Source of the DNA: a virus | IMG/VR virus record: IMGVR_UViG_3300046009_000662 | Span: 1 to 28,362 of that record | Direction: 5' to 3' (one strand) | DNA: 28,362 nt | Shown here: one piece after another, positions 1-28,362 of the stretch | Layout: every line of letters begins with the position of its first letter | How positions within the stretch are numbered: the stretch's first letter is position 1 | The notes under the pieces: model-generated | Seen by the model: the letters and a program-made list of their open reading frames with translations, nothing else | Database searches by the model: none | Told to the model about the DNA's origin: nothing | Position numbers and translations under genes: made by a program

Positions 1-213
1 AGAGATGTTCTCCTATCAGCACGCTACTATTCAGTATGATAGGTAGCAGTAGCAGACTAGGGTCAACTCGTATTGACCCCAGGATGTTTAATGGAGAGTA
101 GAAGCAGTATATGTATCTACAGAAAAGATTTTCCCGTACAAAGTATATCCCCTACCACTGTCCCAGTATGTCCTATTTTGTACTACTTTTGGGCAGGCTT
201 TAAAAAATAGTTA

Positions 214-236
214 GGCCAAAAACGTCCGTTTTGGCC
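214..236. terminator. Perfect 8-bp hairpin, possible terminator of an upstream unit
   Basis: GGCCAAAA at 214-221 pairs with TTTTGGCC at 229-236 around a 7-base loop. The forward strand continues ATTT, not a long T run. On the reverse strand the 3' arm is followed by TAACTATTTTTTA, which is T-rich and fits an intrinsic terminator better for leftward transcription. A protein-binding site is an equally possible role. Confidence 0.35.
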
Positions 237-260
237 ATTTGGACAGGTTAATACTATATA
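231..260 (+). promoter_or_regulatory. Weak sigma70-like promoter candidate for the terminase operon
   Basis: TTGGCC (231-236, four of six matches to TTGACA) lies 18 bases before TATATA (255-260). Transcription would start near 267 and give a leader of about 100 bases containing the hairpins at 284-304 and 324-340 before the terL start at 370. The -35 overlaps the 3' arm of the hairpin at 214-236. This rests on motif matching only and such matches are common in AT-rich DNA. Confidence 0.25.
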
Positions 261-369
261 GAGACTATTTATTTTTTACAGTAGCAAGTTCTTCAGGAAC
301 TTGCGTTACAGACTGTATCTACTACCTGTTACTAACAGGTTGTAACAGAATGAAAACGGGACAGGACTA

Positions 370-2256
370 ATGACTTTTAATAAGGGTACTACTAACCCAA
401 AAACGCTGGCTATGGCAGGAGCAAAGGCCAAGGTTCTAGCCTTGGTGGCCGAAGGCCACTCTGTCCACAAGGCTATGGAGATGTGCGGGAAGAAACCCGA
501 CACCGTAAGAATCTGGTGCCTACGAGATAAGAAGTTCGCCTCAGACCTAGCCGAGGCTAAGGAGACCGCAAAGGATGCTTCCCTTGCCTCTCTGGGTATC
601 CCAAAAGAAGAAATAGATTTCCCTAAGTTCTCCGAGATATTTTTAAACCAGAGGGTGTTCCCTCACCATATGGATTGGATTGACCTACTAGAGGATAGAG
701 AGCCTTCTTGGCTCCACCCTAGTATGGTTTACGAAAAGGCTGACCCAACACGTTTGCTAATTAACGTGCCACCTGAGCACGCCAAGAGCACAGTCATAAC
801 CGTAAACTACTCCACATATCGCATTGCCCTCAATCCAAATATCCGCATCATAGTGGTTTCTAAAACGCTTATCAAAGCACGCGAGTTCGTGTACGCAATC
901 AAGCAGAGACTCTCCCACCCAAGATGGTTGAAGTTGCAAACAACTTTTGGACCAGAAGGGGGTTGGAAGGAAGACTCAGATACTTGGCGAGTTGATACCG
1001 TTTACCTTGGGGGCGATGCCCGAAATTCATCTGAGAAAGACCCAACCATTCAAGCACTTGGTATGGGTGGACAGATTTACGGTGCACGTGCTGACCTCAT
1101 CATTCTTGATGACTGCATTACTACAGCCAACGCACACGAGTATGAGAAGCAAATCAACTGGCTACAAAAAGAAGTTATTACCCGCTTGGGTAAAAATGGT
1201 AAGTTATTAATCGTAGGGACACGAATTGCAGCGCAAGATTTTTACAAAGAACTCAGGGAAGCCAAACACTGGTCTGGTGGTAAAAGCCCTTTTACTTATA
1301 TGGGTATGCCTGCTGTATTGGAATATGCGGAAAGCACGAAGGACTGGCAAACGCTCTGGCCTAAGTCGGATACTCCCTGGGATGGGGATTCTGATGTTCC
1401 TGACGAAGAAGGATTCTTCCCGAAGTGGGACGGCAAAGCATTAGCAAGAAGACGTAGTGAGGTAACACCATCAACATGGGCGTTGGTGTACCAACAAGAA
1501 GATGTTTCTGAAGATAATATATTTCCTCCAGCGATTGTCCAAGGTTGTATTAATGGACAACGCAAACGCGGCCCGCTGAAAGCGGGTGCCGTGGGACATC
1601 CCACGCACATTGAGGGGTATACAATAATAGGGTTTGACCCCGCAATGGGCGGGAATGCCGCGTTTGTGGTGACTACCTATAACAGACGTGATAGCAGAAT
1701 ATATGTTCTTGACTGTGTAAATATGTCAGACCCAACACCACAGAAGATTCAAGAAGCCATTGAGCAATTGGTTGATAAATACAAACCACAAGAACTACGA
1801 GTTGAGATTAACGCTCATCAAAAGGCTTACTCACTAGATGATGATTTAAGAAATTGGCTTGCAGCGTATGGGTGTAGATTAGAGTCTCACTTTACAGGCA
1901 AGAACAAATGGGATTCTAACTTTGGTGTAGCAGGTATGTCTATGCTAATGGGAACTCTTAGAGATGAGAAGTTCCAAAAGAATAACGTTATTGAGTTTCC
2001 TTCTACGGAACACTCAGAGGGTATGAAGGCACTAGTCCAACAGTTAATAACTTGGAAACCTAATACCCGTGGTAAGACTGACTGTGTTATGGCGTTGTGG
2101 TTCACCGTGCTTAGAGCAAGGGAATTTATGCAACAGACTGGCAACATAAGCAGGTATGCCAATAACCGCTGGGCAACCAGAGCGCAGAAGGATAGAAGAT
2201 TTTCAGTTAATTTAGACGAAGCCTTTGCAGAGCAATGGCAAGACATATACGGATAA
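370..2256 (+). CDS. terL: Terminase large subunit with N-terminal helix-turn-helix region
   Basis: This is the DNA-packaging motor ATPase and nuclease that translocates DNA into the prohead through the portal. Visible motifs in the 628 residues: Walker A-like VPPEHAKST (133-141), Walker B DLIILDD (242-248), coupling motif VGT (282-284), then an RNase H-fold nuclease with candidate metal-binding acidic residues D423 in GFDPAMGG, E479 in RVEINAH and D571 in KTDCVMALW. The first 65 residues (around 23-62, ALVAEGHSVHKAMEMCGKKP) look like a helix-turn-helix of the type found in small terminase subunits, so DNA recognition may be partly fused here. No separate small subunit is recognised in the window. 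The ATG at 370 is the first start in frame; only a weak purine-rich GGGACAGGA precedes it. It is the first gene of the rightward operon. Confidence 0.95.
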   Translation: MTFNKGTTNPKTLAMAGAKAKVLALVAEGHSVHKAMEMCGKKPDTVRIWCLRDKKFASDLAEAKETAKDASLASLGIPKEEIDFPKFSEIFLNQRVFPHHMDWIDLLEDREPSWLHPSMVYEKADPTRLLINVPPEHAKSTVITVNYSTYRIALNPNIRIIVVSKTLIKAREFVYAIKQRLSHPRWLKLQTTFGPEGGWKEDSDTWRVDTVYLGGDARNSSEKDPTIQALGMGGQIYGARADLIILDDCITTANAHEYEKQINWLQKEVITRLGKNGKLLIVGTRIAAQDFYKELREAKHWSGGKSPFTYMGMPAVLEYAESTKDWQTLWPKSDTPWDGDSDVPDEEGFFPKWDGKALARRRSEVTPSTWALVYQQEDVSEDNIFPPAIVQGCINGQRKRGPLKAGAVGHPTHIEGYTIIGFDPAMGGNAAFVVTTYNRRDSRIYVLDCVNMSDPTPQKIQEAIEQLVDKYKPQELRVEINAHQKAYSLDDDLRNWLAAYGCRLESHFTGKNKWDSNFGVAGMSMLMGTLRDEKFQKNNVIEFPSTEHSEGMKALVQQLITWKPNTRGKTDCVMALWFTVLRAREFMQQTGNISRYANNRWATRAQKDRRFSVNLDEAFAEQWQDIYG

Positions 2257-2265
2257 GGACGCACT

Positions 2266-2613
2266 ATGGCAAATCCAATCAAGTTAGTTAAAGCAGTTAA
2301 GAAAGCAGCAGCAAAGAAATCTGCATCTAATGCAAACAAGCGTGGGCTTAAGGCTGCTAATAAACCACGTGGACTTAAGTATAAAGATGCAAAAGGCAAA
2401 ATACGTAAATCAAAAAATATTAAATTAGACAAAGAAATTTCAGATTTAGACGCATATATGAAAGCATCAAACCAATACAATTTAAAAACAGGTAGCGATA
2501 AAATTATTGCTGGCACGGCAAATAACCTTAAATATACACCCCCAGCACGTCCAAATCGTGTTCGTGGCGGAAGCATGGGAAGTAAAGTTAACTGGCCAAA
2601 GGGTATGAAGTAA
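2266..2613 (+). CDS. Small lysine-rich basic protein, cluster 1
   Basis: Function unknown. The 115-residue protein is strongly basic; residues 1-20 (MANPIKLVKAVKKAAAKKSA) are an alanine/lysine helix like those of DNA-condensing histone H1-type tails. The rest alternates lysine-rich stretches with a proline/arginine C-terminus (PPARPNRVRGG). The N-terminus resembles that of the gene at 3567. The start follows terL by 9 bases with AAGGA as ribosome site, and its TAA overlaps the next ATG. Between terL and portal, one expects head-assembly or packaged proteins; DNA binding is inferred from charge only. Confidence 0.8.
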   Translation: MANPIKLVKAVKKAAAKKSASNANKRGLKAANKPRGLKYKDAKGKIRKSKNIKLDKEISDLDAYMKASNQYNLKTGSDKIIAGTANNLKYTPPARPNRVRGGSMGSKVNWPKGMK

Positions 2614-2825
2614 TGGCTAAGTCTAAGAAGATGGCACCTGGTGCTTTTAAGAAATCTAAAACATCTCCAGTTGCCCCAATACTTTCCGATGTATTTATTC
2701 CTAAAACTTTAGGAGACGCTGCTTTGTATGCAGTACCATGGGCTAAAGCCACTCGTGCTATAGGTGGTATTGGCAAAAAGGGTGCTAAGTACGTAAACAA
2801 AGTTTATAGAAATATGGGTAGATAA
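2613..2825 (+). CDS. Small basic protein with central apolar segment, cluster 1
   Basis: Unrecognised 70-residue protein. Lysine-rich ends (MAKSKKMAPGAFKKSK and GKKGAKYVNKVYRNMGR) flank a more apolar middle (about 20-52, with PILSDVFIPKTLGDAALYAV) too short and interrupted for a confident membrane span; an amphipathic helix is plausible. The start ATG shares its A with the preceding TAA, so translation is probably coupled. It lies inside the cluster of basic genes between terL and portal. Confidence 0.75.
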   Translation: MAKSKKMAPGAFKKSKTSPVAPILSDVFIPKTLGDAALYAVPWAKATRAIGGIGKKGAKYVNKVYRNMGR

Positions 2826-2826
2826 T

Positions 2827-3567
2827 ATGCCTGTCGCTAAAATTGCTAGCATCATTGCTAAGAAGCGTGCCGCTGATATTGCTAAGAAAAAAGTAGCAAA
2901 GATACCTGCAGGTCAAGCCCGTAAAGTTGCTAAAGAACAAATGAAGAATGCTGGTAAAAGACCTGGAAGAAAAATTTCTAAAAGAACTGGTCTTTCTGAA
3001 TTTGAAAAAGCAATGACCCAAAAAAGATTTCCAATTGAAAGAAAAGAACTTGGTCGTTCTATTAAACCAAAAGATGTTATTTTTGGTAGAGTAGTTGCAA
3101 AAGAAGAAATGCGTAAAAAGTTGGCAACTCCCCCTGCTAGTCGTAGTACGTCAAAACGTAGTCCAGTTCAATTAACTCGTGGCTCTTCAATTGCTAAGCG
3201 TTCAGAGGTTGAAGAAGTAGCAGCAAAACGTTTAGCAAAACAAGAAAGAAGACAAAAGTTAGAGGGCATGTTAAAGAAGATGGACCCTGCTGATAGAAAA
3301 CGTTTTGAAGCAAGAGTACAAATTAAAAGAGCGCAGCGTGAAGAGTCTGCTGGTAAAACTAAATATGGTATGGATGTAAAGTCTCCTCGTGAAAGACTAG
3401 ACGAACAAGTTGTAGAACGTGCTAAAGAACTTTCTTTTCAAGAAAGAAATGAAATTGCTAGAAAACAAGCAATGGAATTTGCGCAACGTAGAGAATCAGA
3501 TAAACGAGTCCAAGAAGCATTAAAAGAAATTGCTCGTAGAGAAAGAATGCAAAGAGGCAAAAGATAA
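2827..3567 (+). CDS. Highly basic helical protein, cluster 1
   Basis: Unrecognised 246-residue protein made largely of K, R, E and A. Residues 1-50 are alanine/lysine-rich (IAKKRAADIAKKKVAK). Residues 101-120 are a serine/proline/arginine linker, and 121-246 form a long charged helix with EVEEVAAKRLAKQERRQKLE-type heptads suggestive of a coiled coil. No enzyme motif is visible. The ATG is one base after the previous stop and has no ribosome site of its own, so it is likely translated by coupling. Possible roles are packaged nucleic-acid binding, or a scaffold or head-assembly helper; the sequence does not decide. Confidence 0.75.
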   Translation: MPVAKIASIIAKKRAADIAKKKVAKIPAGQARKVAKEQMKNAGKRPGRKISKRTGLSEFEKAMTQKRFPIERKELGRSIKPKDVIFGRVVAKEEMRKKLATPPASRSTSKRSPVQLTRGSSIAKRSEVEEVAAKRLAKQERRQKLEGMLKKMDPADRKRFEARVQIKRAQREESAGKTKYGMDVKSPRERLDEQVVERAKELSFQERNEIARKQAMEFAQRRESDKRVQEALKEIARRERMQRGKR

Positions 3568-3764
3568 TGCCTAATCCTAAAAAAATTGTTAAGACTGTTA
3601 AAAAGGCTACAAAGAAAAAACCAATGAGTCCTAAACAAAAGACTTATCAAATCCGTGGTGCTGAACAAAAAAGAGAACGAGAACTAGAAGCAAGAGGCGG
3701 AAGAGCCTCTGCTGAGTTTATTGCAAAACTAAGAAGAGAAACATTTCCTGAACAATACAAATAA
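3567..3764 (+). CDS. Small lysine-rich basic protein, cluster 1
   Basis: Unrecognised 65-residue protein. Its N-terminus (MPNPKKIVKTVKKATKKK) matches that of the gene at 2266 in pattern (M-x-N-P-x-K-x-V-K-x-V-K-K-A), followed by a charged helix RGAEQKRERELEARGG. The two genes bracket the cluster, which suggests duplication or a shared targeting element. The start shares one base with the preceding TAA. The stop is followed by AAGGGTAGG, the likely ribosome site for the portal gene. Confidence 0.75.
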   Translation: MPNPKKIVKTVKKATKKKPMSPKQKTYQIRGAEQKRERELEARGGRASAEFIAKLRRETFPEQYK

Positions 3765-3778
3765 GGGTAGGTAGTTAA

Positions 3779-5527
3779 TTGCTAAGTATTGAACAAATTG
3801 CAGCGAGAGTTGACTCTCTTAAACATCGTGCTGCTGACCAAGATGCTAGAGCACAAGATGTTCTTGCTGTCCGTAAAGGCAAGATTGCATCTGTCTATCC
3901 AGAGTTTTTTCCAGAGGGTGTAGACGCAAATGTCGTTGCAAATTTTATTGATATCGTTGCCAGAGACCTGTCAGAGGTTATGGCACCACTTCCTGCAGTT
4001 AACTGCTCGGCCGCTAATCAGGTCAGCGACCGTGCTCGTTCTTTTGCTGATAAGCGTACTCGCATTGCCGCTAATTATTTTGCTCACTCAGATTTACAAG
4101 TACAGATGTACACAGGTGCAGACCACTACATCACATTCGGTTTCGTCCCATTCATAATTGAATTAGACGAAGAGGCAGGGCTGCCGCGTATTAGAGTAGA
4201 AAGTCCAATAGGGGCTTACCCAGAGTTTGACCGCTACGGACGCTGCATTGCCTTTGCTAAAAGATACTCACTATCAATTGCAGAATTGGTATCTCAATTC
4301 CCAGAATATGAAATGCAACTTCTGGGTAGAGAAGGTTATCGCCAGGACTTAAATGCAACGGTTGACTTTGTTCGTTATTACGATAAAGACCAATCATTAA
4401 TTTATATACCTAGCCGTAATAACCTAGTTCTATCTCAAGCGGTTAATCCACTTGGAAAGATGATGGTTGTTGTTGCTAGACGTCCAACTGTTGATGGTGA
4501 AATGCGTGGACAGTTTGATGATGTTTTAGGTATCCAACTGCTTCGTAATAGGTTCGCATTACTTGCGATGGAAGCAGCAGAGAAATCTGTTCAATCACCA
4601 ATTGTTGTTCCACAAGATGTTCAAGAAATTGAGTTTGGCGGAGATTCAATCATCCGCACAAATAACCCAGCAGGTGTTCGCCGTGTTGAACTGCCTATAC
4701 CTAATGGTGCATTTACTGAACAAACATTACTACAGCAAGAACTAAGAACTGGAACTCGTTATCCAGAATCACGTACTGGTAATCTTGATGCAAGCATTAT
4801 TACTGGTCAGGGTGTTCAAGCCCTTATGGGTGGTTTTGATACACAAGTTAAATCCGCTCAGGCTATCTTTGCTTCAGCACTTAAAGATGTTATCTCAATC
4901 TGTTTTGAGGTTGATGAGACATACTTTGATTTTGACAAGACAGTCCGTGGTGTAGATGCTGGTTCTCCATATAGCATTGATTACAAGCCTTCAAAAGATA
5001 TTAAGAAGGATTACTCAGCCGATGTTCGTTATGGAATGTTGGCAGGACTTAATCCAGCACAGGGACTTATCTTTATGCTACAGGCATTAGGCGCTAAAAT
5101 TATTTCTAAAGATATGGTTATGCGTGAACTACCATTTGGTATCAACGTAACTCAAGAGCAAGAGAAGATTGAAATTGAAGAGATGCGTAACTCTTTGATG
5201 GGTTCACTACAAGCATATACACAGGCGATTCCACAAATTGCTGCACAGGGTGGAGACCCAAGCGATATTGTTATGAAAATTGCTGACGTTATTAAAGCAC
5301 GTCAAAAGGGAGTAGCAATTGAAGACGCCATTGAGGAAATATTTAAACCTGAAGAATTACCTCCTGCTGGCGCTACTCAGGTTGAGCAAACGTCCCCTGC
5401 TCCCGCTGCACCAGTAGGAGGCATCTCACCTACTGCAGCCCAAGGTGGTGGACTACAAAGTCTTTTATCTAGTTTAACCGCTGGTGGACAGGCTAGTGCA
5501 AGTGCAAGGACAGTTGTAAGGCGATAA
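3779..5527 (+). CDS. Portal protein
   Basis: Dodecameric head-vertex channel through which DNA is packaged and ejected and onto which the tail is built. The 582 residues have portal-like layout: helical N-terminus (1-65), a beta-rich wing region (about 110-240, with SPIGAYPEFDRYGRCIAFAK), the segment GQFDDVLGIQLLRNRFALLA (244-263) typical of the long helix region of portals, the central GTRYPESRTGNLDASIITGQ region (325-344), and a proline/alanine-rich flexible C-terminus after about 535. The start is TTG at 3779, immediately after an in-frame TAA, with AAGGGTAGG upstream; no earlier start is possible. Order terL, small genes, portal supports the call. It ends 14 bases before the protease gene. 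Confidence 0.88.
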   Translation: MLSIEQIAARVDSLKHRAADQDARAQDVLAVRKGKIASVYPEFFPEGVDANVVANFIDIVARDLSEVMAPLPAVNCSAANQVSDRARSFADKRTRIAANYFAHSDLQVQMYTGADHYITFGFVPFIIELDEEAGLPRIRVESPIGAYPEFDRYGRCIAFAKRYSLSIAELVSQFPEYEMQLLGREGYRQDLNATVDFVRYYDKDQSLIYIPSRNNLVLSQAVNPLGKMMVVVARRPTVDGEMRGQFDDVLGIQLLRNRFALLAMEAAEKSVQSPIVVPQDVQEIEFGGDSIIRTNNPAGVRRVELPIPNGAFTEQTLLQQELRTGTRYPESRTGNLDASIITGQGVQALMGGFDTQVKSAQAIFASALKDVISICFEVDETYFDFDKTVRGVDAGSPYSIDYKPSKDIKKDYSADVRYGMLAGLNPAQGLIFMLQALGAKIISKDMVMRELPFGINVTQEQEKIEIEEMRNSLMGSLQAYTQAIPQIAAQGGDPSDIVMKIADVIKARQKGVAIEDAIEEIFKPEELPPAGATQVEQTSPAPAAPVGGISPTAAQGGGLQSLLSSLTAGGQASASARTVVRR

Positions 5528-5541
5528 GTTAGAAGGGGACT

Positions 5542-6111
5542 ATGACTGCAATAGTAGGCATTCAGGGAAAAGGTTGGGCTGTGCTTGGCGCAGATACAGT
5601 AACCTCTTACCAAGATAGACCATACGTAGCCAAAGGCTGCGACAAAATAGTTAAAATTGGTGAGTATCTAATTGCAGTTGCAGGTGATGCAATTGTAGGA
5701 GATATCTTAAATAACTTATGGCAACCACCTAAAGTAATTAAGACGCAAGACCCAGATAGATTTATGATGATTAGGGTATTGCCATCTATGAAACAAACCA
5801 TAATAGATGGTGGGTATGACCCAACACCTAAAACAAAGAATGATGATGATTCTGGATGGGACGCATTAGTTTGTTTTAATGGAAAGATATTCCAAGTTAG
5901 TGATGACTATGGATATATGAGGGATGACAAAGGTTTGTATGCTATAGGTTCTGGTGGAACATTAGCCCTTGGTGCATTAGCAGCAATGGAGTCTGAAGTT
6001 AAAACCCACGCTAAAGCATCTGGTGCAGCAAAGAAAGCAATTAATATAGCAATTGAATATAACGTGTGGTGCGGTGGTACCGCAAACATTAAAACACAAT
6101 TTACTAAGTAG
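5542..6111 (+). CDS. HslV/proteasome beta-like Ntn-hydrolase, probable head maturation protease
   Basis: The 189-residue protein reads like a compact HslV/proteasome beta subunit. Removal of Met1 would expose Thr2 as the N-terminal nucleophile. Counted from that Thr, D17 (in GADT), K34 (in DKIVKI) and G47 (in AVAGD) fall at or within one residue of the family's catalytic D17, K33 and G47. The YAIGSGG segment (133-139) is the family's conserved GSGG with its serine, followed by the usual alanine-rich helix. No propeptide is present, as in HslV. No HslU-type ATPase is seen. Its place between portal and capsid genes is that of the prohead protease, so processing of scaffold or head proteins is inferred. 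GGGGAC precedes the ATG. A self-standing degradative protease that acts on host proteins is the alternative. Confidence 0.85.
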   Translation: MTAIVGIQGKGWAVLGADTVTSYQDRPYVAKGCDKIVKIGEYLIAVAGDAIVGDILNNLWQPPKVIKTQDPDRFMMIRVLPSMKQTIIDGGYDPTPKTKNDDDSGWDALVCFNGKIFQVSDDYGYMRDDKGLYAIGSGGTLALGALAAMESEVKTHAKASGAAKKAINIAIEYNVWCGGTANIKTQFTK

Positions 6112-6119
6112 GAGGAAGT

Positions 6120-6527
6120 GTGGCACAGCAAGGTGGATATAGAAAACCGAATAACCCAGCCCCAGTATCAGGCCCTGGCTCTCTTAGTCAACGTACTGAC
6201 GGGGGTCCAACACAACCTGCAACCTACATTCCAGGATTACCATATGGACAAGGACAACAAACCTACGACAATCAAGTAGCAGCACCTATGGCTGGTAATC
6301 CAATTCCACAAATGGAAATGCCAACACCATTGTTAGCCCCTACTGCACGTCCTAATGAACCTATTACATCTGGAGTTGATATAGGTGCTGGACCTGGCTC
6401 AGAAGCAAAGCCGACATTGCCTAATCCTTCATATACAATCCAAGAAGTAATTAGAAACTTAATCCCATACGACCCATCTGGTGATGCAGAATTAATATAT
6501 AGAAGTTTACTTGACGAAGGGTACTAA
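6120..6527 (+). CDS. Proline/glycine-rich virion-associated protein, unknown function
   Basis: The 135-residue protein is rich in P, G, Q and T up to about residue 105 (for example RKPNNPAPVSGPGSLSQRTD, 8-27), suggesting an extended or disordered chain, and ends with a short helical segment (PSYTIQEVIRNLIPYDPSGD, 103-122). I associate this N-terminal pattern with conserved hypothetical proteins beside the protease and large virion protein in environmental phages. The start is GTG at 6120, four bases after a strong GGAGG at 6111-6115. Its TAA shares a base with the next ATG. A linker or protease substrate role is only a guess. Confidence 0.8.
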   Translation: MAQQGGYRKPNNPAPVSGPGSLSQRTDGGPTQPATYIPGLPYGQGQQTYDNQVAAPMAGNPIPQMEMPTPLLAPTARPNEPITSGVDIGAGPGSEAKPTLPNPSYTIQEVIRNLIPYDPSGDAELIYRSLLDEGY

Positions 6528-9500
6528 TGGCATATCGTCTTAATCCAATAGTAGCCAAGGCTAGTCCCAACCTTTATGCCGCTGCTAAAGCCGCAAATAT
6601 TCCTATGGAACAGGGAACCCAATTAGAACAATTTAGTTGGACTGTTGAAAAAAATAAAAAATTAAATCAATTACCTATTGATGCTGCCCGTAAAGAATTT
6701 GAGGGTTTAGACCCTAGTGCTCAAGAAAAACTAAAGTTTTTATTTCCAGAATCAGATTATCAATTAGCAGAACCAGGTGCTAGTAACTATCTTACTGGTG
6801 CAATAAAAACTGGATTTACAGTTCTTAAGAGTCCATTAGTTTTATTGTTTAAGGCTGCTGGTGTTTTCAATAGAGCAATTAATACACCCTACCTACTAGC
6901 CCGTCAGGCTGCACAAGGTGAAGGTTTATTTACTAAAGAATCATTTAGTGATGCTTGGGATGGTCGCAGAGTTTATGACCAAGGAGCATTAACAAATGCT
7001 ATGGATTATTTTGGTGTTGAAAAAGTAGAGATAGCAAAAGGTTTAATTGCTGGTAAAAAACCAGGAGAGATTATTGCTAGCGCTGGTGGTGCAATAAATC
7101 CAAAAATGCTAGATGCTTTAGAAGAAGCGTATAATAATCCAGAAGCATTTCAGCAAGTAATGGATGGCGTTAAGAATGCACAAGTATCTCCAGGTAGAGA
7201 TATTAGCCGTGCTACTGGAATACAAGGCATCTCTGGTCCTATAGATTTTATATATCAAATTGCAGTTGACCCACTAACTTATGTTACTGGTGGTGTAAGC
7301 GCTGCTATTAAAGGCAGAGTACTTGGTATGGCTAATCAAACTGGTACTCAAATGCGTAAGACTATTGAGCAGTTTGGTGTTGCTGGAGTAAGAGATATAT
7401 TCCGAGACAACAAAGATGTAGTTAAGTTATGGGATGACCAACTAGGTCCTGAAATTAAAAGACTTAATGCCGAGCCAGATGAGATTGCTAAAATTGGAAT
7501 ACGTAATGATATTAAAAGACGTTTTCCTGGTTATAACAACGATGAGGCCATTGACTTCCTAGAAAGAAACAATGTTGTCAATGCTAGTCGTGCTCAAACA
7601 GTTTTTACAAATGTTGATAATCTATCTATGTTTATGGCAGGTAGAGTTGAGGGTGCTCAGTTCTTCCGCAATGGTATAGCCACTGCAAGAAACCAACGCA
7701 GGTTAACTACTGGTGCTCAAAAAGCACTAAGTAATTTCCTAAATCCTGCATCTGGTACTACTAAAGAAATTGCTAAGTCAGTTGATGAAATATCAAAGTC
7801 ACTTGTTAAAGCAGGTTCTACCCGTGAGGCTGAGTTAATAGGTCCAGAAATAATAGACTTTACAAAATTTACCCGTAAGAATCTTAAAGAAAAAGTTTCT
7901 CTTCTTTTAGCACGTACTCCACAAAATAAAGAGATTAAACTTAATGTTACTGACAGTAACCAGTCTATTAAAACTGCAAACGTCTTTAGAGATACAGCAC
8001 GTCAGGTATTGCCAAAGGATTTGTCAGAGGCTTTAACTGTTAAGTTTATTAACTCTACTGCAAATGACCAAGTTGCTATGCTTCGTAGCCTTGATGTTGC
8101 AATTATGCAACGTTTGGGAATTGAAGGCACAGAAAAGGGTAGAGATTACATAAGAAAAACCCTTGAAGAAAAATATGGTTCTTCAGTTGGTGTAGCAGTT
8201 ACTGAAAAATTAGATGTTCCTATAGGTTTTGAAAATGTTGTATCCAAGGCTGGTGTTAAACTAGATGGCGATGCAGTAAAATTTGACTCAGAAGGTATTA
8301 TCCACCCATTTCAAGAGCGTGGTGCAATATCTACCCTTGATTATCAACAACTAGCACAGTATTCCTATGAAGCAAACAGAGGAAAATTAGTTTCCGCTAT
8401 GTTTGGTGGCGCTACAAGTAGCGCATTAGCAACTGGAATTGTTAATTTCTGGTCTTTGTTTACACTTTTCCCACGTTTAGGTATACGAAGCAGCATTGAT
8501 GAAGGTTTTATTTACTATCTGACAGCACCTGCTAAGGATTTATTCCAATACTTAGACCGTAAAGGTCATAGAATGGGCAGAATTGCTGCTGCATACTCTG
8601 GTTCTAGGAGTGGTGAACAGTTAAGAGTTAAGATTTCTAGAGCAATGGGTAGAAAAACCCCTGCTGATATGTACGATAAAGATGCAAGATTGGCAATGAT
8701 TAGCGATTACGCTAATACAGTTGGCAAAGAGCCAGAAGAACTAACATCTTTAGAGCGTAAGTTAGCCCAAGCCCAATATATTACTGAGGCAATGAACCGT
8801 AAAGGTTTTCTTGGTAAACTAAATGATAATGAAGTTCAGTTCTTAATACAAGGATTAACTTTAAACTCACAATATCTAACTGCAGGTACCAGGTCTATTG
8901 CTGCAGGAGCAAGCCTTGTTGGACGTCAGTCAACTGAGGTTGCTGAAGAGTTAGTTAATATGAGTAACCTTGATATAGCCGTAGGTCTTTTCCCAGATTT
9001 GGCTAAAGGTAAAACTGGTCAAAGAATAGATACAGAGAAGTTGGCTTCACTTCAAGCCCTTGCAGGTCGTGGTGTTTCTTTAGTTCATTTTGAAAATTTT
9101 GTGCAACGCTTCTATGGTAATACTAGAAAGATTCAAGGTATTAGTGAGAAGTATAAGTTTAATCCAGTTGCTGCGTTTGTATTAAGCAAAGGCTTAAGAA
9201 CAGAGCGTGACTTTGCTGGTGCTAAAACTTACCTATTAGAAAACGTAGGTCTAAGAAAAAATACAGACCTACTTGGTAGATTTGATGAGGATGTAATACC
9301 TACATTAGGTGTAAAAATTACACACTCAGTTAAAGACCCAGAAGCACTAAAAGACTTTTTAAATATGACAGCCCATACTAGCGCTTTGCGTTTGCAAGGA
9401 CTAGATGATATGGAAATTGCTGAGGTTTTAATTGACCGTGTTCTACTAGATATGCGTCAGACTTTCCACGGTAGTGCATCAGGGTTCAATGAAGCATTGT

Positions 9501-11650
9501 TTAATAAGTTAAAATCTACCTACGATGATATAGTAAAAGAAGAATTAGAGTCTGGAAACAGAGTATCCAATAAGGCTCAAAAGGCAGCACAAAGAATAAC
9601 ATTTGAAGAGTTTGAAGAGTTAACTAAAGGCTATCAACCTAAAGGTAAATTGTTTACTACCCTTGAAGGTCCAGGTATTTCTGATATGGAAAGTGCCTAT
9701 GCCAAACTAGGCAACGGTATGATGGAATTAATGGATAACCAAGTAACAGGTATCCTGCGTCAACCAGTAGTAATGATTAAGTACTTAGATGTACGCAAAA
9801 ATTATGCTGCATTAGAAAAACAAATGGCTACAAAACTTTACTTAGACAAACTAAAAGAGTATGAAGACGAAGGTAAAGTTCTAGGAGATAAAGTTAAATC
9901 AGCAATCCTAGAGGATACAAAACAGCATGCTCAGAAACTTATAACAGAAGTATCTGTTCAAGAAGCAGCAGATTCTGTATTAAAGTTTGTTGATAACCCT
10001 AATGTTAGAACTAACTTTGCTGTAGCAGTCCGTAATACTGGTCGCTACTACCGTGCCACTGAGGATTTTTGGCGCAGAATTTACCGTCTAAAAGATATAG
10101 GACCTAGAGTTCTATACCGTATGCGATTAATGCACCTTGGTTTAGATGCTGCAGGTGGCGTATATAAAGATAACAATGGCGAACCATACATTATGATGCC
10201 AACAGACAACGTTATATTTGGCGTTGTAGATGCCACAGTTCGTGCATTAGGACCAGGTGAGCAGAGTTTCAAACAACCAAAGTTTAATGAGTTTACATTT
10301 AAACTAACCTTGGCTAACCCTTCATTCAGCCCAGATGCTGGTATGCCCACGCTATCTGGACCTATTGGTGCACTAAGCGTGCTAACTATGAAGTCTTTAT
10401 TGGGTAAAGTACCACCAGCCAAAGAGTTATCAGAAGAGTTAGATAACTACGCCCTTGGTGATATAGGCGATGGTATGACAGTAATGCGTGCTTTAGTTCC
10501 TTCATCATTGCAAAAACTATATTCAATAGTACCTAAAGATGAAAAGGATAGGCAAGAATCTACTGCTGCTATGCAGGCTATTGCTTACAATCAAGCCTTT
10601 AGTACTGATGAGCAGATGGCTAAGTACTTAGACCCTAATGCATCAGCAGAGGATAAATACAACTACTTAAAGCAAATTAGAATATCTGCACATAACGTAG
10701 TTGTTATGCGTAATATTATTGGTTTATTCTCACCAATTGCACCATCAGTTCAAGAGAGTATTAACGTTCCAGACTACCTCAAAGAGGTGGGTATAACAGG
10801 ACTACGTCCAGAGTTTTATGACCTAGTTAATGCAGTAACTCAGAAATATAAGGGTGATGTTCAAGACCCATATGAGTTAGCAGTTGCTACATTTGTAGGT
10901 AAGAATCCAGGTAAGTTAATCTATACAGTTGCTCGTAATGAGAAGCAAACTAACGTAGTTATTCAGAAGACTAAGGCTGTTAAGTCTTGGGCTATACAGA
11001 ATGAAAGCAATGTTAAAAAGTATGGTGAGGCAGCCTGGATATTTGCACCACATACAGGAGAGTTTGATGCCCCTACCTATGCATATCTAGAGGCAGCAGG
11101 ACTACTTCAGGATAAGTCTTTAGAGAGATACTACCTAGATGTTTTGGTGGCTAAGGACAAGCAAGCCTATTACGATATTGCTAAAGAAGAAAAAGAGTTC
11201 TTAAGGTCAACACCTAGCATTAGTGCTCGTAGAGCAAAGATTGCTGAAGCAACAAGACAGCGTGCTTTACTTAAGGTATCTAATCCATTACTTGAGGCAG
11301 CCCTTGTGGCTGGTGGTAATGAGGTAGCAACAGAACTAAATATGTTGTCTAACCTTGAAGAGATGATTAAAGATTCATCTATTAATATGCCAGTTGGAAC
11401 ACGTCAAAGACTAGCAATGGTTACATCAAGAGTCCGTCAGTTTGTATCTTTGGCTAATGATGCTTCACTTCGTGAGGCAGAAAACTTTGCTGATATTAAA
11501 AGAAACTTCAGAAATGAAGTAGAGAACTTAATTGCAAGTTTAAGTACTGGAGATGCTGTCTTGACAGAAGCAAGCAGAGCAATATTTAAATCAATTCTTG
11601 GTTACTACTCACGCGATACCTATACCGCTAAAGCATATAAAGGATACTAA
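6527..11650 (+). CDS. Giant virion protein (1707 aa), probable internal/ejection protein
   Basis: This is the longest gene in the window, 1707 residues, mostly predicted alpha-helical with no enzyme motif I can identify. Apolar stretches occur at about 90-115 (TGFTVLKSPLVLLFKAAGVF), 235-262 (with AVDPLTYVTGG) and 630-670 (IVNFWSLFTLFPRLGIRS). They are compatible with proteins that insert into a membrane on DNA ejection. Length and composition resemble T7 gp16-type internal virion proteins; a tape-measure protein is the main alternative, but the place between portal and capsid and the lack of tail-tube genes argue against it. It is coupled to both neighbours by TAATG overlaps, suggesting a co-translated set with the next two genes. 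Confidence 0.75.
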   Translation: MAYRLNPIVAKASPNLYAAAKAANIPMEQGTQLEQFSWTVEKNKKLNQLPIDAARKEFEGLDPSAQEKLKFLFPESDYQLAEPGASNYLTGAIKTGFTVLKSPLVLLFKAAGVFNRAINTPYLLARQAAQGEGLFTKESFSDAWDGRRVYDQGALTNAMDYFGVEKVEIAKGLIAGKKPGEIIASAGGAINPKMLDALEEAYNNPEAFQQVMDGVKNAQVSPGRDISRATGIQGISGPIDFIYQIAVDPLTYVTGGVSAAIKGRVLGMANQTGTQMRKTIEQFGVAGVRDIFRDNKDVVKLWDDQLGPEIKRLNAEPDEIAKIGIRNDIKRRFPGYNNDEAIDFLERNNVVNASRAQTVFTNVDNLSMFMAGRVEGAQFFRNGIATARNQRRLTTGAQKALSNFLNPASGTTKEIAKSVDEISKSLVKAGSTREAELIGPEIIDFTKFTRKNLKEKVSLLLARTPQNKEIKLNVTDSNQSIKTANVFRDTARQVLPKDLSEALTVKFINSTANDQVAMLRSLDVAIMQRLGIEGTEKGRDYIRKTLEEKYGSSVGVAVTEKLDVPIGFENVVSKAGVKLDGDAVKFDSEGIIHPFQERGAISTLDYQQLAQYSYEANRGKLVSAMFGGATSSALATGIVNFWSLFTLFPRLGIRSSIDEGFIYYLTAPAKDLFQYLDRKGHRMGRIAAAYSGSRSGEQLRVKISRAMGRKTPADMYDKDARLAMISDYANTVGKEPEELTSLERKLAQAQYITEAMNRKGFLGKLNDNEVQFLIQGLTLNSQYLTAGTRSIAAGASLVGRQSTEVAEELVNMSNLDIAVGLFPDLAKGKTGQRIDTEKLASLQALAGRGVSLVHFENFVQRFYGNTRKIQGISEKYKFNPVAAFVLSKGLRTERDFAGAKTYLLENVGLRKNTDLLGRFDEDVIPTLGVKITHSVKDPEALKDFLNMTAHTSALRLQGLDDMEIAEVLIDRVLLDMRQTFHGSASGFNEALFNKLKSTYDDIVKEELESGNRVSNKAQKAAQRITFEEFEELTKGYQPKGKLFTTLEGPGISDMESAYAKLGNGMMELMDNQVTGILRQPVVMIKYLDVRKNYAALEKQMATKLYLDKLKEYEDEGKVLGDKVKSAILEDTKQHAQKLITEVSVQEAADSVLKFVDNPNVRTNFAVAVRNTGRYYRATEDFWRRIYRLKDIGPRVLYRMRLMHLGLDAAGGVYKDNNGEPYIMMPTDNVIFGVVDATVRALGPGEQSFKQPKFNEFTFKLTLANPSFSPDAGMPTLSGPIGALSVLTMKSLLGKVPPAKELSEELDNYALGDIGDGMTVMRALVPSSLQKLYSIVPKDEKDRQESTAAMQAIAYNQAFSTDEQMAKYLDPNASAEDKYNYLKQIRISAHNVVVMRNIIGLFSPIAPSVQESINVPDYLKEVGITGLRPEFYDLVNAVTQKYKGDVQDPYELAVATFVGKNPGKLIYTVARNEKQTNVVIQKTKAVKSWAIQNESNVKKYGEAAWIFAPHTGEFDAPTYAYLEAAGLLQDKSLERYYLDVLVAKDKQAYYDIAKEEKEFLRSTPSISARRAKIAEATRQRALLKVSNPLLEAALVAGGNEVATELNMLSNLEEMIKDSSINMPVGTRQRLAMVTSRVRQFVSLANDASLREAENFADIKRNFRNEVENLIASLSTGDAVLTEASRAIFKSILGYYSRDTYTAKAYKGY

Positions 11651-13320
11651 TGGCTCAATTAACAGAACGTGATTTAAGAGACAAGCAAAGAGGTCTTAAA
11701 GCATTAAATTCCCGTGACCAGCGGGATATGGACCTTCAGCGTCAGGATATGGCTATTTGGGATGATGATGATAGACCAAGTGCTGTTAGTAGATACAATG
11801 CAGCAAAGGCTAGATTAACTGAATTAGATGCTCAGGTTACTGCACGTATTGCTGAAATAGAATCAATTAGTGTTCAGTTATCTACTATTGCAGATGCTAA
11901 AGCAAAAGAAAAAAGAACTAAAGAAATTGAAGATAAGAAAAAAGAACAAGCAAGAGCGGAAGAAACTCTTCAGAGAGATAAAGCCGCAAAACTAAAAGCA
12001 GAGATTGAAACCTTAGAAGCGGCACAGATAACTGCAGATGGTGGTACTCCTGGCATTAAGCCATATGAGGGTGATAATGAGTTTGTAAAAGATGTTAATG
12101 CTAAAGGTTTAAAGGTAACAGTTGACCCTGGTACTGGTGGTAGTTGGGTTAGTGGTACTGAAGGTGATAGTCAGGTTCAACAGTATATTTACATAGGACC
12201 TCAAACTAAAGTTCCATTATTTATGAAAGATAAGCCTGGCCAACTTGTTAATGATTATGCGCCTTCTACATCTAATTTTGATGGAGTAAGAAAAAGAGTT
12301 ATAGAAGATTCTATTAAATCTCCTCGTGGTCTTAAGGGTTTATTTGATGACTTAAGAAATGCTGGTCTTAGAATCCCTCAGAACGATTACAATAGACTTG
12401 ATACTACTAGTGAGAGTTTTGGCAAAGCATTATCATACGCCTTACAAAAACATACTAAGGCAATGGTAAATGATTTAGAGATTAATAAGAATATTAACCC
12501 AAAGTCATTCTTTCAATATGTACAGGAAGACCTTAAGAGTGCTGGCCTTGGTGGTCCACAGGTAGATTACAATGAGTATGTAACTAAAAAGGATGAAGCA
12601 GATTCTGACCTAAATAGATTCTTTATAGACTATGTAGGAAGAGCCGCTACAGATGAAGAACTAAACAAATACTACAAAGATTTAAGAGCACTAGAAAAGA
12701 AAAATGCTCAAGTTACTACTACTAAAGATACAGATTCTGGTGGTACCTCAAAGGTAACCACAGGTGAGTATCAATTAGATGCTGAAGATATACTTCAACT
12801 ACAGCGTAAAATTGCTGGCAAAGCACTTGATGGCTCTGATATTGATACAGTATTAAAGGGTGGTTCAGGTGCTGCTCAAGCAGTTAATAGCACACTAGCC
12901 TATGCTAAGAAGTATGGCGTAACACTAACTAATCAAGATGCCTTGAAGTATGTAGCAAATTCATTAAAGAATAATGAAAACAATACTAAAGCAATTAATG
13001 CAAAGATACTTGCTATATCTAAGGCTACTTATTCTAACCTAGCAGATGTTCTATCTGAAGATGTTGACCTTGATGATTTATCTGCTAACTATAAATATGC
13101 AATGCGTCAGATTTTAGAGATACCAGAAAACCAAGTTGATACATTGAATCCAACCATTCAATTAGCACTTAAGAATAACGGAAATAAAGGAGCAATGAAC
13201 TTGACTGAATTTGAACGTGTCCTTAAAAAGGACCCACGTTGGGGTAATACTTCAAATGCTCTAGAGACTGCTGCTGGATATGCCAACAATATTCTTCGTA
13301 ACTTTGGATTGATAGCATAA
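11650..13320 (+). CDS. Helical virion protein, probable internal/ejection protein partner
   Basis: Unrecognised 556-residue protein. Residues about 55-125 form a lysine/glutamate-rich coiled coil (KEKRTKEIEDKKKEQARAEE). The middle has the segment LNRFFIDYVGRAATDEELNK (about 319-338), a pattern (aromatic, YxGR, then a helix) also seen in lattice-forming or virion proteins of other phages. The C-terminus is helical. The start shares a base with the stop of the 1707-residue gene and the stop shares a base with the next start, so the three are probably made together. Internal virion or ejection role is inferred from position and composition. Confidence 0.75.
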   Translation: MAQLTERDLRDKQRGLKALNSRDQRDMDLQRQDMAIWDDDDRPSAVSRYNAAKARLTELDAQVTARIAEIESISVQLSTIADAKAKEKRTKEIEDKKKEQARAEETLQRDKAAKLKAEIETLEAAQITADGGTPGIKPYEGDNEFVKDVNAKGLKVTVDPGTGGSWVSGTEGDSQVQQYIYIGPQTKVPLFMKDKPGQLVNDYAPSTSNFDGVRKRVIEDSIKSPRGLKGLFDDLRNAGLRIPQNDYNRLDTTSESFGKALSYALQKHTKAMVNDLEINKNINPKSFFQYVQEDLKSAGLGGPQVDYNEYVTKKDEADSDLNRFFIDYVGRAATDEELNKYYKDLRALEKKNAQVTTTKDTDSGGTSKVTTGEYQLDAEDILQLQRKIAGKALDGSDIDTVLKGGSGAAQAVNSTLAYAKKYGVTLTNQDALKYVANSLKNNENNTKAINAKILAISKATYSNLADVLSEDVDLDDLSANYKYAMRQILEIPENQVDTLNPTIQLALKNNGNKGAMNLTEFERVLKKDPRWGNTSNALETAAGYANNILRNFGLIA

Positions 13321-14576
13321 TGGCAACTAAAAAATCTAAAATGTCCGCAGAAGAAAAAGCGGTTAGAGATGCATTAGCAGCCGTTCAGGCTGATACTGGA
13401 CTAGCAAAGGCACAAGAAATAATAAAAACTGGGGCTGTCCCTTTACCAACCATTACTGCTAAATCTACTTATGAAGAATCAAGAAGTTTAGTTTCACAGA
13501 TATCTGACCCAAAAACACGAGCAGCATTTGAAAAAGCCTATGCTGGTATAGATGTTCAAACAGAAAAAGTTGCAAAACAATATGAGGACCTTGGTTATGT
13601 ATATAATCCAGATACTGGACAAGTAACTCCCAAAGGAAATACTAATGTAAATACTAATGTAAATACTGGTGGAGATGCTAGTGGTAATAAAAATGTTGAT
13701 ATAGATAAAGGCACTAGAAATGCTTTTGCTTTACTTAAAGGTGTCTTTGCTCAGTATGGTTTAGATGACTTATCTAGCGTAATAGAAACTTTAATGAAGG
13801 AAGGGTATGAGCCAGAAGAGGCAACCCTTGCCCTGAAGACTGACCCTAAATATAACAAAGCCTATATTGCAAGATTCAGAGGAAATGAATTAAGACGTAC
13901 TGCTGGATTGAATGTATTAAGCGAGGCTGAGTACTTAGCGCTAGAAGATGATTACACAAAGACTCTTAAATCATATGGTCTTGAAAGTTATTTTGGTGTA
14001 GATAAGGCTACTAAACAATCAGCAATAGCCGATGTTATTGGTGCTGATGTATCTGCTATTGAATTTACCGACAGAGTATCTACTGCTGTAGATAGAGTTA
14101 AGATGGCTGACCCAGCAACTAAAAGTGCATTCCAACAATTCTATGGTATTGGTGAAGCAGACCTTGTTAAGTATTTCTTAGACCCTAAGAAGGCTTTAGT
14201 AAACCTTAAAGAAAAGGCAACTGCTGCTGAAATTGGTGGTGCTGCAATAGGTCAAGGATTAGCAGCCACTACTACTACTGCTGAAGACCTTGCTAGATTT
14301 GGTGTTACTAGACAGCAGGCACAGGTTGGTTATGAAACCATTGCAGGAGAGTTACCTACTGCTACTAAGTTAGGTCAGATTTATGATGAAGAAGGAATTA
14401 CTTACGGTCAAACAGAGGCAGAGCAAGCAACCTTTAAAGGGTTAGCATCTGCTAAACGCAAAAAAGAACAATTGGTAGAGCGTGAAAAAGCAGCCTTCCA
14501 AGGTTCATCAGGAGTAGCACAACCTGGACTATCAACTACCTACATGCGTAGGTCTAGTTCTGCAGGTTACTTCTAA
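13320..14576 (+). CDS. Helical virion protein, probable internal/ejection protein partner
   Basis: Unrecognised 418-residue protein. An N-terminal helical region is followed by an asparagine/threonine repeat (residues 107-116, NTNVNTNVNT) as a linker, then helical segments including SAIEFTDRVSTAVDRVKMAD and a conserved-looking C-terminal part (GITYGQTEAEQATFKGLASA). No catalytic motif is visible. It is the third gene of the TAATG-coupled set and the last before a 124-base gap, so it closes the first operon segment. Function is inferred from company only. Confidence 0.75.
   Translation: MATKKSKMSAEEKAVRDALAAVQADTGLAKAQEIIKTGAVPLPTITAKSTYEESRSLVSQISDPKTRAAFEKAYAGIDVQTEKVAKQYEDLGYVYNPDTGQVTPKGNTNVNTNVNTGGDASGNKNVDIDKGTRNAFALLKGVFAQYGLDDLSSVIETLMKEGYEPEEATLALKTDPKYNKAYIARFRGNELRRTAGLNVLSEAEYLALEDDYTKTLKSYGLESYFGVDKATKQSAIADVIGADVSAIEFTDRVSTAVDRVKMADPATKSAFQQFYGIGEADLVKYFLDPKKALVNLKEKATAAEIGGAAIGQGLAATTTTAEDLARFGVTRQQAQVGYETIAGELPTATKLGQIYDEEGITYGQTEAEQATFKGLASAKRKKEQLVEREKAAFQGSSGVAQPGLSTTYMRRSSSAGYF
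13637..13667 (+). repeat. 12-bp tandem repeat inside the coding sequence
   Basis: Unit AAATACTAATGT occurs twice exactly (13637-13648, 13649-13660) with a partial third copy (AAATACT). In frame it encodes N-T-N-V repeats in a linker. The unit length is a multiple of three, so copy-number changes would not shift the frame. Confidence 0.8.
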
Positions 14577-14700
14577 ATAGATTCCCTACACGGACCTACC
14601 AGCCCCGTGAGGTGTATAAGTCTGGGAGTAGAAGCCAGCCAGTTTCCCCGAACTGAACTGTGGTCTACGAACTAATCAACGAATAGAAAGGGTGGTTGCT
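14577..14700 (+). promoter_or_regulatory. Capsid-unit leader with candidate promoter and hairpins
   Basis: A 124-base gap unusual for this compact genome separates the ejection-protein set from scaffold and coat. TATAAG at 14615-14620 could be a -10, but the -35 region (CGGACC, 14591-14596) is poor. Inverted repeats are CACGG/CCGTG (14589-14593/14605-14609) and CAGTT/AACTG (14640-14644/14651-14655, with an additional T-G pair and a CCCC loop). No T run follows either stem. A separate promoter or a processing site for high coat expression is plausible, not shown. Confidence 0.3.
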
Positions 14701-15171
14701 ATGAGCAACAATTACTGGGAAGACGAAGACGAAGACCAAGATAACGATACACCTCTGCAAGGTGATGACTTAGTTAAGAAACTAAGAAAAGCCAAACGTG
14801 CAGATGAGAAGCGTATCAAGGAACTTACTGAGCAACTTGAGGGTTTAACCAAGGTGCAGCGTGAGCGAGTCGTCAAGGAAGTCCTAGAGAAAAAAGGTGT
14901 AAACCTTAAAGCAGCAAGACTAGTACTAAAAGATTTAGATGATGTTAACGAAGATACAGTTTCTAACTGGCTTGACGATAACGCAGATTTATTTGGAATT
15001 AGTGTTCCTACTCAGTCTAATGCGGATAACGCATCCCTTGCGGCATTACGCCAACAGGATGTAGTTACTCAAGGGGCTATTACACCAGACCGTGAGCAAG
15101 ACTTTAATTCAAGAATCGACAGTGCAGAATCTGCCGATGAGTTAATTGCATTATTGCGGTCACAACAATAA
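14701..15171 (+). CDS. Probable capsid scaffold protein
   Basis: The 156-residue protein starts with a very acidic segment (MSNNYWEDEDEDQDNDTP), followed by a long charged helix (about 20-65, KKLRKAKRADEKRIKELTEQ), a middle globular part and a helical C-terminus (SADELIALLR). Acidic, coiled-coil, short and directly before the coat gene is the usual profile of a scaffold. I chose ATG at 14701 over GTG at 14692 because AAAGGGTGG (14687-14695) then lies about five bases upstream, a normal spacing, whereas it would overlap the GTG. It is a plausible substrate of the HslV-like protease. Confidence 0.72.
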   Translation: MSNNYWEDEDEDQDNDTPLQGDDLVKKLRKAKRADEKRIKELTEQLEGLTKVQRERVVKEVLEKKGVNLKAARLVLKDLDDVNEDTVSNWLDDNADLFGISVPTQSNADNASLAALRQQDVVTQGAITPDREQDFNSRIDSAESADELIALLRSQQ

Positions 15172-15192
15172 TAATTCCGTTCATAGTCACTT

Positions 15193-15200
15193 GGAGGTGA
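15193..15200 (+). promoter_or_regulatory. Strong ribosome binding site of the coat gene
   Basis: GGAGGTGA, a full match to the anti-Shine-Dalgarno region, lies four bases before the ATG at 15205. Most other genes here have weaker sites or rely on stop/start coupling, so this fits the high copy number of the coat protein. Confidence 0.85.
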
Positions 15201-15204
15201 CGAA

Positions 15205-16173
15205 ATGCCTACAGTAAATTATACAACCACAGGTTCATCCTCTCTTGGAGGAACCGCTGGTTCTGCTGGCTTAGTTCAAAAGGCGTATGACCGTCTTCTT
15301 GAATTCGCTCTCCGTTCTGAACCACTAATTCGTTCAGTTGCAGATAAGCGTCCAGCAAGACAAGCAATCCCAGGTTCAACAGTTGTTCTACAACGCTACG
15401 TTGACCTTTCAACAGCAACATCACCATTGACAGAGACAGATGATGTCGATTCAGTGGCGCTGTCTACACCAACCTCAGTAACCATTACTCTTTCAGAGTA
15501 CGGTAACTCAGTATTGGTAACTCGTGCATTAGAGTTATTCTCTCTTGCAGATGTAGACCCAGCAATTGCTAACATCATTGCATTTAACCTTGCAGATTCT
15601 ATTGACTCTATCGCAATGACAACATTGCGTGGTGGTTCAAACGTAATCTATTCAGGTTCAACAGCAACTTCAACTGCAACAATTACTTCAGCAGCAACTC
15701 TAAGTTCTGCTAACGTTCTAAAGGCAGTTGCAAAACTACGTGCTAACAAAGCAGTACCTCGTAAGGGTACAAACTTCTGGGCTGGTATTCACCCAGAGGT
15801 ATCACACGATTTCCGCCTTGCTACTGACACAGGTAACTGGTTAGTACCAAACCAATACGGTGCTTCACAAGACCGCGTATGGGCTGGAGAAATCGGTGTA
15901 TACGGCGGAGCATACTTCGTAGAGACTCCACGTATGTACAAGGCTGCAGATGGTTCTGGTGGAACCGCTGCTAACAGCGTATACCGCACAATTATTTGCG
16001 GACAGCAAGCACTTGCTGAGGCTGTAGCAGAAGAGCCACACACAGTAATCGGACCAGTAGTGGACCGCTTGATGCGTCATCGCCCAATGGGCTGGTACGG
16101 CGTATTAGGCTTTGCACGCTACCGCGAAGAGGCTCTATACAGAATCGAATCAGGTTCTTCAATCGCTGCTTAG
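15205..16173 (+). CDS. Major capsid protein
   Basis: The 322-residue protein has the layout of an HK97-fold coat of the N4-gp56-like type: a glycine/serine-rich N-terminus (TTTGSSSLGGTAGSAG), a helix with AYDRLLEFALRSEPLIRSVA, then beta-rich segments (GSTVVLQRYVDLSTA, SVTITLSEYGNSVLVTRALE) and a C-terminal domain ending MGWYGVLGFARYREEALYRI. Codons end in C more often than in the neighbouring genes (for example runs of TAC, GGC, ATC), consistent with high expression, as is the ribosome site GGAGGTGA. It follows the scaffold candidate and precedes a hairpin. The family name is from memory of sequence style; the coat role is well supported by position. Confidence 0.88.
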   Translation: MPTVNYTTTGSSSLGGTAGSAGLVQKAYDRLLEFALRSEPLIRSVADKRPARQAIPGSTVVLQRYVDLSTATSPLTETDDVDSVALSTPTSVTITLSEYGNSVLVTRALELFSLADVDPAIANIIAFNLADSIDSIAMTTLRGGSNVIYSGSTATSTATITSAATLSSANVLKAVAKLRANKAVPRKGTNFWAGIHPEVSHDFRLATDTGNWLVPNQYGASQDRVWAGEIGVYGGAYFVETPRMYKAADGSGGTAANSVYRTIICGQQALAEAVAEEPHTVIGPVVDRLMRHRPMGWYGVLGFARYREEALYRIESGSSIAA

Positions 16174-16183
16174 TTGATTGACG

Positions 16184-16225
16184 GTAAGACACTGTTTATA
16201 CGGCGAATACGTTGCAGTGTCTTAC
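16184..16225 (+). terminator. 11-bp perfect hairpin after the coat gene
   Basis: GTAAGACACTG (16184-16194) pairs perfectly with CAGTGTCTTAC (16215-16225); the 20-base loop can add ACG/CGT (16200-16202/16210-16212). The downstream sequence AGTAAGTTCATT has no T run, so it is more likely a partial terminator, RNA processing or stabilising element at the 3' end of the coat message than a full intrinsic terminator. CTTACAGTAAG (16221-16231) is an overlapping alternative palindrome. It sits wholly between the coat stop and the next ribosome site. Confidence 0.6.
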
Positions 16226-16247
16226 AGTAAGTTCATTAAGGAGAACA

Positions 16248-16517
16248 ATGGCATATTATTTATTTAAAACACCTAATGTAGAAGAGGGACCAGCAGGTGG
16301 TGCTAGGCTGTTTTACTTTTATAAATTAAATAGGGGTATCAGTATTGCTAAATCTGGTGCTACTTATTCACAAGTAAGATATCCAGTAGATGAAGATATA
16401 GCAAACTACGATGAATTTTATCGTGGTGGTTATACCCATACAGTTGACGATACAACTAGAGCAGCATTAATTGCTGGGAATGTTGGTGTTACTTCAGCCA
16501 ACTTTACAGCACTATGA
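16248..16517 (+). CDS. Small head-associated protein, unknown function
   Basis: The 89-residue protein begins MAYYLFKTPNVEEGPAGGAR and contains aromatic-rich segments (LFYFYKLNRG, YDEFYRGGYTHTVDD) and a short C-terminal helix. I associate the pattern with a small conserved protein next to the coat gene in environmental phages, possibly a head decoration or completion protein. ATG at 16248 is preferred to an upstream TTG at 16212 because AAGGAGA (16239-16245) lies just before it and the upstream codons overlap the hairpin. It overlaps the next gene by four bases (ATGA). Confidence 0.75.
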   Translation: MAYYLFKTPNVEEGPAGGARLFYFYKLNRGISIAKSGATYSQVRYPVDEDIANYDEFYRGGYTHTVDDTTRAALIAGNVGVTSANFTAL

Positions 16518-16825
16518 GTTTACATCAAGAGAGAACTCATCCAGAGTTTGTAGAAGGATGCTTTGGTTGCAAGATAAGCACTCTAGAGTTAGCACCTGGA
16601 GATGCTAGAAAACAGATAGCCCAGAAGAAATGGGATGGAGAATTGGCTGCTTATCGGGCTGCTAGAGCCGAAGGCATCCAACCAGGAGGGACAACTTGGC
16701 GGCAAATTAATGCAGCACGGGAAGCCTCTGAGAAGTTAAACAAACCATATGATGCAAATACTATGCCAGCGGCTCAGAAAATAGACCAACGGGTAGCAAA
16801 CACAATGCGAGAGGTAGGAATGTAA
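16514..16825 (+). CDS. Small protein with CxxC motif, unknown function
   Basis: The 103-residue protein has HPEFVEGCFGCKISTLELAP at residues 9-28. The C16-x-x-C19 pair with nearby H9 could be half of a metal site, and cysteines are rare in the window's virion proteins. The rest is helical and charged (KQIAQKKWDGELAAYRAARA) with a tryptophan-containing GGTTWRQINAAREA segment. The ATGA overlap with the previous stop and the TAATG with the next start place it in the coat operon. Function unrecognised; a head-completion or connector role is a guess from position. Confidence 0.75.
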   Translation: MSLHQERTHPEFVEGCFGCKISTLELAPGDARKQIAQKKWDGELAAYRAARAEGIQPGGTTWRQINAAREASEKLNKPYDANTMPAAQKIDQRVANTMREVGM

Positions 16826-16989
16826 TGCCAAAAGTAGGAAAGAAAAAGTTCCCATATACTGCTAAGGGTAAGGCTGCAGCCAAGGCTTATGCTAAGGGTG
16901 AGAAGATGGAATCTAAAGCAGAGAAAAAAATGGAAATGAAAATGGGCATGAAGAAGATGGCCAAAAAGAAAATGGGTAAGAAGAAGTAA
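16825..16989 (+). CDS. 54-residue lysine/methionine-rich protein, cluster 2
   Basis: A short gene, ATG at 16825 sharing its A with the preceding TAA, ending TAA at 16987-16989. The product starts MPKVGKKKFPYTAKGKAAAK and ends with a repetitive tail KKMAKKKMGKKK; about half of all residues are lysine or methionine. The composition is that of a nucleic-acid-binding tail. Stop/start overlap upstream and one spacer base downstream show it belongs to the coupled series. Function unknown. Confidence 0.7.
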   Translation: MPKVGKKKFPYTAKGKAAAKAYAKGEKMESKAEKKMEMKMGMKKMAKKKMGKKK

Positions 16990-16990
16990 T

Positions 16991-17197
16991 ATGGCACCTA
17001 AAAAACCTAAGGCAAAACCAACTGTTGTTTCAAAAATAAAAGGTAAGCCTACTCCACTTAAGGTAAAACTTACAGGTAAAGATGCTATTAAAGAATTTCA
17101 AAAGTCAATATCTCCTAAAGGTATGGCTAAGACTAAAGCAGAACAAACTGCAGCATTAGATGCATTAATGAAAAAGCGCTATGGAAAGAAGAAATAA
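16991..17197 (+). CDS. 68-residue lysine-rich protein, cluster 2
   Basis: Starts MAPKKPKAKPTVVSKIKGKP, with alternating lysine and proline, and ends with a helical KTKAEQTAALDALMKKRYGK. The N-terminal third looks disordered and DNA- or RNA-binding in composition. One base separates it from the previous stop and its TAA overlaps the next ATG. Not recognised beyond this. Confidence 0.7.
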   Translation: MAPKKPKAKPTVVSKIKGKPTPLKVKLTGKDAIKEFQKSISPKGMAKTKAEQTAALDALMKKRYGKKK

Positions 17198-17385
17198 TGA
17201 AAGCCAAAAAGGGAATGGGCTTCAAAGCAGCGCAGAAGCAAATTGCGAAAAAACAAGGTATCTCACAGGAACGTGCTGGAGCAATCTTGGCTGCAGGTGC
17301 GAGGAAAGCCAGCAAGTCAGCAATTAAAAAGAACCCTAATCTATTAAAGGTTAAGGGTATGAGAAAAGCAGGACGAGGAAAGTAA
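17197..17385 (+). CDS. 62-residue basic helical protein, cluster 2
   Basis: The product contains FKAAQKQIAKKQGISQERAG (residues 9-28), which could be a small helix-turn-helix (helix, QGIS turn, helix), followed by AILAAGARKASKSAIKKNPN. I recall similar short proteins in environmental phages but know no function. Coupled by TAATG overlap on both sides. DNA binding is plausible from charge and possible helix-turn-helix. Confidence 0.7.
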   Translation: MKAKKGMGFKAAQKQIAKKQGISQERAGAILAAGARKASKSAIKKNPNLLKVKGMRKAGRGK

Positions 17386-17528
17386 TGTCATCGGGTCAAC
17401 GCAAACGCCACGATGGATTCAATAAATCTATTATGCGTGATGGAGTAATTGTTATTCTTAGAAAGAATGGCACCGAAAAAGTTCGCCTTGACCCTAAGAC
17501 AAAAGAAGTAATTAAGGGGAGCAAATGA
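17385..17528 (+). CDS. 47-residue basic protein, cluster 2
   Basis: A short gene, ATG at 17385 overlapping the preceding TAA, stop TGA at 17526-17528. The product begins MSSGQRKRHDGFNKSIMRDG and continues with a beta-hairpin-like VIVILRKNGTEKVRLDPKTK. The four-base ATGA overlap with the next gene, and AAGGGGAGC just before it, support real coding. Less lysine-biased than its neighbours. Function unknown. Confidence 0.65.
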   Translation: MSSGQRKRHDGFNKSIMRDGVIVILRKNGTEKVRLDPKTKEVIKGSK

Positions 17529-17782
17529 AAGATTCAAGATTAAAGAGAGCAGGAGTATCTGGTTTTAATAAGCCAAAGCGTACCCCTAATCATCCAACTA
17601 AATCACACGTAGTAGTGGCTAAAGTTGGTACTCAAGTTAAAACAATTAGATTTGGACAGCAAGGTGTAACTGGAGATAGACAACCTACTGCTAGACAAAA
17701 ATCATTTAAAGCACGCCACGCTAAGAATATTGCTAAGGGCAAAATGTCTGCAGCGTATTGGGCAGATAAGGTTAAGTGGTAA
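17525..17782 (+). CDS. 85-residue conserved-looking basic protein, cluster 2
   Basis: The segment SHVVVAKVGTQVKTIRFGQQ (27-46) predicts a beta hairpin and is followed by GVTGDRQPTARQKSFKARHA and a conserved-looking helix with NIAKGKMSAAYWADKVKW at the end. I recall this two-part pattern (KTIRFGQxGV ... SFKARHAKNI ... AYWAxKVKW) in phage and large-virus proteins of unknown function. GGGGAGC is the ribosome site. It overlaps the previous gene by four bases and the next by one. Not merely low-complexity: tryptophans and glycines are positioned like a folded domain. Confidence 0.78.
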   Translation: MKDSRLKRAGVSGFNKPKRTPNHPTKSHVVVAKVGTQVKTIRFGQQGVTGDRQPTARQKSFKARHAKNIAKGKMSAAYWADKVKW

Positions 17783-18177
17783 TGGCCTATACCAATCCTG
17801 AACTTAGAAACCGTATTAAGAATCGTGTTATGGCTAGTTCTAAAGGTGGTAAACCTGGGCAATGGTCTGCACGTAAAGCACAACTTGTAGCACTTGCATA
17901 TAAGAAGGCTGGCGGTGGTTATTCAGGTAGTAAGAGTAGTAAGCAAAAGTCTTTATCTAAGTGGACCAAAGAAGATTGGGGCACTAAGTCTGGCAAGCCC
18001 AGCACTCAAGGTAACAAGGCTACTGGAGAAAGATACCTACCTAAGAAAGCAAGACAAGCATTGTCTTCATCTGAGTACGCAGCAACTAGTAAGGCTAAGC
18101 GTGAGGGTATGAAAAAAGGTAGGCAATTTGTAAAGCAACCTAAATCAATAGCAAAGAAAACAGCAAAGTACAGATAG
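17782..18177 (+). CDS. DUF5872-like basic protein, cluster 2
   Basis: The 131-residue product includes GQWSARKAQLVALAYKKAGG, then KSLSKWTKEDWGTKSGKPST and GERYLPKKARQALSSSEYAA, a pattern I recognise as a domain of unknown function (I believe DUF5872) present in phages and some large-virus or algal proteins; the number is from memory. The ATG at 17782 overlaps the preceding TAA by one base and is preferred to GTG at 17776, which lies inside the previous gene. Last member of the basic cluster, 14 bases before the glycosyltransferase gene. Structural or nucleic-acid-associated role is open. Confidence 0.8.
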   Translation: MAYTNPELRNRIKNRVMASSKGGKPGQWSARKAQLVALAYKKAGGGYSGSKSSKQKSLSKWTKEDWGTKSGKPSTQGNKATGERYLPKKARQALSSSEYAATSKAKREGMKKGRQFVKQPKSIAKKTAKYR

Positions 18178-18191
18178 GGACACAGGGGACT

Positions 18192-18932
18192 ATGAGCAAA
18201 AAAGATTCTATAGCACTTGTATGGTGTGATAATGGAATGGTAGATGGCAAGTTTATGCAAGGCGTAGCAGATGTAATGCTAAAGTCTGGCGTAGAATTTG
18301 CTACAACATTACGTAGCCAAGGCAATCAAATTGGCAGACAGCGACAAACAGTTTTTGATTACTGGTATGACAAGACTGATTACGAATGGTTATTCTGGGT
18401 AGACTCAGATGTAGTAATTAGTCCAGAAAAGTTTAGATTATTATGGGATAGTAGAGATGCCGAGAAGCGTCCTATGATTACTGGAGTATATTTTACTACA
18501 GATAATCCAGAGGAACCTTTAATGGTTCCAATGCCTACATTATTTAGTTTTGTTGCTAATGAAGATGGTGGCTTTGGATTAGCCAGAGTACACCCTATGC
18601 CTCAGAATCAATTAATTAAAATTGATGCAGCAGGTATGGGATTTATCCTAATGCATAGAAGCATAGTACCTAAAGTCCGTGAAGTAGCAATTGACAAAGT
18701 AGTCTTTATGGAAATGGGTAGAGGTAAGAAATTTATAGGCGAAGATATATTCTTTTTTGCACTATGCGATAAAGCAGAAGTTCCACTATATGCTCATACT
18801 GGAGCAACTGCTCCACATATGAAGCGGTTCTCATTTGATGAGCATTACTATCAAGCATTTTTTGGCAAACCAAAAGAAGAACCTAAATCAAAACTTATTA
18901 CGCCAGACAAGAAAATCATTACACCTAGATAA
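18192..18932 (+). CDS. GT-A type glycosyltransferase
   Basis: The 246-residue protein has the features of a family 2-like nucleotide-sugar glycosyltransferase: an N-terminal strand (SIALVWCDNGMVDG), the helix SQGNQIGRQRQTVFDYWYDK, and the metal-binding DxD at 71-73 in WLFWVDSDVVISP. Further on are AAGMGFILMHRSIV and a late GEDIFFFALCDKAEVPLYAH with an acidic residue placed like the catalytic base, and a histidine. Length is near the minimum for the fold; no acceptor domain is attached. Position among virion genes suggests modification of a phage structural protein or of the host envelope, neither demonstrated. The ribosome site is weak (CAGGGGAC). Confidence 0.82.
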   Translation: MSKKDSIALVWCDNGMVDGKFMQGVADVMLKSGVEFATTLRSQGNQIGRQRQTVFDYWYDKTDYEWLFWVDSDVVISPEKFRLLWDSRDAEKRPMITGVYFTTDNPEEPLMVPMPTLFSFVANEDGGFGLARVHPMPQNQLIKIDAAGMGFILMHRSIVPKVREVAIDKVVFMEMGRGKKFIGEDIFFFALCDKAEVPLYAHTGATAPHMKRFSFDEHYYQAFFGKPKEEPKSKLITPDKKIITPR

Positions 18933-18943
18933 TAAAGGAAGAT

Positions 18944-19876
18944 ATGACAACTACCCTATCAAATATAATGGATGAAATCCAGATTAACCTTGCTGGATAT
19001 ACATACCAACAAGATAGAGCAACTCACTTAACCAGTGCGGTTAGTACTCTAACATCACCATCTACATCTCCTACCGTGTTATCTCTAGGCTCTACTGAGA
19101 ATCTAGGTAAAGGTGTAGTTGAGATTGATGAAGAGTTGATGTGGGTAGATTCATTTGACCGTGTGGCTAATACAGCCACTGTAGCCCCATATGGCCGTGG
19201 TTATCTAGGAACTACTGCTGCTACCCATACGGCAGATACTAAGGTTACTATCTCTCCTACTTTTCCACGGCACGTAATTAAGCGTGCAGTTAATGACACT
19301 ATTAAAGCAATGGGCGCTACTATATTTGCAGTAAACAATACTTCATTTACTTACAATGCAGCAATTACTACTTATGCCTTTGCTAACTTAAACATAGATA
19401 ATATTCTAACAATTATGTGGCAAGAGATTGGCCCATCTAAAGAATGGATACCAGTCCGTAGATGGTCATTTGATTCTTTTGCCGAACCTACAGCCTTTGG
19501 TTATGCATCTACAGACGATGTTCAGACAGTAACTATTGGAGATTATATTACTCCAGGTAGAACTGTAAAGATTGTATACGCAACTGAACCTGTAGCATTT
19601 ACAACCAATGTCCAAGATTTTGCAACACAAACAGGACTACCAGAATCCTGCAAGGATGTGGTAGTACTTGGTGCTTCATACCGTTTGCTTACCTACCTTG
19701 ACCCAGCACGTGCTGCACAAGTTAGCCCACAGGCAGATGAAACAGATAGCAAGAGACCATATGGTTCTTCACAGAATGCATCACGTCAATTGCTAGCCCT
19801 TTACACACAGCGCCTCTCTGAGGAAACATCAAGACAACAAGCAACATATCCAATCCGCATCCACTACAGCCGATAG
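18944..19876 (+). CDS. Probable neck/head-tail adaptor protein
   Basis: The 310-residue protein starts with a helix, then a small beta domain (about 35-108) containing GVVEIDEELMWVDS and GRGYLGTTAATHTADTKVTI. A helix FPRHVIKRAVNDTIKAMGA follows, then a beta-rich half (VPVRRWSFDSF, VTIGDYITPGRTVKIVYATE) and a C-terminal helical part (CKDVVVLGASYRLLTYLDPA, ALYTQRLSEETSRQ). Helix-strand-helix order and its place before fibre genes resemble T7 gp11-like adaptors, but similarity is not direct. AAGGAAG precedes the ATG. A baseplate or tail-tip protein is the alternative. Confidence 0.55.
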   Translation: MTTTLSNIMDEIQINLAGYTYQQDRATHLTSAVSTLTSPSTSPTVLSLGSTENLGKGVVEIDEELMWVDSFDRVANTATVAPYGRGYLGTTAATHTADTKVTISPTFPRHVIKRAVNDTIKAMGATIFAVNNTSFTYNAAITTYAFANLNIDNILTIMWQEIGPSKEWIPVRRWSFDSFAEPTAFGYASTDDVQTVTIGDYITPGRTVKIVYATEPVAFTTNVQDFATQTGLPESCKDVVVLGASYRLLTYLDPARAAQVSPQADETDSKRPYGSSQNASRQLLALYTQRLSEETSRQQATYPIRIHYSR

Positions 19877-19884
19877 GTAGATAA

Positions 19885-22335
19885 ATGACAACACGCAAAT
19901 ACTCATCACGCTCACAGCAAACAACACTTGCTTCAGCGTTAACTTCCTCTGGTACTTCAGCAACTGTTGTATCAGGAACCTCATTACTAGGTGGTGCCAC
20001 AATATCTGCTGGCCAAACCTTTACGGTGGTGATAGACCCAGATACAGCGCTTGAAGAAATTGTAGATGTAACGGCGGTCTCCACTAACACTCTTACTATT
20101 GTTCGTGGTATTGATGGCTCATCTGGCGTAGCCCACTCTGCTGGTGCTGTAGTGCGGCATATGGCAATTGGTAGAGATTATCGTGAAGCCAATACACACA
20201 TTGAAGCATCTTCAGGAGTACACGGTTTAACTGGTTCCGTAGTGGGAACTTCAGATACCCAGACTCTTACTAACAAAACAATTAGTGCAGCCGATAACAC
20301 ACTTACTGGTGTGGCTACTTTAACTGGCACTCAGACACTAACTAACAAGACTTTAACTAGCCCAACCATTACTGGTACTGGTGCTATTGCAGGTACCTTT
20401 ACAGGTAACCTTACAGGTAACGTAACTGGAACTGTATCAGGTAATGCAGGAACCGCTACTACATTAGCAACCGCTAGAGACTTCCAATTAACTGGAGATG
20501 TAGAAGCATCAGCCGTATCTTTTAATGGCTCTAGTTCAGTTAACTTAGTAACCTCTATTGCTACTGGTTCTATTGTTAACGCAGACATCAATGCATCCGC
20601 TGCAATTGATAAGACTAAGATTTCAGGAACTGCTATTACTGCTGGTGATACTGGCACAGTAACTAGCACAATGATTGCTGATGGCACAATTGTTAACGCT
20701 GATGTATCAGCAACTGCTGCTATTGCTAAGACCAAGTTAGACCTTGGTGGAACTATTACATCTGCTGACTTGGTAGATGGTACTATCGTTAATGCTGATA
20801 TTAATGCCTCTGCTGCTATTGCTTTATCTAAGTTAGCCGTAGACCCATTAGCCCGTGCTAACCATACTGGTTCACAAACAGCCTCAACTATTTCAGATTT
20901 TGATACACAGGTAAGAACATCTCGCCTTAATCAAATGGCAGCACCTAATGCTGCTGTATCTATGAATAGCCAAAAGATTACTAACTTAGCAAGTCCTGTA
21001 GATAATGGAGATGCAGTAAGTCTTGGATATCTTGCTGGTCAAAAAGGTGTAGCAAATGGTATTGCCGAACTTGATGGTAATGGATTAGTTCCTACTCATC
21101 ACCTTCCAGCCCTTGCTATATCTGAAACATCTGTAGTTAATTCACAGGCTAATATGCTTGCACTAACTGCTCAGGTTGGTGACGTTGCAGTTCGTACAGA
21201 TGTTAATAAATCATTTATTCTTACAGCAACTCCTGCTTCTACATTGGGTAACTGGCAAGAGTTATTAACTCCAACAGATGCGGTTCTTTCTGTTGATGGC
21301 AGTACAGGTGCAGTAAGCCTTTCAGGTACATATCTAAATAGAACTACAGGTCAGTTGCTTGGCAACCTAGATGCTAACACACATAAGGTTACTAACCTAG
21401 GTACGCCTACAAGCAACGCAGATGCTGCTACAAAGGCATATGTAGATACTGTCGCTGGTTCTGCTACTGCTGCTGCAGCCTCCGCTGCTGCCGCTGCTAC
21501 AACCTATGACAACTTTGATGATAGATACCTAGGTGCTAAGTCAACTGCTCCATCTGTAGATAATGATGGTAATACACTTCTCGTTGGTGCTCTATACTGG
21601 AACTCAGTATCTAATACTATGTTTGCTTGGAATGGTTCTGCTTGGGGTTCAATATCCTCAACTGCAGAAATCTTCCGTTATCGTTTTACTGCAGCAGGTG
21701 GAGAGACATCTGAGTCAGGACTTGACGATAATGGTTTGACACTTTCTTATCTTCCTGGCAAGGAACAAGTATATCTAAATGGTGTACTTCTTGCTCGTAC
21801 TTCTGATTACACTGCTACAAACGGTACAACTATTACTGGTCTTGCAGCACTTGCTGCTGGAGATATTCTTGAGGTTATTACCTTCACAGCCTTTGACTTG
21901 GCAACAGCCATTCCAAATACTGTTTTTGATGCAAAGGGTGATTTAATTGTAGGTACTGCAGCCGATACTATTGGCAAACTAACTGTTGGTGCCAATGAAA
22001 CACGTCTTGTTGCTGACTCTGCACAGGCTACGGGACTTAAATATGTGGCTGACACCACTAACTATGCTATTGCAGCAAAAGGAGATTTATTGGCTGGTAC
22101 TGCCGCCGATACTGTTGCTCCATTAACTGTAGGTACTGATGGATATTACTTAAAAACTAACTCAGCAACCGCAACTGGTCTTGAGTGGGCAGCAGTATCT
22201 CAGTACTCATTGCCTTCTCAAACAGGTAACTCAGGTAAATATTTAACAACAAATGGCACTTCAGAATCCTGGGCAGCAGTAAATGTAAGTGCAATAGACG
22301 ATAACTATATACTCGCTCTTATGGGCGCAATCTAA
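19885..22335 (+). CDS. Tail fibre protein with internal repeats
   Basis: 816 residues, rich in T, S, A, N and G. Residues 14-95 are a small beta domain similar to that in the preceding protein (EEIVDVTAVSTNTLTIVRGI, then SSGVAHSAG). Repeats follow: TQTLTNKT twice (about 125-160), IVNADxxAxAAI three times (starting near 230, 269 and 301), and AKGDLxxGTAADT twice (near 683 and 731). NKVTNLGTPTSNADAATKAY-type stretches near 500 and the run of alanines before YDNFDDRYLGAKST are typical of trimeric phage fibre shafts. It attaches to the tail and contacts the host surface; the receptor is unknown. Translation start ATG at 19885, weak ribosome site. Confidence 0.85.
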   Translation: MTTRKYSSRSQQTTLASALTSSGTSATVVSGTSLLGGATISAGQTFTVVIDPDTALEEIVDVTAVSTNTLTIVRGIDGSSGVAHSAGAVVRHMAIGRDYREANTHIEASSGVHGLTGSVVGTSDTQTLTNKTISAADNTLTGVATLTGTQTLTNKTLTSPTITGTGAIAGTFTGNLTGNVTGTVSGNAGTATTLATARDFQLTGDVEASAVSFNGSSSVNLVTSIATGSIVNADINASAAIDKTKISGTAITAGDTGTVTSTMIADGTIVNADVSATAAIAKTKLDLGGTITSADLVDGTIVNADINASAAIALSKLAVDPLARANHTGSQTASTISDFDTQVRTSRLNQMAAPNAAVSMNSQKITNLASPVDNGDAVSLGYLAGQKGVANGIAELDGNGLVPTHHLPALAISETSVVNSQANMLALTAQVGDVAVRTDVNKSFILTATPASTLGNWQELLTPTDAVLSVDGSTGAVSLSGTYLNRTTGQLLGNLDANTHKVTNLGTPTSNADAATKAYVDTVAGSATAAAASAAAAATTYDNFDDRYLGAKSTAPSVDNDGNTLLVGALYWNSVSNTMFAWNGSAWGSISSTAEIFRYRFTAAGGETSESGLDDNGLTLSYLPGKEQVYLNGVLLARTSDYTATNGTTITGLAALAAGDILEVITFTAFDLATAIPNTVFDAKGDLIVGTAADTIGKLTVGANETRLVADSAQATGLKYVADTTNYAIAAKGDLLAGTAADTVAPLTVGTDGYYLKTNSATATGLEWAAVSQYSLPSQTGNSGKYLTTNGTSESWAAVNVSAIDDNYILALMGAI
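20569..20835 (+). repeat. Three diverged copies of a fibre shaft repeat
   Basis: Copies begin at 20572, 20689 and 20785 and encode IVNADINASAAIDKTK, IVNADVSATAAIAKTK and IVNADINASAAIALSK. Nucleotide identity has decayed mainly at third positions, so these are old protein repeats, not recent duplications. Spacings of 117 and 96 bases keep the frame. Confidence 0.85.
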
Positions 22336-22350
22336 GGAAGGTAGTAACTA

Positions 22351-22653
22351 ATGGCTACAACAAGTAAGGTGCTCTTTCGTGGAGCAGCATCAACATCAAG
22401 CACAACTCTATACACAACACCTTCAGCAACTACAACTGTAGTAACTGATATTGTTATTGCTAATACAGCAACAGCATCTGCTACTTATGAACTATTACTC
22501 AATGATGTAGTTCTAGCAAAAACTGTAACTGTCGGAGCCAACGACTCAACTGTTTTACAAATAAAACAACCACTAAGCGCTACTCACACTATTAAAGGTT
22601 TAGCGTCTGCCACTACTGTTAACTTTCACATCAGTGGCGTGGAGATTGCATAA
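22351..22653 (+). CDS. Small beta-rich tail protein
   Basis: The 100-residue product is almost all predicted beta strand (TTVVTDIVIANTATASATYE, YELLLNDVVLAKTVTVGAND, TVNFHISGVEIA), suggesting a single beta-sandwich of about eight strands. It resembles small fibre-accessory or tail-tip proteins often found beside fibre genes. AAGGAAGG lies upstream and its TAA overlaps the next ATG, coupling it to the adhesin. No catalytic residues or signal peptide are visible. Confidence 0.75.
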   Translation: MATTSKVLFRGAASTSSTTLYTTPSATTTVVTDIVIANTATASATYELLLNDVVLAKTVTVGANDSTVLQIKQPLSATHTIKGLASATTVNFHISGVEIA

Positions 22654-23606
22654 TGACAGCAGCATATAGATTATCTGATAGTTCCATAAGAAATAAAACT
22701 ATTTATAACAGTATGTTGGCTGGTAATTTTAGGAACAATTCAAGCAAAGCAAATGGTGGAAATGAAATTATATCTAGTGGAGGTTTCTGGTATCACGTAT
22801 TTAGAAGTTCTGGAACATTTGTTCCTAAAGAAGCAATTACTGCTAACATCCTTGTAATTGCAGGTGGTGGTGCTGGAGGTGGAACTTGGGGTGCTGGTGG
22901 CGGTGCGGGTGGTTTAATACACACAGCAAGTCAATCTTTAACTTCAGGAACTATTTATACTGCAGTTGTTGGAGCAGGCGGGGCTAAGGGAAGTCAGACT
23001 CGAAATAATGGAGTTGCTTCTAATTTAATTGGTGGTGTATTAACATTAACTGAAGCAATTGGTGGCGGTCACGGCGGAATTAGAACTTCACCTTACACAG
23101 GTGGCAATGGTGCTTCTGGTGGTGGTGGTACTGGCGCCTATGGTGTTTCAACAAATAATGGTGGTAGCGCAACTGCAAGTCAAGGTTCTGCTGGCGGAAG
23201 TGCTGTATGGTATCAAAACGGTATGGGTGGCGGTGGTGGATTTAGCGGTGCTGGTGGCAATGCTAGCACAAGTACCCACCAAAGCGGTAACGGTGGTGTT
23301 GGTACAACTACTTACTCTTCTTGGGGTTCTGCAACTAGCACTGGACAAAACAGTGGTGGAACTTTTTATTATTGTGGTGGTGGCGGTGGTGGCGCTAGCG
23401 TTGCAACAGGTGGCACTACTGCTGGTACTGGTGGTCTTGGCGGAGGCGGTGCAGGTGGTGGTGGTGGTGGTAACTATCCTTCTATAGGTATTGATGGAAC
23501 ACCAAATTCAGGCGGAGGCGGTGGTGGTGGCGCTCAAGGAAACATAATTGATACACTTGGAGGTAATGGCGGTTCAGGTGTCATTATTATTCGATATGCA
23601 GTTTAA
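22653..23606 (+). CDS. Glycine-rich tail adhesin
   Basis: 317 residues. The N-terminal part (about 40-70) has GGFWYHVFRSSGTFVPKEAI and ILVIAGGGAGGG, a pattern of a small beta domain leading into glycine-rich segments. From about residue 68 to 305 there are many glycine runs separated by variable loops (for example NGGSATASQG, GNASTSTHQSGNGGVG). It ends with a strand GGSGVIIIRYAV that is typical of these proteins. Similar glycine-rich adhesins fold as polyglycine-II bundles whose loops bind receptors (T-even S16 gp38 is a described case); that fold is inferred here. It is probably carried at the tip of the fibre encoded upstream. Confidence 0.82.
   Translation: MTAAYRLSDSSIRNKTIYNSMLAGNFRNNSSKANGGNEIISSGGFWYHVFRSSGTFVPKEAITANILVIAGGGAGGGTWGAGGGAGGLIHTASQSLTSGTIYTAVVGAGGAKGSQTRNNGVASNLIGGVLTLTEAIGGGHGGIRTSPYTGGNGASGGGGTGAYGVSTNNGGSATASQGSAGGSAVWYQNGMGGGGGFSGAGGNASTSTHQSGNGGVGTTTYSSWGSATSTGQNSGGTFYYCGGGGGGASVATGGTTAGTGGLGGGGAGGGGGGNYPSIGIDGTPNSGGGGGGGAQGNIIDTLGGNGGSGVIIIRYAV
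23454..23471 (+). repeat. In-frame (GGT)6 tract in the adhesin
   Basis: Six uninterrupted GGT codons encode glycine. The region 23380-23540 holds further GGT/GGC/GGA runs. Repeat-length slippage here would add or remove glycines without changing frame. Confidence 0.85.
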
Positions 23607-23628
23607 TAATAAAAATAAGGAGTAATAA

Positions 23629-23973
23629 ATGGCTCATTATGCTAAAGTAGAAAACGGAATCGTTACGCAAGTAATTGTTGCTGATAATAAAGAGTGGTGC
23701 GAAAACAATTTAGGTGGCACTTGGGTTCAAACCTCTTATAATACTATAGGTGGAGTCCATTTAAATAATGGTTCTCCGCTTTATAAAAATTATGCAGGCA
23801 TTGGATATACTTTTGATGGCACTGGTTTTGCTGCTCCACAACCATATCCTTCTTGGACATTAAATGCAGATACTTACTTTTGGGAAGCACCCACAACTAT
23901 GCCTAAAGTAACAGGCAAAGAATACTACTGGTCAGAGGATGACCTATCTTGGAGGGAAATAACCAATGACTAA
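23629..23973 (+). CDS. Small conserved virion/tail-associated protein
   Basis: The 114-residue protein starts MAHYAKVENGIVTQVIVADN and contains WVQTSYNTIGGVHLNNGS, KNYAGIGYTFDGTGFAAPQP and YPSWTLNADTYFWEAPTTMP. I recognise this arrangement from many cyanophage and other aquatic phage structural regions, where it is a conserved hypothetical protein; no function is known to me. The ribosome site AAGGAG is six bases before ATG. Its 3' end overlaps the next gene by eight bases and contains that gene's ribosome site GGAGGG (23951-23956). Confidence 0.82.
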   Translation: MAHYAKVENGIVTQVIVADNKEWCENNLGGTWVQTSYNTIGGVHLNNGSPLYKNYAGIGYTFDGTGFAAPQPYPSWTLNADTYFWEAPTTMPKVTGKEYYWSEDDLSWREITND

Positions 23974-24721
23974 AGCAAGAGATATAGCGAGTGCAGCACC
24001 TGCACCCTCTACCGTAGATGCAACTGAGTTAGGGTATGTAGATGGTGTTACCTCTGCTATCCAGACACAGTTAGATGCAAAGACTGCAAAGTCTACCCTT
24101 ACTACTACAGGTGATATTTACTATGCATCTGCTGCTAATACCCCTGCTAGATTAGGAATTGGTAGCACAGGAAATGTACTCACTGTGGCATCAGGTATCC
24201 CTAGTTGGAGCGCCCCATCAAGCGGTGCTTTAACCCTAATCACAACTCAATCTTTTAGTGCTTCTAGTTCTGTATTAGTAAATGATTGTTTTAGCAGCAC
24301 TTACACAAATTACAAAGTAATCGTTAATTACACTGGTTCTGCAAGCGCAGCAACTAGACTTCGCTTTAGGGTTAGCGGTTCATCTAATAGCAATAATAGT
24401 TACGATGGAAACTGTGTTTTTATTAACAACACAACAATAGTAAATGAACAAAATGGTGCTAATACTTCTTATGTATTTAATTTTTGTAATGTAACTTCAA
24501 CACCCACCGCTTTCGTAAACATTGAAATAGGTTCACCTAATGAAAGCAAACATACTGCTTATTATTCAAATGGAAATATGAGTAAAAGTGGTGCAGTAAA
24601 TTCATCACCAATGATAACTGGTGGTTCATTTTTAGAAACCACTGTATTTACTGGCTTTGAATTATTTCCAGCAAGCGGAAACATTACAGGTTCAGTTCAA
24701 GTCTATGGATATGGAAAATAA
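23966..24721 (+). CDS. Second tail fibre/tip protein
   Basis: 251 residues in two parts. The N-terminal 85 residues (TKARDIASAAPAPSTVDATE, LGYVDGVTSAIQTQLDAKTA, TGDIYYASAANTPARLGIGS) are a fibre-attachment style region that shares its TxGD and GNVLTV themes with the 816-residue fibre. The C-terminal part is a beta-rich domain with many S, T and N residues (FRVSGSSNSNNSYDGN, NESKHTAYYSNGNMSKSG), likely a receptor-binding or trimerising tip. The ATG at 23966 has GGAGGG nine bases upstream. Stop is three bases before the next start. Confidence 0.75.
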   Translation: MTKARDIASAAPAPSTVDATELGYVDGVTSAIQTQLDAKTAKSTLTTTGDIYYASAANTPARLGIGSTGNVLTVASGIPSWSAPSSGALTLITTQSFSASSSVLVNDCFSSTYTNYKVIVNYTGSASAATRLRFRVSGSSNSNNSYDGNCVFINNTTIVNEQNGANTSYVFNFCNVTSTPTAFVNIEIGSPNESKHTAYYSNGNMSKSGAVNSSPMITGGSFLETTVFTGFELFPASGNITGSVQVYGYGK

Positions 24722-24724
24722 AAA

Positions 24725-24949
24725 ATGAGCAAAGTTACTGAAATTAATGCAATAGAAAATGAAGTGGTTGAAAGAGATTACACTGAAGCAGAATTAGCCC
24801 AGCGAGAAATTGACCGCCTATCTGATGAGGCAAGAGAAGCCGAATTGTTGGCTGCTGAGGAAGCAAAAGCAACAGCCAAAGAAGCAGCACAGGCTAAACT
24901 TGCAGCCCTTGGCTTAACTGTTGAGGATTTACAGGCTCTAGGTCTTTAG
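24725..24949 (+). CDS. Small acidic coiled-coil protein after the fibre genes
   Basis: The 74-residue product is a single long predicted helix rich in E and A (AELAQREIDRLSDEAREAEL, LLAAEEAKATAKEAAQAKLA) ending LGLTVEDLQALGL. Similar short helical proteins follow fibre genes in other phages and may help folding or attachment of the fibre, but the sequence gives no direct proof. It is the last forward gene before the HNH insertion and has a poor ribosome site, relying on three-base proximity to the previous stop. Confidence 0.75.
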   Translation: MSKVTEINAIENEVVERDYTEAELAQREIDRLSDEAREAELLAAEEAKATAKEAAQAKLAALGLTVEDLQALGL

Positions 24950-24988
24950 CATAATCTTGAGGGATTGTTCTACAAATATTAATAACTA

Positions 24989-25417
24989 TTAAGGAGCACT
25001 GTGGCTGGTCGTGATTGACTGCCACTTGTTTAAGTAGTTAATGGCTGACTGGAGATACTCAGGGTTATCCTTGAAGTATCCCAGTCCAGCATTACATCTA
25101 ATACAAAGTAATCCTCTAGGTTTATTAGTTATATGACAGTGGTCGGCAGACCAATCTCTATTGGTATATTTAGTAGTGCCACATATGCCACATTTATTTT
25201 CTTGAAGTTTTAAATATTCGTTGTACCTATCAATATCCCAACCAGGAACTCTGCGTTTATTTTGAGCACGAATCATTTCTTTATTATTCAAACGGTATTG
25301 TTTCTTTTTGATAGAAGCACAGTCTTTACATCTGGATTCAATACGAATTTTTCTATTATTTCTAATATAAAATTTAGAATGTGGTAGTTCAAGTTTACAA
25401 TCAATACAAATTTTCAT
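24989..25417 (-). CDS. HNH homing endonuclease, endonuclease VII type
   Basis: The only convincing reverse-strand gene. The 142 residues carry an N-terminal zinc knuckle (C4-x2-C7 and C30-x2-C33), a basic linker, then C76-x2-C79, the D92-H93-C94-H95 motif, C105-x2-C108 and N109, a structural zinc plus HNH (beta-beta-alpha metal) site as in recombination endonuclease VII relatives. Such enzymes nick or cut DNA and spread their own gene into unoccupied alleles. The conserved fold ends near YLNKWQ; the tail SITTSHSAP is the complement of the target gene's original ribosome site and start. ATG at 25415-25417 has no ribosome site but lies six bases after a perfect extended -10, so a leaderless message is predicted. 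Confidence 0.92.
   Translation of the reverse strand: MKICIDCKLELPHSKFYIRNNRKIRIESRCKDCASIKKKQYRLNNKEMIRAQNKRRVPGWDIDRYNEYLKLQENKCGICGTTKYTNRDWSADHCHITNKPRGLLCIRCNAGLGYFKDNPEYLQSAINYLNKWQSITTSHSAP
25001..25018 (+). pseudogene. Orphaned original start of the large tail gene
   Basis: AAGGAG (24991-24996), four bases of spacing, then GTG GCT GGT CGT GAT TGA encodes M-A-G-R-D and stops. The tail gene on the far side of the HNH insertion continues A-G-R-D-I-T-E, so this is best read as the original 5' end, cut off by the insertion. The ribosome site still looks functional and would make a five-residue peptide. Confidence 0.7.
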
Positions 25418-25423
25418 AGTTAA

Positions 25424-25432
25424 ATTATACCA
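25424..25432 (-). promoter_or_regulatory. Extended -10 promoter of the HNH gene
   Basis: On the reverse strand TGG-TATAAT is a perfect extended -10 (TGnTATAAT). Six bases (TTAACT) separate it from the HNH ATG, so transcription should begin at or within a base of the start codon. A 17-base spacer puts CGCTAT at -35, which does not match TTGACA; extended -10 promoters can act without it. Confidence 0.6.
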
Positions 25433-25435
25433 TAT

Positions 25436-25441
25436 GGAGGT
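25436..25441 (+). promoter_or_regulatory. New ribosome site before the rebuilt tail-gene start
   Basis: GGAGGT lies five bases before ATA at 25447, the position where ATG of a rebuilt M-A-G-R-D would be. Strength and spacing indicate that translation from 25447 is intended even though the codon is not a standard start. Confidence 0.6.
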
Positions 25442-25446
25442 GTATC

Positions 25447-27672
25447 ATAGCGGGCAGAGACATAACCGAAGGTGATGATAATGTATGGCCCTTATCGGGC
25501 GATGGATTACCTATTGCTCGTGGTACCGCAGACATTGGTATTGTTTCTACAAGTACATACTGGCAGAATACATCTGACTCATATGATGTAGCAGTTGGTG
25601 GACAACCATTCTTCTATGCCATAAATGACCAACGTCCATACATTAGACAGACTGCACCTTACAAGAAGGACCAGTTTGATAATGGAGCAGAACCAGGTGA
25701 GCAATCACTTACTGGCTGGTGGATTAGAAGTCAGTCATCTTTCCACAGTGGCGAAGGCATTAAGTTCTATGACCCATCTGCTGGCGAGACAGTTGCCCAT
25801 AGATTTACAGATAGCAAAGGTGTAGATGTCTGGACTAAGGGCGAGGTAACTCTACTTAAAGATGTTGCTACTGGACACGTAACATCATATCCAGTTGAAT
25901 CTAATGGTCGTGCATTTCAACAACTACGTTCTATCAAATGGGGTACAACTAACGGCGTACTACTACACGATGGATATGATGTAGATAAAATTGATACTGC
26001 TGGAGCAGAGACTCACTTTATTGACTTTAATGCTGGTTCAGATGACAAGGTATATGCAATCTGTGATGATGGTACTTCAGCCTATTGGGTAACCAATGAT
26101 ACTGGTCCATCTGGAAAACTAGAAGTAAACTCAAAGCCTTTGGTTGGTGATGCATCTACATCTAAGACTACTTTGTTTACCGCTGCTGGTATTACAGTAA
26201 CCAATGCAACTATGGAATATGTTAAAGACCGTATTGTTATGGCTGCTAATAATAAGATATATGAGTTCTCTACATCAGCATCATCATTACCTGCTGCTGT
26301 GTATACACACTCTGATTCAGATATTATTTTTACCTCTATTACAGCATCTGGTCCTGCTATTTATGTTGCTGGCTTTAGTGGTATCCAATCATTTATATTT
26401 AAGTTTACCCTTAACACATCAGGTGTTATGCCAACCCTTACCTCAGCAATTACTGCAGCAGAGATGCCAGCAGGTGAAAAAGTTTACAAGATTTATTACT
26501 ACTTAGGCTATATGATGATAGGGACAAACAAGGGAATCCGTGCAGCAGTTGTCTCTGACCAAGATGGCTCCATTAACTATGGTCCACTAATTGTGGAAAC
26601 CACTCAGCCTTGCTATGACTTTGCTGCACGAGACAGATTCGTCTGGTGTGCAACTGGCGTAGATGGTGAGCCAGGAGTTATCCGCATTGACCTTGGCAAT
26701 GAGGTAGAAACCCTACGTTTTGCTTATGCAAATGATTTATATTATTCAGGTGTATCTGGTGTAGATACTACATCCTGTGCATTCTTAGGAGAAACAGATA
26801 GGCTTGCATTCTGCACAGAAGCAGTAGACCAAAAAGCAGTAACTAATAAAGAACGCACTGGAACTACTGCAACTATTACATCTAATGCACACGGCTATGT
26901 GGCTGGAGATAGTATATATGTTATTGGTGTAGATGCAGCACTAGATGGCAACTTTACTATTACCTCAGTAACTACAAATACAATTTCCTACACTACTGCT
27001 ACATCTGGAACTATTGCATCTACTGCAGTAACTACTGGATTTGTTGGCAAGCCTGGTTATTCATACTTAGAAGCAGCATCTACATTGCTACCTACTGGTT
27101 ATATAACTACAGGTTATATCCGATACGGTACATTAGAGCCTAAGAACTTTAAGCGTTTACTTGCTCGTGGTGACTTTACCTTCGGTTCATTAGTACTTGA
27201 AACTGTAGATAAAGATGGTGTTGAGTATGACCACATTACCTACGAAGCAGGAGTAACTGCAGTTGAAGTTGGTACTAATAATCCTGACACAGCGCAGGAG
27301 TATGTAGCCTATAAGTTTGTTCTTAACCGTGATGCTACAACTACTAGCCAAGGTCCAGTATTTAAGGGCTATCAAGCAAAGGCTACTATTGCTACACCAC
27401 GTCAAAGAACTATGCAGTTTCCTGTTTATTGTTTTGATATTGAAACAGATAGATACAATGTGGTATCTGGTTATGAAGGTAAGGCACTAGCACGACTACA
27501 ACTACTAGAAGGAGTTGAAGAGAATGGCGACGTTGTTACCTGGCAAGACCTTACTACTGGCGAAAGTCGTCAGGTAGTTATTGAGCAAGTCTCATTTACA
27601 CGTATGACTCCACCTGATAAAAGGTTTGATGGATTCGGCGGCGTAATTGAGATAACTATTAGAACGGTATAA
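25447..27672 (+). CDS. Large tail protein (nozzle/tail-tip candidate) with non-standard start
   Basis: The frame is open from 25420 to the TAA at 27670-27672. From 25447 it gives about 741 residues beginning (start)-AGRDITEGDDNVWPLSG. The part before 26140 is clearly coding: WQNTSDSYDVAVGGQPFFYA, LTGWWIRSQSSF, GTTNGVLLHDGYDVD. No ATG, GTG or TTG lies in frame until TTG at 26140, which would discard about 230 residues, so the real start is ATA 25447, a mutated ATG, or another mechanism. The body has repeated beta-strand blades (KIYEFSTSASS, GPAIYVAGFSGIQSFIFKFT), like a beta-propeller. A central insert (NAHGYVAGDSIYVIG) resembles small domains of other tail proteins. A T7 gp12-like nozzle or other minor tail protein is inferred from fold impression and position only. 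Confidence 0.7.
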   Translation: MAGRDITEGDDNVWPLSGDGLPIARGTADIGIVSTSTYWQNTSDSYDVAVGGQPFFYAINDQRPYIRQTAPYKKDQFDNGAEPGEQSLTGWWIRSQSSFHSGEGIKFYDPSAGETVAHRFTDSKGVDVWTKGEVTLLKDVATGHVTSYPVESNGRAFQQLRSIKWGTTNGVLLHDGYDVDKIDTAGAETHFIDFNAGSDDKVYAICDDGTSAYWVTNDTGPSGKLEVNSKPLVGDASTSKTTLFTAAGITVTNATMEYVKDRIVMAANNKIYEFSTSASSLPAAVYTHSDSDIIFTSITASGPAIYVAGFSGIQSFIFKFTLNTSGVMPTLTSAITAAEMPAGEKVYKIYYYLGYMMIGTNKGIRAAVVSDQDGSINYGPLIVETTQPCYDFAARDRFVWCATGVDGEPGVIRIDLGNEVETLRFAYANDLYYSGVSGVDTTSCAFLGETDRLAFCTEAVDQKAVTNKERTGTTATITSNAHGYVAGDSIYVIGVDAALDGNFTITSVTTNTISYTTATSGTIASTAVTTGFVGKPGYSYLEAASTLLPTGYITTGYIRYGTLEPKNFKRLLARGDFTFGSLVLETVDKDGVEYDHITYEAGVTAVEVGTNNPDTAQEYVAYKFVLNRDATTTSQGPVFKGYQAKATIATPRQRTMQFPVYCFDIETDRYNVVSGYEGKALARLQLLEGVEENGDVVTWQDLTTGESRQVVIEQVSFTRMTPPDKRFDGFGGVIEITIRTV

Positions 27673-27676
27673 TACT

Positions 27677-27880
27677 ATGACACCTATTGATTGGGCTACA
27701 TTTGCAGTAGCCGTAACCACCTTGCTTGGTACATTGTCAATTGTAATAAGGCACTTGGTTAAACATTATCTATCCGAACTTCGCCCCAATGGAGGCTCAA
27801 GTTTAAAAGATAAGGTCAATCAATTAGACGATAAAGTAGAGTTCTTAACAGAGTTAATCATACAATCACTAAAGAAATAG
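27677..27880 (+). CDS. Holin-like single-span membrane protein
   Basis: 67 residues: a short N-terminus (MTPIDW), one apolar span at about 7-28 (ATFAVAVTTLLGTLSIVIRH), the motif HYLSELRPNGGSS (30-42) and a C-terminal coiled coil (LKDKVNQLDDKVEFLTELII). This arrangement is common in small phage membrane proteins annotated as holins in actinobacterial and other environmental phages. Holins permeabilise the inner membrane to release endolysin; no endolysin is seen in the window. It starts four bases after the previous stop and lacks a clear ribosome site. A membrane anchor for another role is possible. Confidence 0.65.
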   Translation: MTPIDWATFAVAVTTLLGTLSIVIRHLVKHYLSELRPNGGSSLKDKVNQLDDKVEFLTELIIQSLKK

Positions 27881-27884
27881 GTAT

Positions 27885-28362
27885 ATGAAGGCGGACGAAT
27901 TTCCTAAATGGTTCTACGATAATAATACAGTCAATGACTTTGAAGTAGGATTAGCAGAGTTCAAAGGTAAAAAGAATCTTAAGTTCTTACAGATAGGTGT
28001 CTTTACTGGCAATGCATCTGCTTGGCTACTAAAGAATATTCTTACAGACCCATTATCATTACTTGTAGATGTAGACCCTTGGTGTGGCAATCTGCCCCAC
28101 GAGTCAGTATATGACTGGGCAGATATACAAGAGGCTTATCAAGAACAGATAAAGCCGTATGGCAAAAGAGTTCAATCATTCAAAGCATTTAGTGGTGACT
28201 GGTTAAAGAAACACCGTGAAGGTGGCTTTGACTTTATCTATATTGATGGCGACCATCTACCAGAATCAGTTACTTTAGATGCAGACTTATCTTGGGACTT
28301 GCTTAAGTCTGGTGGTATTATGGCATTTGATGATTACGAATGGAATCACCCAGATGGATTTC
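27885..28362 (+). CDS. Class I SAM-dependent methyltransferase, 3' end beyond window
   Basis: ATG at 27885, four bases after the previous stop, opens a frame that runs off the window (159 residues visible). Motif I is LQIGVFTGNASAWLL (35-49), the acidic strand end is LLVDVDPW (59-66), and a later GGFDFIYIDGDHLPES (113-128) and LKSGGIMAFDDY (140-151) match the FDFIYIDGDH...GGxxxxDDY pattern of the Methyltransf_24-like group. These act on small molecules, sugars or capping groups; the substrate is not readable from the sequence. With the glycosyltransferase upstream, modification of a surface glycan is one possibility. Ribosome site is poor (AAATAGGT). Confidence 0.82.
   Translation, partial: MKADEFPKWFYDNNTVNDFEVGLAEFKGKKNLKFLQIGVFTGNASAWLLKNILTDPLSLLVDVDPWCGNLPHESVYDWADIQEAYQEQIKPYGKRVQSFKAFSGDWLKKHREGGFDFIYIDGDHLPESVTLDADLSWDLLKSGGIMAFDDYEWNHPDGF

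What the first reader, a model, noticed from the sequence alone, without database searches (positions are those of the whole stretch)
24989..25475. HNH insertion at a gene start, with a second, fully recoded copy of the first codons
Left of the insertion: ribosome site, then GTG GCT GGT CGT GAT (M-A-G-R-D) followed by TGA. Right of it: a new ribosome site, then GCG GGC AGA GAC (A-G-R-D) and ATA ACC GAA in the long open frame. All four repeated codons are synonyms that differ from the original. One reading is that the element brings its own replacement 5' end that keeps the protein while destroying the cleavage site, giving self-immunity. Another is recombination between two diverged phages. 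A start-rebuilding, site-recoding insertion of this kind would be unusual, though not unlike synonymous protection known around homing sites.
Basis: partly seen in the sequence, partly recalled or inferred. Interest (0 to 1): 0.85.

Follow-up and report, generated by a model that had tools for sequence, protein, structure and literature searches.

The report
Phage homing gene rebuilding its target
A small DNA-cutting gene has inserted into the first codons of a phage structural gene and carries its own rewritten start for that gene, so the protein is kept while the DNA sequence the enzyme probably cuts is destroyed; the same trick recurs in about twenty related phages, like a natural version of an engineered 'home-and-rescue' gene drive.

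Summary
In the window a 446-bp element (25016-25461) splits a 741-codon phage structural gene after codon 5. The old start (GTG GCT GGT CGT GAT, then TGA) remains on the left. On the right is a new ribosome site and a start (ATA) followed by GCG GGC AGA GAC, all four codons synonymous changes. The uninterrupted junction GTG GCT GGT CGT GAT|ATA ACC occurs in dozens of relatives. The element is an endonuclease VII-type (PF02945) gene under purifying selection. I found about 20 distinct copies at this site, in phages scattered over the family tree and in both orientations. In all 15 copies where both ends are readable the arginine codon of the rebuilt copy differs from the discarded one: CGT to AGA, CGT to CGC, AGA to CGG, AGA to AGG. 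HNH-free alleles never have CGG or AGG (0 of 147). The best reading is a homing endonuclease cassette that replaces the 5' end of its target gene with a cleavage-resistant version. It works like yeast WHO elements, mirrored to the 5' end, with an unrelated nuclease. Cleavage itself is untested. Novelty: new variant of a known kind, apparently undescribed in phages.

The parts
24948..25015 (+). Left flank and old gene start, 100% identical over 68 nt to element-free relative L034 (70 nt in L054), ending exactly at the insertion point
   Evidence: blastn
24991..24996 (+). Old Shine-Dalgarno AAGGAG
   Evidence: sequence; AAGGAGCACT is present in many HNH-free relatives
25001..25018 (+). Discarded old start: GTG GCT GGT CGT GAT TGA (M-A-G-R-D-stop)
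   Evidence: a scan for the interrupted form found only HNH+ contigs
25016..25461 (.). Inserted element (446 bp): endonuclease gene plus new ribosome site plus recoded start
   Evidence: junctions from comparison with empty sites
24989..25417 (-). Endonuclease VII-type (DHHRN/HNH) protein, 142 aa; the last 9-10 codons are read out of the old gene start
   Evidence: Pfam PF02945 E=4.7e-19; PHROG 2633 E=1.4e-32; Hpy99I and T4 endonuclease VII by profile; dN/dS 0.04-0.29
25424..25432 (-). Extended -10 box TGGTATAAT, 6 nt before the endonuclease ATG (probably leaderless mRNA)
   Evidence: sequence; similar boxes by eye in most minus-strand copies. Not picked out by the generic promoter scan
25436..25442 (+). 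New Shine-Dalgarno GGAGGTG
   Evidence: sequence; conserved in the window's subgroup
25447..25449 (+). New start codon ATA (ATC, GTG or ATG in other copies)
   Evidence: no ATG/GTG/TTG in frame between the upstream stop and 26140
25450..25461 (+). Recoded codons 2-5: GCG GGC AGA GAC (A-G-R-D), all four synonymous changes
25447..27672 (+). Target structural gene (741 codons, PHROG 11667, probably tail), read from the rebuilt start

Best explanation
This is an end-replacing homing element of phages. Its endonuclease VII-type enzyme recognises the conserved first codons of a structural gene (..GTG GCT GGT CGT GAT^ATA ACC GAA GGT..) in a co-infecting phage and cuts at or near codon 5/6. The break is repaired from the element-bearing genome: the left arm uses sequence up to the old start, the right arm uses the gene from about codon 6 on, and everything between (endonuclease gene, new ribosome site, new start codon, recoded codons 2-5 and sometimes up to 10) is copied in. 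The old start is left as a dead 5-codon remnant. The gene is read from the new start and keeps its protein. An unaltered rebuilt start would recreate the intact target, so the cassette carries a synonymously rewritten one, which makes the carrier immune. Successive enzymes have switched targets: some attack CGT alleles and carry AGA, others attack AGA alleles and carry CGG or AGG. Shown by sequence: precise insertion, the empty site, mobility across the phage tree, purifying selection on the nuclease, the rebuilt start, systematic recoding. Inferred: cleavage at this site, resistance of the recoded copy, translation from ATA or ATC.
For: Empty site in dozens of relatives; precise junctions. 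About 20 distinct copies at the same site; nucleases 93-98% identical sit in phages whose target genes are about 61% identical, e.g. L111/L112 HNH 98%, target gene 61%; L041/L100 96% and 62%. HNH presence changes at least 17 times on the target-gene tree of 162 rows with 19 HNH+. Left and right Arg codons differ in 15 of 15; HNH-free pairs with at least 90% tail identity differ in 13-15%. Rebuilt copies compared with the nearest HNH-free relative (at least 90% identity): 3.0 of 4 codons synonymously changed against 0.68 of 4 for HNH-free pairs, while downstream synonymous divergence is not higher (0.11 against 0.15); permutation p = 5e-5. Independent pairs, HNH with non-CGT: about 9 for, 0 against, median p 0.004. 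CGG and AGG occur in 9 of 20 rebuilt copies and 0 of 147 HNH-free alleles. Both orientations: in L099 and L125 the nuclease is on the same strand, fused to the target's first codons, and the start is again rebuilt with changed codons. Endonuclease VII-type homing endonucleases exist (F-CphI, PMC6083498).
Against: No biochemistry: the enzyme was not shown to cut, nor the recoded copy to resist. Recoded blocks travel with the cassette, so the copies are not all independent; at codon 4 there are at least four left/right combinations, not fifteen. Some HNH-free phages also carry AGA (32 of 147) or ATC starts (9 of 147), so the recoded states are not exclusive to carriers. Within one nuclease clade L116's enzyme sits beside an AGA remnant while L115 keeps AGA in its own rebuilt copy, so the Arg codon cannot be the only determinant. 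L120/L121 and L200 lack a readable left remnant. L125's rebuilt copy differs in amino acid at one position and was kept out of the counts.
Confidence: 0.82

Rival explanations
1. Recombination between diverged phages supplied the second start; the different codons are ordinary divergence with no role in immunity.
For: HNH-free phages with AGA and with ATC/TTG starts plus GGAGGTGT ribosome sites exist as possible donors. Recoded blocks travel with the cassette.
Against: The divergent block is 5-10 codons long and sits exactly on the insertion point, with target-gene sequence of the recipient type right after it (L096 vs L004: identical over 98 nt; L122 vs L091: 97%, first 25 codons otherwise the same but for codon 8). 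CGG and AGG are absent from 147 HNH-free alleles. Left and right Arg codons never match (15 of 15).
Confidence: 0.1
2. The recoding prevents loss of the element: identical direct repeats flanking 430 bp would recombine and delete it, so diverged copies survive.
For: It predicts the same left/right difference within the duplicated codons.
Against: The perfect repeat would be only about 15-18 nt. Several copies (L010, L045, L111, L115, L118, L123) are also recoded at codons 6-10, which are not duplicated on the left but would lie inside a cut site spanning the insertion point. Rebuilt copies without any left remnant (L120/L121 CGG, L200 AGA) are still not CGT.
Confidence: 0.05
3. The new start sequence is shaped by the nuclease gene's own needs (promoter or binding site overlapping the rebuilt codons), not by immunity.
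For: On the minus strand the nuclease promoter lies directly beside the rebuilt start (window 25424-25432).
Against: L099 and L125 have the nuclease on the other strand, using the old start, yet their rebuilt copies are changed too. The recoded codons vary widely (GCG GGC AGA, GCT GGA AGA, GCA GGA CGG) with no shared promoter motif.
Confidence: 0.02
4. An intron or a programmed translational bypass joins GAT (25015) to ATA (25462), so the second A-G-R-D is incidental.
For: Joining the two sides restores M-A-G-R-D-I-T-E exactly.
Against: No Rfam family in the region at E up to 1; the endonuclease gene fills almost the whole insert; a new ribosome site and start are present and vary between copies in a way only a used start explains.
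Confidence: 0.01

Closest known systems
WHO elements of Torulaspora/Lachancea yeasts (target FBA1), PMC7282813
   Same: Homing endonuclease gene lies between a rebuilt, resistant target gene and a discarded fragment of the old one; each integration replaces one end of a protein-coding gene and changes its cleavage sensitivity; repeated invasions with different specificities.
   Different: WHO replaces the 3' end (fragments about 400 bp) and uses an intein-like plus zinc-finger enzyme in a yeast nuclear gene; here the 5' end is replaced by 5-10 codons with a new ribosome site and start, by an endonuclease VII-type enzyme in phages. WHO cleavage was shown experimentally; here it is not.
mORF insertions with a replacement C-terminus in fungal mitochondria (Allomyces atp6; Glomus atp6, atp9, cox2, nad3), PMC3630166
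   Same: Endonuclease ORF brings a substitute gene end that keeps the protein while differing largely at synonymous positions.
   Different: 3' end, usually LAGLIDADG, mitochondrial; the divergence was there explained by horizontal transfer.
F-CphI of cyanophage S-PM2 (DHHRN homing endonuclease family), PMC6083498
   Same: Phage-encoded enzyme with the endonuclease VII catalytic motif in the C-terminal part of the protein; target is a conserved phage gene.
   Different: F-CphI's own target is protected by a group I intron; here a recoded gene start would do it and there is no intron.
T4-type intronless homing (SegF, SegG) and mobA/mobE insertions, PMC2988022 and PMC3014915
   Same: Free-standing HNH or GIY-YIG genes spread between phages; mobA and mobE split essential genes that continue from separate coding regions.
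   Different: There the target gene is split or the target lies in a neighbouring gene; no short duplicated and recoded start is described in the passages read.
Engineered home-and-rescue gene drives (HomeR), PMC7968924
   Same: Homing element inserted in an essential gene together with a rescue of that gene.
   Different: Synthetic, CRISPR-based, in insects; that the rescue is recoded is from general knowledge, not from the passages read.

Membership tests
DHHRN (endonuclease VII-motif) homing endonucleases, F-CphI type | Conserved catalytic residues D, H, H, R, N and two CX2C pairs | tested here: met
   C76/C79, D92, H93, H95, R101, C105/C108, N109 invariant in 8 copies; PF02945 E=4.7e-19; residue list from PMC6083498
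DHHRN (endonuclease VII-motif) homing endonucleases, F-CphI type | Motif in the C-terminal half, as in the endonuclease (not resolvase) clade | tested here: met
   Pfam match at residues 56-131 of 142
DHHRN (endonuclease VII-motif) homing endonucleases, F-CphI type | Site-specific cleavage of an element-free allele and not of the carrier's own | not testable with these tools
   Needs purified protein
Homing elements in general | Same precise insertion site in relatives, with empty alleles, and a distribution that conflicts with the host gene | tested here: met
End-replacing homing elements (WHO-like mode of action) | Nuclease gene flanked by a rebuilt functional gene end on one side and the discarded old end on the other | tested here: met
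   window and most other copies; left remnant not readable in L120/L121 and L200
End-replacing homing elements (WHO-like mode of action) | Rebuilt end resistant, discarded end sensitive to the enzyme | not testable with these tools
   Only the sequence difference was shown
WHO family proper | Intein-like nuclease with zinc finger | tested here: not met
   endonuclease VII-type instead
Group I intron-borne homing endonuclease | Intron RNA around the nuclease gene | tested here: not met
   no Rfam match at E up to 1; no room in 446 bp

The most novel reading that the evidence does not exclude
A running arms race over synonymous codons at one gene start: homing endonucleases with shifting specificity invade the same five codons again and again, each bringing a freshly recoded start, so that the codons, ribosome sites and even the start codon (to AUA and AUC) of a phage structural gene are set by nuclease immunity instead of by translation. 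HNH-free phages with recoded starts (such as L039) would be immune relics or escape alleles, and later enzymes attack exactly those (L122 beside an L091-type remnant).
Probability: 0.55. Interest if true: 0.85.

Novelty: new variant of a known kind. Interest (0 to 1): 0.75.

Why it matters
If right, phages evolved the home-and-rescue design of engineered gene drives: invade a conserved structural gene, rebuild it, and make the rebuilt copy uncuttable by synonymous changes. It gives a clean, many-times-repeated system for asking how homing endonucleases change specificity, how few synonymous changes give immunity, and whether selfish nucleases can fix odd start codons (AUA, AUC) in important genes. 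It also warns that standard gene callers can miss the rebuilt starts: the mechanical ORF list here began the gene at 26140, 231 codons late.

Tried and rejected
Intron or bypass: Rfam search gave nothing. Assembly chimera: rejected by a second identical contig and many independent copies. ATA/ATC starts as a direct consequence of the element: more frequent in carriers (8 of 20 rebuilt copies against 9 of 147 HNH-free alleles) but not significant on independent pairs (5 for, 2 against, p about 0.45), so not claimed. The generic promoter scan did not pick out the nuclease promoter; the extended -10 box was seen by eye only. The AlphaFold model of the nuclease was of middling confidence (pLDDT 69, pTM 0.44); fold search gave Hpy99I as best hit but with poor superposition, so the family assignment rests on sequence. 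Paper searches found no description of such an element in phages; the library holds open-access papers only, so absence is weak. First attempts with a wrong reading frame failed.

Full report
Observation. The window is an IMG/VR phage record. At 25001-25018 a ribosome site and GTG GCT GGT CGT GAT are followed by TGA; about 430 nt later a second ribosome site precedes ATA GCG GGC AGA GAC ATA ACC GAA in a frame open for 741 codons. Codons 2-5 of the second copy are all synonymous changes of the first. Between them, on the minus strand, lies a 142-aa endonuclease VII-type protein (PF02945, PHROG 2633; Hpy99I and T4 endonuclease VII by profile). The rebuilt gene has no ATG, GTG or TTG near its start; the codon in the start position is ATA.

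Empty site. Eighty relatives of the target gene were fetched. Most read AAGGAGCACT GTG GCT GGT CGT GAT ATA/ATT ACC GAA GG or a near variant without interruption. The window's left side matches L034 at 100% over 68 nt up to GAT (25015), and the match to L077 begins at 25459, so the insert is 25016-25461. A second contig (L002/L084) is identical to the window over about 7 kb including the insert.

Other copies. Searches with the nuclease and with an alignment of eight nucleases found about 20 distinct copies. Nearly all lie at the start of the same gene; the exceptions are more distant homologues elsewhere (L101, L102, L104, L126/L127). Most are on the minus strand. L099 is on the plus strand and fused in frame to the target's first codons (M-A-T-R-D-I), with the target restarted as ATG GCT ACA AGG GAT TTG ACC; L125, a 39% relative, does the same in a diverged homologue. 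A scan for the interrupted left copy in the whole collection found only element-bearing contigs (7 of 7). Records of about 40 kb hold a single such nuclease.

Mobility and selection. Nucleases 93-98% identical sit in phages whose target genes are about 61% identical (L111/L112, L041/L100, L041/L098), and dN/dS between copies is 0.04-0.29. On a tree of 162 target genes, presence of the nuclease changes at least 17 times for 19 carriers.

Recoding. In the 15 copies with both ends readable the Arg codon always differs between the discarded and rebuilt copy: CGT to AGA, CGT to CGC, AGA to CGG, AGA to AGG. Among 147 HNH-free alleles the Arg codon is CGT 106, AGA 32, CGC 9, and never CGG or AGG; among 20 rebuilt copies it is AGA 10, CGG 7, AGG 2, CGC 1, and never CGT. 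Against the nearest HNH-free relative (at least 90% identity), carriers differ synonymously at 3.0 of codons 2-5, HNH-free phages at 0.68, although downstream synonymous divergence is not higher in carriers (0.11 against 0.15; permutation p = 5e-5). On phylogenetically independent pairs the nuclease goes with a non-CGT codon about 9 times and never the other way (median p 0.004). The block ends sharply: L096 and L004 are identical over 98 nt after six changed codons. Some copies are also recoded at codons 6-10, outside the duplicated stretch, as expected for a cut site spanning the insertion point.

Interpretation. The simplest account is homing: the enzyme cuts the conserved start, repair copies in the nuclease gene with a replacement start, and the replacement is recoded because an unaltered one would recreate the target. 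L122 carries as its discarded start the very type (ATC GCT GGT AGA GAT) seen in HNH-free L091, itself like the rebuilt starts of the window's subgroup, and its new start is GTG GCA GGA CGG GAC. This looks like a second round of invasion. L039, an HNH-free 39.2-kb record, has a rebuilt-type start (ATC GCA GGC AGA GAC ATT ACG GAC GGC AGG) like carrier L045 and may be a relic. Independence is limited: recoded blocks ride with the cassette, so the safe count at codon 4 is at least four different left/right combinations. Cleavage, resistance and translation from ATA/ATC are inferred.

Comparison. The mode of action matches yeast WHO elements, which replace the 3' end of FBA1 with a resistant version (PMC7282813), and fungal mitochondrial mORFs with replacement C-termini (PMC3630166). 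The nuclease belongs by sequence with the DHHRN family of F-CphI (PMC6083498), where an intron gives the protection. I found no description of a 5'-end, start-rebuilding version in phages (open-access library only). Hence 'new variant of a known kind'.

Noticed in passing
L089:8517-9104 (-): A distant endonuclease VII-type gene (about 40% identical) sits at the start of a different structural gene: ATG GCT ACA ATC CAG on its left, a TGGTATAAT box just before its ATG, and ATG GCT GTT GTC AGC of the next gene on its right. It may be the same strategy at another target; no empty site was sought.
   Followed up: partly
L039 (39.2-kb record) and L086-L092: HNH-free phages whose structural gene starts with ATC behind a GGAGGTGT-like ribosome site; some with CGT, some with AGA. 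Non-canonical AUC starts seem to be kept without the element.
   Followed up: partly
window 25447-25449: The structural gene has ATA as its only plausible start; the mechanical ORF list began it at 26140 (231 codons late).
   Followed up: yes
L041 and L098 (left remnants): Two carriers with 61% identical target genes share the same mutated left remnant (GTGGTCAGTCGTGAT), so the discarded start can travel with the cassette.
   Followed up: no
L126/L127: A 36% relative of the nuclease overlaps the start of another structural gene (ATGACCCGCAAGTTC..), with no duplicated start seen.
   Followed up: no

What the first reader, a model, noticed from the sequence alone, without database searches (positions are those of the whole stretch)
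25420..26142. About 230 hidden N-terminal residues and an ATA in place of the start codon
The frame used by the tail gene is open for 720 bases upstream of the first standard start (TTG 26140) and is clearly coding. The only well-placed ribosome site (GGAGGT, 25436-25441) faces ATA at 25447, exactly where M would precede A-G-R-D. Either AUA initiates, an ATG was lost by mutation, the sequence has an error, or expression needs another route such as re-initiation or RNA joining.
Basis: seen in the sequence. Interest (0 to 1): 0.72.

Follow-up and report, generated by a model that had tools for sequence, protein, structure and literature searches.

The report
Phage tail gene starting at AUA
A mobile DNA-cutting gene has pushed into the very beginning of a tail gene in a virus of freshwater bacteria, and the displaced tail gene now most likely starts at a rare start signal (AUA) backed by an unusually strong ribosome-binding site, a pairing that recurs in many related viruses.

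Summary
The tail frame is open from 25420 and coding; no ATG/GTG/TTG occurs in frame before TTG 26140; GGAGGTG (25436-25442) faces ATA 25447.

Relatives explain it. Uninterrupted phages read AAGGAG-N4-GTG-GCT-GGT-CGT-GAT. In the window that original start survives at 24991-25015, closed by TGA. It is followed by an antisense HNH/endonuclease-VII gene (24989-25417) and then a second, synonymously recoded copy: GGAGGTG-TATC-ATA-GCG-GGC-AGA-GAC. So a homing-endonuclease-like gene displaced the start.

ATA is neither an error nor a lost start. Four IMG/VR scans left the start codon free. With GGAGGTG the codon was TTG 30, ATC 15, ATA 4 (49/49). With AAGGAG it was GTG 125/125. ATC also occurs in loci with no HNH gene and no upstream start copy, which excludes RNA joining or ribosome bypassing as the general route. 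In most of these loci an in-frame stop lies four codons before the codon. The frame is under purifying selection, including within a clade whose members all carry ATC.

Best reading: AUA (elsewhere AUC) initiates, driven by an extended Shine-Dalgarno, as reported for S. aureus AUA/AUU starts. Translation itself was not measured.

The parts
24725..24949 (+). upstream small gene (74 aa) that in uninterrupted relatives lies directly before the tail gene
   Evidence: the ORF listing; a similar Ala/Glu-rich small gene precedes the tail gene in L038, L044, L052
24991..24996 (+). original Shine-Dalgarno AAGGAG of the tail gene
   Evidence: identical in uninterrupted relatives
25001..25018 (+). remnant of the original start: GTG GCT GGT CGT GAT TGA (M-A-G-R-D-stop)
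   Evidence: relatives read GTG GCT GGT CGT GAT ATA ACC without interruption
24989..25417 (-). HNH / recombination endonuclease VII gene (142 aa), inserted antisense into the 5' end of the tail gene; homing-endonuclease-like
   Evidence: Pfam PF02945 E 4.7e-19, phrog_2633 E 1.4e-32; relatives at the same site in L010, L034, L040, L044, L082, L091, L119, L090 group
25424..25429 (-). TATAAT -10-like box ending 6 nt before the HNH ATG (leaderless promoter, inferred)
   Evidence: a box of this type at about the same distance in the other HNH loci
25436..25442 (+). extended Shine-Dalgarno GGAGGTG, duplex with anti-SD -13.2 kcal/mol
   Evidence: invariant spacing of 4 nt in ATA/ATC and TTG relatives
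25447..25449 (+). ATA initiation codon (inferred)
   Evidence: aligned with ATC, ATA or TTG in 49 of 49 loci with the same context
25450..25461 (+). recoded second copy of the first codons: GCG GGC AGA GAC (A-G-R-D)
   Evidence: synonymous to GCT GGT CGT GAT
25450..27672 (+). body of the tail gene (740 aa after the initiator, phrog_11667, predicted beta-propeller, weakly like P22 gp10 / Sf6 hub proteins) with stop

Best explanation
The window carries a tail (hub or nozzle-like) gene of a 'Ca. Nanopelagicales'-type phage whose first codons were invaded by a free-standing HNH (endonuclease VII-like) gene. The original GTG start was cut off after five codons. The gene continues from a second, recoded copy of its 5' end that brings its own translation signal: an extended Shine-Dalgarno GGAGGUG, 4 nt, then AUA. 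Shown: the insertion, the duplicated and recoded 5' end, the absence of any usual start, the recurrence of AUA/AUC/UUG in exactly this context, and selection on the frame. Inferred: that the 30S subunit initiates at AUA with fMet-tRNA, the strong SD making up for the weak codon; and that the HNH protein is an active homing endonuclease whose target covers the unrecoded 5' end.
For: Uninterrupted relatives read AAGGAGCACT-GTG-GCTGGTCGTGATATAACC, and the window holds this left half at 24991-25015 followed by TGA and the antisense HNH gene. Scans with the start codon left as NNN: GGAGGTG + AGR context gives TTG 23, ATC 11, ATA 4; GGAGGTG + CGN gives TTG 7, ATC 4; AAGGAG + CGT gives GTG 119/119; AAGGAG + AGR gives GTG 6/6. 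The start codon therefore goes with SD strength, not with the recoding. SD:anti-SD mean -13.2 kcal/mol for ATA/ATC/TTG and -7.7 for GTG, spacing 4 nt throughout the first group. All ATA/ATC loci have an in-frame stop upstream (4-9 codons, 27-35 in the L090 group) with no ATG/GTG/TTG close before the codon; L096 alone has a TTG, 30 codons up. ORFs of ATA/ATC loci are as long as the others (660-749 codons). Within the all-ATC L090 clade, L090 vs L113 has 86.5/489 synonymous against 37.5/1590 nonsynonymous differences. On the tail-gene tree ATA/ATC needs 11 changes over 14 rows, so it is no single defective lineage. S. aureus infC, ccpN and citZ (AUA) and cvfC1 (AUU) are reported to initiate at such codons, with extended SDs at infC, ccpN and cvfC1 and about 10-30% of AUG activity in the reporter tests (PMC13009471).
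Against: No protein or ribosome-profiling data. Low initiation from AUA/AUC (up to about 1% of AUG in E. coli per Hecht et al. as cited in PMC12864459) might not suffice for a virion protein. The module may spread as a unit, so the SD/start association is not 174 independent events. The SD motif was part of the scan patterns.
Confidence: 0.86

Rival explanations
1. The upstream copy (GTG GCT GGT CGT GAT) is used and the insert is removed from the mRNA (intron) or jumped by the ribosome (as in T4 gene 60).
For: The 5' copy with its SD is intact in the window, L034, L044 and L082 and ends in TGA directly after GAT in the window, L044 and L082, as a take-off site would.
Against: No Rfam match at all in 24700-26300 even at E 5. 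The second copy keeps A-G-R-D, SD and spacing, which joining would make useless. L038, L102, L109, L110, L252, L256 and the L090 group have ATC without any upstream copy.
Confidence: 0.04
2. The gene is damaged in the window phage (start lost), or the ATA is a sequencing or assembly error; any product starts internally at TTG 26140.
For: ATA is not in the usual start set; near GTG relatives exist.
Against: ATA or ATC at the same position in about 19 contigs of different samples with full-length frames; purifying selection; TTG 26140 lies inside the predicted propeller and is not a shared start (first in-frame DTG varies from codon 5 to 231).
Confidence: 0.05
3. A ribosome starting at an out-of-frame ATG/GTG overlapping the SD (ATGGAGGTG, 25434) shifts frame into the tail gene.
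For: ATG overlaps the SD in the window and in several relatives.
Against: L102 (TTTACGGAGGTG) and L038 (TTGAAAGAGGTG) have no such ATG yet have ATC and full frames; no SD lies before that ATG in the window.
Confidence: 0.02
4. AUA/AUC was chosen to escape cleavage by the phage's own HNH enzyme (the start codon is part of the target) rather than to tune translation. This concerns why AUA is there, not whether it initiates, so it is compatible with the best explanation.
For: ATA/ATC is strongly associated with HNH in the first sample: 11 of 12 distinct HNH loci have it; A-G-R-D is recoded too.
Against: Eight ATC loci have no closely related HNH next to the site (L038, L102, L109, L110, L252, L256, L258, L260, though L260 has only 37 nt of upstream sequence); L044 has HNH and GTG; the start codon follows the SD and not the recoding.
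Confidence: 0.15

Closest known systems
Non-AUG (AUA/AUU) starts with extended Shine-Dalgarno in Staphylococcus aureus (infC, ccpN, cvfC1, citZ; PMC13009471)
   Same: AUA as start; extended SD reported for infC, ccpN and cvfC1; conserved among relatives
   Different: Cellular genes, with ribosome profiling and reporters; here a phage tail gene with AUC as well, no expression data, and the SD/start pair varies between relatives as a module
Free-standing HNH homing endonucleases of T-even phages (mobA-E; PMC2988022)
   Same: Free-standing HNH gene next to or within a conserved phage gene; mobA (gene 60) and Aeh1 mobE (nrdA) insertions split genes
   Different: Here the insert sits at codons 5-6 in antisense, and the split leaves one full-length protein by re-creating the 5' end in recoded form with a new, weak start; cleavage not tested
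T4 gene 60 bypassing / mobA cassette
   Same: Endonuclease insertion close to a coding gap, stop codon right after the take-off-like codon
   Different: No bypass needed: loci without the upstream copy still have the same start region
E. coli pcnB AUU start (Binns and Masters 2002, as cited in PMC13009471) and infC AUU (own knowledge)
   Same: Weak near-AUG start on a functional gene
   Different: AUU, low-level or autoregulated genes; no switching with SD strength between relatives known to me

Membership tests
Genes using a near-cognate (AUA/AUC) start | no standard start codon available in frame for the conserved N-terminus | tested here: met
   in-frame stop before the codon and no ATG/GTG/TTG close before it; conserved residues begin directly after it
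Genes using a near-cognate (AUA/AUC) start | Shine-Dalgarno at proper distance | tested here: met
   GGAGGTG, 4 nt, -13.2 kcal/mol
Genes using a near-cognate (AUA/AUC) start | codon aligned with accepted starts in relatives | tested here: met
   aligned with TTG in 30 loci of the same context
Genes using a near-cognate (AUA/AUC) start | initiation with fMet at that codon shown by peptide, profiling or reporter | not testable with these tools
   needs experiment
Homing endonuclease gene (free-standing HNH) | HNH/EndoVII domain | tested here: met
   PF02945 E 4.7e-19
Homing endonuclease gene (free-standing HNH) | sporadic presence at one site in relatives, empty sites intact | tested here: met
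   12 distinct loci with, many without; HNH label needs 8 changes on the tree
Homing endonuclease gene (free-standing HNH) | cuts the empty site and spares its own | not testable with these tools
   recoding is consistent, cleavage not assayed
Group I / II intron | catalytic RNA core | tested here: not met
   no Rfam match up to E 5
Translational bypass (gene 60 type) | upstream take-off part required | tested here: not met
   several ATC loci have no upstream part

The most novel reading that the evidence does not exclude
The 5' end of this phage tail gene exists as exchangeable translation modules in which start codon and Shine-Dalgarno strength are locked together (AAGGAG with GTG; GGAGGTG with TTG, ATC or ATA; never GGAGGTG with ATG or GTG), spread partly by homing of an HNH gene, so that AUA/AUC starts are kept by selection to hold tail-protein output at a set level.
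Probability: 0.45. Interest if true: 0.72.

Novelty: new variant of a known kind. Interest (0 to 1): 0.58.

Why it matters
Gene finders run with ATG/GTG/TTG alone would drop the first 230 residues of this protein or call a wrong start. More generally it offers a natural series of about 170 sequenced alleles of one gene in which the start codon changes with the strength of the ribosome-binding site, including AUC and AUA as likely working starts of a virion gene, and it shows how a gene can survive insertion of a homing-endonuclease-like gene into its start region by re-creating the start downstream.

Tried and rejected
Intron: Rfam scans at gathering and at E 5 found nothing. Bypass or splicing: loci without the upstream copy. 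Frameshift from the ATG overlapping the SD: absent in L102 and L038. Sequence error: recurrence; the 100% identical contig L001 covers 21263-28361 of the window but may come from the same sample, so it is weak support by itself. Start-codon change as pure escape from HNH: not supported by the SD-versus-recoding comparison. mRNA hairpin at the start: no z-score beyond chance in six sequences. The structure model is poor in the first 137 residues (pLDDT under 50), so nothing is said about the fold of the N-terminus. In the other genes of these loci, GGAGGTG with 4-nt spacing goes with ATG (5 cases), so the link with weak starts belongs to this gene, not to GGAGGTG as such. Literature searches found no paper on AUC/AUA starts in a phage tail gene, but the library lacks most subscription papers.

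Full report
Observation. The tail frame follows a TAG at 25417-25419 and runs open from 25420 to 27669; its first in-frame ATG/GTG/TTG is TTG 26140. GGAGGTG at 25436-25442 is 4 nt from ATA 25447-25449. The 230 codons between ATA and TTG 26140 align with relatives over their whole length, start with invariant A-x-R-D-x-T-x-G and evolve with dS 0.27, dN 0.062 against the nearest GTG relative.

What lies just upstream. Uninterrupted relatives from IMG/VR read TTAAGGAGCACT-GTG-GCT-GGT-CGT-GAT-ATA-ACC-GAA. The window has TTAAGGAGCACT-GTG-GCT-GGT-CGT-GAT at 24989-25015, then TGA. Between this and the ATA lies a 142-aa gene on the minus strand (24989-25417) with an endonuclease VII/HNH domain (PF02945, E 4.7e-19; phrog_2633, E 1.4e-32). 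After it the first codons appear again, in other synonymous codons: ATA-GCG-GGC-AGA-GAC, then ATA-ACC-GAA as in the ancestor. The gene has thus been invaded at codon 5/6 by a homing-endonuclease-like gene and goes on from a recoded second copy of its start. Relatives of this HNH sit at the same place in L010, L034, L040, L044, L082, L091, L119 and the L090 group. In L242 an HNH relative sits in sense orientation at the same site, its own N-terminus fused to the first codons M-A-T-R-D-I of the tail gene, and the tail gene restarts with ATG-GCT-ACA-AGG-GAT.

Is ATA the start? To get an unbiased spectrum, IMG/VR was scanned with the start codon left as NNN. Context GAGGTGYNYY-NNN-GCNGGNAGRGAY gave TTG 23, ATC 11, ATA 4. 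The same SD with CGN in place of AGR gave TTG 7, ATC 4. AAGGAG with AGR gave GTG 6 of 6. So the position is always occupied by a codon that can initiate, and the kind of codon follows the SD, not the recoding: 49 of 49 weak starts with GGAGGTG, 125 of 125 GTG with AAGGAG. Fisher's p is 2e-44, but the rows are related, so this is a description and not a test. Predicted SD:anti-SD pairing is -13.2 kcal/mol in the ATA/ATC/TTG loci and -7.7 in the GTG loci.

Other routes. In most ATA/ATC loci an in-frame stop lies four to nine codons upstream, often formed by TAA/TAG just before TGG-AGG-TG; in the L090 group it lies 27-35 codons upstream. No ATG/GTG/TTG lies in frame between stop and codon except one TTG, 30 codons up, in L096. 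L038, L102, L109, L110, L252 and L256 have ATC without HNH and without an upstream start copy, and the L090 group has HNH but no upstream copy, which excludes splicing or bypassing as the general route. No catalytic RNA was found. An out-of-frame ATG that overlaps the SD in the window is missing in L102 and L038, which rules out a frameshift route there. The L090 clade, in which all four members have ATC, shows purifying selection over the gene (L090 vs L113: 86.5/489 synonymous, 37.5/1590 nonsynonymous). On a tree of codons 13-442 the ATA/ATC state needs 11 changes over its 14 rows: it recurs, by transfer of the 5' module or by mutation, rather than marking one decayed lineage.

How it most likely works. 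The extended SD holds the 30S subunit long enough for fMet-tRNA to accept AUA (AUC in relatives). Precedent: S. aureus infC, ccpN and citZ (AUA) and cvfC1 (AUU); extended SDs are reported for infC, ccpN and cvfC1, and ccpN, citZ and cvfC1 reporters give about 10% and, for ccpN, up to 30% of AUG (PMC13009471). In E. coli AUA is weak, up to about 1% of AUG per Hecht et al. as cited in PMC12864459. Translation was not measured here; this step is inference. That GGAGGTG never goes with ATG or GTG in this gene, while it does go with ATG in other genes of these loci (5 cases), suggests that output is being held down or constant; this too is inference.

Host and gene. The closest named phages are OX376640/1 (62-63% identity), which carry the strain names of Planktophila phages LanE43AprE7 and F5 isolated on 'Ca. 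Nanopelagicales' (PMC10202952); the record read (E7) has GTG with AAGGAG. More distant are Streptomyces phages at about 35%. The protein falls in phrog_11667 (unknown function); the model (mean pLDDT 59) shows a beta-propeller from about residue 139 to 430, with weak fold matches to Sf6 and P22 tail hub proteins among many propellers. TTG 26140, at residue 231, would cut this propeller.

Verdict. Observation confirmed; AUA initiation is the best reading (0.86 for the whole explanation). The insertion of an HNH gene explains the anatomy. AUA/AUC starts and homing-endonuclease insertions are both known kinds; their combination, and the co-variation of start codon with SD among relatives of one phage gene, is the new part.

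Noticed in passing
window 25424-25429 (minus strand) and the same place in L010, L034, L040, L044, L119, L082, L091: The antisense HNH gene has a -10 box (TATAAT) ending 6-7 nt before its ATG, so it is probably transcribed as a leaderless mRNA, away from the tail gene; the L090 group has TTGACA-17 nt-CATAAT in the same role.
   Followed up: partly
L242:2970-3430: An HNH relative in sense orientation whose N-terminus is made of the tail gene's own first codons (M-A-T-R-D-I-E...), followed by a tail gene restarting at ATG in recoded form: a second kind of insertion at the same site.
   Followed up: partly
L040:4525 and the upstream copy next to L241: The upstream remnant reads GTG GTC AGT CGT GAT TGA, altered from GTG GCT GGT; the opposite strand also encodes the C-terminus of the HNH protein, so it may now evolve as part of that gene.
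   Followed up: no
loci with the GGAGGTG context (TTG 30, ATC 15, ATA 4): ATG and GTG never occur with GGAGGTG at this gene although it is paired with ATG in other genes of the same loci.
   Followed up: partly
L010:108-145 and L038:4269-4310: The recoded tract reaches further into the gene in some loci (to about codon 10-12), as expected of co-conversion tracts of different length.
   Followed up: no
window 6527-11650: A 1707-aa open reading frame with no PHROGs match at E 0.001 in the structural gene block.
   Followed up: no
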